Positions 1 to 64,000 of a DNA stretch of 64,000 nt are shown here, one piece after another. The stretch is taken from contig QQVO01000076.1 in NCBI GenBank assembly GCA_003388505.1, forward strand, positions 62,001 to 126,000. Direction: 5' to 3'. Position numbers and translations under genes: made by a program. Every line of letters starts with the position of its first letter. The first letter of the stretch is position 1. This stretch comes from Planctomycetota bacterium. GTDB taxonomy: Bacteria; Planctomycetota; Planctomycetia; Planctomycetales; Planctomycetaceae. The notes beneath the pieces are model-generated. The model made no database searches. It was not told the origin of the DNA and saw only the letters and a program-made list of their open reading frames with translations.

Positions 1-155
1 CCGGAAGCGGCACCGCCTCCAAAGAGCAGGTGCAACGCGCCGTCACACGGGAATTGGCGCTGGACGCCGTCCCGGAACCGAACGACGTGGCCGACGCCTG
101 CGCGGTCGCGCTGTGCCACCTGCACAGCAGTCGGGTAATTACGGCGACGGAATGA
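1..155 (+). CDS. ruvC: Crossover junction endodeoxyribonuclease RuvC, C-terminal fragment
   Basis: Reading from base 3, the window opens inside a gene whose last 51 codons give [13 protein letters not shown], then [18 protein letters not shown]. This is the RuvC C-terminus: the ASKEQVQ helix and the DxADA acidic motif that completes the metal site, followed by the AVALCH helix. RuvC cleaves Holliday junctions during recombinational repair. The 5' part lies outside the window. ruvA follows 143 bases downstream on the same strand, which supports the call. The fragment is short but its motifs are diagnostic. Confidence 0.85.
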
Positions 156-298
156 GTCTGTTCGGCGTCCGTCTCTGCATGCCGCTGTTCCGCAGCGGGT
201 CTGTTGCTTAAACTCCAGCAGCAGTTTCAGACGGCTTGCGCATCGTGATCGACCTCGAGCCGTAGCCCCTCCCACCGACTCCATCCGCCGCGCAACCT

Positions 299-931
299 TT
301 GATTACCAAAGTCACCGGGAAACTTGTTTCGCTTCGCGAGAACGACGCCGCCGTTGAGATCGGCGCCTTCGAGTATCAGATATCCGTCCCCGATTTTGTG
401 CGTCGGCAATTGCAGTCGCGGGTCGGGGAGACAGTGAGCCTGCGGACGATCGAGTATCTTGAAGGGAATCCTCAGAAGGGGGGCCGCATGATCCCCCGCA
501 TGGTTGGTTTTCTCCACGATGCCGAGCGGGACTTCTTCGACATGATCTGTCAGGTCGACGGAGTGGGCGTCCGCAAGGCGTTGCAGGCGATGGTGCGGCC
601 GGTCCGCGACGTGGCCGTCGCGATCGAGGAGCAGGATGTCAAACTGCTGGCGACGTTGCCGGGGATCGGACCGGCGGTCGCCGAGCGGATTGTGGCCAAA
701 CTCCGCCGGAAGATGGCAAAGTTCGCACTGATGATCGAAGAGGAGCGACCCGAGGCCGATTCGACACGGCGCGACGTCATCAACGAATCGTATGAGGCGC
801 TGATGGCCCTGGGACATACCGAACGCGACGCGCGGGCGAAGATTGAGCTTGCAGTAGAGTCCAAAGGAAAGTTCAAATCGGTGGAAGATCTGTTGCAGGT
901 GATTTACCGGCAGGACCGCGAGTCCGGTTGA
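299..931 (+). CDS. ruvA: Holliday junction branch migration protein RuvA
   Basis: The 210-residue product has the length and layout of RuvA: an N-terminal OB-fold (about 1-65), a double helix-hairpin-helix DNA-binding region ([19 protein letters not shown] near residues 118-136) and a small C-terminal RuvB-contact domain. It starts at TTG 299, giving MITKVTGKL, which matches the family N-terminus MIxxIxGxL. There is no better ATG upstream. RuvA tetramers bind four-way junctions and position the RuvB motor. The gene follows ruvC, but the next gene is a sulfatase, so ruvB must lie elsewhere. Confidence 0.93.
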
Positions 932-1008
932 ACTCCTGCCGGAGCCGGTGGATGATCGACGCAGAGGTCGAATTAAGTTGTCGCCGGCCTGCATGCCCGG
1001 GAGCTTTG

Positions 1009-2370
1009 ATGTCAGTTATCCGCCCCATCGCGTCATTACTGTTTGTTGCCGTTCTCGTGGGGTTGCGCGCCGGGGACGCAGCGGATTCCCGGCCGAACGT
1101 GCTGTTTCTGTTCACCGACGATCAGCGGGCCGACACCATCGCAGCGCTCGGCAACAAACACATCAAGACGCCACATCTGGATCGACTGACAAATGAAGGG
1201 TTCGCCTTCCGAAATGCCTACTGCATGGGCAGCACCCGGGGAGCGGTCTGTCTTCCGAGCCGCACGATGCTGCACAGCGGGCGCTCATTGTTCCGGCTGG
1301 ACGACGTTGAAGAGCGGCCCCATCTGGGGCAAACGATGCGAGCGGCCGGGTATGAAACGTGGCATCTGAGCAAACGCGGCAACACGCCGCACGCCCTGCA
1401 TGCGGCGTTTGAGCATTCCGGCTACCTGAATGATCGGGAGGAGCGGGAGGGAGGCTACGCAGGCCGGACTGGAGCCGGTCAGGCGATTGAGTTCCTGCGG
1501 TCCCGCGATGCATCCCGGCCGTTCTTCATGTTTCTCGGCTTCGCCGGCCCGCATGATCCGCGGGGGACGAATGCGGAGTTCCGCGGCCTGTACGACGTTG
1601 ACAAGATCCCGCTGCCGGTCAACTACCGGCCGTATCACCCGTTCGACAACGGGGAGATGCTCATCCGCGACGAGCAACTCGAAGCGTGGCCTCGCACGGA
1701 AGAGGCGGTTCGGCGTCATCTGTTCGACTATTACGCCATGATCAGCCACATGGACGCACAGATCGGGCGGATCTTCGAGGAACTGGATCGGAGCGGACTG
1801 TGGGACGACACGCTGATCGTGTTTTCTTCCGATCACGGACTGGCGATTGGCAGCCACGGCCTGTTCGGCAAGCAGAACCTCTATGAAGACGGGATGAAAT
1901 CGCCGCTGGTCTTCTTGGGCCCGGGGATTCCTCACGGAAAATCTGAGGCGCTCGCCTATCTGTTCGACATCTATCCCACGATCTGTGATTTGACGGGGAC
2001 CGAGATTCCCGACGGTCTCGACGGCCGCAGTCTCGCGCCCGTAATCCATGGTGAGCGCGAATCGGTGCGGGAGACGGTCTTTCTCGCCTACAAGAACGTG
2101 CAGCGGGCCGTTCGTCGCGGGGACTGGAAGTTGATCCGCTATCCGCTGGTCGACGTCACTCAGTTGTTCGACCTGAGTGCCGATCCTCACGAACTGAACA
2201 ATCTGGCCGACGGCCCAGCGCAAGCCGCGACGGTCAGCGAACTGATGTCACTGCTGGAGCGCGAACAGGACCGCTGGTCCGATCCCGACCCCTTGCATGT
2301 GGACGACCCACTCCCGGCGGAGGTGGACGTCGAGAGTTTTTTTGATGGAGACGACAACTCCAAAAACTGA
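1009..2370 (+). CDS. Secreted sulfatase (alkaline-phosphatase superfamily)
   Basis: Product of 453 residues from ATG 1009; an in-frame TTG at 928 would overlap ruvA and place 27 residues ahead of the signal peptide, so it is not used. Residues 1-25 form a signal peptide. RPNVLFLFTDDQR (28-40) contains the Asp pair that binds calcium, and CLPSR (Cys81) is the C-x-P-S-R site that is converted to formylglycine. SSDHGLAIGSHGLFGKQ is the later metal/substrate segment. The order of motifs resembles iduronate-2-sulfatase and heparan sulfatases. It probably desulfates algal or animal polysaccharides outside the cytoplasm. The substrate cannot be told from sequence alone. Confidence 0.9.
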   Translation: MSVIRPIASLLFVAVLVGLRAGDAADSRPNVLFLFTDDQRADTIAALGNKHIKTPHLDRLTNEGFAFRNAYCMGSTRGAVCLPSRTMLHSGRSLFRLDDVEERPHLGQTMRAAGYETWHLSKRGNTPHALHAAFEHSGYLNDREEREGGYAGRTGAGQAIEFLRSRDASRPFFMFLGFAGPHDPRGTNAEFRGLYDVDKIPLPVNYRPYHPFDNGEMLIRDEQLEAWPRTEEAVRRHLFDYYAMISHMDAQIGRIFEELDRSGLWDDTLIVFSSDHGLAIGSHGLFGKQNLYEDGMKSPLVFLGPGIPHGKSEALAYLFDIYPTICDLTGTEIPDGLDGRSLAPVIHGERESVRETVFLAYKNVQRAVRRGDWKLIRYPLVDVTQLFDLSADPHELNNLADGPAQAATVSELMSLLEREQDRWSDPDPLHVDDPLPAEVDVESFFDGDDNSKN

Positions 2371-2567
2371 CCAATGCTCATCACACCAAGTCGGCAGGGG
2401 CAGTCAACGTCTCGATTTGCGAGTCGAGCCACGTGACCGAGAGAACACGCGATTCAGGTCACTCACGGAGCTTGAAAATGCTTCACATTCCCCGGTTGCT
2501 TTCACTGTAGAGGCCTGTCTCACGACCTGGTACTGCGGCATGAAGCCGTTTTTTGGGAGACCCATTG

Positions 2568-4085
2568 ATGCGAAATCCGGTCCACACTCTCCGCCATTTG
2601 ACGGTTGCTGTCGGCGTTTTCTGCATGCTCGTCTGTACCGGGGCCGGCGAAGATACAGAACCGCTACAGCCGTATCGCGTTATCTTTAACTGCGACGGGC
2701 ACGCGGTGGCGAAAGATGCGGACGGTGACCTTGATCAGTGGATCAAAAACCTGTTCGATCCTCTGGAAGAGAGCCACGTGGATGCACTCTTCTGGTGCGA
2801 CGGTGCGGGCGGCAACACGGCGAATTACGACAGCCAGGTACTTGAACGAACCGGCGCGCGTTCGGGGCAGCCCCGAACCTACATCGACGACTGGATTGCC
2901 GAAGGCAATGATCCTCCGCGGATCGTGGTCCGCGAGGCGCGAAAGAGAAACCTGGACGTTTTCTATTCACTTCGTTTGAACGACATTCACGATTCGTTCA
3001 TCCCGGATGAGATGCCCACCTTCAAGGCTGAGCATCCGGACTGGATGCTGGGCGAGCAACAGTATGGAGAGGTGACGAGTTTCAAAACGGCCCTGAACTT
3101 CGCGGTGCCGGAGGTGCGCGATTTGAAGTTTCGCGTGATCGAAGAGTTGTTTGAGAAGTATGAGTTCGACGGGCTCGAGATCGACTTCCTGCGGAGTTCA
3201 CCCTACTTCCTGCCCGGAACCGAAGCGGAAAACGCCCATTTACTGACGGAACTGTTACAGCGCACCCGGGACTACCTCGATCGGCGCAGTCGAGAACAGG
3301 GTCGGCCGATTTGGCTGGCGGTCCGAGTGAATGAGAGCCGGGAAGCTTGCGCGCTGGACGGATTCGATGTGCAAGCCTGGATTGAAAATGATCTCGTCGA
3401 CATCGTCACGCTGGGCAGTGGTGTGATGGACATCGAAGTCGACGAGTTTCGCGAACTGGCTGAAGGATCCGGCGTGCTCGTTTATCCCTGCCTGTACGGC
3501 TGGCCGAGCGGTTACAACCCGATCCCGGAGGAACTTGCCGCGGGCCTGGCTCTGAACTATCACGCGCAGGGGGCTGACGGAATCTACCTGTTCAACTGGT
3601 TCCCGCACACGACGAACAACAGCGAAAGCACCGGTGCGTGGATGGCGTCGATGTTGAACCAACTCGGCGATCCAGATCGCCTGTTGCATCGCCAGGGGAA
3701 ACTGATGTTCGCCGCTGATCGCGGCAGGCCGCAGCGGTCCTACCAATATAACTGGCTGAACTGTGTGCTTCCGGAGGAATTGCCGACGCGCGATTCGCTG
3801 GCCGTCAGCATGCGAGTCTTCGTCGAACTGCCCCCCGAGATGGAATTGACGCTGAGGCTCGTCGTTGACAATCTGCAGGCGAACGATGAGGTGGCGGTGG
3901 TTCTGAACGGCACGCCGATACAAGGCTGGCGACGCGCGGAGGAGAATGTGCTGGAAGCGGAGGTTACGACTGACGAGTTGCGCGTCGGTGAGAATCGGTT
4001 CGAATTGCGGCTCGCTGATCGAGCGGAAACTTCCAATGAGCCCCGCACAGCGACGGCCCTCGAGCTGCATGCATCGTCGCCATAG
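2568..4085 (+). CDS. Secreted family-10-like glycosyl hydrolase (TIM barrel)
   Basis: Product of 505 residues. ATG 2568 is preferred over TTG 2553 because GGGAGA sits seven bases before it and it begins directly with a signal peptide (RNPVHTLRHLTVAVGVF). The body reads like a TIM-barrel hydrolase of the GHL10 type (inference from pattern): FDGLEIDFLRSSPYF looks like a barrel strand ending in acidic residues, and WIENDLVDIVTLG and GADGIYLFNWF look like later strands. The last 120 residues (ELTLRLVVDNLQANDEV) resemble a beta-sandwich domain. It lies between a sulfatase and a sugar-nucleotide gene, which fits extracellular glycan processing. The exact family is uncertain. Confidence 0.6.
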   Translation: MRNPVHTLRHLTVAVGVFCMLVCTGAGEDTEPLQPYRVIFNCDGHAVAKDADGDLDQWIKNLFDPLEESHVDALFWCDGAGGNTANYDSQVLERTGARSGQPRTYIDDWIAEGNDPPRIVVREARKRNLDVFYSLRLNDIHDSFIPDEMPTFKAEHPDWMLGEQQYGEVTSFKTALNFAVPEVRDLKFRVIEELFEKYEFDGLEIDFLRSSPYFLPGTEAENAHLLTELLQRTRDYLDRRSREQGRPIWLAVRVNESREACALDGFDVQAWIENDLVDIVTLGSGVMDIEVDEFRELAEGSGVLVYPCLYGWPSGYNPIPEELAAGLALNYHAQGADGIYLFNWFPHTTNNSESTGAWMASMLNQLGDPDRLLHRQGKLMFAADRGRPQRSYQYNWLNCVLPEELPTRDSLAVSMRVFVELPPEMELTLRLVVDNLQANDEVAVVLNGTPIQGWRRAEENVLEAEVTTDELRVGENRFELRLADRAETSNEPRTATALELHASSP

Positions 4086-4201
4086 CCATCGCGGCATCAC
4101 CGGGACGCCCGACGACGCTTCTCGTTGCCCGGGTGTGACAACAAGTTTGCGGCGCGCGGCCTCGTGCCAAATCTGTTTACGTCGACAGGCAAGAAACAAA
4201 C

Positions 4202-5227
4202 ATGCAATGCATTCTCGTCACCGGCGGTTGCGGCTTTATCGGGTCGAATTTCGTTCGCCACATGCTGGGGACTGACTCTGGGATCAGCATCGTTAACGTC
4301 GACGCGCTGACCTACGCAGGGAACCCGGAGAACCTGGCCGACGTCGCCGACGATTCGCGGTACCAGTTCCACCGGGGGGACATCATCGATCGGGACTTCA
4401 TCGCGGAAACAATCGGTGCGTGCAAACCTGATGCGGTTGTGAACTTCGCGGCGGAATCTCATGTGGACCGCAGCATCCACGATTCGGGGCCGTTCGTGCA
4501 GACGAACATCGTGGGCACGCAGGTGCTGCTCGATGTCTGTCGCGAACGCGATGTGCCGCGCTATCTGCAAGTCTCGACCGACGAAGTGTACGGGTCGCTG
4601 GGTGAAGACGGGTACTTCACCGAAGAGACTCCGCTGGCGCCCAACAGTCCGTATGCCGCGTCAAAAGCCTCGGCCGATCTGCTGGTGCGGTCCTACTGCG
4701 AGACGCACCGCTTTCCGGCGGTCGTGACGCGTTGTTCGAACAATTACGGGCCGTACCAGTTCCCGGAGAAGCTGATCCCGCTGTTCATTTCAAACGCGCG
4801 GTCCGACAAGCCGCTGCCGGTCTACGGGGACGGAACGAACGTGCGGGACTGGATTCACGTGCTCGACCACTGCCGGGGGATCGAAGCCGCCCTGCGGAAT
4901 GGCCAGGCCGGCGAGGTGTACAACTTCGGCGGTCGGTGTGAGGTGACGAATATCGACCTGACGCGCAAACTGCTCAACCTGCTCGACAAGCCGGAATCAC
5001 TGATCAAGTTCGTCAAAGATCGTCCGGGACACGACTTCCGCTACGCGATCGACTGCAGCAAGGCGGAACGGGAACTGAACTGGACGCCGCAGGTCGACTT
5101 TGAAACCGGCCTGAAAGAGACAATCGACTGGTATCTGTCACACGAGGAGTGGGCGCAGAGGATCCAGTCGGGCGAATACCGCCAATGGTACGAACGCCAG
5201 TACGGCGAGCGGATTGAGACGTCGTGA
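4202..5227 (+). CDS. rfbB: dTDP-glucose 4,6-dehydratase
   Basis: Product of 341 residues, a typical length. TGGCGFIGSNF (7-17) is the NAD-binding glycine motif, STDEVYG (125-131) carries the catalytic Thr-Asp-Glu, and YAASK (151-155) is the YxxxK pair of the SDR extended family. SHVDRSI and RCSNNYGPYQFPEKLIP are typical of RmlB. It converts dTDP-glucose to dTDP-4-keto-6-deoxyglucose, the precursor of rhamnose and other deoxysugars. The usual partners rmlA, rmlC and rmlD are not in the window. The stop lies 5 bases from the convergent nfo stop. Confidence 0.92.
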   Translation: MQCILVTGGCGFIGSNFVRHMLGTDSGISIVNVDALTYAGNPENLADVADDSRYQFHRGDIIDRDFIAETIGACKPDAVVNFAAESHVDRSIHDSGPFVQTNIVGTQVLLDVCRERDVPRYLQVSTDEVYGSLGEDGYFTEETPLAPNSPYAASKASADLLVRSYCETHRFPAVVTRCSNNYGPYQFPEKLIPLFISNARSDKPLPVYGDGTNVRDWIHVLDHCRGIEAALRNGQAGEVYNFGGRCEVTNIDLTRKLLNLLDKPESLIKFVKDRPGHDFRYAIDCSKAERELNWTPQVDFETGLKETIDWYLSHEEWAQRIQSGEYRQWYERQYGERIETS

Positions 5228-5232
5228 CAAGA

Positions 5233-6123
5233 TCACTTACGGCGGGCTTTCTTTCCGCCGGTGTTGCGGGTCTTCATCAGACTGCGCAGTCGGCGGAGGT
5301 TCACAGCGTCCATCTCTTCGCCGTCGCGCTGCTCCTTCTTCGTCTCGAGATACATCGGAAGCGCGGCGAAACGCGCGTCATTGAGCACGTGCCGGAATGG
5401 CTCGGAGCCCAGGAAGCCCTCTCCGATGTGCTCGTGACGGTCAACCCGGCTGCCGAATTCCTTCTTGCTGTCGTTGAGATGAAAGGCCCGCACGCGGTCG
5501 AGACCGACGGTGTCGTCCAATTGCTCGATCGTCGACTCGTATTCAGCTCTTGCCTTGAACGGGTAACCGGCTGCGAAGGCGTGGCAGGTGTCGATGCAGA
5601 CACCGAGCCGGCTGCTGTCGGCGACGTTCTTGATGATTGTTCCGAGGTGTTCGAACCGGTAGCCGAGGTTGCTGCCCTGACCGGCCGTGATTTCCAGCCA
5701 GATTTCGACCTGGAACCCGCTTGTGACGCGGATCGCCTCGTCGAGGGCCGTGACGATCCGCGCGAGTCCCTCCTCTTCGGTGCTCTCCATCCGCGCGCCG
5801 GGATGCATCACGACGCCGACCAGCCCGAGTGCCTCAGCGCGCTGGAGTTCGATGATGAACGCGTCGAGCGATTTCCGCCACAGATCGTCGTTGGGACTGG
5901 CAAGGTTGATCAGATAGCTGTCGTGGGCGCACGGCGAGCGAAGCCCCCCGCGCTCGATGGCGTCCTTGAACAGCCGGACGTCCTCATCAGTGAGCGGCTT
6001 GGCCCGCCACTGGTTGTTGTTTTTCGTGAAGAGCTGGACAGTCTCCATGCCGAATTCAGACGCGGCGTCGGCGGCCTTGTAGTAACCGCCGGCGATCGAC
6101 ATGTGTGCGCCCAACAATGGCAT
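5233..6123 (-). CDS. nfo: Deoxyribonuclease IV (AP endonuclease)
   Basis: Product of 296 residues. The start is ATG 6123 because MPLLGAHMSIAGGYY matches the family N-terminus; the reading frame stays open much further upstream but that part has no family match. Zinc ligands are visible in AHDSYLINL, MHPGA, WLEITAGQG, CIDTCHAFAAGY, FHLNDSK and DRHEHIGEG. It cuts DNA 5' of abasic sites in base-excision repair. The C-terminus ends in a short basic tail (GGKKARRK). It is transcribed toward rfbB and is separated by 282 bases from the divergent small-protein genes. Confidence 0.92.
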   Translation of the reverse strand: MPLLGAHMSIAGGYYKAADAASEFGMETVQLFTKNNNQWRAKPLTDEDVRLFKDAIERGGLRSPCAHDSYLINLASPNDDLWRKSLDAFIIELQRAEALGLVGVVMHPGARMESTEEEGLARIVTALDEAIRVTSGFQVEIWLEITAGQGSNLGYRFEHLGTIIKNVADSSRLGVCIDTCHAFAAGYPFKARAEYESTIEQLDDTVGLDRVRAFHLNDSKKEFGSRVDRHEHIGEGFLGSEPFRHVLNDARFAALPMYLETKKEQRDGEEMDAVNLRRLRSLMKTRNTGGKKARRK

Positions 6124-6405
6124 GAATTCGGCTTCGTTGTCTCGTAACCAGCAGTGAGGCCGCCACGGGAGGCGGAGCGTGGGCGCACGATAGGCGGCCC
6201 TCGATCCGCCGGTCAAGCGGTGCGTCGCATCAACGACCATTCTGCCGTAAGATGAGAGAGTGGGGCGATGAGTCGCATGGCTCGTTGTCGGTCCCTCATC
6301 GTCGGCCGTGAGCCGGTTCGGCGCAGAACGAGGGCGGGCGAATTCGAGGCGGGAACAGCGGTCTCGATGAAGGCGAGTGCCTGGGCAAATTGACGAGAAA
6401 GGACC

Positions 6406-6648
6406 ATGACATACGAAGAGATTTTCGAGTATGTGGATGCCGAACCGTTTCGACCGTTTCGCATCCAGATGGTGAGCGGGCGGACCTTTGACATTCGCCA
6501 TCCCGAGAACATCCGCGTCGGCGAGCACGCCGTCGTTGTTTTCGAATACCAATCGGACAACGATCGCGTCTTTGAGAGATTCAAGATGCTCGGCCTCTCC
6601 TTGATCGAGACCATTGAACACATCGACAGCCCGATGGCACAGAATTGA
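6406..6648 (+). CDS. Conserved 80-residue hypothetical protein, copy 1
   Basis: Starts at ATG 6406 with MTYEEIFEYVDAEPFRPFRI, then SGRTFDIRHPENIRVG. I recognise this as a small family seen repeatedly in planctomycetes and related bacteria, with no established function. The pattern of short beta strands (FRIQMVSGRTFDI, HAVVVFEY) suggests a compact SH3-like or barrel fold, which is inference. About 55 of 80 residues match the next gene, so the two arose by tandem duplication. There are no membrane segments and no catalytic motif. Confidence 0.75.
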   Translation: MTYEEIFEYVDAEPFRPFRIQMVSGRTFDIRHPENIRVGEHAVVVFEYQSDNDRVFERFKMLGLSLIETIEHIDSPMAQN

Positions 6649-6698
6649 ACCTCCCGGGCGGCTCGCTTGCTGCGACCCGACAAGGTCAGAGACCATCA

Positions 6699-6941
6699 AT
6701 GAGCTACGAAGAGATCTTCGAGTACGTCGACGCCGAACCGTTTCGCCCCTTCCAGATTCGAATGGCGAGCGGCCGGACGTTTGACGTCCGCCATCCGGAG
6801 AACATCCGGGTGGGTCCGAATGCCGTTTACGTCTTTCTGCATTCGCAACAGGATGAACGACTCGTTGAGAAGGTCGTGATGCTTGGGCTTTCTCTCCTGG
6901 AATCCATTGAACATCTCGACAAGCCGATCGCGCAGAATTGA
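6699..6941 (+). CDS. Conserved 80-residue hypothetical protein, copy 2
   Basis: Paralogue of the preceding gene. ATG 6699 is chosen over TTG 6645 because the protein then aligns end to end with copy 1 (MSYEEIFEYVDAEPFRPF at the start, KPIAQN at the end). The most divergent stretch is the middle (residues 40-62), while the N-terminal YVDAEPFRPF and the MLGLSL segment are unchanged. Spacing of 50 bases from copy 1 and 12 bases to the next gene suggests one transcript. Function unknown. Confidence 0.72.
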   Translation: MSYEEIFEYVDAEPFRPFQIRMASGRTFDVRHPENIRVGPNAVYVFLHSQQDERLVEKVVMLGLSLLESIEHLDKPIAQN

Positions 6942-6953
6942 GCGCAGCCAGGA

Positions 6954-7175
6954 ATGAACAAGCGAATCTTGAACCAGCGCTGGGAATCGGTGACGGACGA
7001 GATGGCCGAGGTCCTGCGGAACAAGACAGGGGTCGAACGACTCGCCATCGCCGATAGTATGTGGCGTTCGGTTCGCAGAATGCTCCTCCGGAGATTGAGG
7101 CGGGAATATCCTGCCTGGTCTGAAGAGCAGTGTTCTCGCGAGACAGCCCGGCGGATGTCTCATGGGGCCGTCTGA
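6954..7175 (+). CDS. Small helical protein paired with nucleotidyltransferase
   Basis: Product of 73 residues from ATG 6954, preceded by CCAGGA. It is predicted all-helical and ends SEEQCSRETARRMSHGAV, a tail that I recall from small proteins encoded immediately before nucleotidyltransferases in many bacteria. Its stop overlaps the next start by 14 bases, which indicates translational coupling. By analogy with minimal-nucleotidyltransferase pairs it could be the partner or antidote of the downstream protein, but this is inference from context. Confidence 0.7.
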   Translation: MNKRILNQRWESVTDEMAEVLRNKTGVERLAIADSMWRSVRRMLLRRLRREYPAWSEEQCSRETARRMSHGAV

Positions 7176-7752
7176 ACTACTTGCTCGACTCGCGCTCGAA
7201 TTCGATCGAATGGGGATCGACTATTTTGTGACCGGTTCGATGGCGACGACTGTATTCGGAGAACCGCGTTTGACGAATGGCGTCGACGTCGTTGTCAGAC
7301 TCACATTGGACGATGTTGAGGGATTCTCGCGCTCATTTCCGGACGATGAGTACTTCTGTCCCCCACAGATGATCGAATCCGCAATTCGCTCCCGCAAGCA
7401 ATTCGACATCATTCATCCTGCTTCCGGCCTGAAGGCGGATGTGATCGTTTCCGACGGATCAGAGTTCGATCGATCGCGGTTCTTGCGAAGGACGTCATTC
7501 GAGATCGAAGATGGAAGGCCGGTGTGGCTCGCAACACCGGAGGACGTCATCCTCAAGAAACTGGTCTACTACCGGGAAGGAGGGTCCGAGAAACACATCC
7601 GCGACATACTGGGCGTTCTGAAGATTCAGGGAAACTCGATCGACTTCAACTACTTGTCTGACTGGGCTGCTCAACTCGGTTTGCTCGACCTGTGGCAGGA
7701 TGTGCTTGCTCAAGCAATGCCCGAGAACACTGACAATGAACACGTGAGTTAA
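7162..7752 (+). CDS. Nucleotidyltransferase-fold protein with altered DxD motif
   Basis: Product of 196 residues. GSMATTVFGEPRLTNGVDVVV (near residues 22-42) corresponds to the GG/GS-x13-D-x-D motif of the Pol-beta-type nucleotidyltransferases usually annotated AbiEii or DUF6036-like. The first Asp of D-x-D is Gly here (GGC codon where GAC is expected) and the second Asp remains. The rest, including DVIVSDGSEFDRSRF and ATPEDVILKKLVYYREGGSEKHIRDI, fits the family. It overlaps the preceding small gene, so the two form an operon that looks like a toxin-antitoxin pair. Loss of the Asp may make it weak or inactive. Confidence 0.78.
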   Translation: MGPSELLARLALEFDRMGIDYFVTGSMATTVFGEPRLTNGVDVVVRLTLDDVEGFSRSFPDDEYFCPPQMIESAIRSRKQFDIIHPASGLKADVIVSDGSEFDRSRFLRRTSFEIEDGRPVWLATPEDVILKKLVYYREGGSEKHIRDILGVLKIQGNSIDFNYLSDWAAQLGLLDLWQDVLAQAMPENTDNEHVS

Positions 7753-7756
7753 GAAC

Positions 7757-9157
<1,401 letters not shown>

Positions 9158-9221
9158 TGATGCGACCGGAGTCGCCGACTTCGTGGCGTTTGCGGCGGTC
9201 CGATCTGATTGCGTTTCTGTT

Positions 9222-9896
9222 ATGACTGGTTCGTCAACATCACAAAAAGGCGCTCTTGAAGCGGGCACGGTTGCGAATCCGCTCGACCGCCGGTCGCTCA
9301 ACGCTCCGAACCTGATTACGCTCAGCCGGCTGCTGCTGGCGATCGTGCTGTTCGTGATGATCGACGTCAACGGCTGGTGGAGAGCGGCGACCGTGTTGTT
9401 CCTGGTTGCCGCGTCGACCGACTTTCTCGACGGTTATCTGGCGCGGAAGTACGGCCAGGTGACCGTGCTCGGTCGGATCCTCGATCCCTTTGTGGACAAA
9501 ATCATCATTTGCGGCTCCTTCATCTTCTTGCAGAAGTGGCCGGACAGCGGAGTCACGGCGTGGATGACGTTCGTCATCATCGGCCGGGAGATGTTCATCA
9601 CGAGTCTCCGCGGATTCCTCGAACAGCAGGGAAAAGACTTCTCCGCCAAATGGAGCGGCAAGATCAAGATGGTCGTGCAGTGCACGGCCGTGCCCTGCTG
9701 TTTGCTCTCGATGAGTCCGGCGTTCTCCGCCTGGCTTGACGGCTGGTGGGATGCGGGCGTTTTCCTGTCGCTCCGTGACTGTGTGCTGTGGCTCACCGTC
9801 GCCATCACGGTGTACAGCGGAATCGAATACGTCTGGAGGGCGGTCCGAATGTTGGGCGGCGATGAAGCTTCCGGGCCGGCCGTCGGCGACGAATAA
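9222..9896 (+). CDS. pgsA: CDP-diacylglycerol-glycerol-3-phosphate 3-phosphatidyltransferase
   Basis: Product of 224 residues from ATG 9222; an ATG at 9129 lies inside rimO and adds no family match. The CDP-alcohol phosphotransferase signature D-G-x2-A-R-x8-G-x3-D-x3-D is complete, from DGYLARKYG to LDPFVDK. At least four hydrophobic segments place it in the inner membrane. NAPNLITLSRLLLA is the usual PgsA N-terminus. It makes phosphatidylglycerophosphate, the first committed step to phosphatidylglycerol. plsC (25810) and a phosphatidylserine decarboxylase (62708) elsewhere in the window belong to the same phospholipid pathway. Confidence 0.9.
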   Translation: MTGSSTSQKGALEAGTVANPLDRRSLNAPNLITLSRLLLAIVLFVMIDVNGWWRAATVLFLVAASTDFLDGYLARKYGQVTVLGRILDPFVDKIIICGSFIFLQKWPDSGVTAWMTFVIIGREMFITSLRGFLEQQGKDFSAKWSGKIKMVVQCTAVPCCLLSMSPAFSAWLDGWWDAGVFLSLRDCVLWLTVAITVYSGIEYVWRAVRMLGGDEASGPAVGDE

Positions 9897-10028
9897 CCGG
9901 AAAATCCGGTGGGAAGCACTGCGAATCTTCCTGATCCTGCAAGGAAATCCGCGCCGCATTGGCCCGCAGCGACGCACGGGATAGAGATGAGGGCCCCAAT
10001 TTCTCGCTGACGTGCCGGAGCGCCTGAC

Positions 10029-11198
10029 GTGTCGGACTCTTCTCCACTGGTCGACCTCGACGACATTCTGATCGAGGAACCGGATAGCCTCGACGAACAG
10101 GGCGTCGACCCGGAGCGGCTCGCGGCCCGTCCTCCCGGCCCGGGACTGCCGGAGTCGATCGGCTGGCTCGTGCTGGTCTTTCTGGCCCAGTTAGGCGCGG
10201 GGCTGGTCGTGATGGCGGCCTACACGGTCTTCCTGGCGGTTTCCGGCGTGCCGTTGCGGGCGTTTGAGGCGGAGATCGAGTCGCTCAATCCCACCGTTAC
10301 GCTCTGGTTGTTCGGCGGGCCGAACCTGTTTGCGTTTCTCTTCATCATTGGCGTCGGCTTGATTCGCCTGCGGCCGTCCCCGGTCCGGCAGCTCAACCTC
10401 TCCTCGCCGTCCGTCACGCAGTTCCTGATTTTCTCAACGGCCGTCCTGCCGCTCGGCCTGATTGCCGATGCGCTGTGGCAGCCTGGCGTGGACCTGTGGG
10501 AACAGATCGTGGAGAAGTTCCCCCTGCTCCAGTTGCTGGACCAATCGAACGTCATTGAGTTCATGGAAACGATTCACGGCGCGAATCTGCCGTCGTTGTT
10601 GCTGCTCGTGGCAGTTGTTCCCGCGATCGGGGAAGAGTTCGTCTTTCGGGGACTGATCGGGCGCGGGCTTGTCGCGCGGTGGGGAGTCTTCGCGGGAGTG
10701 GCCTTCACGTCCGTCATGTTCGCCGCGATGCACATGTACCCGCCGCACGTGTGGGCGATCCTCCCCGTGGGGATCATGATGCACATCGTCTACCTCTCAA
10801 CGCGCAGCTTCTGGGCGCCGGTGGTCTTCCACTTCATAAACAACAGCCTGGCCTCGATCTACACGGCGTACGGCCTGACCGAGTCGGATGTCGTTGACCA
10901 GCCCGCCGCCTGGCTGTTGATCGCAGCCCCGATCTATGTGATCGTCTGCTGTGCCCTGCTCTGGCGATACCGGACGCGTTACGTCGATGAAGAAGGGCAG
11001 GAGGTTTCGCCCGGTTATTACACCGCGGCCCCGCCGGATACAATGGGCCCGACCAGGCGGCAAACAGTCCGTTCAATCCCGGTCATCATTGTGATGGGGT
11101 TGATACTGGCCGCGGAAATTGGAACGGTGGTGCACGATCTGATCTCGGCATCGGCGCCCGTTGTCGATGAGATCGAGGACGCCTCCGGCGGTCAATGA
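10029..11198 (+). CDS. CPBP-family intramembrane metalloprotease
   Basis: Product of 389 residues beginning at GTG 10029. The first 45 residues are acidic and soluble, then about eight hydrophobic segments follow. The CPBP (Abi/CAAX-protease) motifs are present: EEFVFRG with Glu202, Glu203 and Arg207, FAAMHMY with His235, and FHFINN with His268. Family members cleave prenylated or membrane proteins or act in peptide immunity; the substrate here is unknown. A repeat of the R1 family with a terminator-like hairpin follows the gene about 110 bases downstream. Confidence 0.88.
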   Translation: MSDSSPLVDLDDILIEEPDSLDEQGVDPERLAARPPGPGLPESIGWLVLVFLAQLGAGLVVMAAYTVFLAVSGVPLRAFEAEIESLNPTVTLWLFGGPNLFAFLFIIGVGLIRLRPSPVRQLNLSSPSVTQFLIFSTAVLPLGLIADALWQPGVDLWEQIVEKFPLLQLLDQSNVIEFMETIHGANLPSLLLLVAVVPAIGEEFVFRGLIGRGLVARWGVFAGVAFTSVMFAAMHMYPPHVWAILPVGIMMHIVYLSTRSFWAPVVFHFINNSLASIYTAYGLTESDVVDQPAAWLLIAAPIYVIVCCALLWRYRTRYVDEEGQEVSPGYYTAAPPDTMGPTRRQTVRSIPVIIVMGLILAAEIGTVVHDLISASAPVVDEIEDASGGQ

Positions 11199-11305
11199 GC
11201 ATGAACAAATCATCGAACGCGGTCTGCTGCGAAGCGTCGCCGGCCGGTTGCTGTTCTTCTTCCCGATTTCGCGGCACTCGTTTCGGTCGCTGATTCATGT
11301 CGCAC

Positions 11306-11400
11306 GTGCCCTGACAGGGCTTTATTCTGGGATTGGCTGAACCGCGAATCCGCACGGAGCCCCCCGGGATTCGTGCTCTCGTACGAACCGCTCGACTCAC
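11306..11400 (-). repeat. R1 dispersed repeat, copy a
   Basis: On the minus strand this reads like the other R1 copies: a stem around GCACGAATCCC, then CGGATTCGCGGTTCAGCC, and AAAGCCCTGTCAGGGC at the end. Read on the plus strand, GCCCTGACAGGGC followed by TTTATT looks like a factor-independent terminator for the upstream CPBP gene. The repeat ends 6 bases before the TTG start of the next gene. Confidence 0.8.
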
Positions 11401-11406
11401 AAATCC

Positions 11407-12528
11407 TTGATCGCCAAACCACTCGTCCTTTTCGTACTCGCCTGCATCGTCCCGTCGCTGGTCATCTCGTGCGTTGCGACGGCCCTCATGCGGCGCTGGG
11501 CCCCCCGCTGGGGACTGATTGATCAGCCGGCCGCACGCAAGGTGCACTCCACGCCGACTCCCCTGGGCGGCGGCGTCGGCATCTACTGCGGCTTCGTGAT
11601 TCCGATCGTAGCGGCCTACTCCGCGATCCTGCTGCTGCCGCGCGATACTCTGACGTCCGCACTCCCCCTCGGATGGGAAGAGCACGTTGCCGGCGCTCTC
11701 TCGCGCGGTCCCCAGCTTGCGGCCATCCTTGGGGCGGGAACATTGCTGGCCGTGATGGGATTGATCGACGACGTCAAAGGGCTCCCCTGGCAGCCGAGGC
11801 TCGCGGTGCAACTGGGGATCGCGATCGCCCTGGCGCTGGCCGGCGTGCGGGCGACGGTGTTCGTCGAGGCGGAGTGGGTCGGCATGCTCGCTACGGTGAT
11901 CTGGATCGTGGTCCTCGTGAACGCCTTCAATTTCCTGGACAACATGGACGGACTGTCCGCCGGAATCGGTTTGATCGCGGCCGTCGTCTTCGCATCGATC
12001 ATGCTCAGTTTCAGCGGATCACCGCGGTGGCTGGTGGGCGGCAGCCTGCTTGTGCTCGCCGGGTCGCTGGCCGGATTTCTGGTCCATAATCGCCCCCCCG
12101 CAAAGATCTTCATGGGGGACGCCGGCAGCACGTTTCTCGGCCTGACGCTGGCCTGTTTGACGCTGGTCGGCACGTTCTACGATCCGCAGCAGGCGGGCCG
12201 GCACGTGATGCTGGCGCCGATCTGTGTCCTCGCCGTGCCGCTGTTCGACCTGACGACCGTTGTGTTCATACGCCTCAAGGAAGGACGCAGCCCGTTTCAT
12301 CCGGACAAGAACCATTTCTCGCATCGGCTGGTGGAACTCGGTCTCAGCCGCTATCACGCCGTGCTGACGGTGCACCTCGTGACGCTGACCACCGGCCTGG
12401 CGGCGCTGCTGATCTACGAAATGTCGAGTCTCTCCCGAACAGCGCTCGTGGCAGCGCTGGTCCTCTGCGTATTGACGGTCATCACGGTGCTCGAGACGGT
12501 CGGTCGGCGGCGGAACGGAGACGCTTGA
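11407..12528 (+). CDS. MraY/WecA-family undecaprenyl-phosphate glycosyl-1-phosphate transferase
   Basis: Product of 373 residues with about eleven hydrophobic segments. The start is TTG 11407, directly after a repeat; no ATG gives a full-length first helix. Family signatures are LIDQPAARKVHSTPTPLGGG, LIDDVKGLPWQ (Asp-Asp pair), NAFNFLDNMDGLSAG, FMGDAGSTFLGL and KNHFSHRL. The HSTPTPLGGG start and HFSHRL loop point to the WecA/TagO branch rather than MraY itself. It would load the first sugar phosphate onto undecaprenyl phosphate for a surface polysaccharide. The O-antigen-ligase-like gene follows, which supports that role. Confidence 0.88.
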   Translation: MIAKPLVLFVLACIVPSLVISCVATALMRRWAPRWGLIDQPAARKVHSTPTPLGGGVGIYCGFVIPIVAAYSAILLLPRDTLTSALPLGWEEHVAGALSRGPQLAAILGAGTLLAVMGLIDDVKGLPWQPRLAVQLGIAIALALAGVRATVFVEAEWVGMLATVIWIVVLVNAFNFLDNMDGLSAGIGLIAAVVFASIMLSFSGSPRWLVGGSLLVLAGSLAGFLVHNRPPAKIFMGDAGSTFLGLTLACLTLVGTFYDPQQAGRHVMLAPICVLAVPLFDLTTVVFIRLKEGRSPFHPDKNHFSHRLVELGLSRYHAVLTVHLVTLTTGLAALLIYEMSSLSRTALVAALVLCVLTVITVLETVGRRRNGDA

Positions 12529-12609
12529 TCCCTGCAGAAACGGCCGGCCGGGAAGGACCATCAGGCAGATCCCCATCCACGAGTCGAATCCAGCGCAGTT
12601 GTTGGCCGC

Positions 12610-14886
12610 GTGACAGTCAAACGCAAACAGCCGAATCGAGTCGCCGCGCCGGTCAACCATCCGGCCGCCGCCAAACCGTATCCGTCCGGACTGTTCGCAA
12701 CGTTGGGACTCGCCCTGTTCGCCGTGCGGTTCTTCGTCCCCGCCGAATCGGCGGCGCTCGGAGACACGCTGTGGATTGTCGTCTTGTGGCTGCTGGCGGG
12801 CTGCTTCTGGAGTCTCCTCGCATATCGAAATGGAGAACGTCCGCTGCGATTGGACCGCTATGATGCGGCCGTCTGGCTGCTCGTCGCGGGGCACGTGATT
12901 TCCGCCGGCGTCGTTGTTGCAACGGCCGGACAGCAGCGCGCCGCGCTCAACATGCTGTGGGAGTGGATCGGCGTCGGGCTCGCCGTCAGTCTGTTGAGGC
13001 GCTGGCTCCCCGCAGTCGCGCTGCGGCGACAGGTCTCCGGCGTGGTGTGCGTCTCCTGTATCCTGCTCGCCGGTCTGGGAGTCTGGCAGTTCATCGTCTG
13101 GATGCCGGCCAACCGGGCGCTGGTCGAAGAGTTTCAGGAACTCACGGCGGCGGACTCTCTGACCCGCGTGGAAGCGGATCGGTTGTCGGAACTCCAGCGC
13201 GATCTGGGCGCGGCCGGTAACGATCGGGCAGCGCAGCAGGCGTACTTGGAGCGGTTACTGGCCAGCGAACCGATCGGACGATTCGCACTGGCGAACACCC
13301 TCGCCGGTCTGCTTGCCGTCGGTCTGTTGTTCCTCGGCAGCGCGACGGCGGATTGTGTCGTGAATCGCGGAAGCCGCGGGCGGCTTGTCGCGCTCGCTGC
13401 CTGTCTGCTGCTGGTCGCTTACTGTCTGATTCTGACCAAGAGCCGCACCGCCTGGCTGGCTGCGCTGTGTGGCCTGCCGGCGTGGGCGTATTTCGCACAG
13501 GGACGGCGGTTGCTCTCCCGGCGATTCGTCGGCGGAGGTCTGGCCGCTGCGATACTCGTCATCGCATTGGCGATCGTCGGCGTATTGACCGGCGGACTGG
13601 ATCGCTTCGTTCTGTCGGAAGCCCCCAAATCGATGCGCTACCGGCTGGAATACTGGCGAGGAACCTGGGGCGTCATCACCGAGCATCCTGTCCTCGGGGT
13701 CGGCCCGGGGAACTTCCGCCAGCACTACCTCAAGCACAAGTTGCCGGAATCGAGCGAAGAAATCCTCGATCCGCACAATCTGTTGCTGGACGCCTGGGCG
13801 AACGGCGGCCTGATCGCGCTGGCCGGGCTGGTGGCAGTCGTCGCGCTGTTCATCATCGGCGCCCGGAGATCGGTCGCTGCCTCTCCTGCCGCAGCGACCG
13901 CCGAAAGACGCGATCGTCACGGAGATGCCAGCGACCCCGGCGGGAGATGGATGCTGCTGCGCGTCGGCGTCTGTGGACTCGGCCTGACCTGCCTCTATCT
14001 GTGGGGGATGACGGCGGGCTCGATCGAGCAACTGGTTTACCTCCTTCTCGCATGGGTCTTGCTCGCCTGCCTGTTGCCGAGATTCGGTGTCAGTCAGGCG
14101 GGCTGGCAAGCGGGAGGCGTCGCTCTGCTCGTGCATCTGCTGGCCGCAGGCGGACTGGGAATGCCGGCTGTTTGCGTTTTGTTGCTCCTGTTGTTGACTG
14201 CAGAACCGCGACCGGCGCCAGCCGGGCGTCCTCATCCGATTGGTGCTGACGACAGCCAGCCAAACGAGAGAGCGACCCGCAGCTTCGCCCTCTCCTTCTG
14301 CGCCGTCACCGGTGCGGCGGCCGCGGCCTGCGTGTGGACGGCCTACATGCCAGTGCTGATGTCCCGCACGTTTGTGGCGGCAGCAGAACACGCGATGAGC
14401 GCGCGTCCCAATCCGGAACTCGCCCGGCGCGACTTGCAGCACGCCACCGAAAGCGACCCTCTCGACCCCACGCCGTGGATGCTGCTGGCGCAGCTCGATC
14501 ACCAGGCGTCCCTGCTTTCGCAACGGAACACCGACCGCGAATTCGAGAACGCAGTCGCTTCGATGGCCGAGTCGATCAACCGCGATCCGATCAGTCCCAA
14601 GCGATACTGGATCCTCGGACAGTGGCAGTTGAAACGGGCTCTGCGCACAGACAACGAGCGATTGCTCAAGGACGCCATCCGCAGCCTGCAGACCGCGGCG
14701 AACGGGTACCCGAACCATTCGGGGATCCAGGCGTCGCTGGCAGAGTCGCTGGCCGCCGCGGGTGAGACCGAAGAGGCGCGCCTGCATGCATCCCGGGCGC
14801 TCGAACTGAACGATCTCAATCACAGCCTCGGTCACTACGACCGTCTCCTGGACGATGACACACGGCAGCGACTGGAGGCACTCTGA
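12610..14886 (+). CDS. O-antigen ligase (Wzy_C) family protein with C-terminal TPR region
   Basis: Product of 758 residues from GTG 12610. Residues 1-560 hold twelve or more hydrophobic segments with a large loop around 320-395, where TKSRTAWLA and GVGPGNFRQHYL are Wzy/WaaL-type motifs and DPHNLLLDAWANGGLIAL follows. The last 170 residues are soluble and read as TPR-like helices. A ligase or polymerase of this family joins or polymerises lipid-linked glycan on the outer face of the inner membrane. It lies directly after the WecA-like gene, giving a two-gene glycan unit. Confidence 0.85.
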   Translation: MTVKRKQPNRVAAPVNHPAAAKPYPSGLFATLGLALFAVRFFVPAESAALGDTLWIVVLWLLAGCFWSLLAYRNGERPLRLDRYDAAVWLLVAGHVISAGVVVATAGQQRAALNMLWEWIGVGLAVSLLRRWLPAVALRRQVSGVVCVSCILLAGLGVWQFIVWMPANRALVEEFQELTAADSLTRVEADRLSELQRDLGAAGNDRAAQQAYLERLLASEPIGRFALANTLAGLLAVGLLFLGSATADCVVNRGSRGRLVALAACLLLVAYCLILTKSRTAWLAALCGLPAWAYFAQGRRLLSRRFVGGGLAAAILVIALAIVGVLTGGLDRFVLSEAPKSMRYRLEYWRGTWGVITEHPVLGVGPGNFRQHYLKHKLPESSEEILDPHNLLLDAWANGGLIALAGLVAVVALFIIGARRSVAASPAAATAERRDRHGDASDPGGRWMLLRVGVCGLGLTCLYLWGMTAGSIEQLVYLLLAWVLLACLLPRFGVSQAGWQAGGVALLVHLLAAGGLGMPAVCVLLLLLLTAEPRPAPAGRPHPIGADDSQPNERATRSFALSFCAVTGAAAAACVWTAYMPVLMSRTFVAAAEHAMSARPNPELARRDLQHATESDPLDPTPWMLLAQLDHQASLLSQRNTDREFENAVASMAESINRDPISPKRYWILGQWQLKRALRTDNERLLKDAIRSLQTAANGYPNHSGIQASLAESLAAAGETEEARLHASRALELNDLNHSLGHYDRLLDDDTRQRLEAL

Positions 14887-14890
14887 TCGC

Positions 14891-16156
14891 ATGCACGGCC
14901 CACCCCCAAACTCCGCAGCACACAACCCATCCCGGCAGTCAATCGCCGGCCGCTGGGTGATCCCCGTCGAAGGATCGCCGATTGAGCACGGCATCATAGA
15001 GATCGAGAACGGCCGAATTGTCGCTTTGCATCAGAATCCCGCCGAGGATGCGGTCTCTTTCGGCGACGCTGTCATCGTTCCGGGGCTGATCAACGCCCAC
15101 ACCCATCTCGAATTCAGCAGCCTGGAGCAACCGCTTGCGGCGGACTCGTTCGCCGCGTGGATTCGCGCGGTCGTTGCCCATCGCAGGACGCGGTCGATCA
15201 GCAACGCAGCCGCAGCAAAGATCGGACTGCACGAATCCGCCGCCTCCGGCACGGTGACCGTCGGCGAGATTGCGACAAAAGGCTGGTCCGGGGAACTCTT
15301 CGCAGACACCGATCTGCGAGCCGTCATCTTTCGGGAACTGCTCGCACTGCATCCCGACCGCATCCCCGGGCAACTTTCAATCGCATCAGAGCACCTTGAG
15401 CCGGCGCAGGAGTCCGGCGAAAGCGGACCTGTCTTCGGGCTCAGCCCGCATGCCCCGTATAGCGTTCATCCGGAATTGTTTCGCGAAGTCTGCGGTCTCG
15501 CCGCCGCGCGATCGGCGCCGATCGCGTTTCATCTTGCGGAGACGCGTGAGGAACTCCAACTTCTCGACTCATCGACCGGACCGCTCGTCGATCTGTTCCG
15601 GGAGATGGGGTTCTGGATCGACGGTCAGATTGAGGCTGGAACCCGACCTCTCGACTATCTGCAAGAGATGGCCCGCGCGCCGCAGGGAATCGTGATCCAC
15701 GGCAACTACCTGAGTGACAGCGAGATCGAATTCCTCGCCGAACATTCAAACCTGACGGTCGTTTACTGCCCCCGAACGCACCATTTCTTCCGGCATGCGC
15801 CGCATCCGTGGCTCAAGCTGCACGAACGCGGCGTGCGCGTGGCGCTCGGTACAGACAGCCGGGCCTCCAATCCGGACCTCAGCCTGTGGAACGAAATCGT
15901 ATTCCTTCACGAGCGATTTCCCGATGTCGCTCCCGCACTGTTGCTGCAGATGGCGACACGAAACGGCGCTGGCGGCTTGGGAATCGCAGAGGAGACCGGT
16001 TCGATCGTCCCCGGCAAAGCAGCCGACCTGACGGTCATCCAACCGGCACACCGGGACGACCGCGATGCATTCGCCGGGCTGTTGTCTTCCGGCAGCCGCG
16101 TCGTTGCCGCGATGCGGGGCGGGAAATGGATTCAGTCCGCGCGCCTCAGACGATGA
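14891..16156 (+). CDS. Amidohydrolase / cytosine-deaminase-like aminohydrolase
   Basis: Product of 421 residues from ATG 14891; an upstream ATG at 14855 lies in the previous gene. Metal ligands match the ATZ/TRZ and S-adenosylhomocysteine deaminase subgroup: NAHTHLEF (His70, His72), later His in FGLSPHAPYSVHP and AFHLAETREE, CPRTHHFF, and GTDSRASNPDLSLWNE with the catalytic Asp. Likely a purine-nucleoside or related deaminase; aminodeoxyfutalosine deaminase of menaquinone synthesis is a possible alternative. Its 3' end overlaps the convergent epimerase gene by 11 bases. Confidence 0.78.
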   Translation: MHGPPPNSAAHNPSRQSIAGRWVIPVEGSPIEHGIIEIENGRIVALHQNPAEDAVSFGDAVIVPGLINAHTHLEFSSLEQPLAADSFAAWIRAVVAHRRTRSISNAAAAKIGLHESAASGTVTVGEIATKGWSGELFADTDLRAVIFRELLALHPDRIPGQLSIASEHLEPAQESGESGPVFGLSPHAPYSVHPELFREVCGLAAARSAPIAFHLAETREELQLLDSSTGPLVDLFREMGFWIDGQIEAGTRPLDYLQEMARAPQGIVIHGNYLSDSEIEFLAEHSNLTVVYCPRTHHFFRHAPHPWLKLHERGVRVALGTDSRASNPDLSLWNEIVFLHERFPDVAPALLLQMATRNGAGGLGIAEETGSIVPGKAADLTVIQPAHRDDRDAFAGLLSSGSRVVAAMRGGKWIQSARLRR

Positions 16157-17105
16157 CGGGCCGCGCCGTAATGTCGATCCACGTTTCGTACGTCTCACCC
16201 GGTTCGAGCACGTGCCAGCCCGCATCGACGCCCCGCTGCTCAAGATTGATTGCGTCCGTCACACAGGTGTATGGCTCCATGCAGACCGCGTCCCGGTCCG
16301 CGGGCGTGTAAACGACGATCTCGCGGAAACGCGGGTCGCACGCCTGGATCACTTCCAGCCCGGACTGCTCGTCCATGATGACGCAGGCAATGTGGTCCCC
16401 CTGGGCAGTGACGCCGGTCAGCACGTCGTCAAAGTTGGCCGAACGGACATACGCGCCCCGGCTGACGTCCTTCTCAGCCGGAATGGGAACGATGTTGCCA
16501 GTCGGAAGGCAATCCTCGAGTTCCCACTGCTTGCCGACCGGCGCTTCGATCAGACATCGCTCCACGCTCCCTTCTTCTCCCAGCGGCAGGCGGAAGTAGG
16601 CGTGCGTTCCGAATCCCCACGGCATCGGTCGCGTGTCGGGATTGATGATGCGGATTTTTGAACGCAGCGTGGCCCCCGAAAGCTCATACGCGACCTGAAT
16701 CAGGCAGTCGGTCGGCCAGGCGGCGGCCCGGTCGGGATCGTCGCGGCTCAGTTGCCACTCGCCGACCACGCGGTTCGCCCCGCGTTCGATCACCCGCCAG
16801 GGGGTGTCGAGCGCGAACCCGTGAATCGCGTTCGGCCGGTCCGGTGAAAGCGGAATCTGGTAATCCTGCCCGTCCCACGAAAAGCGGCCGTCTCGAATGC
16901 GGTTGGGAAAGGGAAACAGAATCGGAATTCCGTTCCCGCTCGCTCGCTGTCGCGTTTCGGCGAAGTCGGGGCTGGAGTCGATGACGTCGATGGAACGGTC
17001 GCCCACCTGCGCCCGGAATTCGAAGCAGTTGAAACCGTAATCAGGCAGGATCGACGCGGTGGAACCGGCGTCGCTCAGCACGATCGGGGACTCGAAATCG
17101 GACAT
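16146..17105 (-). CDS. Aldose 1-epimerase (mutarotase) family protein
   Basis: Product of 319 residues from ATG 17105; a longer frame to 17144 adds only 13 unlikely residues. GIPILFPFPNRIRDGRFSWDGQ and NAIHGFALDTPW contain the Asn-Arg and His of the galactose-mutarotase active site, and WGFGTHAYFRLPLG contains the second catalytic His. It interconverts alpha and beta anomers of aldoses. The exact sugar is not evident. It is transcribed away from smc, which starts far upstream on the same strand, and it overlaps the amidohydrolase tail to tail. Confidence 0.88.
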   Translation of the reverse strand: MSDFESPIVLSDAGSTASILPDYGFNCFEFRAQVGDRSIDVIDSSPDFAETRQRASGNGIPILFPFPNRIRDGRFSWDGQDYQIPLSPDRPNAIHGFALDTPWRVIERGANRVVGEWQLSRDDPDRAAAWPTDCLIQVAYELSGATLRSKIRIINPDTRPMPWGFGTHAYFRLPLGEEGSVERCLIEAPVGKQWELEDCLPTGNIVPIPAEKDVSRGAYVRSANFDDVLTGVTAQGDHIACVIMDEQSGLEVIQACDPRFREIVVYTPADRDAVCMEPYTCVTDAINLEQRGVDAGWHVLEPGETYETWIDITARPVIV

Positions 17106-17180
17106 GGCGGTATTCTCCGGTGCGGTTCGCCCGCAGCGTCGCATGATCGGGCGAACGACGCAAGCACGCCAAGCCGCGAG

Positions 17181-20100
17181 TCACGCCGCTCCGCGAGTGC
17201 GGATTTCCCCGTTGTCGCTCACGTCGTCGAATCGCACCGCCATCCGTTTGGAGATACCCGCCTGCTCCATCGTAACGCCGTAAATCGCGTTCGCGACCGT
17301 CATTGTCCGCTTCCGGTGCGTAATCACGACGAACTGCGTCATCTCGGTGAAGTCGCGGAGGATGCCGGCGTAGCGGTCAACGTTCGCTTCGTCGAGCGCT
17401 GCGTCGACTTCATCCAGAATGCAGTACGGGCTGGGCTTGCTCTTGAACATCGCAAACAATAGCGCGATGGCCGTCAGCGTCTTCTCGCCGCCGCTCAAGA
17501 GAGAGATGCTGCGGAGTTCCTTGCCCGGCGGGCGGGCGACGATGTCGATTCCGCACTCCAGGACGTCGCTGGGGTCTTCGAGAACGATGTCCGCTTCGCC
17601 GCCGCCGAACAGCCGGCGAAACAACTCGCGGAAATGTTCGCGGATCGAGTCGAACGTCTCGGTGAACATTCGGCGACTCTCCGCATTGATCCGGCGAATG
17701 ATCTCCTCGAGAGCCATCTTCGCTTCGGACAGGTCGGCGAGTTGGCTGCTCAGCCGCGTGTACCGCGTTTCCAGATCGTCCAGGCTCTCCAGCGCCTCGG
17801 TGTTCACGTGGCCCATCGACTTGATCTTGCGGCGCAGCTTCTGAACGTGCTCTTCCATCTCCGCACGAACCGCTGCATAGTCGTCCTCCGGGCGAGTCGT
17901 GTCTTCCACGGCTTCGGGCGTCTCCTCGTCGGTCCCGTCCGCCTCGTCAACAACATTGTGAGACTGCGAATCCAGCCAATCCTGATACGCAGAGCATCCC
18001 TGTTCGACCAGTTCCCGCAGATCGACCTGGAACTCCTCTTCGATCCGCTCCTGCAGCAGCGACAACTGGTGCTCGGCTTCGCGAATCTTCAGTTCGGCGG
18101 CGTGTTCCGCGTCGCTCAACTGCCGACGCTGGCGATGAATCTCGTCCTCCTCCCGGGTCTGGGCGGCGCGTTTCGCCACCAGGTCTTGGCGCACGGCGAC
18201 CACCTCGTCGATGGCGTCGCACAGCAGTTCGATCGCTCCAAAGTGAGCCGCGATCTCGGATTCCGCCTGAAGGATCTGCCGCTCGATTGATCTCCGCGAT
18301 GCGAGGTTTCCGCGCAACCGTTCGTCCGCCTGCTGAAACTGTCTTCGCCGGCGGCGTTGGTCCTCTTCGAGACGGCCCTGCACGTCCCGGAGGCTGCTGA
18401 CCCGTTCTTCGTGCTTGGCCAGTTCCAGTTGCGCCCGCTTGGATTCGTCGCGCACTTCGTTGAGCGCCGCTTCGATCTCTTCGATTTCTGCCGATGCGCT
18501 CCGGATCTTCTGTTCCGATTCGTCAATCTGCTCTCGCCGTTCAGTCGATTCCTGCTCCAGCCGCGACTGTTCGCGGTGCAGTTCGTCCTGCCGCGCCTCG
18601 ATTTTCGCCAGGTTGGCACGCGCAGACTCCATTTCGGCCAGCAGTCGGTCAAGTTCCTGCTCCTGGGCGGACAGCTTCAGTTTCTCTTCGGTCAACCGGT
18701 CCGAAGACTGCTGCCGTCGCACCCGAGCTCGGGCCAGTTCGTCGTCCACGCCGGTCAGGTTCTGCCCCAGTTGCGTCATTTCCCGAAACTGCTCGGCGAT
18801 TTCATCATCGAGCGTTCGCAGATCCAGACGCAACTGTCGCAATTCGCTCTTGCGAGAAACGACCGACGTCTCGGTCGGCACGCTGCCGGCATAGAGCGAT
18901 CCGTCCGAATCGATCAATTCTCCCTGCATCGTCACCAGACGGACATTCCCGGCACAGCGGTCGGCAAGGTTCCGGGCGACGTCAAGGGTTTCAACGATCC
19001 ACGTCCGGGAGAGCAGGTGCTCGGCGACTCCGGAGATCTCGGCAGCCTCCGCGACGACCTGATCCGCCCGCGCGACGACTCCCGGCTCGCCGGAGAGATC
19101 GAGAGGCGATGCGCGCTCGCCTTCGATCGCCGGCGCACCGCTGCGCGGAGGATACGGAAGAAAGCCGACGCGGCCCTGCAACAGGCCGTCCGCCGAGTTG
19201 AGGTACTCGCTCAGCGACTCAACATCCCGCGTGATGACGAGTTGGGCCGCCGGGCCGAGCGCGACTTCCAGCAAGGCGGCGAATTCCAGCGGGACGTCGA
19301 TGAGGTCTCCCACGCAGCCCTGGATGCCGTTCCACGGCGGTTCATCGAGTTGCGCGGCGCGATCGAGGATTTCCCGCACGCCGATCCCCAGTCCTTCGCG
19401 CCGCCGCTCCAGACTCTCCAGCACGTGAATTCGAGCGTCCCAGGCGATCCGCTGCTCCCGCATCGCCGCCAGTGACTTTTCGCTGTGACCCTGCTCGTCG
19501 AGCAGACGCAGCCGTTCTGTTTCGAGCCGCTCGACGTCGGCCCCCACGGCGTTGTGCTCCTGCTGCGCCGCATGCACCGCTTCGCGAAGCTGATCGCGAT
19601 CACCGGCCGCTGCGCCCGAGAGTTCTTCCATCCGTTCGAGCCGCGCTCGGGCGGCGTCAAGCGCCGATTCGGCGTCCGACAACTGCGACTGGATCAACAA
19701 CACCCGCGCGGATTGATCCGACCGCGCCTGGTGCAACTGCTCCAACTCACGTTGCGACGCCGTCAGACGCGCCCGGGCCGCTGCGGCGTGTTCGGAAAGT
19801 TGCTCGACCATTTCATCGCGGGCGGCGAGCGATTGCTCCTGTTCCGCCAGCGCGGCTTCGAAACGCGCCAGCCGCTCGCGCGTGTCTTCGATTTCCCCTT
19901 CGATCGCCCGCACGTGAAGATTCAGTTCGTGGCGTTCGCTGCGGAGAGCGTCCACTTCCTGGCCCAGTTCCCGGCTGCGGCCGGTCTGGTGCCGGATTGT
20001 GGATTCACAGGCGGCGATGATTTCCCGCTTTTCAGCCGCCTGCTGCTGCTGTCGCTGAAGCCGGCTGTCGACCTCGGCAAGTTCCGCCTCGTTGGCCGAT

Positions 20101-20903
20101 TTGACCGCCTCCAGCTCGGCAAGCTGTTCCGTCAGTGCGGCCTGCTTGTTGGACCGATCAGTCGCTTGCGACTGTTCCTGGGTGAGCGTGTCGGAATGGC
20201 GGCGGTAGTCGTCGGCCGCCAGCCCGAACCAGACGTCGCGCAATTCCTGCGTCAGTTCACGGTAGCGGGTCGCCCTGGAGGCCTGTGAGCGGGTGGCGTT
20301 CAGTTGCGTCTCGACTTCGTCGACGATGTCCGTCAGACGGGTGAGATTCTGCGAGACGCGTTCGAGCTTCCGCTCAGCGTCGGCCCGCCGGTTCTTGAAG
20401 CGGCTGATGCCTGCCGCCTCCTCAAAAACCACCCGCCGGGTGGTCGGGTTCGCCTGCAGAATCTGGTCGACGCGGCCCTGCTCGATGATGCTGTAGGCGC
20501 TCGTGCCCGCACCGGTGCCCATCAGGCAGTCTTTGATGTCCTTCAGCCTGACGACGGCGCCGTTCAGCAGATATTCCGACTCCCCGCTGCGATAGAGACG
20601 GCGGCCGATCTGCACCTCGGTGGCGTCGATGCGGAGCAGGCCCGATGTGTTGTCGAACGTCAGCGTCGCTTCGGCGAATCCGCTCGGCTTCCGCCCGACC
20701 GAACCGTTGAAGATGACGTCCGCCATCTCCTTGCCGCGCAGGCTCTTCGGACTCTGATCGCCGAGAATCCATTTGATGCCGTCGACGACGTTGCTCTTCC
20801 CGCTGCCGTTGGGGCCCACGACGCACGTGATGCCCGGCGCAAAATCGAACGCCGTTCGATCCGCGAAGCTCTTGAATCCGAAGAGTTCCAATCGGGTCAG
20901 CAT
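17181..20903 (-). CDS. smc: Chromosome segregation ATPase SMC
   Basis: Product of 1240 residues beginning [17 protein letters not shown]. Walker A is GPNGSGKSN (near residue 32). Two long coiled coils flank a hinge (about 515-660, [22 protein letters not shown]). [17 protein letters not shown] is the ABC signature and [12 protein letters not shown] is Walker B, both near the C-terminus. With ScpA and ScpB it would form the condensin that organises and separates chromosomes; those genes are not in the window. A short acidic insert ([16 protein letters not shown]) interrupts the second coiled coil. Length and motif order are normal. Confidence 0.96.
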
Positions 20904-21032
20904 TCACACCAATCCATCAATGGCCGTATCGTCGCTGCGCTCTGGGAAGCAGAAACAGGCTGTCGTCGCGTTTGTCGCTCGTTCATCAGGTGGCTGGCGC
21001 CATCCATGCTCCCGCAGCGGAATTCGGCGGGC

Positions 21033-22865
21033 CTACTCAACGAGCAGGCCGACCTCTCCCAGCGATCCGCTTTCCGCGGTCTCGGTCGCTGTTTCAAATT
21101 CTTCTTCAGGCTCGATGGTGTCGGAACCGTCCAGTTCGCCCGCCTGAAACAGGTTCGGTGTCGTGCCTTCGGAACCTACCGTTGTCGACTTCGGCTCTTC
21201 CGCCGAGGCGAGCGACTCGACCGGTCGCTGATAGGTCCGCCCGGCCCGCGGCAGGGCGTCGACTCCGATCACGCCGACGAGGTTCCGTTGATTCTCTGCC
21301 TCCAGCAGCATCTGAACGACTTCGGGATAGGTCGCATCCATCTCCATCAGCGTGCGGATGACCTCCGCGACTTCGCGGGAGCATTTCTGCTGCACCACCG
21401 GGCGGCCGGTCGTGAAGCGACTGATGGAAACGACCGGTTTTGCGGGGTCCGCCTTGACGAGGAATCGCTTCCCGGCGGAGACCACCATCGGCGACAGGAA
21501 CTGCTGCTCCTCTCCGAAGACGACGACCTCAGCCTTCTTTCGTCGCGTGACGTGCACCATCGGTTCGCCCGAACTGCGAACCACGCGCAGTGTGTAGCCT
21601 TGTTCCGATTTCTCGCCCGCAATCATCGCATCTCGGTCGTCGATCTCCGATAGAGCCCGCACCGCGCCGTAGCGGGTCTCGATGCTGTCGTGATCGAGCA
21701 ACTTGTGCAGTTCAATCGACGCAGCCGGATCCTCAATGGCGGTCATGGCGGCCAGTCCGTAAATGCGGAACGCCGGTTCCTGTGCGATCGCTTCCCGCAA
21801 CACCGGCGCCGCTTCCGACCGGTTGAGGTAAGCCAGCGCCTGCGCCGAGTGGAACCGAACTTCGAGCGATTCCGACTTCAGACCCTGCAAGAGGACCGGG
21901 ACGGCGTCCGGCCCGATCGCTTCCAGCTCCAGGGCCGCCTGTTCCGCAGTCGGACCCTTCATCAATTCCGCCTGCAACCGCTGCAACCGCAGATGGCCCT
22001 CCAGCTTCTGGTCCCGCAACGTAATGTGCCGAATGCACTGCAGATAACGGGGATAGTTGTCCCGGTAACGACTGTGGACGATCAGTTCGATTTTCGAGTT
22101 CGTCAGCGCTTCGGCCAGCGGCTGCTTGATGCCCGAGCGATCGTAATCGTGGAACCGCTGCCCGATCCGCTTCGCGATGGTATGCGCCATGCGAATGCTC
22201 TTGTAATCCGGCCTCACGTAGATCGAGAGATTCCGATCGTCGCCGCGATACACGGCCCCGCCCGGAATCACTCCCTGCCGGACCGAGCCGCTCGTTCCTG
22301 AGTCGCCCGCGCCGCCGGTCAAGACCGGTCCGCCCGCGATGGCCAGCCAGTCGTTTTTCAGCACGCCCTGGCCGGGAACCATCATCTGTTCGCTGAGGTC
22401 GCAGTTCATCAGCATGCCCCCTTCGAGGCTGGTGGCCTCGCTCCCGTCCGGGAGACGCACCTCGACGTCGAAGCGTTCGCCCTTGCGGATCAGGGGTGGG
22501 AGATAAGCCCGCACCATCACCAGCGTCGTGTCGGGACGCCCCAGAAGCTGGTTCGGATCCTCGACCTTTCGCTTCCGCATGTCGTCCAGCAGCATGGCCG
22601 CGTAACCCGACGGCGGCGGCGAATCGCCCGTCCCGTCCAGGCCGACCACCAGTCCCACGCCGTGCAGGACGACCGTATTCAGTCCGGCGACATTGACGTA
22701 ATCGCCGATCAGATTGGAGTGCCCTTCCTCACCGCGAAGAGCGGCGCGACTGTTGTCCTCCTGCTTTTCTTCAGCGGTCTGGACCTGCGGGAGCTTCAAG
22801 TCAAGCTGCTGGCATCCAACGAGCAGAATGATGCTCGCCAGGCAGGCGAGAAGACAACGGATCAT
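21033..22865 (-). CDS. FlgI (P-ring)-like lipoprotein with HEAT-like repeats
   Basis: Product of 610 residues. MIRCLLACLASIILLVGCQQ is a lipoprotein signal with Cys18 as the lipid anchor. Residues 50-280 resemble the flagellar P-ring protein FlgI: NLIGDYVNVAGLNTVVLHG, GLVVGLDGTGDSPPPS, VMVRAYLPPLIRKGERFDV and SLEGGMLM. Residues 300-430 are short helical pairs like HEAT repeats (LEVRFHSAQALAYLNRSEAAPV, TRYGAVRALSEI). The last 180 residues are low in motifs. No flagellar genes are nearby. The P-ring fold may serve another envelope ring or a secretion structure; the function is unknown. Confidence 0.8.
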   Translation of the reverse strand: MIRCLLACLASIILLVGCQQLDLKLPQVQTAEEKQEDNSRAALRGEEGHSNLIGDYVNVAGLNTVVLHGVGLVVGLDGTGDSPPPSGYAAMLLDDMRKRKVEDPNQLLGRPDTTLVMVRAYLPPLIRKGERFDVEVRLPDGSEATSLEGGMLMNCDLSEQMMVPGQGVLKNDWLAIAGGPVLTGGAGDSGTSGSVRQGVIPGGAVYRGDDRNLSIYVRPDYKSIRMAHTIAKRIGQRFHDYDRSGIKQPLAEALTNSKIELIVHSRYRDNYPRYLQCIRHITLRDQKLEGHLRLQRLQAELMKGPTAEQAALELEAIGPDAVPVLLQGLKSESLEVRFHSAQALAYLNRSEAAPVLREAIAQEPAFRIYGLAAMTAIEDPAASIELHKLLDHDSIETRYGAVRALSEIDDRDAMIAGEKSEQGYTLRVVRSSGEPMVHVTRRKKAEVVVFGEEQQFLSPMVVSAGKRFLVKADPAKPVVSISRFTTGRPVVQQKCSREVAEVIRTLMEMDATYPEVVQMLLEAENQRNLVGVIGVDALPRAGRTYQRPVESLASAEEPKSTTVGSEGTTPNLFQAGELDGSDTIEPEEEFETATETAESGSLGEVGLLVE

Positions 22866-22965
22866 GGCGCACGTCCCTGTGCGGCGATCGGCCGCATGGC
22901 CGGAATCTTCCCGGCGCTCACGGCGAGTCGCGACGTTCTGGTGGAATCTGGGGGAGATAACGGGG

Positions 22966-23041
22966 TCCTGTCAGGGCTTTGTTTGTGGGCAGACCGAGGG
23001 GCGAATCCGCACTCAACCCTGCGGGATTCGTGCTCCGATGG
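22966..23041 (-). repeat. R1 dispersed repeat, copy b
   Basis: A partial R1 element read on the minus strand: GAGCACGAATCCCGCAGGG, then GTGCGGATTCGCC, ending AACAAAGCCCTGACAGG. The middle third has diverged from the consensus. It forms an inverted pair with copy c about 310 bases to the right. Confidence 0.75.
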
Positions 23042-23350
23042 GGAGCGGCGACCACAATTTCAAAACTGACGGACCTTGAGAGAGGGGCCGGGACGATAGC
23101 GCACCCGATCGCGGAGCGTCAACCCCGGGGCACTGACGGCAGCACCGGACCCCCTCCGCCGAACTCCGGAGCGGCAGGATTGGCCGCAGCAGCAGGTCCG
23201 AGACCTCCGGGATTTTTCCGCAGCCGCCCAGTCTCCTCACTCGCCCCGACTTCCCATTGACCTGACGAGGCCATTCCACGAACCTTCCCGCCCTCCGTCA
23301 CACCCGCGGCCCGGCCCGCGATCGTCCTCGTGGCAGGAGAGGCGCTTCTC

Positions 23351-23446
23351 GATGAACCATCGCGATTCAGGCGGCGCATTGATTCCGCAGGGTTTGGTGC
23401 GGATTCGCGGTTCAGCCAACTCGGCAACAAAGCCCTGACTCGGCAC
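23351..23446 (+). repeat. R1 dispersed repeat, copy c
   Basis: Plus-strand R1 element containing CCGCAGGGTTTGGTGCGG, TTCGCGGTTCAGCCAAC and CAACAAAGCCCTGACTCGG. It ends 14 bases before the ATG of the secreted-protein gene, so it lies in that gene's leader. Confidence 0.78.
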
Positions 23447-23460
23447 TCAAGGATGGACAT

Positions 23461-24684
23461 ATGCACCAGGACGGCCGACACGCCTCACGCTTCGGGCGAG
23501 AATCTCGAATTCGACCGGCACTGGCCGGTGCGAGCCTGACAGCGGCGTTCTGCCTGATGCCGGCGTCGCTCGGAGCGGTTGCGGAGGAGAACGCTCCCTA
23601 TCCGGTCCAGAACGGCGCGGCCACCGAAAACGGCGAAACGCGCTATCTCGTGCTCTTCGACGGACGCGTCATGCAGGGCCGCATCACCGAACGACCGGGC
23701 GGATACATGCTCGACTCCCAGCGCGGGAGGATGGTCATCCCACACGATTTCATCCGGCTCACAGCCGTCTCGCTGGAAGAGGCGTACCAGAAACAACGCG
23801 ACAACATGACCAAGCCGGGCGCAGGCGACCACATCGCACTCGCCCGCTGGTGCAATGCAAATCGACTCTATATCGAGGCCGAAGAACAGCTCACGGCCGC
23901 CCTGAAACTCGAACCCCAGCGCAGCGAAGCACGGCAACTCCTCAAGCGAGTGGTGCAGGCAGCCGCCGAAGCGGAGGAACGCTCGTGGAAGAACTCCGGT
24001 TTCGACACCATCGAAGCCAGACCGGGACGCTCCGCGCCCGGTATCTCGAACGAAGCGACCGAGGAGTTCGCACGGCGCGTGCAACCCCTGCTGGTGAACA
24101 AATGCGGCAACGCGACCTGTCACGGCCGCGCGTCGAGCAACACATTCCGGCTCGAAAACGTCAAGGCCGGATCCCGGCATCAAAGGCTGGAGAGTGACCG
24201 AAATCTCAGGAACATCCTGGCGCAACTGAATCTCGATTCGCCGTACAGCAGCCCGCTCTTGCGAAAACCACAGGACAACGAGAGCCTGGTCCACAGAGGC
24301 ATCTTTTTCGGCCCCCGCGGCGAAGACCAGCGCAAGATCCTCAACGACTGGGTCGAACTGGTCGCATCACAACAGTCGGAGTCGCCGGTTGCGCCGCAAA
24401 CGCCATCTCAGCCGACTCCCGAACCGTCCTCTTCAGAGGTCGAAGACGGGCAGGTCATTCAGGTTGGAGCGACACAACCGCAAGCACGCAAAGCTTCGCC
24501 TTTGACGATCGAAATCCCCAGAACGCCCCAACGACGGGAAACCGTTTCCTCCAGTAACCCGATACCCGCACCCAAGGACGACGCACTGATCCAGCGCGTG
24601 CTCGATGAAGACCGGCCCGACGCGTTCGATCCGGACGTCTTCAATCGTAAGGTTCACGGCAACCGCAACGAGGACCGCCGGTAA
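23461..24684 (+). CDS. Secreted hypothetical protein with a CX4CH motif
   Basis: Product of 407 residues from ATG 23461. A basic N-terminus then a hydrophobic signal segment (PALAGASLTAAFCLMPASLGA). Residues 120-170 read like one or two TPR helices (LYIEAEEQLTAALKLEPQ). KCGNATCHGRASSN near residue 218 is C-x4-C-H, a spacing like an unusual haem c site, in a region resembling planctomycete proteins with cytochrome-c-like modules. The C-terminal third is Pro/Ser/Gln-rich. The function is unknown; haem attachment is inference. Confidence 0.7.
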   Translation: MHQDGRHASRFGRESRIRPALAGASLTAAFCLMPASLGAVAEENAPYPVQNGAATENGETRYLVLFDGRVMQGRITERPGGYMLDSQRGRMVIPHDFIRLTAVSLEEAYQKQRDNMTKPGAGDHIALARWCNANRLYIEAEEQLTAALKLEPQRSEARQLLKRVVQAAAEAEERSWKNSGFDTIEARPGRSAPGISNEATEEFARRVQPLLVNKCGNATCHGRASSNTFRLENVKAGSRHQRLESDRNLRNILAQLNLDSPYSSPLLRKPQDNESLVHRGIFFGPRGEDQRKILNDWVELVASQQSESPVAPQTPSQPTPEPSSSEVEDGQVIQVGATQPQARKASPLTIEIPRTPQRRETVSSSNPIPAPKDDALIQRVLDEDRPDAFDPDVFNRKVHGNRNEDRR

Positions 24685-24702
24685 TGCTGCATCAAAGTTG
24701 GA

Positions 24703-24793
24703 TTGACGGGTGCCACTGGCTCCGCCAGTGCGAACCAGAATGGACGTCGACTCCGCGATGCACTGGCAAAGCCAGTGGCACCCAACCCGTCAA
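24703..24793. repeat. R4 paired-hairpin palindrome (CACTGGC type)
   Basis: A 91-base imperfect palindrome. The outer arms are TTGACGGGT and ACCCGTCAA, the inner arms are GCCACTGGC and GCCAGTGGC, and each inner arm is itself part of a small hairpin (CACTGGCTCCGCCAGTG on the left, CACTGGCAAAGCCAGTG on the right). Two inverted hairpins joined by a spacer is the layout of REPIN elements. It sits 18 bases past the stop of the upstream gene. Confidence 0.8.
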
Positions 24794-24840
24794 CTCAGGA
24801 TTAAACGCCCACTGGGGGTTCGTCATTCAGTTTCTTGGCG

Positions 24841-24932
24841 TTGAGCGGTTCTCACTTGAGCACGAATCCCGCAGGGTTTCGTGCGAATCTGCAGTCCAGC
24901 CAACCTGATATATGTAGCCCCGACAGGACACC
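24841..24932 (+). repeat. R1 dispersed repeat, copy d
   Basis: Plus-strand R1 copy beginning TTGAGCGGTTCTCA, then GAGCACGAATCCCGCAGGG and TTTCGTGC, which pair as an 11-base stem with one mismatch. The right end, TAGCCCCGACAGGAC, is degenerate compared with copies a and f. Confidence 0.8.
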
Positions 24933-25000
24933 AGGTTTCCCTGCCTCAGCCGCCCGCGGCCAGCCTTCATTTTCCGTCCAACAGGTGAGAACTCGCCGGC

Positions 25001-25813
25001 ATGTCAGTCTCCCAGTCCAACCGCGTCCATGTTCCGATCATTCTGATCCTGCTGGCGTCCGGCACGCCGGTCTCTGCACAGGGCGACTCCGAGGATCGCA
25101 TCGGGCTTCCTCGCGACCCTCAGACGCCCGTGATTGAACTGTTCACCTCCTCCGGGAGAGCGGATTCCCGGCGTCCCGATCGAATGCTCGTCGTCACAGC
25201 GGATGGGACGGTCGCCGTCGCGGCCGGAAACGGCGTCGCACGGCAGTCCAGCGCCCGGCTGTCACGCGACGAACTGCTCGATCTCCTCTCAGACCTGATC
25301 TCGACCCACAGAATCCTCCAATGCCGCAGCGATCAACTCCTACAGGAAGCGGAGCGCGCCGGACGTGCGGCCGGGTTGGATTGGAAGTTTCCCAAGGCGA
25401 CGACAACAATCATCCGCATCCGGCTGAGCGGCGGTGTGCATGAAGTCCGCTGCACCGCCGCAGAGTTGCTCGCGGAACGGTTTCCCGACGCCGAGAGCGT
25501 CCAAAACTTCAACGGCGCCCTGTTGCGACTCCAGAATCTCATCGCGGTGACACAGATCGGCGGCGCGGCCGAGGCGCAGCGCCTCTGCGACATCGCCAAC
25601 TCCGAACTGCGGGTCACGGGCGACCGCCGAAACGGCGTGACGGCCCGCGACATTCAATCGGTCCGGGAAAACCGCCAGGGCTTGCGACTCGTTCAGTTTC
25701 ACTTGTCTCAGGACGACAACGGCGATTCACCGAACGCGTTGATTTCCGTCGTCGAATCGCAGGACAGCCCCGCTCAGGTGACAATTACCCCCCTGCCCCG
25801 GCGAGAACGATGA
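25001..25813 (+). CDS. Secreted hypothetical protein
   Basis: Product of 270 residues from ATG 25001. A signal peptide (HVPIILILLASGTPVSAQ, cleavage after SAQ) precedes a soluble domain with no motif I recognise. Recurring features are IELFTSSGRADSRRPDRMLVVTADG, which resembles a beta-rich domain, and TTTIIRIRLSGGVHEVRC. Its stop overlaps the plsC start (ATGA), so the two are translationally coupled. A role in envelope or lipid biology would be a guess from that neighbour only. Confidence 0.7.
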   Translation: MSVSQSNRVHVPIILILLASGTPVSAQGDSEDRIGLPRDPQTPVIELFTSSGRADSRRPDRMLVVTADGTVAVAAGNGVARQSSARLSRDELLDLLSDLISTHRILQCRSDQLLQEAERAGRAAGLDWKFPKATTTIIRIRLSGGVHEVRCTAAELLAERFPDAESVQNFNGALLRLQNLIAVTQIGGAAEAQRLCDIANSELRVTGDRRNGVTARDIQSVRENRQGLRLVQFHLSQDDNGDSPNALISVVESQDSPAQVTITPLPRRER

Positions 25814-26487
25814 GCGCCTCCGGTTCCGCGGACCTCCAGGCCGACGCGCACCACCCGAACTGGGTCTGGCGCGGCTACCGCGCCTTCCTGAGAACCGTCT
25901 TCGTCTTCTGGATGGACTATCGCGCTCGTGGGACGGACAGGCTGCCTGAATCCGGAGCCCTGTTGATCTCGAACCACCAGAGCTATCTCGATCCGCTGCT
26001 GATCGGCGTCCCACTCAAACGGCCGGTCAGCTATCTGGCGAGACACAATCTGTTTCGCGTCCCGTTCATCGGCTGGACCCTGCGCAACACCTACGTCATG
26101 CCGATTCGCCGCGAAGGCGGGGGCACGGAAAGCATCCGCGAGTCGGTCCGCCGCATGAAACAGGGGTTTCTCGTGGGGATTTTTCCCGAAGGAACCCGCA
26201 CTGCGAGCGGCGAACTCAACGACTTCAAACCGGGCTTCATCGCGCTCGCCCGCAACGCAAAACTCCCCATCGTGCCGATCGGAATCGCCGGAGCGCATCG
26301 CGTCATGCCCCGCGGGACCGTCTTCCCCCGCCGCGGCCGCGTCCGCGTCGTCTTCGGCGAACCATTGCCGCCGGAAGAAATCGCCGAGTTAGGCCAGCGC
26401 GGGCGGGAGACGGAATTCGTCGACGCCGTCCGCCGCCGGGTCCAGAGTTGCTGCGACGAGGCCAGCGCCTGGCGCGAACAGGCTTGA
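25810..26487 (+). CDS. plsC: 1-acyl-sn-glycerol-3-phosphate acyltransferase
   Basis: Product of 225 residues. SNHQSYLDPLLIG contains the catalytic N-H-x4-D box, FPEGTRTASGELNDFKPGF is the phosphate-binding block (FPEGTR), and VPIGIAGAH is motif IV. One N-terminal hydrophobic stretch (AFLRTVFVFWMDY) anchors it to the membrane. It acylates lysophosphatidic acid to phosphatidic acid, upstream of PgsA in phospholipid synthesis. ATG 25810 overlaps the preceding stop. The gene ends 11 bases from the convergent lutC-like gene. Confidence 0.9.
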   Translation: MSASGSADLQADAHHPNWVWRGYRAFLRTVFVFWMDYRARGTDRLPESGALLISNHQSYLDPLLIGVPLKRPVSYLARHNLFRVPFIGWTLRNTYVMPIRREGGGTESIRESVRRMKQGFLVGIFPEGTRTASGELNDFKPGFIALARNAKLPIVPIGIAGAHRVMPRGTVFPRRGRVRVVFGEPLPPEEIAELGQRGRETEFVDAVRRRVQSCCDEASAWREQA

Positions 26488-26498
26488 TCCGCCCCGAT

Positions 26499-27128
26499 TC
26501 AGGAACTCCGCGCCGCTTCTCCGTCGCTCTGCCCGGACCGTCCAATCAGGATCACGGTCAATGACTTCGCGCCGTGAGCGCCGATCACCAGGGATTGCTC
26601 AATATCGGCCGTTTTGGACGGCCCCGCGATGAACGCGGCAAAGCGAGTCGCCGCCGGATCGATCTGCGCGTAGGCCTCGTGCATGTTGTGTACAATTCGA
26701 TCCGCCGGAACGACGAGGGCCAGATGTTGTGGGAGAAAGTACAGCACGCGGTGCCGGATGCGATCGTCCGTCACCCAGATCGCCGCGTTCTCCGCAACCG
26801 CCAGCCGCCCGGGGAGAATCGCAAAATCGACGTCCTCCAAATCATGCGGATCATCGACCGCTTCCACGTCAAACGTGCTGCGTCCCACCCCCGGAACCAG
26901 CGAAACGATCTTCGATGCGGAGCTGTACGCCTCAACGCTTTCGAGGCGCCGAGACACGTCGTCCGCATTCTCCGCCTCGCAGCACTGTCCGCCGATCGAT
27001 TCGAGCACTTCGCGAAACTGTTGCAGCCGATCGTCATAGACGACGCCCTGTGTGAATTCGCCCGGCAGCTCGGTCTCCGGGCGACCGTGTTGTCGAATCC
27101 GTTCCAGAATCTCTTCGCGAGCGGACAT
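26499..27128 (-). CDS. lutC: LutC/YkgG-type LUD-domain protein
   Basis: Product of 209 residues. VDFAILPGRLAVAENAAIWVTDD and FLPQHLALVVPADRIVHNMHEAY match the LUD domain of LutC, and SLVIGAHGAKSLTVILIG is the usual C-terminus. In known lut operons LutA, LutB and LutC form an L-lactate oxidising complex. Here lutA and lutB are absent and a large D-2-hydroxyacid dehydrogenase lies upstream in the same run of genes, so LutC may serve that enzyme. It begins 50 bases after the moaA stop. Confidence 0.85.
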   Translation of the reverse strand: MSAREEILERIRQHGRPETELPGEFTQGVVYDDRLQQFREVLESIGGQCCEAENADDVSRRLESVEAYSSASKIVSLVPGVGRSTFDVEAVDDPHDLEDVDFAILPGRLAVAENAAIWVTDDRIRHRVLYFLPQHLALVVPADRIVHNMHEAYAQIDPAATRFAAFIAGPSKTADIEQSLVIGAHGAKSLTVILIGRSGQSDGEAARSS

Positions 27129-27178
27129 CGCTGTTCAACGAATCTTGAAAGCACAAGCGGCCGGGGAACGGAACAAGT

Positions 27179-28174
27179 TCACCCGCCGATGGAGTACATC
27201 GCCCGTTCCGGCTGAACAAAATCCGGGGCGTTGATGTGGTGTCCCGCCCATTTGCCCGCAATCGACGCGCGGACCGCCTCGAGAATTTCCTCGTCGGAGG
27301 CTTCCCCCCGCATCAATTCCCGCACGTCGGTCTCTTCCAGGCTGAACAGGCAGTTCCTGATCTTGCCGTCGGCCGTGATGCGGAACCGGTTGCAGTTCGA
27401 GCAGAACGGCTCGCTCACCGACGGAATGACGCCGATGCGGCCCACTCCGTCCGCGAACACGAAGTCGGTCGCCGGAGCATGCGCCGGCTGATCGCTCGCG
27501 GAGACCAGCGGCATGATTTCCCGCGACAACGTCTCCACGATCTCCCGCGCAAACAGCACTTTCTCCCGCTCCCAGGCGTTATCGGCGTCCAGCGGCATGT
27601 ACTCGATAAAGCGGACCTCGATTCCCGTCTCCCGGGCGAATCGGCCGAACGGGACGATCTCCTGTTCCGTCACGCCGCGGATCGACACCGCGTTGACCTT
27701 GATCGGATCGAAGCCGACTTCCTGCGCCTTGCGAATCCCGGCGATCACCCGGTCGTAACCGCTGCGGCGCGTCACCTGCTCGAACTTCTCGGCGCTCAGG
27801 GCGTCGAGGCTGATGTTGATCCGCCGCAGGCCGGCGTCATACAGCAGTTGCGCCTGCTCTTCGAGCAGCAGCCCGTTCGTCGTCAGCCCGATGTCGTCGA
27901 TCCCCTCGATTGCCGCAAGCCGCTCGATCAGCAGATGCAGGTCTCTGCGAACCAGCGGTTCGCCTCCCGTCAGCCGCAACTTGTTCACGCCGCAGCGAGC
28001 CACAACGCGCACAAAGCGTTCGACCTCCTCAAAGGTGAGAAGTTTCTCCCGCTTCATAAAGACGACGTTGTCAGCCGGCATGCAGTAAAAACAGCGGATG
28101 TTGCAGCGATCGGTCACGCTGATCCGCAGATTGTTATGCACCCGGCCGAAGCCGTCGATCAGTGGAGATATCAT
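27179..28174 (-). CDS. moaA: GTP 3',8-cyclase MoaA
   Basis: Product of 331 residues. The N-terminal radical-SAM cluster is CNIRCFYC (Cys24, Cys28, Cys31), with RLTGGEPLVRRD next. The C-terminal cluster motif CSNCNRFRITADG and the final two Gly (SIGG) are both essential MoaA features. It converts GTP to (8S)-3',8-cyclo-GTP, the first step of molybdenum cofactor synthesis. The ATG overlaps the stop of moaE by four bases. MoaC, the next enzyme of the pathway, is not in the window. Confidence 0.95.
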   Translation of the reverse strand: MISPLIDGFGRVHNNLRISVTDRCNIRCFYCMPADNVVFMKREKLLTFEEVERFVRVVARCGVNKLRLTGGEPLVRRDLHLLIERLAAIEGIDDIGLTTNGLLLEEQAQLLYDAGLRRINISLDALSAEKFEQVTRRSGYDRVIAGIRKAQEVGFDPIKVNAVSIRGVTEQEIVPFGRFARETGIEVRFIEYMPLDADNAWEREKVLFAREIVETLSREIMPLVSASDQPAHAPATDFVFADGVGRIGVIPSVSEPFCSNCNRFRITADGKIRNCLFSLEETDVRELMRGEASDEEILEAVRASIAGKWAGHHINAPDFVQPERAMYSIGG

Positions 28175-28698
28175 GACAGCTCCGTGGTGAACTCACTCCC
28201 GGGATGAACCCATTCGGTCGATCCGTCAGCCCAGTTTTCCTTTTTCCAGATCGGGACGATTTCCTTCAAGCGGTCGATGAGAAACCGGCCGGCCTCAAAA
28301 GCATCTTTGCGGTGCGGGCAACTGACGGCAACAGCAACGCTCACATCGCCCAGTTCCAGATGCCCCAGACGATGCACGACCCGCGCCCCCACCACGGGCC
28401 ACTTCTCCGCCGCGCCCCGGCACAATTCAAGCATCTTCGCCTTTGCCATCTCCGGATAGCCTTCGTAGTCGAGCGCAACCGTTCGCCGGCCGTTCGTCAG
28501 TTCCCGAACTGTCCCCAGAAACAGCACGACCGCCCCGGCCGCAGGGGATCGCACCTCTTCGGTCAACGCGGCGAAGTCGATCGGTCCATCGGTCAACTCA
28601 ACGTGGAGCCGCGCCTGGTTGGTCTCGCTCATGGATGGAACTCGCGGGCGAATATCGATTGGAGTCGCGTCTGTCGAGTCGCTGATTTCCCCCGTCAC
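28171..28698 (-). CDS. moaE: Molybdopterin synthase catalytic subunit MoaE
   Basis: Product of 175 residues with GTG start at 28698, which overlaps the moaD stop (GTGA); the in-frame ATG at 28632 would give 153 residues, closer to the usual length, and is a fair alternative. GAVVLFLGTVRELTNGRRTVALDYEGYPEMA is the family core, and HRLGHLELGDVSVAVAVSCPHRKDAFEA and VPIWKKENWADGSTEW carry the catalytic Lys and Arg region. It makes molybdopterin from precursor Z with MoaD. Confidence 0.9.
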   Translation of the reverse strand: MTGEISDSTDATPIDIRPRVPSMSETNQARLHVELTDGPIDFAALTEEVRSPAAGAVVLFLGTVRELTNGRRTVALDYEGYPEMAKAKMLELCRGAAEKWPVVGARVVHRLGHLELGDVSVAVAVSCPHRKDAFEAGRFLIDRLKEIVPIWKKENWADGSTEWVHPGSEFTTELS

Positions 28699-28940
28699 CC
28701 TCCGCTGACCGGAGGAAAACAGGCCACTTCGGCCCCTTCGCGGACCGGCGCGTCGTTCGCCGCGTACTCTCCGTCGACGGCGACCAGGAGCGTTCGGGCG
28801 ATCGGAGTCAGCCGCGGCTCCTGGGAGATGAGAACCTCGCGGAGTTCCCCCACGGTGGCGGCCTCGGACAGGTCCAATTCCAGCGATGAGGTTCCGGCCA
28901 GATCCCTCGCTCGCGCGAACAACTGCACCGTAACCGTCAT
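28695..28940 (-). CDS. moaD: Molybdopterin synthase sulfur-carrier subunit MoaD
   Basis: Product of 81 residues from ATG 28940, with the upstream part of the frame discarded because it lies inside the dehydrogenase gene. The ubiquitin-like fold is visible as TVTVQLFARARDLAGTSS, ATVGELREVL, LLVAVDGEYA, and the C-terminus PPVSGG carries the Gly-Gly that is thiocarboxylated. The ATG overlaps the upstream stop (ATGA). It supplies sulfur to MoaE. Confidence 0.93.
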   Translation of the reverse strand: MTVTVQLFARARDLAGTSSLELDLSEAATVGELREVLISQEPRLTPIARTLLVAVDGEYAANDAPVREGAEVACFPPVSGG

Positions 28941-31921
28941 GTGACCACCAGACGTTTGCCGCTTGGACTCAGCCTCTCCCGAAGTTGCGGCATCAACCCG
29001 TAGGCCAGGGCCAGCAATTTGATCGGGTGAATTGTGGGCGTCGTCGTTCCCTGCTCCATCTGCAGCTTGCAACTGCTGCAGTCGGTGGCCCCTACGGTCA
29101 CGTCGCTCCGCTGCATGCGGTGGATCAAACCGGCCCCGATCTCGAGAGACGTCTCAAAATTGTCGCGAGTCAGCCCGAACGCGCCGGCCATTCCCGAACA
29201 CCCTTCCTGAATTCTATTCACGGTCAAACCCGGAATCAAATTCAGCAATTCGACATACGGCGCGCCGCGCGACAGCGCCTTCACGTGACACGGCAGATGA
29301 TACCCCACCGTGAGGTCGAGAGGCTGGAAATCGGTCTTCAACCGGCCTTCCGCATGCAGCTTCCCGAGAAATCCTCCGGCGTCGGTCACCTGCCGCGCCA
29401 CCACGTCCACATCCGGGTGGTCGAGCAGCATCGGATACTCCTCGCGCAGGCAGAGGGCCGACGTCGGTTCCGTGCAGACGATCGGGTGGCCGTCCCGCGC
29501 CAGTTCAGAAAGCACTCGCACATTGAGTTGCGCTGTCTTCCGCGCGACCGCCAGATCCCCCGCCGAGATCAGCGCCATTCCCGAGCCGGTCTGCTCCAGC
29601 GGCACGTGGACCGGAATCTCGTGATGATCGAGGATCGCCAGAAACGCCTCTCCCAGTTCCGGATCGTGATGATTCACGTAACCGTCAACGAAGTACACGA
29701 TCGACTGCGGAACCCGCGTGAGCTTTGCGGGATCGGTCCGATTCGAATCGAGCCTCTTCAGAAACGGGCGCCGCGCGAACGTCGGCAGTTTTCGCCGCCG
29801 CGCAATGCCGATCAACCGTTCCATCAACCAGCGCGCCAGCGAGTTGTTCACCGCTCGATTCGTGAGCGGCGCGAGGGCGCAGCCGATGCGGCCGTACGAG
29901 TGCGCTCTCGCCAGAAACCAGTCCGCCCGCCGCAAACCGTTCGCCGCGACGTAACCGGCTTTGGCCTCCAGCACGAGGTGCGGAATGTCGACTCCCGAGG
30001 GGCATTCGTCCCGGCACTGCTTGCAGTTGAAGCACAGACTCGCCAGACGCTGCATGCTCTCAGACGTCATGTCCGACGCGTCGAGCGCCGCCGTTGCGAA
30101 TCCCCGCATCACGTTGGCCTTCGCGCGGGGACTCGCCTCTTCGACCGGATCGATCCGAAAGAAGGGGCACATCCGCACCAGCGGTTCCTGCGTCCGGCAG
30201 GTTCCGCAACCGTTGCAGAGGGCGGCCGTTTCGAGCATCGACTCGCTCCTCCAGTTCAACTGCAGCGGAATAACCGGCGGGTCCGCTTGCTCAGTCGGCC
30301 GGAAATGGCGAATCGTGGCGTGCTGATCGTTGCTGATGATCTTGCCGGGATTGAGCAGATTGTGCGGGTCGAAGATCTCCTTGACCTGTTGAAACACCCG
30401 GTACAAAGGTCCGTACTGCGAGCGAATGAAGGCCGTGCGCGACAGGCCGTCCCCCTTCTCCCCGCTCATGCTGCCGCCCACCGAAAACACAACCTCGTAC
30501 ACGTCCCGCGCCAGCGCTTCGATGCGGCCGGCGTCGCTTTCGTCCGGCAGCGGAAGAAACGGCCGCAAGTGGACCTGGCCCGACGCCGCATGGGCATAGA
30601 GTGAGGCGGTCAACTGGTGACGTTGCAGGACTTTCTGCGCCTTGACGAGAAACTCGTTGAGCGCCTCCGGAGGAACGGCGATGTCCTCCACCAACGGGAC
30701 CGGTCTCGCTCCTTTCCTCAGCCGCGCCAGCAGCGGCACAACCCGTTTCGGCAGCGTCCACAGGAATTCCACGTCATCGAACTCGTACGCTTGAGCCCCG
30801 ACGACGACGCGCGAATCGCGATGGCGCGCCGCGTCGATGATCATCCGCAGTCGATCCTTCGTTTGTCGCTCGTTGAAACCGGTCTGCTCCACAATGAGCC
30901 CCGCTTCCGCAGCCGGCGGGATCATCGCGGCGAACCGCGGATCAGAGTCCCGCGCGATCGAGAGAATCCGCCGGTCGAGCAGATCGCAGGCGCTCGGCTG
31001 CTGCTGGATGACGTCTTGAACCGTCCGAATGGCCGATTCATTTTGAGCAAACAGGAGCAGCACCACGCCGCGTTGCGCCGGCAGAGGAGCGGTGTTGAGC
31101 GTTGCAGCCGTGAACAACGCAAGTGTCCCCTCGGATCCGACCAGCAGTCGCGGAAAACTGACTGCGTCGTGCACCAGCGCTGACCGCAGGTGATATCCGC
31201 TGCAGTTCCGCATCAGCGGAGGTTGTCGCGCGTGAATCAGTTCCGCGTTCTCGCGAAGCAGGTGGCCCAGCCGACTTGTGGCCGTCCGCCGGACCGCCTG
31301 CATGCGAGACGCCTCGTCTCCCTGACCGGCGTCACGAAGACGGGCTCCGTTTCCTCCGGCGTCAGCGAGGCCTGGGGAAACGGCCTCCAGGCCCGCCTCG
31401 AAGCAGTCGCCCCCAGCCAGGACAAGTTCGATGCTCTCCACATGGTCGCGCGTCGATCCAACCCTGACGGCATGCGAGCCTGCCGCATCGACGCCCAGCA
31501 TGCCCCCCACCGTCGTGACCGCCGAGTTCGACGGATCGGGGGGAAAATACCGCCCGTATTCCCGCAGCCGCTGGTTGAGGCGATCGAGGACGACGCCCGC
31601 TTGCACCCGGACTGTGCTCTCGTCAACGCGTTCGATCTCCGTCATGTGCCGCGAGAAGTCGATCACAAGCCCACGGCCCACGGCGCCGCCCGCGACGCCG
31701 CTGCCGGCCCCACGGGGCACCAGGGGCAGATCCTGCTCGCCGGCGTAACGGGCCAGCGCGACCACATCCGCGCGATGCCTGGGATACGCGACGCCGAGCG
31801 GCCGCAACTGATACAGGCTGGCGTCCGTCGCGTACATGTTCAGCGTGAGGGGGTCGAAGCGCAACTCCCCCGCAAAGGAACCGGCCAGATCTTCAGAGAT
31901 ACGTTGCTGCTGTTCGTCCAC
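28937..31921 (-). CDS. FAD- and Fe-S-containing D-2-hydroxyacid dehydrogenase
   Basis: Product of 994 residues that combines three parts. An N-terminal FAD-binding type-4 domain (LPLVPRGAGSGVAGGAVG) with the FAD-oxidase C-terminal region. A 4Fe-4S segment (CNGCGTCRTQEPLVRMCPF then CFNCKQCRDECPSGVD). A C-terminal cysteine-rich CCG domain (GATDCSSCKLQMEQG). This order and length match fused GlcD/GlcF enzymes such as E. coli YdiJ, which oxidise D-lactate or D-2-hydroxyglutarate and pass electrons to the membrane. The substrate cannot be decided from sequence. It is followed by moaD with a four-base overlap. Confidence 0.9.
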   Translation of the reverse strand: MDEQQQRISEDLAGSFAGELRFDPLTLNMYATDASLYQLRPLGVAYPRHRADVVALARYAGEQDLPLVPRGAGSGVAGGAVGRGLVIDFSRHMTEIERVDESTVRVQAGVVLDRLNQRLREYGRYFPPDPSNSAVTTVGGMLGVDAAGSHAVRVGSTRDHVESIELVLAGGDCFEAGLEAVSPGLADAGGNGARLRDAGQGDEASRMQAVRRTATSRLGHLLRENAELIHARQPPLMRNCSGYHLRSALVHDAVSFPRLLVGSEGTLALFTAATLNTAPLPAQRGVVLLLFAQNESAIRTVQDVIQQQPSACDLLDRRILSIARDSDPRFAAMIPPAAEAGLIVEQTGFNERQTKDRLRMIIDAARHRDSRVVVGAQAYEFDDVEFLWTLPKRVVPLLARLRKGARPVPLVEDIAVPPEALNEFLVKAQKVLQRHQLTASLYAHAASGQVHLRPFLPLPDESDAGRIEALARDVYEVVFSVGGSMSGEKGDGLSRTAFIRSQYGPLYRVFQQVKEIFDPHNLLNPGKIISNDQHATIRHFRPTEQADPPVIPLQLNWRSESMLETAALCNGCGTCRTQEPLVRMCPFFRIDPVEEASPRAKANVMRGFATAALDASDMTSESMQRLASLCFNCKQCRDECPSGVDIPHLVLEAKAGYVAANGLRRADWFLARAHSYGRIGCALAPLTNRAVNNSLARWLMERLIGIARRRKLPTFARRPFLKRLDSNRTDPAKLTRVPQSIVYFVDGYVNHHDPELGEAFLAILDHHEIPVHVPLEQTGSGMALISAGDLAVARKTAQLNVRVLSELARDGHPIVCTEPTSALCLREEYPMLLDHPDVDVVARQVTDAGGFLGKLHAEGRLKTDFQPLDLTVGYHLPCHVKALSRGAPYVELLNLIPGLTVNRIQEGCSGMAGAFGLTRDNFETSLEIGAGLIHRMQRSDVTVGATDCSSCKLQMEQGTTTPTIHPIKLLALAYGLMPQLRERLSPSGKRLVVT

Positions 31922-31939
31922 AGTCGACGGGCGCCTGTT

Positions 31940-32461
31940 TCACACGGGGTTTGCCCGGTCCGCCTCCGCCAGGCGGAGCCGTTCCTGCCGATAACGTTCC
32001 GCCGTCTCATGGTCGAACGCCGGATGCTCGACGTCGGGGTTCGTCCCGCCGTGACGCGCGCGACAACGGTAGCACACAAGCACATCGGACATGACAAAGA
32101 ACAGCACCATGTCCGCCAGTGCAAACGCCATCAGGACTCCGAGCGCCAGAATCGGACGGTGAAAATACCATGCCACGCTGCTCAACGCGGCGCCGGCCGC
32201 CACAACCGCCAGCCCCAGTCCCGGCGGGAAATTCTTCTGCCGCCAGAGGTCGTGATTGCCGCACGCCAGGCATCGCACCGGATGCCCGTTCTCGAGGTCG
32301 TGCGATTTCACTTCGTTCGCCCAGCCGCACTCGCTGCACTCGAACTGTGCAACCGGGGACGGTGCGGATTCGGCCGCAAACGCTCCCGACGGATCATCGG
32401 CCACGTCAAACCGGCCGCGCCGGCCGCAGCCGGGACATGCAAAGGAAACCTGGATGGACAT
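31940..32461 (-). CDS. Zinc-ribbon membrane protein
   Basis: Product of 173 residues. Cys pairs CPGC, CSEC, CLAC and CYRC form likely zinc-binding knuckles. Two hydrophobic segments (LGLAVVAAGAALSSVAWYF and ILALGVLMAFALADMVLFFV) follow. The C-terminus is charged (ETAERYRQERLRLAEA). No family with a known function was recognised. It ends 18 bases before the dehydrogenase start, so it is probably in the same transcript and may be a membrane-linked partner. Confidence 0.7.
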   Translation of the reverse strand: MSIQVSFACPGCGRRGRFDVADDPSGAFAAESAPSPVAQFECSECGWANEVKSHDLENGHPVRCLACGNHDLWRQKNFPPGLGLAVVAAGAALSSVAWYFHRPILALGVLMAFALADMVLFFVMSDVLVCYRCRARHGGTNPDVEHPAFDHETAERYRQERLRLAEADRANPV

Positions 32462-32524
32462 TTCTGTGAGGAACTCGCTAAAGCAGACCGAAAGTGATGC
32501 GTGATTCTCAAACCATTGAGTGTA

Positions 32525-33301
32525 TCACAGTGGCCAGCCCAATTCGCGGGACAGCAACGCAGCGGCGGTTTCCCCGATGAATGCCAGGATGACGCCTGCA
32601 AACAGAACTCCGGTTGCCGATTGCGTATTTCGGTAGCGCAGAATCCGGACGACCAGCAGGCTCATCAGCAAGGGGCCGGCGATTCCGGCGGACCACCGCA
32701 GAATCAGCCAGATCAACTGCGTCCGGTCGGCGGGAAGGGCGGGAATCATCAGCAGCGACAGCCCCGCGAGGCAGCCGCGAACCACCGCGGCGGCGCCCAG
32801 ATACAGATTCAGGCGCAGCAGCGGAGTCAGTGACATCTGCGTCGCCGTCAGGTGCCAGTGCCCCAGCAGCATCGCGCAGGTCGCCCCTCCGATCAGCCAG
32901 GCGGCACTGAGTTCACTCAGGACCGTCAGCCAGCCGGGTGCGCGGGCGATCTCCGACGTGTTCCATGGCAACAACCCGATCAACGCGATCGCCGTCAGCA
33001 ACGCGACAATCGCTCCCAGCACTGTTCCCGCGCCTCGTCGCGCCAGCATCCAGAAGACCGATCCGGCATAGGCGCAGGCCGCCGCCGTCCCGCAGAGCCA
33101 TCGCAGGTGAGTCGTTCCCAGGACGGCGGCATCCTGCGAGCCTTCGACATCCGCAGGAACCGTCAGCGCCGCCAGCACGCACAGGCCGAGAACCAGCAGC
33201 ATCTGGATGCGAAAGAACCCCGCCGTCACCTCCGACCGCGGCATGATGCACCACGTGAGGCCCAACCCGGTCGCGAGACGCAGCACAAACTGAGCGATCA
33301 T
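32525..33301 (-). CDS. Polytopic membrane protein of unknown function
   Basis: Product of 258 residues with about eight hydrophobic helices and no large loops. [15 protein letters not shown] near the middle and [19 protein letters not shown] are the most distinctive parts; the His residues could bind a cofactor, which is inference. The ATG overlaps the folE stop by four bases. I do not recognise the family. Confidence 0.7.
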
Positions 33302-33924
33302 GACGAGCGATTGATCAGCGACATCACCTCGGAGCGGCTCGACTGGTTGCTCTTGAACAGTCCGCGGACGGCGCTCGTGACCGTCAAGCTGCCCGGTTTA
33401 CAGATGCCCCGGATCGTCATGCAGGTGTGCGTCGCCTCCAGGACGACCACGACCCCCTTGGCGTCGAGCGTCTCGCTGATCAGATCCGCGATGACGTGCG
33501 TCATCCGTTCCTGAACCTGCGGCCGCTTCGCCACTTCCTCGACGACCCGGGCCAGCTTGCTCAGCCCCACCACCTTGCCGCGGGGCAGGTAACCGACGTG
33601 CGCCACCCCCATAAAAGGCAACAGGTGATGCTCGCACATGCTATTGAAGCTGATGTCGCGCACTAGCACGAGTTCGTCGTAACGCTCTTCGAACACCCGT
33701 TCGAGGTGCCGCGCGGGATCCGCGTTCATTCCACTGAAGAGTTCAGCGTACATCCGCGCCACCCGCGCCGGGGTCTCCCGCAGGCTGTCGCGCTCCGGAT
33801 TTTCCCCGATGGCGGACAGGATCTCCCGAACCGCGCTCTCGATTCGCGGAAGATCCACCCTCGTCGTCGGTTGGCCGTCGACGACGCGCTCCCGGAGTTC
33901 CGGAGACTGGACCGATTCATTCAT
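33298..33924 (-). CDS. folE: GTP cyclohydrolase I
   Basis: Product of 208 residues from ATG 33924, the usual length; the longer frame to 34191 has no homologous N-terminus. The zinc ligands are in [10 protein letters not shown] (Cys and His) and [10 protein letters not shown] (Cys), with [20 protein letters not shown] between them. It opens GTP to 7,8-dihydroneopterin triphosphate for folate or queuosine synthesis. It heads a run that ends in moaA, another GTP-using pterin enzyme. The overlap with the next gene suggests one operon. Confidence 0.95.
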
Positions 33925-34088
33925 CGCTGTTTCTGCCGCTGTTCTCTCAGTGCTTTGCTTCCCCAGACGCTCCCCGAGCAACGCAAAGACGCCGGTTTCG
34001 ATGATACGGGCTTCTCCCCCCGTGAGAAAGGATCGCACCGCGCGATTCCCGAATCTGGCCGCAACCGACCATGCCGACCCGTTCGCAC

Positions 34089-34123
34089 AAAAAAGCACCG
34101 GCCGCCAGGCAGGCGGCCGGTGC
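34089..34123 (-). terminator. Factor-independent terminator of the lipoprotein gene
   Basis: On the minus strand GCACCGGCCGCC and GGCGGCCGGTGC form a perfect 12-base stem with a 5-base loop, followed by six T (the A-run at 34089-34094 on the plus strand). It lies 46 bases after the lipoprotein stop and ahead of folE, and separates the two transcripts. Confidence 0.88.
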
Positions 34124-34168
34124 GAGATGACTGTTTGTGTGATTGCAGGTAACCGTTCCTTCCGTGCC

Positions 34169-34777
34169 CTACTCGATCGTCGGTCCCGCACAGCGGATCA
34201 GATGGTCGTGGTCGATGTAGACGACCTCTTGCCGGTCTTCTTCGTGAGTGAACGGCACCGGCCAGTAGGACCGCTTGGTTTCCTTGAAGAACACCGTGCA
34301 CTTGTAGTGGCAGTGATGCAACCGGGCCGGCCCGACCAGAGGATAGAACCGGCATTCGTCGAGCCGGTCCACCATCAGATCGACTGTCATCCGCACGTTG
34401 TTGCGGCTGGTTTCTGCAAGAAACTCGACCCCGCCGGACGTCTGGTTCGGAAGGGCACGCACGACTTCGTCCGGAGACGGAGCGTCCAGACAGAAGATCG
34501 GGGCGTTCTCGCCTTCCACCGGATCGAGCACCGGGATGCCGTCGTACCGCTCCTCTTCCCAGTAGGTCGACTCGACCTGTTCGCTGAAGTACGGCGTCAC
34601 CGGAATCAGCGGCGTCGTGCCCCAGAAGTTGGACCAGATGAAGGCGTCCTTCGCGGCCCAGTAGAACATCTTCGTGCCCATGCCGAAGGGCGGGACCAGC
34701 ATCTGGCATCCGCTGGTCAGCGAACTGCCGACCGCGATGGTCGTAACCAAGATCAGTCTCGTGAGGAGCTTGCTCAT
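34169..34777 (-). CDS. Hypothetical lipoprotein
   Basis: Product of 202 residues from ATG 34777. [20 protein letters not shown] then TSGC is a lipoprotein signal, with Cys24 lipidated. The mature part has Trp- and Tyr-rich segments ([26 protein letters not shown]) and [18 protein letters not shown]. No known family was recognised. It is flanked by terminator-like hairpins on both sides, so it is likely transcribed alone. Confidence 0.75.
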
Positions 34778-35219
34778 CCCGGGCGACTCCAGTTGCACGA
34801 ATGCGTGCCAGACAGTGATTAGGGGCGGAAAAGGCTTCGGTCCGACGCCGCGCGATTCGTCTGCGCCGGCGGACAAGGTGTTTATCGAACCGATCCACAA
34901 CGCAACTTGTGAAAATATTTCGATTTTGACGACGTTCTCGGTCACTCCGGTCAAATCGATGATGCCGATTCTGCGGCAGCCCCCCATTCCACGACATCGC
35001 TCTTGGCCGAGAATGACCGGCCGAACCCGGCGGACCGACCAACGGTCACCGACCGAAAAAGATTCCACCCGTCTCTGGCGGCCTCCGCCCGCCCAGCAAT
35101 GCAAACACGCCCCCGGAAAGGAACTCCTTTCCGGGGGCGCGGCAGACGTTTCGTCGATCGAAGCGAGCCTGGAGGTCGACGGGACGCCGTTCAAGCGACG
35201 CCCGCCGGCAGGCTGCCAC
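34778..35219. other. Gap between lipoprotein gene and BON-protein gene
   Basis: The 442 bases hold no gene that I can support; the upstream extension of the lipoprotein frame has no family match. A long hairpin lies at 35109-35138. The promoter of the lipoprotein gene must be here but no good -35/-10 pair stood out. Confidence 0.55.
35109..35138 (-). terminator. Strong hairpin downstream of the BON-domain gene
   Basis: GCCCCCGGAAAGG and CCTTTCCGGGGGC form a perfect 13-base stem with loop AACT. It begins 82 bases after the BON gene stop on the minus strand. The bases after it (GTGTTTGCATTG) contain a short T-run only, so termination is likely but weaker than at 34089. Confidence 0.7.
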
Positions 35220-36308
35220 TCAGTTCCAGTTGCTGGGATTCAGGAACCACCACCACTTGTCGGTGCGGCTGTGGAACTGCAACTCCCACTGACCGTCGTT
35301 CCACTCCAACTCCGCCGCACGCCATTCCAGCGGAACCTGAGGATACGGATAGAACGGTCCGATGTACGGCCAGGCACTGGCGTCGTACGCGGAAGGATAC
35401 GAGACTGCCGCGTAGTTGTCATACTGGGCGTAGGTCGGCCAGGCGTGTTCCGGCATGTTCGGCGCGTTGTAGGTCCGATGGCCGGACAACTGAGCCGGAA
35501 CTCCCGGACCCGGTTGCGGCGGACGCATCTGCGGGGCGCCCTGCTGCGGATAGGCGGCCGGTTGCGCCGGAACGCCGGGACGCTGCTGGTACTGCGGCGG
35601 GTACTGCGGCGGAGCCGGCGTCGCCGGGCGAGCCTGACGCGCCGGAATCGGTTCCCCGTTCACGGTCAGGCGGTTAATCACCTGGTTGACGCCACTCACG
35701 CCGCGGGCGGCCTGCTCGGCGATCATCGCTTCCTGCGGGCTTCCCACGTCCCCCAACAGGGCCGCGACACCCGACTTGTAACGGATCTCGATGTCGTATC
35801 CCTGCAGTCCGGCGCTGCCGACCGCACCGGCCACCTCACGGGCGACCGCTTCGTTCGACGCTCCCGACTCAACTTCGTTGCTCACCTGGCGGACAGGCTG
35901 CCGGGGAGCGCCCTCGAAGCCGGCCTGCTGGATCGGGGACTGCTGAGGCAAATGCTGCGGCGTTCCCGCAGCCTGCATCAGAGTCAATTGATTCTGAACG
36001 TTTTCAACGCCGGACACAGAGCGGGCGATGCGGTCGGCAACGGCTCGCTGTTGCGAATCGCCGACTTCACCGGTCAGCGTGCAGACGCCGTTCTCGACTT
36101 CAATTGAAAGGTTCTTGTGATTCAGGTTGGCCTTCCCGAGCGCGGTCGCAACCGCGTTGGCAACAGCCTGGTTGGACGTCGGAGCGGCGGCGGCACTGGA
36201 TTCCGCGCCCCCCCCGGGCTTGAAGAAATCAAGCGGTCCAGCCAGCGTGACACCGGGAGCGGCCGCCAGCAGCCCGAGGCTCAGGACCCATTTACGTGGC
36301 AGTCGCAT
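35220..36308 (-). CDS. Secreted protein with two BON-like domains
   Basis: Product of 362 residues from ATG 36308; AAAGGAG lies eight bases before it, so the GTG at 36317 is not used. Signal peptide in residues 1-24. Two BON-type modules are seen: NKNLSIEVENG-type segment near 65-110 (ENGVCTLTGEVGDSQQRAVAD, then GVENVQNQL) and a second near 150-210 (YKSGVAALLGDVGSPQEAMI, GVNQVINRL). A Pro/Gln-rich stretch and a Trp-rich tail (WWWFLNPSNWN) follow. BON domains bind membranes in envelope proteins such as OsmY. A role in envelope maintenance is likely. Confidence 0.82.
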   Translation of the reverse strand: MRLPRKWVLSLGLLAAAPGVTLAGPLDFFKPGGGAESSAAAAPTSNQAVANAVATALGKANLNHKNLSIEVENGVCTLTGEVGDSQQRAVADRIARSVSGVENVQNQLTLMQAAGTPQHLPQQSPIQQAGFEGAPRQPVRQVSNEVESGASNEAVAREVAGAVGSAGLQGYDIEIRYKSGVAALLGDVGSPQEAMIAEQAARGVSGVNQVINRLTVNGEPIPARQARPATPAPPQYPPQYQQRPGVPAQPAAYPQQGAPQMRPPQPGPGVPAQLSGHRTYNAPNMPEHAWPTYAQYDNYAAVSYPSAYDASAWPYIGPFYPYPQVPLEWRAAELEWNDGQWELQFHSRTDKWWWFLNPSNWN

Positions 36309-36793
36309 GAAACTCACTCCTTTAAGTTTCAGTAGTCACCAGGTCCGGTCCCTTCCGGGTGGACCCGCGCCGGGATAACCGGCGAGGACTCGTTCGATGG
36401 ACGATACGTTGTTCACTGTATCGGCCGCATTCGACCGGTTAGATAAACTATTCGGGTTTTTTCGATGGAAACGATCATCCCGCCGACTCAGTGGAGAACA
36501 GCGTAAGTTGTTGCTATCCTTCCGGTTCATTCGATCTGCGAGCATCCTCCCGGATCTCGGAGATCCTCCCGAAGAGGAGACGGCGCAACAGGTTAGGCCC
36601 GATTCCAAACGGAATCTCCCAGTTGACACCGCGCTGCGGGCTTTCCTGCACGGCGCATCGATGCCGTGCCGGTGAGCCCGCCCTCTTCAGCAATATTTCG
36701 GCGGGCGAATTGGCTGGCGAGTACAGGCGGCAGACCGGAACCCGCCCGATCGGCCAGGTTTCATCGACGTTGTCACACTTGAGGCGAGTGAAC
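36309..36793. other. Divergent intergenic region
   Basis: These 485 bases separate two divergent genes. The left part is the leader of the BON gene with its ribosome binding site. A short hairpin (GCACGGC and GCCGTGC, near 36650-36671) is present. Short frames here, including the upstream extension of the next gene, have no family match. No promoter could be fixed. Confidence 0.5.
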
Positions 36794-37138
36794 ATGGGAA
36801 AGCGGACCGCCAGCAGAATCCAGAAACGGCGCGAAAGCGAAGCAGCCGCCTCGCGAGGCAGCAAAGCGGGAACAAAGAAGAAGAAGAAAGCCGCGAAGCG
36901 AAAACGCGCAACAACCCGCCGCAAGGCGAAAGCGGTCGAGCGCAAGCAGTTGATCTGGGGAGTCTTCAGCGGAAGTCTCAAGGAAGAAGCGCGGTTTCCC
37001 TATGACCAGCGCGAGGAGGCCGAGCAGAAGCTCGAACAACTCCGGGCCAAGGGAAAGAAAAGCTACTTCATTCAGCCGATCAAGGAAGTCATCACGACGC
37101 CGCTGCCGTCCAGTGACGACGAAGAAGAAGACTCGTAA
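36794..37138 (+). CDS. Lysine-rich conserved planctomycete protein
   Basis: Product of 114 residues from ATG 36794. Residues 1-52 are strongly basic with a run of Lys and Arg (KAGTKKKKKAAKRKRATTRR), and residues 53-105 (LIWGVFSGSLKEEARFPYD, then EEAEQKLEQLRAKGKK) form the conserved part. The tail is acidic (SSDDEEEDS). A basic arm of this kind often binds nucleic acid, but that is inference. I recall similar proteins annotated as hypothetical in planctomycetes. Confidence 0.7.
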   Translation: MGKRTASRIQKRRESEAAASRGSKAGTKKKKKAAKRKRATTRRKAKAVERKQLIWGVFSGSLKEEARFPYDQREEAEQKLEQLRAKGKKSYFIQPIKEVITTPLPSSDDEEEDS

Positions 37139-37403
37139 CGCGAGTCCCTGTCGACGAACGGCGTTGACCGCCTCCGGCGACGTCGATGGCTGACGCGGCG
37201 ATCAAACCGATCGCTTCAAGTCGAGTCGCCTTCCGTAATCCAAGACGCGCGGGCGGAGTTTTCGGCGATTGGTCGCTCCCGATTCCGCGACGGGAACTCG
37301 GGACGCCGCCCTTCGCCCGTCCCATCGGAGTCCAGTGCGACGGGGCGGTCGCCAGTCGGCGCGCGACCGATTCCCATCGTGGTCCGTCAATCTTGAGTGG
37401 ACA

Positions 37404-37649
37404 GGTTGAGCGGTTCTCACGGGAGCACGAATCCCACAGCGCGGGCGTCGCCCGCAACCCAACAACGTAGCGCACGCAGCCTTGCGTGCGTCCCGCTGAT
37501 TGCGGAGGCCGCTGACGCACGCTGGCAGCGTGCGCTACGGACAAACGCCACAATTTGCGCAGGACGACAAACTCTCGCCAGTGAGTAGCACAGGGTTTCG
37601 TGCGGATCGGCGGTCCAGCCAACTCGTCAACTCAGCCCTGCCAGGGCCC
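37404..37649 (+). repeat. R1 dispersed repeat, copy e, split by an insertion
   Basis: The left part (37404-37439) carries GGTTGAGCGGTTCTCA and GAGCACGAATCCCACAG. The right part (37589-37649) resumes with CACAGGGTTTCGTGC, CAGCCAACTCG and AGCCCTGCCAGGGC. Removing the 149 bases between them restores an ordinary R1 unit like copies d and f. CACAG occurs once at the end of each half. Confidence 0.85.
37440..37588. mobile_element. 149-bp palindromic element inserted in an R1 repeat
   Basis: Bounded by CACAG on both sides (37435-37439 and 37589-37593), which corresponds to a single CGCAG in intact R1 copies, so it is a 5-base target duplication. Inside are GTAGCGCACGC (37467-37477) and GCGTGCGCTAC (37528-37538), an 11-base inverted repeat, each arm close to a further hairpin (CGCACGCAGCCTTGCGTGCG on the left). 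It carries no gene and would have moved with outside help. Confidence 0.75.
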
Positions 37650-37669
37650 TCGCCACGGGAGGTTTTTGA

Positions 37670-39019
37670 ATGGCTCAATATTCTCCCTATACCTCTCTGC
37701 TGAAGCCGGACCTGCAGCAGATGTTGCAGGAAGGAGACTCCGCCGGACTGTCCGAATTCTGCAACGCGCTCTACGCCGGCGTCGTCGCGGAAGTGCTCGA
37801 GGAACTTGACGCCGAATCGGCGTGGCGCGTCCTTTCCGAGTGCAGCCCGCAGCGTCAGGCCGAGATTCTGCCGTTCTTCTCCCTCCCCTATCAGATTCAA
37901 CTCGTCGATCATGTCGATCGTAAAGCGCTCTCGCGGATCATCGAGGAGATGTCGCCCGACGATCGCGTCGACCTGCTGGAAAGGCTCGACCCCGATCACG
38001 TGGAGTCACTGCTGCCGCTGATCGCCCAGGCGGAGCGAAGCGATATCCGCAAGCTGCTGTCCTACCCGGACGACAGCGCCGGCGCGATCATGACGACGGA
38101 ATATGCATCCCTGCCGGTGAACATTACAGCGGAGGAAGCGCTTCGCCGGCTCCGTATTCAGGCGCCCAGCCGGGAAACGATCTACTACATCTACATCACC
38201 GACGAGGGCCGTCACCTCATCGGGTTTCTCTCGCTGCGGAAACTGATTCAGGCGAGCCCTCGCACCGAGTTGTCGGACCTCGTCGAGCGGGACGTGATCA
38301 GCGTGCGGGTCGACGACGATCAGGAGTTTGTCGCCAACGAAATTGCCCGTTTCGACTTCATCGCCATCCCGGTCGTTGACAATCAGAACCGTCTCGTCGG
38401 AATCGTCACGCACGACGACGCCGCCGACGTCCTGCTGGAAGAAGCCGCCGAAGACGCGCAACTTGCCGCCGCCGTCGCCCCCCTGGAAGACGCCTACCTC
38501 GAGACCTCGCTCTTCACGCTGACCTGGAAGCGGGGCGTGTGGCTCGTCATTCTGCTCGCGGCGGCGTCTCTCACCGCTTTCGTGCTGAGCATCTTCGAAG
38601 ATCAGGAAGCCGGCAACTGGATGGTTCTCTTCATTCCGCTCGTCCTCGCCAGCGGAGGAAACGCCGGATCACAATCCGCCACGCTCGTCATTCGGGCCCT
38701 GGCCCTGAACGAGACCGAGGGGAAAGTCGGTTTGATCGCTCGACGCGACTTCCAGGTCGGCATGATCCTCGGCAGCGTCTTGGGGGCGATTTCGCTGGCG
38801 GTCGCCCTGTGGCTGGTGGAACCGCAACAGGCGGCGGTCGTGGCGTCCACGGTGTTTCTCGTGGTGACCATGGGAACCGTCAGTGGCGCCCTGCTGCCGA
38901 TCGGACTGGCGAAACTCGGGATGGACCCGGCTCTCATGTCCGGCCCCTTGATCGCCGCGCTCAGCGACGTCGTGGGGGTCGTCATCTACTACAACATCGC
39001 CCGGCTGGCGCTCACCTGA
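37670..39019 (+). CDS. mgtE: Magnesium transporter MgtE
   Basis: Product of 449 residues. The N-terminal MgtE-N superhelix (ILPFFSLPYQIQLVDHVDRKA), two CBS domains (GAIMTTEYASLPVNITAEEAL, DVISVRVDDDQEFVANEIA), a linking plug helix and five C-terminal hydrophobic helices are present. LVLASGGNAGSQSATLVIRALA is the pore-lining signature with the conserved Gly-Asn-Ala-Gly-Ser-Gln. It admits Mg2+ and is gated by Mg2+ binding to the CBS region. ATG 37670 follows a GGGAGG site. Confidence 0.94.
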   Translation: MAQYSPYTSLLKPDLQQMLQEGDSAGLSEFCNALYAGVVAEVLEELDAESAWRVLSECSPQRQAEILPFFSLPYQIQLVDHVDRKALSRIIEEMSPDDRVDLLERLDPDHVESLLPLIAQAERSDIRKLLSYPDDSAGAIMTTEYASLPVNITAEEALRRLRIQAPSRETIYYIYITDEGRHLIGFLSLRKLIQASPRTELSDLVERDVISVRVDDDQEFVANEIARFDFIAIPVVDNQNRLVGIVTHDDAADVLLEEAAEDAQLAAAVAPLEDAYLETSLFTLTWKRGVWLVILLAAASLTAFVLSIFEDQEAGNWMVLFIPLVLASGGNAGSQSATLVIRALALNETEGKVGLIARRDFQVGMILGSVLGAISLAVALWLVEPQQAAVVASTVFLVVTMGTVSGALLPIGLAKLGMDPALMSGPLIAALSDVVGVVIYYNIARLALT

Positions 39020-39083
39020 TTTCCGCCGGCACGCTCTCCAGCGACCTGTTCCCAATCACGACCGCAGTGTGAGTTCCGATCGC

Positions 39084-39112
39084 TTGACGATGGTGCGCCG
39101 GACTCCTAGACT
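39084..39112 (+). promoter_or_regulatory. Sigma-70-type promoter of the lysR gene
   Basis: TTGACG at 39084-39089 and TAGACT at 39107-39112 are separated by 17 bases, the ideal spacing. Transcription would begin near 39119, about 56 bases before the lysR ATG. This is the clearest promoter that I found in the window. Confidence 0.65.
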
Positions 39113-39128
39113 GCACATCGGGAAATCA

Positions 39129-39144
39129 AATCCAATCTTGGATT
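39129..39144. promoter_or_regulatory. Operator-like palindrome ahead of lysR
   Basis: AATCCAA and TTGGATT form a perfect 7-base inverted repeat separated by two bases. It lies just after the predicted transcription start and 30 bases before the lysR ATG. LysR-type proteins usually repress their own genes from such palindromes, so this is a candidate self-binding site. Confidence 0.5.
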
Positions 39145-39174
39145 CGTTATCAACTTTCGCGATGCGAGCGCTCG

Positions 39175-40095
39175 ATGCATCTGCGCAACGTCGAAATCTT
39201 CTGCGACACCGTTTCGCACCGTAGCTTCTCAAAGGCTGCGGAGCAGCGGGGCATTTCGCAGCCAACCGTCAGCCAGGCAATCCACCAGCTCGAGGAGCAA
39301 CTGGGGGTGGCCCTGTTCGACCGGTCGCAGCGACCGCTGGAACTCACGCAGGCAGGACACGTCTTCCATGATGGATGCCGCAAACTGCTGGAGGGATACC
39401 GGGAACTCGCGGATCGATTACAGCACCTCAGCGGAGTCGTCGCCGGACGCGTGCGGGTCGCATCCATCTACTCGGTCGGACTGCTGCAGATGGCCGTCTA
39501 CACCCAGGAGTTTGAACGGCGGTACCCCGACGTCGATCTCCGGTTGAATTACCTGCATCCGGACGAAGTCTATTCCCAGATCCGGCGGGACGAAGCCGAC
39601 CTCGGCATTGTTTCGTTTCCGCGAGACGGGGGGGACATCGGCTGCATTCCCTGGATCGCGCAGGAAATGGCCGTGATTGTCGCTGCCGATCATCCCCTGG
39701 CCGACTGCGAGTCGGTTGCGCTCGACAGCCTGAACGGCACTGATTTCGTGAGCTTCACGACCGATCTCACGATTCGCCGCGAGACCGATCGATTGCTGAA
39801 GTCACACCGCGTGACAGTGCATCACGTCCATGAATTCGATAACGTTGAGACCATCAAGCGGGCCGTTGAGATCGGGGCGGGCGTCGCAATTCTGCCGTTG
39901 CCCACCGTGCGTCGGGAGATCGAGCAGGGTCTCCTCAAATCGGTTCCCTTCGCAGATGTGCAATTCGAGCGCCCCCTGGGCGTGATTCATAAACGTCATA
40001 AACATCTGTCGGCCGCCGCCGAACGATTCGTCAAGCTGCTCCACGAGGAGCTGCCCGACCCTTCGGAGTCTGCGAAACCGGCGTTGACTGTCTGA
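39175..40095 (+). CDS. LysR-family transcriptional regulator
   Basis: Product of 306 residues. The N-terminal winged helix-turn-helix reads LRNVEIFCDTVSHRSFSKAAEQRGISQPTVSQAI with its recognition helix SQPTVSQAIHQLEEQLG, and the rest is a periplasmic-binding-type effector domain (ADLGIVSFP, ADHPLADCESVALDSL). The effector is not known. Unlike many lysR genes it has no divergent neighbour, as mgtE lies upstream on the same strand. Its promoter and a self-binding palindrome candidate are visible. Confidence 0.9.
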   Translation: MHLRNVEIFCDTVSHRSFSKAAEQRGISQPTVSQAIHQLEEQLGVALFDRSQRPLELTQAGHVFHDGCRKLLEGYRELADRLQHLSGVVAGRVRVASIYSVGLLQMAVYTQEFERRYPDVDLRLNYLHPDEVYSQIRRDEADLGIVSFPRDGGDIGCIPWIAQEMAVIVAADHPLADCESVALDSLNGTDFVSFTTDLTIRRETDRLLKSHRVTVHHVHEFDNVETIKRAVEIGAGVAILPLPTVRREIEQGLLKSVPFADVQFERPLGVIHKRHKHLSAAAERFVKLLHEELPDPSESAKPALTV

Positions 40096-40199
40096 CCGGG
40101 AGTCAGCGGGCTTCTCGGATCGAAGCGTCCGGGGCGTACCGCGTGCGCGCTCGACCCGAGTTCCACCGCCACCCGTTCATCGAACATCGAGATTCCGTT

Positions 40200-40745
40200 A
40201 TGGCCACCGCAACACTCATGACCGCCGACCAATACGCCCGGATGGAAGACCGAGGCGTGCCGACGGAACTGGTGCGTGGTGACGTACTCGAACTGAGTTG
40301 GACGACTCCGAGACACGGACAGATTTGCGGCAATGCTAGCCGAGCAATTGTCACGTTCGCGGAGCAGCACGAACTCGGCCATACCGTGATTGACGCCGGC
40401 ATCCTCACCGAGCGGGATCCCGATACCGTCCGCGGCGGGGACGTCTGGTTCATCAGCTATTCGAACGTTCCGAATGGGCCGCTTCCACAAAAGTATCTCG
40501 ACGTTCCGCCGGACATCGTGATCGAGGTCCGCTCGGATCACGACGGCTGGGCCAAGGTCATCGAGAAGGTGGCGGAGTACCTGAACGCCGGCGTGCCGGT
40601 GGACGTCGTCCTCGACCCGGAGACCGAAACGGCCCGCGTCCACTACGCCGACGCACCGGAAGTCATCCTCAACGCGGACGACGAACTGACGTTCCCGGAT
40701 CAACTGCCGGGGTTCAGCATCCGCGTCGGACGGCTGTTTGAATGA
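40200..40745 (+). CDS. Uma2-family (DUF820) endonuclease-like protein
   Basis: Product of 181 residues from ATG 40200. TADQYARMEDRGVPTELVRGDVLEL, GGDVWFISYSN and PPDIVIEVRSDHDGWAKVIEKVAEYLNAGVPVDVVLDP match the Uma2 fold, a PD-(D/E)XK-type nuclease in which D-x-x-I-E-V is the metal-binding part. Uma2 genes are abundant in planctomycetes and cyanobacteria and their role is unclear. The usual Lys of the active site is replaced by Arg (IEVRS). It lies 12 bases before an antitoxin-like gene. Confidence 0.83.
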   Translation: MATATLMTADQYARMEDRGVPTELVRGDVLELSWTTPRHGQICGNASRAIVTFAEQHELGHTVIDAGILTERDPDTVRGGDVWFISYSNVPNGPLPQKYLDVPPDIVIEVRSDHDGWAKVIEKVAEYLNAGVPVDVVLDPETETARVHYADAPEVILNADDELTFPDQLPGFSIRVGRLFE

Positions 40746-40757
40746 AGGAGATTGGTC

Positions 40758-41048
40758 ATGCAGATCGAAATCAACGGCGAAGCGGAGCGGATGGTTCAAC
40801 AGGTGATGGACAGCGGTCGTTTCGATTCGCCGGGAGAGGTTGTGGAGGCTGCGATGACGGCGCTACCCGACTTTAACCTCCCGGGTCGCCCGCTGGCTCG
40901 AGCACGATTGGAAGCGATGATTCGCCTGCAAGGCGTCAAACCGCTGAAAGATGGCACGGAGCTGCACGCCGACTTCTGGCCCGAAGATGAAACTGCGGAC
41001 GACATCAACGCATTCGTTCGTGAACTGCGCTGTGCGGCGCGGGGTTGA
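40758..41048 (+). CDS. ParD-like antitoxin, copy 1
   Basis: Product of 96 residues from ATG 40758, preceded by AAGGAG seven bases earlier. MQIEINGEAERMVQQVMDSG and RFDSPGEVVEAAM resemble the N-terminal ribbon-helix-helix or helical dimerisation part of small antitoxins. The first 33 residues share about 24 positions with the next gene. No toxin gene follows directly, so it could be a spare copy or work with the Uma2 protein. Confidence 0.65.
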   Translation: MQIEINGEAERMVQQVMDSGRFDSPGEVVEAAMTALPDFNLPGRPLARARLEAMIRLQGVKPLKDGTELHADFWPEDETADDINAFVRELRCAARG

Positions 41049-41067
41049 TTGGATTGAGGAGCAAGTC

Positions 41068-41373
41068 ATGCAGATTGAAGTTCACGGCGAAACGGAGCAG
41101 ATGATCCAGCAGCAGATTGACAGCGGTCGGTTTGACTCACCGGAAGCCGTTGTCGAAGCGGCGATGGAGTTCTGGTCGTCGAGCGGAACGAACATCTCCA
41201 TGTTGTCGAAGCGGATCGACGTTGAGGCGTTCCTTGAACAGCAGGGAGTACAGCCCGTGCGGAGCGACGAAGATTTGCTCGGCCCCGGCGGTCCGCCGGA
41301 TGAAACTGCGGACGAGATGATCGAGGGGATTCGTTCATTGCGCAAGTCTTCGCCCGTGGAGCCGCGCCTGTGA
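41068..41373 (+). CDS. ParD-like antitoxin, copy 2, of a PIN toxin
   Basis: Product of 101 residues from ATG 41068 (GAGGA upstream). It starts MQIEVHGETEQMIQQQIDSG and RFDSPEAVVEAAM, like copy 1, and then differs. Its stop overlaps the start of the PIN gene by four bases (GTGA), which is the standard layout of antitoxin and toxin genes. It should bind and neutralise the PIN toxin, although that gene is frameshifted here. Confidence 0.7.
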   Translation: MQIEVHGETEQMIQQQIDSGRFDSPEAVVEAAMEFWSSSGTNISMLSKRIDVEAFLEQQGVQPVRSDEDLLGPGGPPDETADEMIEGIRSLRKSSPVEPRL

Positions 41374-41784
41374 GTCTCGTCGTCGTGGATACGGACATTG
41401 TTTCCTACGGATTCAAAGGGGACACGCGATTTCTCGACTTTCGTCAGCACTTGGATGGGGGAGATGTTTCGCCGGCCGTCTCATTCATGACGATCGCCGA
41501 ACTCTCGCACTGGGCGCTGTCGCGCAACTGGGGGGGCGCGCCGCAGACGGGAGCTTTGGAACTACCTCAAACTCTATACCCCGCTCAATGTTGATGAGGA
41601 CATGTGCCATCTTTGGGCCGGCATTGTCCATCGCTGTTTCCGAAGGGGAAAGACAATCGATCATGGAGATGCCTGGATCGCCGCAACCGCGCTACGAGTC
41701 GGAGCCCCATTGATTACCAACAACGCCGCCGATTTTCAGCACATCGACGGACTGAACATCCTGACGTCGGAAGCGAACGAGTAA
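41370..41784 (+). pseudogene. PIN-domain (VapC-like) toxin, frameshifted
   Basis: A GTG at 41370 begins VVVDTDIVSYGFKGD, with the first PIN Asp residues, and continues to IAELSHW. At a run of seven G (41530-41536) the frame slips: the +1 frame ends at 41594, and the correct frame resumes with ATG 41602 as HRCFRRGKTIDHGDAWIAATAL and APLITNNAADFQHIDG, the C-terminal PIN half. Removing one G joins RNWGARRRELWNYLKLYTPL to the second half. The toxin is therefore broken, or it is restored by slippage or the G count is a read error. Confidence 0.82.
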
Positions 41785-41799
41785 TTGGATCGAGGGAAT

Positions 41800-46416
<4,617 letters not shown>

Positions 46417-46445
46417 GAACCACGGAAGGCACGGAAATCACGGAA
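46417..46445 (-). repeat. R5 short repeat, copy 1
   Basis: Contains CCACGGAAGGCACGGAAATC, the reverse complement of R5 copies 2 and 3 with small changes. It begins directly after the gltB stop. Confidence 0.75.
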
Positions 46446-46608
46446 CGGGTCCATTGAGAGCCGCACCGAGACTGTTGCGAAGATTCCGGTTCGCGCATTG
46501 AGATCGAGTCACTTGCAGTATCTAAGCGACCTGGGGCTCATCGAAGACGGAACGGAGGCTACTGTGTTGAGGAGGATACTTCTGAGCCCACTGAATTTGA
46601 TCCCAGAT

Positions 46609-46712
46609 TAGAGCGAATTGGTCTCCCATGTGTGCACGTCGAGTGGTGTTTGGACTGTCGAGGACGAGAATCCGCGAGACAGATCACCAATACTGATTTG
46701 CAAAGTGCTATA
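46609..46712 (-). mobile_element. R2 element (MITE-like), copy 1
   Basis: A 104-base element, read on the minus strand from TATAGCACTTTGCAAAT to GAGACCAATTCGCTCTA. The ends share TA-x-AGC and TTG at matching places, like short terminal inverted repeats, and the flanking TA fits a Tc1/mariner-type target. It is the same length as the copy at 51062 and differs at about one base in seven by eye. Confidence 0.75.
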
Positions 46713-46735
46713 GCACCGACGACGCGACTGAACGC

Positions 46736-46765
46736 TTCCGTGAATTCCGTGCCTTCCGTGGTTCC
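46736..46765 (+). repeat. R5 short repeat, copy 2
   Basis: Contains TTCCGTGAATTCCGTGCC followed by TTCCGTGG. It lies 18 bases before the GxxExxY gene and is in direct orientation with copy 3 beyond that gene. Confidence 0.78.
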
Positions 46766-46783
46766 ACTTCTGCGAGAATCGTG

Positions 46784-47158
46784 ATGGTCCTGATCTATGA
46801 GAAAGAAAGCTACGAAATTCTCGGTGCCTGCTTCGAAGTCTACAAACAAATGGGACCCGGTTTCCTCGAAGCGGTGTATCAGGAGTCACTGGAGATTGAG
46901 TTCCGACTACGAAACATTCCTTTCCTCGCGCAGTAGCCGTTGAAGCTGAAGTACAAGGATCATGTGCTCAAGCAGATCTATCAGCCCGATTTCGTCTGCT
47001 ACGACAGAATCATTGTGGAAATTAAAGCGACAAGCGACTTGAGTGACATCTTCAGGGCGCAGGTGCTGAACTACTTGCGTTCTACCGGACTGAGGCTCGG
47101 GTTGCTCATCAACTTCACCAGCCACCCAAAACTCCAACACGAACGAATTGTGCTCTGA
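46784..47158 (+). pseudogene. GxxExxY (PD-(D/E)XK) family protein with an in-frame stop
   Basis: Reading from ATG 46784, VLIYEKESYEILGACFEVYK and GPGFLEAVYQESLEIE (the GxxExxY motif) give the family N-terminus. A TAG at 46934-46936 interrupts after IPFLAQ, and the same frame then gives PLKLKYKDHVLKQIYQPDF, DRIIVEIKATSDL (the D-x-E-x-K site) to the end. Intact relatives usually have Lys at the stop position, so one A-to-T change (AAG to TAG) explains it. It is bordered by R5 repeats in direct orientation. Confidence 0.82.
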
Positions 47159-47176
47159 CACGATTCCACTCACCCT

Positions 47177-47204
47177 TTCCGTGAATTCCGTGTCTTCCGT
47201 GGTC
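47177..47204 (+). repeat. R5 short repeat, copy 3
   Basis: Contains TTCCGTGAATTCCGTGTC and TTCCGTGG, in direct orientation with copy 2. It ends 11 bases before the gltD ATG, so the gltD leader is repeat-derived. Confidence 0.78.
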
Positions 47205-47214
47205 AAAAATCGTC

Positions 47215-48762
<1,548 letters not shown>

Positions 48763-48860
48763 ACTTCATAGATTCTTTCTGGCGTATCACGAAGTCTCTG
48801 TTTCCGGCTGTTTCGCGTATTGTCACGGGTTACAATTCAACTGTTCGGGAGAAATGACAG

Positions 48861-49109
48861 ATGAACCCGCGAATCATTGACGCAATCTACGACGACGGCG
48901 TCTTGAAGCCCGTTGGCGGCGGGGACTTGCCGTTGCAACCGGGACAAAAAGTGCGCATCGTCATTGACGCTCCGGTCGAAGCGACCTTGCCGCAAACGCT
49001 GCAACTCGCTGGAGAGGTTTACGACGGGCTAAGCCAGGATGAAATCGACGAAGTCGAGGCCATTGCCTTCGATCGCACACGGTTTTTCGCGGGCCGGGCC
49101 ACACCGTGA
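48861..49109 (+). CDS. Antitoxin of a VapC-like pair
   Basis: Product of 82 residues. RIIDAIYDDGVLKPVGG resembles the AF2212/DUF104 antitoxin family, in which a short beta strand pair (IDAIYDDGVLKP) leads and the C-terminus is helical. Its stop overlaps the PIN gene start (GTGA), so the pair is translated together. It should bind the toxin and the shared promoter. Confidence 0.82.
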   Translation: MNPRIIDAIYDDGVLKPVGGGDLPLQPGQKVRIVIDAPVEATLPQTLQLAGEVYDGLSQDEIDEVEAIAFDRTRFFAGRATP

Positions 49110-49516
49110 GTGATCCATATTCGGTGATCGACACGGATATTCTCTCGGCGCTCATGCGTCGGGATGCACGAGCGCTTGCGCGAGCATCGCACTATCTGAG
49201 CGACCATCCACGTTTGACGTTCTCGATCATCACACGCTACGAAATCCTGCGCGGACTCAGGGCGAGCGGTGCCTCCGGAAAGCTGAGAACGTTCGAGCAA
49301 TTCTGTTCGACCTGTGAAGTGCTCCCGCTGACGGACGAAGTCGTCGTCTGTGCCTCCGGCATTTACGCCGACCTGCATCAGAAAGGACAATTGATCGGTG
49401 ACGCGGATATCCTCATTGCGGCGACGGCCGTCCAAGCCCGGGGGACAATGGTTACGAACAACCACACCCATTTCGGACGCATCGGGGGATTGACTCTCGA
49501 CAATTGGCTCGTGTGA
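49106..49516 (+). CDS. PIN-domain toxin (VapC-like)
   Basis: Product of 136 residues from GTG 49106. The PIN acidic residues are in VIDTDILSALM (Asp-x-Asp), RYEILRG (Glu) and GDADILIAATAV (Asp pair), and the length is typical. These ribonucleases cleave tRNA or other RNA when not bound by the antitoxin. Unlike the PIN gene at 41370 this copy appears intact. Confidence 0.9.
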   Translation: MSDPYSVIDTDILSALMRRDARALARASHYLSDHPRLTFSIITRYEILRGLRASGASGKLRTFEQFCSTCEVLPLTDEVVVCASGIYADLHQKGQLIGDADILIAATAVQARGTMVTNNHTHFGRIGGLTLDNWLV

Positions 49517-49742
49517 AAGAGCGGCCGGAGCAACAGGGGAGCGCTCCGTTTCAACTCACAACCAATGCCAATAGCAACCCGTGCGTCAGCACCGTGCACG
49601 GATGACTGGAGCAGTTCTGGCGGCAAGGCAGGTCGCAGTCTTTCGAGAATACCCGTCCATTCGCCGCCACACTGAAGTGTCCCCAGTGCTATTGCTGGAA
49701 CGGACATCGTCAAAGAGGACATCGCGAACAGGAAACAATCAG

Positions 49743-51215
49743 ATGTTCGGTTGGTTTCGTCCTCGGCCTCCCCTGGAGACCTTCGAGCAAGCCTGGGTCG
49801 AACGGCATATGCGCTGGCTCGCGGGTCAGTTCACCGTCGACCGCATCCGCCGGGCCGACATCCTCCTGCCCACCGATGAGTCCCTCCCGCCCGGTCCGCC
49901 GGAAAATCACGACGAAGTCCGCAAGTGGCTGAACCTCATCGCCGCGCGACTCGACCTCGACGCATCATCGATCAAACTTGAAGTCGTCGACGAGGCCGCG
50001 ATGCCCGGCGCATCCGGTCAGTACGTCCAAAACGAGCGGCTCATCCGCATCAACGAGACCGTCCTCGCCGAACCCCCGCAACTCATCGCCGTCCTCGCCC
50101 ACGAACTCGCCCACGAACTGCTGCTCGGGCAGGGACGATTGGAGAACTCTGATCCGGACCACGAGTGGATCACCGACCTGCTCCCCGTCTGCTTCGGCCT
50201 CGGCATCTTCTCCGCCAATTGCACAATCGTCGACCGCACGCACCGGTTCGGAACCTCCGAAACCTGGAGCATTGAGCGCAGCGGCTACCTCCCCTCCCGA
50301 ATGTTCGGTTACGCCCTCGCCCTCTTCGCCCACCTCCGGGGCGAACACCAACCCCCCTGGATGGACCTCCTCCGCCCGGACGCCCGCGAACCGCTCCGCG
50401 AAGGGCTCAAGTATCTTGCCAAAGAACCCGACTCGGAATTGATCATCACCCGTGACTGGAGTTCCCTCAGCGATGCCGAACTGCTCGACATGTTGCATTC
50501 CGCACCGCCGTCCCGACAGTTGGACGCCGTCTGGGAACTCGAAGCACGCGGCGTTCACTCCCCGGAAGTCCTCACGGCCTTGAGGCGGCTGTTCGATGCC
50601 GACGACGACGCCGTTGCCGAGCAGGCGGTCCACGTCCTCAGCGACTGGCCAGAATTCCCCGAGGCCGCGCGACAGGATATCGCCCTCCTCACCGAGCACC
50701 GCGACACCCGCCGCCGAATCGCCGCCCTGCGCGCAGCCGCACGCCATCGCTTCCCGGCCGACCCCATCGTCTCCAACCTGCAGGACCTCTTCCTGGGCGA
50801 ACTCAGCCGCCGGGAATTGCTCTCCGCCCTGCACTGTCTCCTCGACCTGGGTCGGTCCGCCGAACCGCTGCTGCCGTATGTCGTCAAAGTCTGGAAAACC
50901 TCACTGGTCCGCATGGACGACGACGAACTCGGCGAAGCCGCCGCCACCGTCTTCGCCGCGTGCACAACCAACCCCGAGCAGCAGGCCGAATCCTTCCTCC
51001 CCGACCCCGAACTCTCCACCCGAGCCATCGAAATGCTCCGGCGACTGAAGAACGCCCCGAATATAGCGCTTTGTAAATCAGTGTTGGCGATCTGTCTCGC
51101 GGATTGTCGTCCTCGACAGTCCAAATGCCGCTCGACGCGGACACATGGTAGAGCAATTTGCTCTAGCCCGGTGCAGGCCTCACTCACGACCCAACCGCAG
51201 GCGAATCAGAGTTGA
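49743..51215 (+). CDS. HExxH metalloprotease-like protein with HEAT-like repeats
   Basis: Product of 490 residues from ATG 49743; the longer frame from 49581 has no homology. HELAH (His120, Glu121, His124) is the zinc motif, in AVLAHELAHELLLGQ, like M48-type peptidases, and DHEWITDLL supplies a possible third ligand. Residues 260-430 form short helical pairs resembling HEAT repeats. From about residue 440 the coding sequence enters an R2 element (51062-51165), so the last 50 residues (CKSVLAICLADCRPRQSK) come from repeat DNA. Probably soluble; substrate unknown. Confidence 0.75.
   Translation: MFGWFRPRPPLETFEQAWVERHMRWLAGQFTVDRIRRADILLPTDESLPPGPPENHDEVRKWLNLIAARLDLDASSIKLEVVDEAAMPGASGQYVQNERLIRINETVLAEPPQLIAVLAHELAHELLLGQGRLENSDPDHEWITDLLPVCFGLGIFSANCTIVDRTHRFGTSETWSIERSGYLPSRMFGYALALFAHLRGEHQPPWMDLLRPDAREPLREGLKYLAKEPDSELIITRDWSSLSDAELLDMLHSAPPSRQLDAVWELEARGVHSPEVLTALRRLFDADDDAVAEQAVHVLSDWPEFPEAARQDIALLTEHRDTRRRIAALRAAARHRFPADPIVSNLQDLFLGELSRRELLSALHCLLDLGRSAEPLLPYVVKVWKTSLVRMDDDELGEAAATVFAACTTNPEQQAESFLPDPELSTRAIEMLRRLKNAPNIALCKSVLAICLADCRPRQSKCRSTRTHGRAICSSPVQASLTTQPQANQS
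51062..51165 (+). mobile_element. R2 element (MITE-like), copy 2, inside a coding 3' end
   Basis: A 104-base element from TATAGCGCTTTGTAAATCAG to GAGCAATTTGCTCTA. The ends share TA-x-AGC and TTG in inverted positions. It matches the copy at 46609 along its whole length. The reading frame of the metalloprotease stays open through it to a stop at 51213. Confidence 0.78.
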
Positions 51216-51295
51216 GCAGCGAAGCCGAGCGAGCAAAGGGCTGCGGGCGTCAGTCCGCAGAATACTCATGGTGCCTTGTCAATTGAGAATCTTCG

Positions 51296-51386
51296 GGTTG
51301 AGCGGTTCGCTCGGAAGCTCGAATCCCGCAGGGTTTCGTGCGGTTTTACGGTTCAGCCAACCCGAAAATAAGGCCCTGACAGCGCA
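51296..51386 (+). repeat. R1 dispersed repeat, copy f
   Basis: Plus-strand R1 copy with GGTTGAGCGGTTC, CGAATCCCGCAGGGTTTCG, CGGTTCAGCCAACC and AAGGCCCTGACAGC. Its right end touches the stop codon of the Gfo/Idh/MocA gene, so it forms the immediate 3' region of that transcript, where the minus strand reads GCTGTCAGGGCCTTATTTT. Confidence 0.82.
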
Positions 51387-52520
51387 CTATGAGGATTCCG
51401 CGAGCGGATGGCGGCGTTCCGCCAACGGAATTCCGAGTCGAACGCCGCCGCTTAGATGTGACGCGTACACCCCCTGCACCATCTCCGTAATCCACACTCC
51501 GTGCGTGATCGGCGAGAGCGGGTCGCGGTCTTCTTCGATCGCCGTAATGAGGTCGTTCGCAAGCACTCCGTTGCCCAGCCGCAGCCACTCCTTGCGCAGC
51601 GGCCGGGCGTTGCCGTCGGCGTCAAAATGCCAGTCAGGAATGACCTGTTTGTCCCATGCCAGGTCTTCGATGTCCGGCAGGACGCGCGGGGCGGGATAGA
51701 CGAACACGTCACCCGGTTGTCGCAGCATGAGGGACGCCTGTTCGCACTCCAGAGACAGCCCGTACAGTTCGGAGAACCTCCGCTCGGGTCCGGGTGAGAG
51801 GCCGGCCGTGGAGTCGAAGAATCCCCGCACGCCGTCGCCGAATCCGAACATGGCCGAAATTGAGTCCCCCAGGATGGGGCCGACCGGTTCGGTGGCCTGC
51901 GTTGCATCCTCCGCGCGTGCGTCGCGGCCGTCGACGGAGACATGGGCGCTGACCCACTGCGGAGGGCCAGCGAAGGCAATCATCATGTCGAACAGGTGTG
52001 TGCCGTGCACCAGCAGTTCCTCGCCTCCGCCACGGCGGTCGTCCTTCGGGCGGGCCCGCATCCGGAGCAGTCGCCCGTACTTGCCGTCGCGGACATCCTG
52101 AATCGCCTGCTGCACGGGCCGCATGGCGCGCCATTGATGAGCCATCTGCAGACGAACGCCCTGCATTTCAACGGCGTCCCGAATGGCGTCCGCCGTTTCC
52201 AGGTCACCGGTCAGCGGCTTTTCGCAGTAGATGTGTGCGCCGTGTCCTGCGACCGCCTCCACCATGTCTTGCCGGTCGGTGGTCCATCTCGGCCCGATGC
52301 AGACGATGTCCGGATGCACCCGGTCCAGCATCTCGCGATAGTCGGCGAATCCCTCCATGGCGCCGGTGCGTTCCATCGCGGCCCGTCGTCCGGCCTCGTC
52401 CGCATCAGCGACAGCCACAACCCCTGCGTTCGCAACGTCTGTGAACGCGGTATCGATGGCGTGGCCAAAGTCTCCCCGCCCTGTGGCTCCGATCACCCCC
52501 ACCCGGTATCGCTTCGCCAT
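51387..52520 (-). CDS. Gfo/Idh/MocA-family oxidoreductase
   Basis: Product of 377 residues from ATG 52520 with AAAGGAA upstream. The N-terminal Rossmann fold is YRVGVIGATGRGDFGHAIDTAF and IYCEKPLTGDLETAD contains the family E-K-P motif. VHGTHLFDMMIAFAG is the later conserved His/Asp region. These NAD(P)-dependent enzymes oxidise or reduce sugars, inositols and related compounds; the substrate is not evident. The usual GxGxxG is relaxed to GATGRGDFG. Transcription is opposite to both neighbours. Confidence 0.88.
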   Translation of the reverse strand: MAKRYRVGVIGATGRGDFGHAIDTAFTDVANAGVVAVADADEAGRRAAMERTGAMEGFADYREMLDRVHPDIVCIGPRWTTDRQDMVEAVAGHGAHIYCEKPLTGDLETADAIRDAVEMQGVRLQMAHQWRAMRPVQQAIQDVRDGKYGRLLRMRARPKDDRRGGGEELLVHGTHLFDMMIAFAGPPQWVSAHVSVDGRDARAEDATQATEPVGPILGDSISAMFGFGDGVRGFFDSTAGLSPGPERRFSELYGLSLECEQASLMLRQPGDVFVYPAPRVLPDIEDLAWDKQVIPDWHFDADGNARPLRKEWLRLGNGVLANDLITAIEEDRDPLSPITHGVWITEMVQGVYASHLSGGVRLGIPLAERRHPLAESS

Positions 52521-52760
52521 CGGCTGTTCCTTTCGCGGCTTCTCGGCAGTTGCGTTCTGTGAGTGTCTGCCGTGGGAGGGAATTGTCAATCGGTCGGGGT
52601 GGAACCGTCGCCACGGTGAGGAAACGACATAACCGACTCTGCGACAGGCAGTTGGGTGCAATTCGGGGTCGAATTCCGGTCGGGAAGAGACCTTTGGAGA
52701 ATTCGCGAAGCGTGGTATGGTTCCGCCCCATTTCCCGCGGATTTACAGCTACGGTAGGTC

Positions 52761-54092
52761 ATGCAACGCGTCTCTGTTCCATTTCCTGAAGCGCCTGCGC
52801 GTCGCGTGGTGATCTCCGGCCTGGGCGTCACCAGTCCGATCGGTTGCACCATTGCAGACTTTCAGACGTCGCTCCTGGAGGGACGCAGCGGGATCGGGGA
52901 ACTGCCAGGCGCCGGAGATGCCGGACCGCGTTTCGGCGGCCGCATCGGCGACTTCACCGGACACATCAACGACTTCGGAGAATTGCCCGCCAGGCTGCGC
53001 AAACAGTTGCGGAAGTCGCTGAAAGTGATGAACCGGGAGACGCAACTCGCCGTGGCCGCCACGCAGAGCGCGATTCGCGATTGCGGTCTGGATGAGTCGG
53101 CGATCGATCCGGAACGGACCGGCGTGTCATTCGGCGCGGGGTATGTTGCGATTCAACCGGAGGATTTCCTGCACGGCGTCGAGAAATGCCGCACCGACGA
53201 GGGAACCGCCGATCTGGATCGTTGGGGCGAGGACGGTCTCGGCGAAGTCCAGCCGCTCTGGCTGCTCACCTGCCTGCCCAACATGCCGGGTTGTTACATC
53301 GCGATGTACAACGACCTGCAGGGCCCGAACAATACGATTACGCTCGGCGACGGCGGCGCGACGCTCGCGCTCGCCGAGGCGGCCCATATGATCCGCGATG
53401 ATCTGGCGGACCTGATGATCGTCGGCGGATGCGGCAACAACCTCGATTCATGCAGCCTGATGCACGTGCTGCTCGATGAAGACCTTGCGGAAGGCGCGAC
53501 GGAACCTCACCGGATCCTGCGTCCTTTCGACCGGGACCGGACCGGCGGATTGCCCGCCGAAGGCGCGGCAGCTTTCGTGCTGGAGAGTTACGAATCTGCG
53601 ATTCGGCGCGGCGCCACCATTTACGGGGAATTCCTCGGCGCCGGTTCCTCCGCGGTCATGGAAGGACGCACACCGCTGCGAGCGGCCGCTATGACGAACG
53701 CAGCCCGGGCCGCACTGCGATCCGCCGGCTGCGCACCGGAAAACATCGGACACATTCAGGCGCACGGCCTCAGTTCCAGGCGGGTCGACGCCGACGAGGC
53801 GGCAGCCATCCGCACGATCTTCGGTGAGGCGGCCGATCACGTGCCCGTCACGTCGGCCAAGAGTTACTTCGGAAACGCGTCCGCCGGTTCCGACGCGATG
53901 GAACTGGCCGCGGGGTTGCTCGCACTCCGCAACCGCAAACTGTTTCCAGTTCTGAATTGCAACCACGTCGATGCGGACTGTCCAATCAATCCGGTTCGTG
54001 ACAATGATGCGGACGCCGGGGCGTCGTTTCTGAAACTGAGCGTGACGCCGCAGGGCCAGGCGGCGGCGATTGTGATTCGTGAGGCGGCGTGA
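52761..54092 (+). CDS. Ketoacyl-synthase-fold protein lacking catalytic Cys
   Basis: Product of 443 residues with the full KAS II fold, ending ASFLKLSVTPQGQAAAIVIREAA. The nucleophile region is GPNNTITLGDGGATLALAEA where active enzymes have T-A-C-x-S/T-S, so Cys is replaced by Asp. The first catalytic His is kept (QAHGLSS), the second is Asn (KSYFGNAS where GHA is expected), and Lys is kept. A KAS with Cys replaced is typical of chain-length factors, which work as the partner of an active KS. The active one is likely the gene at 54754. Function in this organism is inference. Confidence 0.82.
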   Translation: MQRVSVPFPEAPARRVVISGLGVTSPIGCTIADFQTSLLEGRSGIGELPGAGDAGPRFGGRIGDFTGHINDFGELPARLRKQLRKSLKVMNRETQLAVAATQSAIRDCGLDESAIDPERTGVSFGAGYVAIQPEDFLHGVEKCRTDEGTADLDRWGEDGLGEVQPLWLLTCLPNMPGCYIAMYNDLQGPNNTITLGDGGATLALAEAAHMIRDDLADLMIVGGCGNNLDSCSLMHVLLDEDLAEGATEPHRILRPFDRDRTGGLPAEGAAAFVLESYESAIRRGATIYGEFLGAGSSAVMEGRTPLRAAAMTNAARAALRSAGCAPENIGHIQAHGLSSRRVDADEAAAIRTIFGEAADHVPVTSAKSYFGNASAGSDAMELAAGLLALRNRKLFPVLNCNHVDADCPINPVRDNDADAGASFLKLSVTPQGQAAAIVIREAA

Positions 54093-54130
54093 GCCAAGAC
54101 CCGTTCGAAAGGGTTCAGAACCTGTCGATT

Positions 54131-54209
54131 ACACAAAATTCGTCTGGTGCCCGGCCCCGAGGCGCCAGGCCCAAGGGATTCTCGAAGAGAACACGGATTT
54201 CCGCGGATT
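54131..54209 (-). repeat. R3 dispersed repeat, copy 1
   Basis: About 79 bases with GGATTCTCGAAGAGAACACG and ACACAAAATTCG at its two ends; the same order occurs at 62784-62860. Translated on the minus strand both copies give IRVLFENPLG, which first drew attention to them. Confidence 0.7.
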
Positions 54210-54537
54210 TGGCGGATCGGCGCCGATCGGTCAACCTGTTCTTCCAAAGGCGGAAGCGCAGAATCCGCATCGATCCGGGCGTGAACGGCCTGAACTCCCC
54301 GGCGCGGCCTCCGGCCGCAACCAATGTAGCCGACTCGCTCCGCCGACTTGGATGTCCACGACGTGGAGTGTGTTGCACACGAAATTGGCGCGCGGCGCGA
54401 AACTTTTCATCCTGAGTAACACAGAAAGCGATCAGCGAGATTCCGTCTCATCCGTGCTCATCCGCGTTCCATTCGAGTCTCTCAAGCGTCGGGGTGGCCG
54501 GGGCTGGACCGAGCGAAGCGAAGGAAGCCCCGGACAT

Positions 54538-54606
54538 GTAGCCGAAGTCGTGAGACTTCGGACGAACAGGAGAAACAACCCACGGAAGTCTCACGACTTC
54601 CGCTAC
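54538..54606. repeat. R4 paired-hairpin repeat (GTAGC type)
   Basis: The ends are GTAGCCGAAGTC and GACTTCCGCTAC. Inside are two hairpins, CCGAAGTC with GACTTCGG (loop GTGA) and GGAAGTC with GACTTCC (loop TCAC), which are also inverted copies of each other. The layout matches the insert at 37440, which has GTAGCGCACGC and GCGTGCGCTAC at the same places. Confidence 0.78.
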
Positions 54607-54678
54607 GTCGCTTCCTGAGACGTGCTCCGGTACCCGTCGCTCCATTGGAGTTGATTTCAGCCGAGTTGTGTGTAACTG

Positions 54679-54695
54679 ACAGGTTGGAAACCTGT
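54679..54695. repeat. Short hairpin repeat (CAGGTT type)
   Basis: ACAGGTT and AACCTGT pair around a 3-base loop. The CCTAC that follows resembles one half of the R4 type elements. It lies 58 bases before the active ketoacyl-synthase ATG. Confidence 0.55.
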
Positions 54696-54753
54696 CCTAC
54701 GTGACCGTTTTCGCGATCATTGGATCTTTCAGAGCCTGCAGGGAAGCAGCAGT

Positions 54754-56073
54754 ATGCGGCGACGAGTTGTCATCACTGGTCTGGGTTGTGTGACTCCGAT
54801 CGGATCCACCATCGACTCATTCTGGGACTCGCTCACCGCGGGACGCTCCGGGGCCGGTCCGCTCACCGTGTTTGATGCGTCCCGCTACCCGGTCCGTATT
54901 GCGGCCGAGGTCAAGAACTGGACGCTGGCCGACCTTGGTGTCGATCCCACGCCGTGGACGAACGCCCCGAGGCAGACCCGTTTCGCGCTCGGCTCGGCGC
55001 TCTCGGCGACAGCAGCCGCCGGTCTGCCCAGCAGCAGGATCGATCCGGTCCGGTTCGGAGTCTATCTGGGATGTGGGGAAGCATTCGCCGATTTTCCCAG
55101 TTTCATGCAGTCGCTCGCAGAGGCTTCTTCCGAAGGCCAGGCCGAAGCCTCCCGGTTTCTGCAGTCGGCGCTGCGGGTGTTCGATCCGCAGGCAGAGCCC
55201 GAGTACGAGCCAAACAGCCCGGCCGGGCATCTGGCCGCCCTGCTGGGGGCGCACGGCCCCAACATCAACTGCATTGCGGCATGCGTCTCGAGCGCCCAGG
55301 CGGTCGGGCAGGCGGCGCGGATGATTCGCAGAGGTGAAGTCGACCTGATGCTGGCCGGCGGCGCGCACAGCACGATCCATCCCTTCGGCCTGACCGGGTT
55401 CCACCGGCTGTCGACGCTCAGCACGCGCAACGACGCACCGCAGCAGGCCAATCGCCCCTTCGACCGCGACCGCGACGGGTTCGTCATCGGCGAAGGGGGC
55501 GCGGCGTTTGTTCTGGAAGAACTCGATCACGCGCGCAGCCGGGGAGCGGAGATCTGGGCCGAAGTGACGGGATACGGTTCCGCACAGGACGCCTACCGCA
55601 TCACCGACACGCATCCGGAAGGGCGGGGCACGGTCGCCGCCATCCAACGCGCGCTCAACGACGCCCAATTGAACGCCGAATCGATCGACTACATCAACGC
55701 CCACGGAACCGGCACCGAACTCAACGACCGCATCGAAACGATCGCCTTCAAGAAGGCGCTCGGCGACCACGCCTGGCGTGTCCCGATTTCAAGCACCAAG
55801 AGCATGCTCGGTCACGCGACCACCGCCTGCGCGGCGATCGAACTGGCCGTCTGCGTACTGGCGATCCGCCACGGGGCCATCCCCCCCACGATCAATCTCG
55901 ACAACCCCGATCCCGACTGCGATCTCGATTACGTGCCGCATACCGCGCGGGAACGCAACTGCCGCCACATCCTCAGCGACAGCGTCGGATTCGGCGGGCA
56001 GAACGCGGCGCTGGTTGTCTCGCGATTCGACGAGTCCTCCCCTTCCACGGTTGGAACGACCCGCGCCGCTTAG
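54754..56073 (+). CDS. Beta-ketoacyl-ACP synthase II family, active type
   Basis: Product of 439 residues. RRRVVITGLGCVTPIGSTID is the family start. The active-site Cys is in IAACVSSAQAV, His in NAHGTGTELND and the second His in KSMLGHATTACAAIE, with Lys in SSTKS. It should elongate an acyl chain held on acyl carrier protein. It follows the inactive paralogue, so together they could form a heterodimer similar to the KS/chain-length-factor pair of type II polyketide synthases. No carrier protein gene is nearby. Confidence 0.9.
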   Translation: MRRRVVITGLGCVTPIGSTIDSFWDSLTAGRSGAGPLTVFDASRYPVRIAAEVKNWTLADLGVDPTPWTNAPRQTRFALGSALSATAAAGLPSSRIDPVRFGVYLGCGEAFADFPSFMQSLAEASSEGQAEASRFLQSALRVFDPQAEPEYEPNSPAGHLAALLGAHGPNINCIAACVSSAQAVGQAARMIRRGEVDLMLAGGAHSTIHPFGLTGFHRLSTLSTRNDAPQQANRPFDRDRDGFVIGEGGAAFVLEELDHARSRGAEIWAEVTGYGSAQDAYRITDTHPEGRGTVAAIQRALNDAQLNAESIDYINAHGTGTELNDRIETIAFKKALGDHAWRVPISSTKSMLGHATTACAAIELAVCVLAIRHGAIPPTINLDNPDPDCDLDYVPHTARERNCRHILSDSVGFGGQNAALVVSRFDESSPSTVGTTRAA

Positions 56074-56275
56074 GTTACTTTGTTCCCAGAAGTCGTTGCA
56101 GTTGAGTCAAGTTTCAGCGACCAACGGGAGCGGTTCAGGCGAGCGGCGCGGCGTCATCCCGCCGATGCGTCCAAGAACCGGCAGCTCGCATAGTCCGAGG
56201 CACTGCCTCGTTAGCTCGGCTTGTTTGCAACGCGATAATTCCGGTTCCTTCAGAAAGCCGGGGTTCTGAACTGCG

Positions 56276-57370
56276 ATGTCGCACGACGCCCCGGACAAAT
56301 CGTCTCCCGCCGCAACCGTGCAGAGCGTAGGTGTTGTCGGCGCGGGAGTCATGGGCCGCAGTATCGCTCTGTTGAACCTGCAAGCCGGCGTCGACGTCGT
56401 CCTGACGGACTCCAAGCCGGAGACACTAGAGACCGCAGCGGACTGGATCGAGAGCCAACGAGACGCGTCGGCAGCACCCGGCGAGTTGAGACTTACGGAC
56501 GACTTACACGGGCTTGCCGCAGTCGACCTGGTCGCCGAGGCGGTGGTTGAAAATCGGTCAGTCAAACGGCGGGTGTTCAGGAAACTCGGCGAACAGTTGC
56601 CGCCCGAGACGATTCTGGCGTCGAACACGTCATCACTGTTGATCTCGGAACTGGCGGCCGTCGCGAACGAACCGGGCCGCGTTTGCGGGATTCATTTCTG
56701 CCACCCGGTCGCCGAGCGGCCGCTGATTGAAATCATTCGGTCCGAGCAGACGACCGACGATTGCATCGATCGTGCCGCGGCCTATGTCTCGCAACTCGGC
56801 AAGGAGTGGCTGATCGCTCAGGACGTCCCTGGTTTCGCCGTCAATCGGCTGCTGTTTCCTTACCTGGATGCGGCTGTCGATCTGGTCCGCGCGGGCGTGG
56901 ATTGGGAGCGGATCGAAACCTGTGCGCGAAGTTTCGGGATGCCGCTCGGTCCGCTGGCGCAACTGGATGAGATTGGCATCGACGTCGCCCTGCGCGTGGC
57001 GGCCGCCATCCATCGCGGCACCGTCGCCGTGCCTCCGAAATCGGAGACGCTGCTTGCGCTGTACCAGACCGGCCGATTGGGACGCAAAACCGGGGCGGGA
57101 TTCTTCCGTTATGCCGGCGACGACCCGCAGCCCCAGGTCGATCCGGAGGCAATCTCACTCGTCGCCGCTCCACAGATCGAGACGCGGCGGTGCGACGACG
57201 ACGAAATCACACGACGGCTGTTCGCTCCGATGCTGAATGCCGCGGTGGAGCTGCTGCAACGCGGGATCGTCGCGTCCGAAGCAGATGTCCATCGAGCGTA
57301 CCGGGACGGCCTCGGCCTCAATCCTCCCGGCGGCGATCTCTTCGAATGGGGAAGGTCAGTTCCGAATTGA
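56276..57370 (+). CDS. 3-hydroxyacyl-CoA dehydrogenase family protein
   Basis: Product of 364 residues. VGVVGAGVMGRSIALLNLQ is the NAD-binding glycine motif and SNTSSLLISELA and GIHFCHPVAERPLIEII are the catalytic His/Glu region. The C-terminal helical domain (DVPGFAVNRLLFPYL) and a further helical stretch follow. It would interconvert 3-hydroxyacyl and 3-ketoacyl groups, the step after a ketoacyl synthase or in beta-oxidation. It lies 202 bases downstream of the ketoacyl synthases on the same strand. The substrate (CoA or ACP) cannot be decided here. Confidence 0.87.
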   Translation: MSHDAPDKSSPAATVQSVGVVGAGVMGRSIALLNLQAGVDVVLTDSKPETLETAADWIESQRDASAAPGELRLTDDLHGLAAVDLVAEAVVENRSVKRRVFRKLGEQLPPETILASNTSSLLISELAAVANEPGRVCGIHFCHPVAERPLIEIIRSEQTTDDCIDRAAAYVSQLGKEWLIAQDVPGFAVNRLLFPYLDAAVDLVRAGVDWERIETCARSFGMPLGPLAQLDEIGIDVALRVAAAIHRGTVAVPPKSETLLALYQTGRLGRKTGAGFFRYAGDDPQPQVDPEAISLVAAPQIETRRCDDDEITRRLFAPMLNAAVELLQRGIVASEADVHRAYRDGLGLNPPGGDLFEWGRSVPN

Positions 57371-57394
57371 CTGTGCGGCGCGACATCGACGTAA

Positions 57395-58330
57395 TCAGAA
57401 TTCACCGATCGTCTCATCACCGTTGCGCGTGGCAAGCGCCTGGTACGTGTCGAAGTCGATGTTTTCGCTGATGAACTGCACGTGGCCGTCGCCGAAGACG
57501 AATTGCGCGCCCCCTTCGTGCCAACTGCTGTAGTCGTCGAGATGCGGGACCGTGGTGTTGATGCTGTTCGGGGCGTGATCGGTCACGCCGAGAATGCGGG
57601 CAAAGTGGTCGACGCCGTGCGGGATTGATCCCGACCAGGTGGAATAGAGCGTTTCCCCTCCCGGGATGGTGATCGTACCCCGCTCGCCGACGAACAGGGT
57701 GGTGGTGGTTCCGTCGTCGATGTCGCGCATCGCCACCCGGCTGTTGTGGTAGAAGATCCCGTTGGACGTACACGGCCCGACGAGTCCCTCGCAACTGTCG
57801 AGATCTCGCCCCAGCAGCGGGCCGGGACCGCTCCCGAAGTTGCCGACGTAATTGGAGATGGCCAATTCGGCCAGAATCACGCCCGGGTTGTCGTGGTCCT
57901 CGATCCCCCACGTCCCTTCGCCCACGTCGGACGGGCAGCGATTGTAGGGGAGATTCTTCTTGATCAGGTCGGCGTGCAGCGGATCGACGATCGACCGATT
58001 GAAATCGAACTGGTTGTAGAGCGGACCCGCGTCCATGTAGGGGAGGATCATCGTTCCCCAGCCGAACCCGTTCATCCCTTCCACGTCGTGCCCACCCTGC
58101 GGAGCGCCCGGCGTCGCGCCGATCCAACCGGAGGGGAACATGCGGTGCGCGTCGTGGTAATTGTGCAGCGCAATGCCGATCTGTTTGAGGTTGTTCTTGC
58201 ATTCGGTGCGCCGGGCCGCTTCCCGCGCCTGTTGCACAGCCGGGAGCAGCATCGCCACCAGGATGCCGATGATCGCAATCACGACCAGGAGTTCGATCAG
58301 CGTAAATCCACGCCGACGAGAAACCGCCAT
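57395..58330 (-). CDS. DUF1559 (prepilin-like H-x9-DG) protein
   Basis: Product of 311 residues from ATG 58330 (AAAGGAA upstream). [20 protein letters not shown] is a type-IV-prepilin cleavage and hydrophobic segment, followed by the family's [21 protein letters not shown]. The C-terminal motif [12 protein letters not shown] is exactly H-x9-DG. These proteins are present in many copies in planctomycetes and have no agreed function, though they are processed like pilins. The gene converges on the dehydrogenase gene, 24 bases apart. Confidence 0.93.
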
Positions 58331-58572
58331 GGCAGAGATTCCTTTCACAGGGGATGACAAGACTCGACGAAGACGCGTGTCTGCCTGTCAGTGAACAATA
58401 TAGCAGATGTCCGGTGATCCCGGCTCTTGCGGCGAATTCATCCGACGCGGTTCTCAGTGATTGAGCCTGACAGTAGAATACGTACGACCTGTCAACGACT
58501 GCTGTTGGGCCGATTCACCCTGCGTACAGCAGGCGGACCGCTTTGAACCAATCGCCGATCAGGAATATTAGC

Positions 58573-59856
58573 ATGTCCACCAGGAATCGCCGTTTCGTTC
58601 GATACGTGGTCGTGCTGCTGCTGGCGGGATTCGTCTCAGCTTCGGCCGCTCCGGAGACTGCGTTCGGCCAGCGCCGCCGCCGGTCCCGGCAGGCAGGCGA
58701 GGACGCGACTCCCGGCCCGAACGTGTACAAGTCGCGCAATTTCCACGTGATGACCGACCTGTCCAGGGAGGACTCCGAGGAACTTCTCGAGCGGTTGGAG
58801 ACGATGCTCACGCTGGTCTCCGCCTACTGGGGACGCCGCAATACGCGGCCGATCGAGATGTATGTGATTGACGATTTCGAGAACTGGCCGGAGAGCCAAC
58901 TGGCCCAGATGGACTCAGACGGCGTTGCCATGGTGCGCGGCGGAGGCGGGTTGACGATCACCCAGGTGATCAGCAGCGGCAACAAGTTCGTCAGCAAGGC
59001 CGTCGTCTACGCCGGTTCCGATCACGGCACGCCGCAACACGAGGCGGTGCATGCCTATTGCGGGCACGCTTTCGGAACGACGGGCCCTGTCTGGTACTCC
59101 GAGGGGATGGCCGAGGTCGGCCAGTACTGGAAAAAGAACGACAAGAGCGTGAACGCTCCCCAGCCGGTCATTGACTACCTGCAGTCGGGCGAGCTGAAGG
59201 AACTCGACGCCATCGTCAACAATCCGCTGGAGACGACCGGCGACTCCTGGCAGAACTACGCCTGGCGGTGGGCGCTGTGCCATCTGCTCGGATTCAACGA
59301 GAATTACACGAAGCGCTTCAAGCCACTGGGACTGGCGCTGCTCGCCAAACAGGACGTCGATTTCTGGCAGGTTTACGGATCGCAGGCCCAGGAGATTTCT
59401 TTCGAGTACGCGCTGTTTCTGCAGGACATGGCGCCCGGCTACCGCTGCGACCTGTGCAGTTGGGACTGGAAGACCCGCTTCAAGGGATTGCAGGGGAGCG
59501 CGCTGGTCCAGGCGAGTATCCGGGCCGATCGCGGCTGGCAGGCCTCCCGGCTCAAGGTCTTTGAAGGGACGGCCTACAGTGTCGAAGCGTCGGGAAACTG
59601 GACGATTACCGAAGAGGGCGACGATGTGTCCCCCGAGGGAACCGAGTCCGGTGAAGGCCGGCTTGTCGGCGTGATCTTCCATGACTACACCCTGAGCGAA
59701 CCGTTCGATCTCCCCGCCGACGGGACATGGACCGCGCCTGCTGACGGCGACCTGTTTCTCCGCTGCCACGACGACTGGGGATCGATCGCCGATAACAGCG
59801 GCGCCGTGCGGGTCAAGCTCAAGCTCGCCGATGAGAGCGCTGCTGCGAGCGAGTGA
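58573..59856 (+). CDS. Secreted HExxH peptidase-like protein (DUF1570-like)
   Basis: Product of 427 residues from ATG 58573 (CAGGAAT upstream). Signal peptide in residues 1-32 (VVVLLLAGFVSASAA). TPQHEAVHAYCGHAFG has the zinc motif (His156, Glu157, His160) and WYSEGMAEVGQYW the likely third ligand Glu. The C-terminus is beta-rich (SVEASGNWTITEEGD, DLFLRCHDDWGSIADNSG). It is probably a zinc peptidase outside the cytoplasm, as in the DUF1570 group found in planctomycetes. Confidence 0.78.
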   Translation: MSTRNRRFVRYVVVLLLAGFVSASAAPETAFGQRRRRSRQAGEDATPGPNVYKSRNFHVMTDLSREDSEELLERLETMLTLVSAYWGRRNTRPIEMYVIDDFENWPESQLAQMDSDGVAMVRGGGGLTITQVISSGNKFVSKAVVYAGSDHGTPQHEAVHAYCGHAFGTTGPVWYSEGMAEVGQYWKKNDKSVNAPQPVIDYLQSGELKELDAIVNNPLETTGDSWQNYAWRWALCHLLGFNENYTKRFKPLGLALLAKQDVDFWQVYGSQAQEISFEYALFLQDMAPGYRCDLCSWDWKTRFKGLQGSALVQASIRADRGWQASRLKVFEGTAYSVEASGNWTITEEGDDVSPEGTESGEGRLVGVIFHDYTLSEPFDLPADGTWTAPADGDLFLRCHDDWGSIADNSGAVRVKLKLADESAAASE

Positions 59857-60063
59857 ACACGGAGGCGCGCGCAGTGCTGACTGAGGACGCAACGGCGCGC
59901 TAACGCCGACCGCTCACCGCCCCTTCCCTCGACCCTTGTCCCTGGACCCTCGTCCTTTCTCGCTTGTCCCCCCCTGTGGTTGCGAACGAAGTCCGCATCG
60001 GGGCACAATGCACGCTCGATTTTCGATTCCATCTCACGCCTCTCGAGAAACAGTGCATTGAAC

Positions 60064-61695
60064 GTGCCTCCCAGCGACTCGCCCGAGCAGCCCCTCGCAT
60101 CGGCCGACCCGACCGTTCACTCCGAACCTGAGAGTACCGGCGGCGAAGCCCCGCATCCCGGCAGCCGGGAAATGCCGCGGTGGGACATGGGAACACTTGC
60201 CGAGCCGCCGAAATTCGGCCTGAAACAGCTCCCGTTGCTGCTCGGCCCGGGTCTCGTGATGGGCGCGGCTGCGATCGGCGGGGGAGAATGGCTCACCGGG
60301 CCGATCAACACCGCTCGTTACGGCGGCGCGGTCCTCTGGCTGGCCACCCTCAGCATCCTCGGGCAGACCCTCTACAACATCGAAATCAGCCGCTACACGC
60401 TCTACACCGGCGAGCCGATCTTCACCGGCAAGTTCCGCACACTCCCCGGCCCGCGATTCTGGCTGCCTATTTATCTGATGCTGGATATCGGAGTGTTTTT
60501 TCCTTACCTCGCGGCGGCCGCCGCCGTGCCGCTGTTCACCGTGATCTACGGCCAACTCCCCGACGAGGCGAATCCGCAGCACAATTTTCTCCTCAATGTT
60601 TTCGCAGTGTCGATCTTTCTGGGAGCGCTCGTGCCGCTGCTGTTCGGCGGCAAAGTGTACAACTCGCTCAAGGTGGTGATGAGCTTCAAGCTGATCACCG
60701 TGCTGGGATTCCTGGTCTTTCTGGCGATCTTCTATTCCAACGCAGAAACGTGGGCTGAGATCATCAGCGGTTTCTTCAAGTTCGGCACCGTTCCGGTGGT
60801 CGACGCAAGCAATCCCGCCGCGCTCGACAACATCTTCGTCAGTCTCTTCTCAGGCAACGGCTTCCCGAATATCGACATGACGGCCGTGGGAATCCTCGCC
60901 GCGATGGCCGCCATCGCCGGCAACGGCGGACTCACCAATACGCCGATCAGCAACTACACCCGCGATCAGGGGTGGGGAATGGGGAGCGAAGTCGGCGCGA
61001 TTCCCAGCATCATCGGCGGGCAGACGATCCACCTCTCTCACGTCGGCAAGGTGTTCCAGATTACGAAGGACTCGCTTCGCCGCTGGAAAGGCTGGGTGCG
61101 GCACATCTCGCGCGACCAGCTCGTCGTCTGGATGCCGGCCTGTTTCATCGGGCTCGCGCTGCCGAGCATGCTGTCCGTCCAGTTCCTCGAACGCGGCCTC
61201 GTGCTGGAGAACAAGGATCAGGCGGCGGTGATGACGGCGGGCGGCGTTCAGGACGCAGTCGGCGGATCGCTCGGGAACTTCTGCTTCTACATGACGATCT
61301 TCTGCGGATTTCTCGTTCTCGGGACGAGCGTCATTGCCACAGCGGACGGCGTGCTTCGCCGATGGGTCGATGTCTTCTGGACGGCCAGCCGCAGGTTGCG
61401 GCAAGTCGATCCTCAACACATTTCAAAAGTCTACTTCGGCGTCCTTTGTGTGTACGCGGCAGCGGGCATCGTTCTGCTGCTCTCGGCGCGGCCGACGACG
61501 CTGCTCGTGATTTCGACCAACATCTACAACTACGCCCTCGGCATCAGTTGCTGGCACACGATTGCGGTCAACTCCGTGTTGCTCCCGGGTGAACTGAAAC
61601 CGAGCATCGGTCGACGCGTGCTGCTAGGCGCCGCCGGAACATTCTTTCTGATGATCGCCGTCCTCTCGACGATCGCATTCTTTCAACAGAACTGA
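60064..61695 (+). CDS. Nramp-related metal transporter without DPGN motif
   Basis: Product of 543 residues from GTG 60064; TTG 59980 is possible but adds an unlikely leader. Eleven or more hydrophobic segments follow a soluble N-terminus of about 45 residues. LLLGPGLVMGAAAIGGGEWL is the place where Nramp proteins carry D-P-G-N, and here it is absent (IGGGEW). MAAIAGNGGLTNTPISNYTRDQG is the TM6 metal region in which the usual M-P-H is also missing. This fits Nramp-related branches that do not move Mn2+ or Fe2+ in the usual way. The cargo is unknown. Confidence 0.75.
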   Translation: MPPSDSPEQPLASADPTVHSEPESTGGEAPHPGSREMPRWDMGTLAEPPKFGLKQLPLLLGPGLVMGAAAIGGGEWLTGPINTARYGGAVLWLATLSILGQTLYNIEISRYTLYTGEPIFTGKFRTLPGPRFWLPIYLMLDIGVFFPYLAAAAAVPLFTVIYGQLPDEANPQHNFLLNVFAVSIFLGALVPLLFGGKVYNSLKVVMSFKLITVLGFLVFLAIFYSNAETWAEIISGFFKFGTVPVVDASNPAALDNIFVSLFSGNGFPNIDMTAVGILAAMAAIAGNGGLTNTPISNYTRDQGWGMGSEVGAIPSIIGGQTIHLSHVGKVFQITKDSLRRWKGWVRHISRDQLVVWMPACFIGLALPSMLSVQFLERGLVLENKDQAAVMTAGGVQDAVGGSLGNFCFYMTIFCGFLVLGTSVIATADGVLRRWVDVFWTASRRLRQVDPQHISKVYFGVLCVYAAAGIVLLLSARPTTLLVISTNIYNYALGISCWHTIAVNSVLLPGELKPSIGRRVLLGAAGTFFLMIAVLSTIAFFQQN

Positions 61696-61739
61696 ATGAC
61701 CTCAGTTGCCATGGCGGAGATGTTGAGACCGCAAGTCGA

Positions 61740-62708
61740 CTATTCGCTCTGCGCATAGCGAGCAACCACCGTACTCCCCGCCTTGACCGTCTGACCGTTC
61801 TTCACGCACACATCCAGTCCCGGTTCGCGCGGCATAAACAGTTCCGTCCGGGAGCCGAGCTTGATCATCCCGAACTGCTCGCCCACGGCCAGTTCATCCC
61901 CCGGCTTGAGCCAGCAGACGATCCGCCGGGCGATCGCTCCCGTGATCTGACTCACGATCAGCTTTCGCGCGCGCGGGCCGGTCTCCTGCAGCTTGACGAT
62001 CATCCGTTCATTCTCGCGGGCCGACTCGGGACGCAGCGCGTTGAGGAATTTTCCCGGCTCATAGGAGAGCGATTCCACCCGGCAGGCCATCGGCACCCGG
62101 TTGATGTGCACGTTGAAGATCGACAGGAAGATCCCCACTTTCAGCGCCGGGCCTCCGATGGACTCATCGTGCTCCAATTCCTCGATCTCGACAATCTTTC
62201 CATCGGCCGGAGAAACGACCACGCCCTCTCCCGTGGGAATCCGCCGCGGCGGATCGCGAAAGAACCACACGATCAGGCCGCCGATCACCAGCAGCACGAC
62301 GGCGTCGATCCCGAAGAACCAGCCCCACGCTCCCCGCGCGCCGAGTCCGAACAGCGCCCACAGGCAGAACGCGGCCGGGACGAACGTCAGCAGGGAGAAC
62401 ACGAGCAACTCGGCAAGTCCCACTCGGGCGAACGGCAGCCGGTCGCGCCAGGCGAACGGGTCGTCTTTGGTCTCCCAGTGGTAGCCGCCCAGATTGCGGA
62501 AAAACTTGACGTCCCTGGGATCGAACACCGGATGCGGGCAGACGTTCTCACTCCCCTTGCGCGTCCGTTCCATCCGCTGGATGTAACCCCGTCGGAAGAC
62601 CCACAGATACCACCGCCGCACGCAGCCCCACGCGAGTTCGAGCCGCATCACGATTCCACCGCCCGGCTGGATTGACGTGATGCGCGGGTCTGTCTGCGGG
62701 CTGGCCAT
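61740..62708 (-). CDS. psd: Phosphatidylserine decarboxylase
   Basis: Product of 322 residues from ATG 62708; the frame is open to 62918, but that part is R2/R3 repeat sequence. KLGSRTELFMP carries the self-cleavage Gly-Ser (Ser286, which becomes the pyruvoyl group), and SPADGKIVEIEELEHDES, FLSIFNVHINRVPMACRV and the C-terminal NGQTVKAGSTVVA match the short PSD branch. About 110 residues with two hydrophobic helices precede it (LLVFSLLTFVPAAFCLWALF). It decarboxylates phosphatidylserine to phosphatidylethanolamine. Confidence 0.87.
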   Translation of the reverse strand: MASPQTDPRITSIQPGGGIVMRLELAWGCVRRWYLWVFRRGYIQRMERTRKGSENVCPHPVFDPRDVKFFRNLGGYHWETKDDPFAWRDRLPFARVGLAELLVFSLLTFVPAAFCLWALFGLGARGAWGWFFGIDAVVLLVIGGLIVWFFRDPPRRIPTGEGVVVSPADGKIVEIEELEHDESIGGPALKVGIFLSIFNVHINRVPMACRVESLSYEPGKFLNALRPESARENERMIVKLQETGPRARKLIVSQITGAIARRIVCWLKPGDELAVGEQFGMIKLGSRTELFMPREPGLDVCVKNGQTVKAGSTVVARYAQSE

Positions 62709-62783
62709 GGTGCTGGAATCGGGGTCCGGTAGGAGTCGATGGATGGATGTTGTTCGCAACGCGATTGTAGCCAGGTCAGTTCC

Positions 62784-62860
62784 ACACAACTCGGCCGGGA
62801 CCCGGCGTCGAGGAAACGGGCCCAGGGGATTCTCGAACAGAACACGGATTTTCGCGGATT
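62784..62860 (-). repeat. R3 dispersed repeat, copy 2
   Basis: Contains GGATTCTCGAACAGAACACG and ACACAACTCGGCC, matching the copy at 54131. Its end runs directly into a truncated R2 copy at 62854, so the two form a mosaic. Confidence 0.7.
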
Positions 62861-62920
62861 CTCGTCCTAGACAGCCCAAACACCGCTCGACGCGGACACA
62901 TGGTAAAGCAATTTGCACTA
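62854..62920 (+). repeat. R2 element, copy 3 (truncated)
   Basis: 67 bases from GCGGATTCTCGTCC to TGCACTA, equal to the right two thirds of R2. The first 37 bases are missing and the R3 copy takes their place. The last three bases, CTA, are the stop codon of the FxsA gene. Confidence 0.75.
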
Positions 62921-63382
62921 ACCATCACGTTGAATCATGTCGTGCGGTCTCTCGGCGGTTGAACTGTCGATCACCCGGCCGCTCCGGATCTGAATCGTCC
63001 CGCGCACCCAGCGGCTGAACAGCCGCCGATAGCCGCGGCGGCTTGCCGGAATGAGGAAGCTGAAACCAAGGGCGTCTGTCAGCAGTCCCGGTGTCAGCAA
63101 GAGGACGGCGCCCGTCAGAATCAGGACTCCGTCCAGCAACTCCTGGCCCGGAAACTTTCCCTGATTCATTCGCATCCGCAGTTCGTTCAGAACATTCAGC
63201 CCCTGCCTGCGGGCAAGCGCTGCTCCGAGGATTCCCGTACAAGCGATCGTGCCGACAGTCAGCAGAAGCCCGGTCCCGCCCCCCCATTGCGAAGCAATTG
63301 CATGATGGAACTGAAGCAGGATGACCAGTTCCAGCACCGGCACGAGAGTCAGCAGGGCAATCAGAATCAGCAAAGTGCGCAT
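62918..63382 (-). CDS. fxsA: FxsA-family membrane protein
   Basis: Product of 154 residues from ATG 63382. MRTLLILIALLTLVPVLELVILL and then TGLLLTVGTIACTGILGAALARRQG are two hydrophobic helices, and LLDGVLILTGAVLLLTPGLLTDALG is the FxsA core. The C-terminus (TIQIRSGRVIDSSTAERPHD) is soluble. FxsA relieves phage exclusion in E. coli when overproduced, but its normal role is unclear. The stop codon lies in an R2 repeat copy. Confidence 0.88.
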   Translation of the reverse strand: MRTLLILIALLTLVPVLELVILLQFHHAIASQWGGGTGLLLTVGTIACTGILGAALARRQGLNVLNELRMRMNQGKFPGQELLDGVLILTGAVLLLTPGLLTDALGFSFLIPASRRGYRRLFSRWVRGTIQIRSGRVIDSSTAERPHDMIQRDG

Positions 63383-63555
63383 CAGATTAACTGGTTGCCT
63401 GCCAGGCGAGTGTCGCGTCGGAAAGGCTGGTTTGGGCCGCAATCGGCCGGAATGCTTTCGCGGAAACCGGCAGCCGCTCTCGCGCGACCGACACACAGGT
63501 GAACGGTCGCACTGAGCGAGAGCCTACAGCAGTGTACGCGACTCGCCCCGGCAGG

Positions 63556-63885
63556 TCACACCCCTTGACGCGGCGTCGGCTTGCAGGAGCAGCGCAGTTC
63601 CCGCGACTCCTCTCCATCGCCCGCGATGCGCAGAGTCGTGTCGGTGGGGGCTTCAATCCGCATCCAGACGTGCTGAGGATCGATCGTCCTCACGGAGAGG
63701 GCGATCGGCCCCTGACACTGCGGGACTTCCAACCGCGCAGGCTTCCGGCCGACACGGCAGACGTGGCCGATCACCGACCGGGTCTTGTTTCCCAGCGTCG
63801 CGATCAACAGTCCGACCACAACAATGGCTGCCGAGGCAATCAACAGCGGAGCGTACGGCATCATGTCGGTGAGTAAGTTCTGCAT
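63556..63885 (-). CDS. Small single-pass membrane protein
   Basis: Product of 109 residues from ATG 63885. One hydrophobic helix (LLIASAAIVVVGLLIATLG) follows a short N-terminus, and the rest is soluble: RVGRKPARLEVPQCQGPIALSV, then DPQHVWMRIEAPTDTTLRI. A Cys pair occurs at the end (RCSCKPT). No family was recognised. It lies 173 bases upstream of fxsA on the same strand. Confidence 0.65.
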   Translation of the reverse strand: MQNLLTDMMPYAPLLIASAAIVVVGLLIATLGNKTRSVIGHVCRVGRKPARLEVPQCQGPIALSVRTIDPQHVWMRIEAPTDTTLRIAGDGEESRELRCSCKPTPRQGV

Positions 63886-64000
63886 GATTCTCTCACTGTG
63901 GGTGTGTTGGCGCACGGCGTCGATGTTGCAAGCAGCGTGCCGCATTCTTGCCGGTTGCGTATCATCAGACGTCACAACCAGTTCCGCTGAAAGAGGCCGA

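Follow-up and report, generated by a model that had tools for sequence, protein, structure and literature searches.

The final codons of a predicted metalloprotease gene coincide with a copy of a dispersed 104-nt repeat, here termed R2, which raises the question of how a repeat found mostly between genes came to encode the end of a protein and whether the resulting tail serves the host. The following features of the window, that is, the whole 64,000-nt stretch analysed, bear on this question:

49743-51215, plus strand: HExxH metalloprotease / HEAT-repeat gene of 490 aa, with its ATG at 49743 (homologues share the start Met) and its TGA at 51213-51215
51062-51165, plus strand: R2 copy (putative MITE) in the protease gene; with the TA duplication discounted, it contributes exactly 34 codons, those of residues 441-474
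51166-51215, plus strand: last 16 codons of the gene (residues 475-490), within a copy of the repeat R3 that reaches about 51260
51262-51388, strand not assigned: member of a third intergenic repeat family of high copy number, beyond the 3' end of the protease gene
46609-46712, minus strand: second R2 copy, intergenic, between the end of a glutamate-synthase-like gene (46416) and an ORF at 46784
62852-62920, plus strand: third R2 copy, 5'-truncated by 35 nt relative to the consensus

The original prediction had described a 104-base R2 element at 51062-51165 with TA-x-AGC ends, a match to the copy at 46609, and a metalloprotease frame running through it to a stop at 51213. These particulars were borne out: the two copies match without gaps over 104 nt (88%), the ends read TA(T/G)AGC on the left and TAGAGC, in reverse complement, on the right, and the frame remains open up to the TGA. 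The accompanying estimate that about 50 C-terminal residues derive from R2 was too high, as 34 do (441-474), while the other 16 come from R3-like DNA. Pfam matches of the gene product to SprT-like and HEAT_2 were weak and both under the cut-off, and a PDB fold search returned weak HEAT-repeat and BepA-like matches only, none reaching E 0.001. Rfam gave no match across 50900-51400, and the R2 RNA fold is only mildly stable (z -1.4). The R3 copy (51166-51260) matches eight other sampled places at 70-79% (best E 6e-10), and the six of these that were compared with gene calls all fall essentially between genes. The third repeat family (GAGCACGAATCCCGCAGGGTTTCGTGCGGA...) also occurs at 11306-11422, 22967-23037, 23382-23447, 24805-24926 and 37370-37650, and the sampled genome contains dozens of its copies, up to 96% alike. 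Adjoining the second R2 copy, positions 46784-47158 hold two short successive coding frames split by a TAG and resemble a broken small gene.

The copy number of R2 is at least 127 by core match, far above chance, with 127 matches to a core 27-mer (up to three mismatches) in the 6.78-Mb genome versus none for the reversed control. The 114 near-full copies share a mean identity of about 95%, and their majority sequence, read from the copies, is TATAGCGCTTTGCAAATCAGTGTTGGCGATCTGTCTCGCGGATTCTCGTCCTCGACAGTCCAAACACCGCTCGACGCGGACACATGGTAGAGCAATTTGCTCTA. Among them, the left TA is preceded by T or C in 89% and the right TA is followed by A or G in 92%, so that the target, as judged from these flanks, is a symmetric YTAR. 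One copy (L057) lies within another repeat, the R2-free counterparts of which, at several other places in the same genome, read GACAACTTAGCCCAGGG; these related empty sites demonstrate a TA duplication and a net gain of 102 nt per R2 insertion. The terminal inverted repeats are short and imperfect, comprising TA(T/G)AGC plus TTGC, with 9 of 13 positions agreeing between R2's own ends (by eye, on the consensus). In general description, R2 may resemble the Correia elements (CREE/NEMIS), which are similar in length and also start with TATAG, and which carry a terminal repeat of about 24-26 bp.

A resident IS630-family element (L144, 968-2051, G000:C73) has the terminal inverted repeat TAGAGCGCTCTGCACAACAG, to which the R2 left end corresponds at 16 of 20 positions and the right end at 9 of 13. 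Its transposase scores 190.9 bits on the NCBIfam IS630 model NF033545 (cut-off 100). This is the sole near-complete IS630 copy that is resident, and the C-terminal part of its transposase apparently lies in another frame, after the catalytic part, which makes activity of the L144 copy improbable. R2 is thus short, non-coding and dispersed in near-identical copies, duplicates TA, carries terminal inverted repeats, and has ends in common with an autonomous element. The suggestion that R2 is a MITE is supported by its copy number, TA duplication, inverted repeats and IS630-like ends, and on this sequence evidence the best reading of R2 is that of an IS630-type MITE with an IS630 transposase as its candidate mobilising enzyme. 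Separately, we noted that an R2 copy missing the final 6 nt lies about 50 nt upstream of the L144 element, and that at L147 (G000:C17:79575-82721) an R2 copy and an IS630 remnant are about 130 nt apart.

Alignment of the protease with its homologues revealed that L007, L008, L013, L022 and the paralogue L026 can be aligned with it only as far as residues 432-435, just short of R2, which begins at residue 440. The homology boundary supports the view that the tail is repeat-derived, and no R2-free orthologue ending in the same tail was seen among the homologues aligned. The homologues L007, L008, L013 and L020 stop within a few residues of the R2 site, and L015, L022 and L026 possess their own short, unrelated extensions past the end of homology. 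AlphaFold2 pLDDT values are mostly 70-95 up to residue 438 and fall below 50 over residues 439-490, and the codon score per codon is +0.30 in the body of the gene, -0.54 in the R2 part and +0.10 in the last 16 codons. Frame 1 of R2 is fully open in the consensus, so no mutation was needed for read-through. The protease copy differs from the consensus at four positions, all of which are found in other copies, and this lack of any private substitution points to a recent insertion. Taken at the level of sequence, the protease copy probably represents a recent, tolerated in-frame insertion.

That the R2-derived tail has a function is unsupported. Its adoption for localisation, degradation control or binding would fit the open frame and the proposal that MITE peptides of other bacteria supply material from which new proteins can arise (PMC2759123, PMC5896051), but we consider it very improbable, given the absence of private substitutions, the poor, non-host codon score, the predicted disorder, and the lack of the tail in any homologue. 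The same properties of the tail itself speak against the original wording that R2 'has become the coding 3' end', if adopted function is meant. It is equally hard to credit that an error of sequencing or assembly created the tail and masks a genuine stop codon around residue 440. The assembly is a draft of 78 contigs and one missing base would shift the frame, but the locus lies deep within a 224-kb contig and the R2 copy is exactly of consensus length.

A further alternative concerns where the gene ended before the insertion. Joining the flanks with R2 removed yields a protein of 456 aa, inside the 450-472 aa range of the homologues, and hence the gene may already have ended at the present TGA before R2 arrived. 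Alternatively, the gene may once have ended at the insertion point (GAA TAG), where the TAT end of R2 destroyed the stop and a small slip upstream set the present frame. The homologues that end a few residues from the insertion, the empty site reading GAATAG, and the resemblance of the 16 downstream codons to an intergenic repeat, perhaps non-coding before, are all compatible with such a loss of the stop. However, the TAG of the site is out of the present frame and would require an additional indel in the last few codons, whereas the frame is maintained and homology persists up to about residue 435, and the 456-aa product of the joined flanks falls within the size range of the homologues; we thus regard this course of events as unlikely. 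An in-frame insertion upstream of an already existing TGA is the reading that we prefer.

To place the protease copy among its relatives, about 18% of the genome was read directly, as stretches around copies (1.22 Mb including the window) that were chosen for holding R2, and genes were called with a codon-bias caller written for this analysis (81% coding). By context, 81 of the 114 copies fall between genes and 32 overlap the end of a gene, which leaves the protease copy as the only one inside a gene. Target preference predicts about 108 coding copies per 81 intergenic ones, and a single one was observed. The protease copy is therefore exceptional, and a coding tail is not typical of R2. A role as an in-frame protein element like that of the Rickettsia palindromic elements (RPE) was considered and rejected, with 1 of 114 copies inside a gene here and 1 of 50 in a second genome, G004. 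The 32 gene-end overlaps comprise 29 stops at the right end of R2, two at the left end (L066 and L108), and one gene 5' end (L126 9648, G000:C31), where the left end of R2 shares 3 nt with the called gene and may supply its start region.

Thus, about 31 of the 114 copies sit exactly on the stop codon of a gene. Of the 29 stops at the right end, 28 are TAG and one is TAA, and their rebuilt empty sites read TAA in 19 cases and TAG in 8; in both left-end cases, the left end is TAG. Across all 114 copies, 88 have TAG at the right end; at the left end, 70 have TAT and 11 have TAG. With its TA followed by G, the right end recreates a stop codon, which the usual left TAT cannot do, and the insertions at stop codons obey that rule. 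L116 has a second, converging gene, the stop of which is likewise the TAG within the left-end TATAG. Of 20 stop-sharing genes tested, 17 exceeded a Pfam cut-off, among them those for ribosome recycling factor and BipA, and in the ribosome recycling factor with an R2-supplied stop the domain reaches residue 184 of 186. The 29 right-end stops compare with about 5 expected from target preference, a figure that is an underestimate because used sites were left out of the pool, and purging alone does not fully account for this difference.

The pattern is replicated in G004, a complete genome from a different genus of the same family as the R2 host, which holds several hundred candidate related elements. 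Among 50 of these, 7 supply right-end stops and 4 left-end stops (11 of 50), 38 are intergenic, and one (L153 1491) is the only related element inside a called gene. A TAGA left end is present in 21 of the 50, and left-end stops are common there. No DDE_3 transposase was detected in G004 at E 0.001.

We consider it likely that these observations have a common explanation, in which R2 is a non-autonomous IS630/Tc1-type MITE that enters YTAR-like target sites, duplicates TA, and would be mobilised by an IS630 transposase. In the protease gene, R2 would have inserted at AA-TA-G, a few codons past the last conserved helix, in the orientation that gives the open frame 1; since R2 adds a net 102 nt, the frame beyond it would have been kept and the protein lengthened from a predicted 456 to 490 residues. 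Most probably this insertion happened recently and is neutral or close to neutral, and the copy would be a rare survivor of insertions into genes that are nearly always purged, with purifying selection presumably behind the distribution of copies. At gene-touching copies elsewhere, the target TA would have been part of a TAA or TAG, and because the right end of R2 rebuilds TAG, the host protein would be left unchanged. A more tentative proposal, which we rate as possible though doubtful, is that the R2 family is adapted to stop codons, its TAG end settling at the 3' ends of even essential genes, with the protein unchanged and above the expectation from target preference.

The protease tail itself is an ordinary case of a MITE extending a protein, and the stop-codon pattern is the more telling result. 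It offers a simple reason for the build-up of MITEs at gene 3' ends, namely that a terminal TA followed by G restores the stop, in one orientation only. The natural TAT and TAG end variants act as a built-in control for this rule, and the result was repeated in a second genus.

A literature search for insertion elements that restore stop codons returned nothing relevant, and several known systems share parts of the picture. RUP, the repeat unit of pneumococcus (107 bp, 108 copies, TA target), has ends that resemble those of the resident IS630-Spn1 (PMC2229807); RUP is an IS630-type MITE close to R2 in size and number, in an unrelated host, but that review presents it as intergenic and does not mention a stop-codon pattern, in which respect R2 differs. 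In pneumococcal BOX, a copy at the extreme 3' end encodes the stop codon of 36 annotated genes (PMC3049150); BOX varies in size, whereas R2 is fixed at 104 nt and its stop is the terminal TA plus G, from which the orientation rule follows. The Coxiella burnetii elements QMITE1 and QMITE2, which are different from R2, lie at the 3' ends of all affected functional genes, in some by only 1-3 bp, and EnhC of one strain carries a 33-residue QMITE2 tail; the reason for their 3' preference is stated as unknown in that study (PMC5896051). The amidase ECA3499, with ERIC / RU-1, has a MITE-made C-terminal extension past its conserved domain (PMC2759123), where RU-1, which is unrelated to R2, apparently removed the normal stop codon. 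RPE contribute in-frame MITE peptides to proteins (PMC2229807, PMC10969869) and are often found inside genes, whereas R2 almost never is. MITE tails and MITE-encoded stops are thus already known, and what is new here is another MITE at gene 3' ends, with an unusually clear stop-codon rule.
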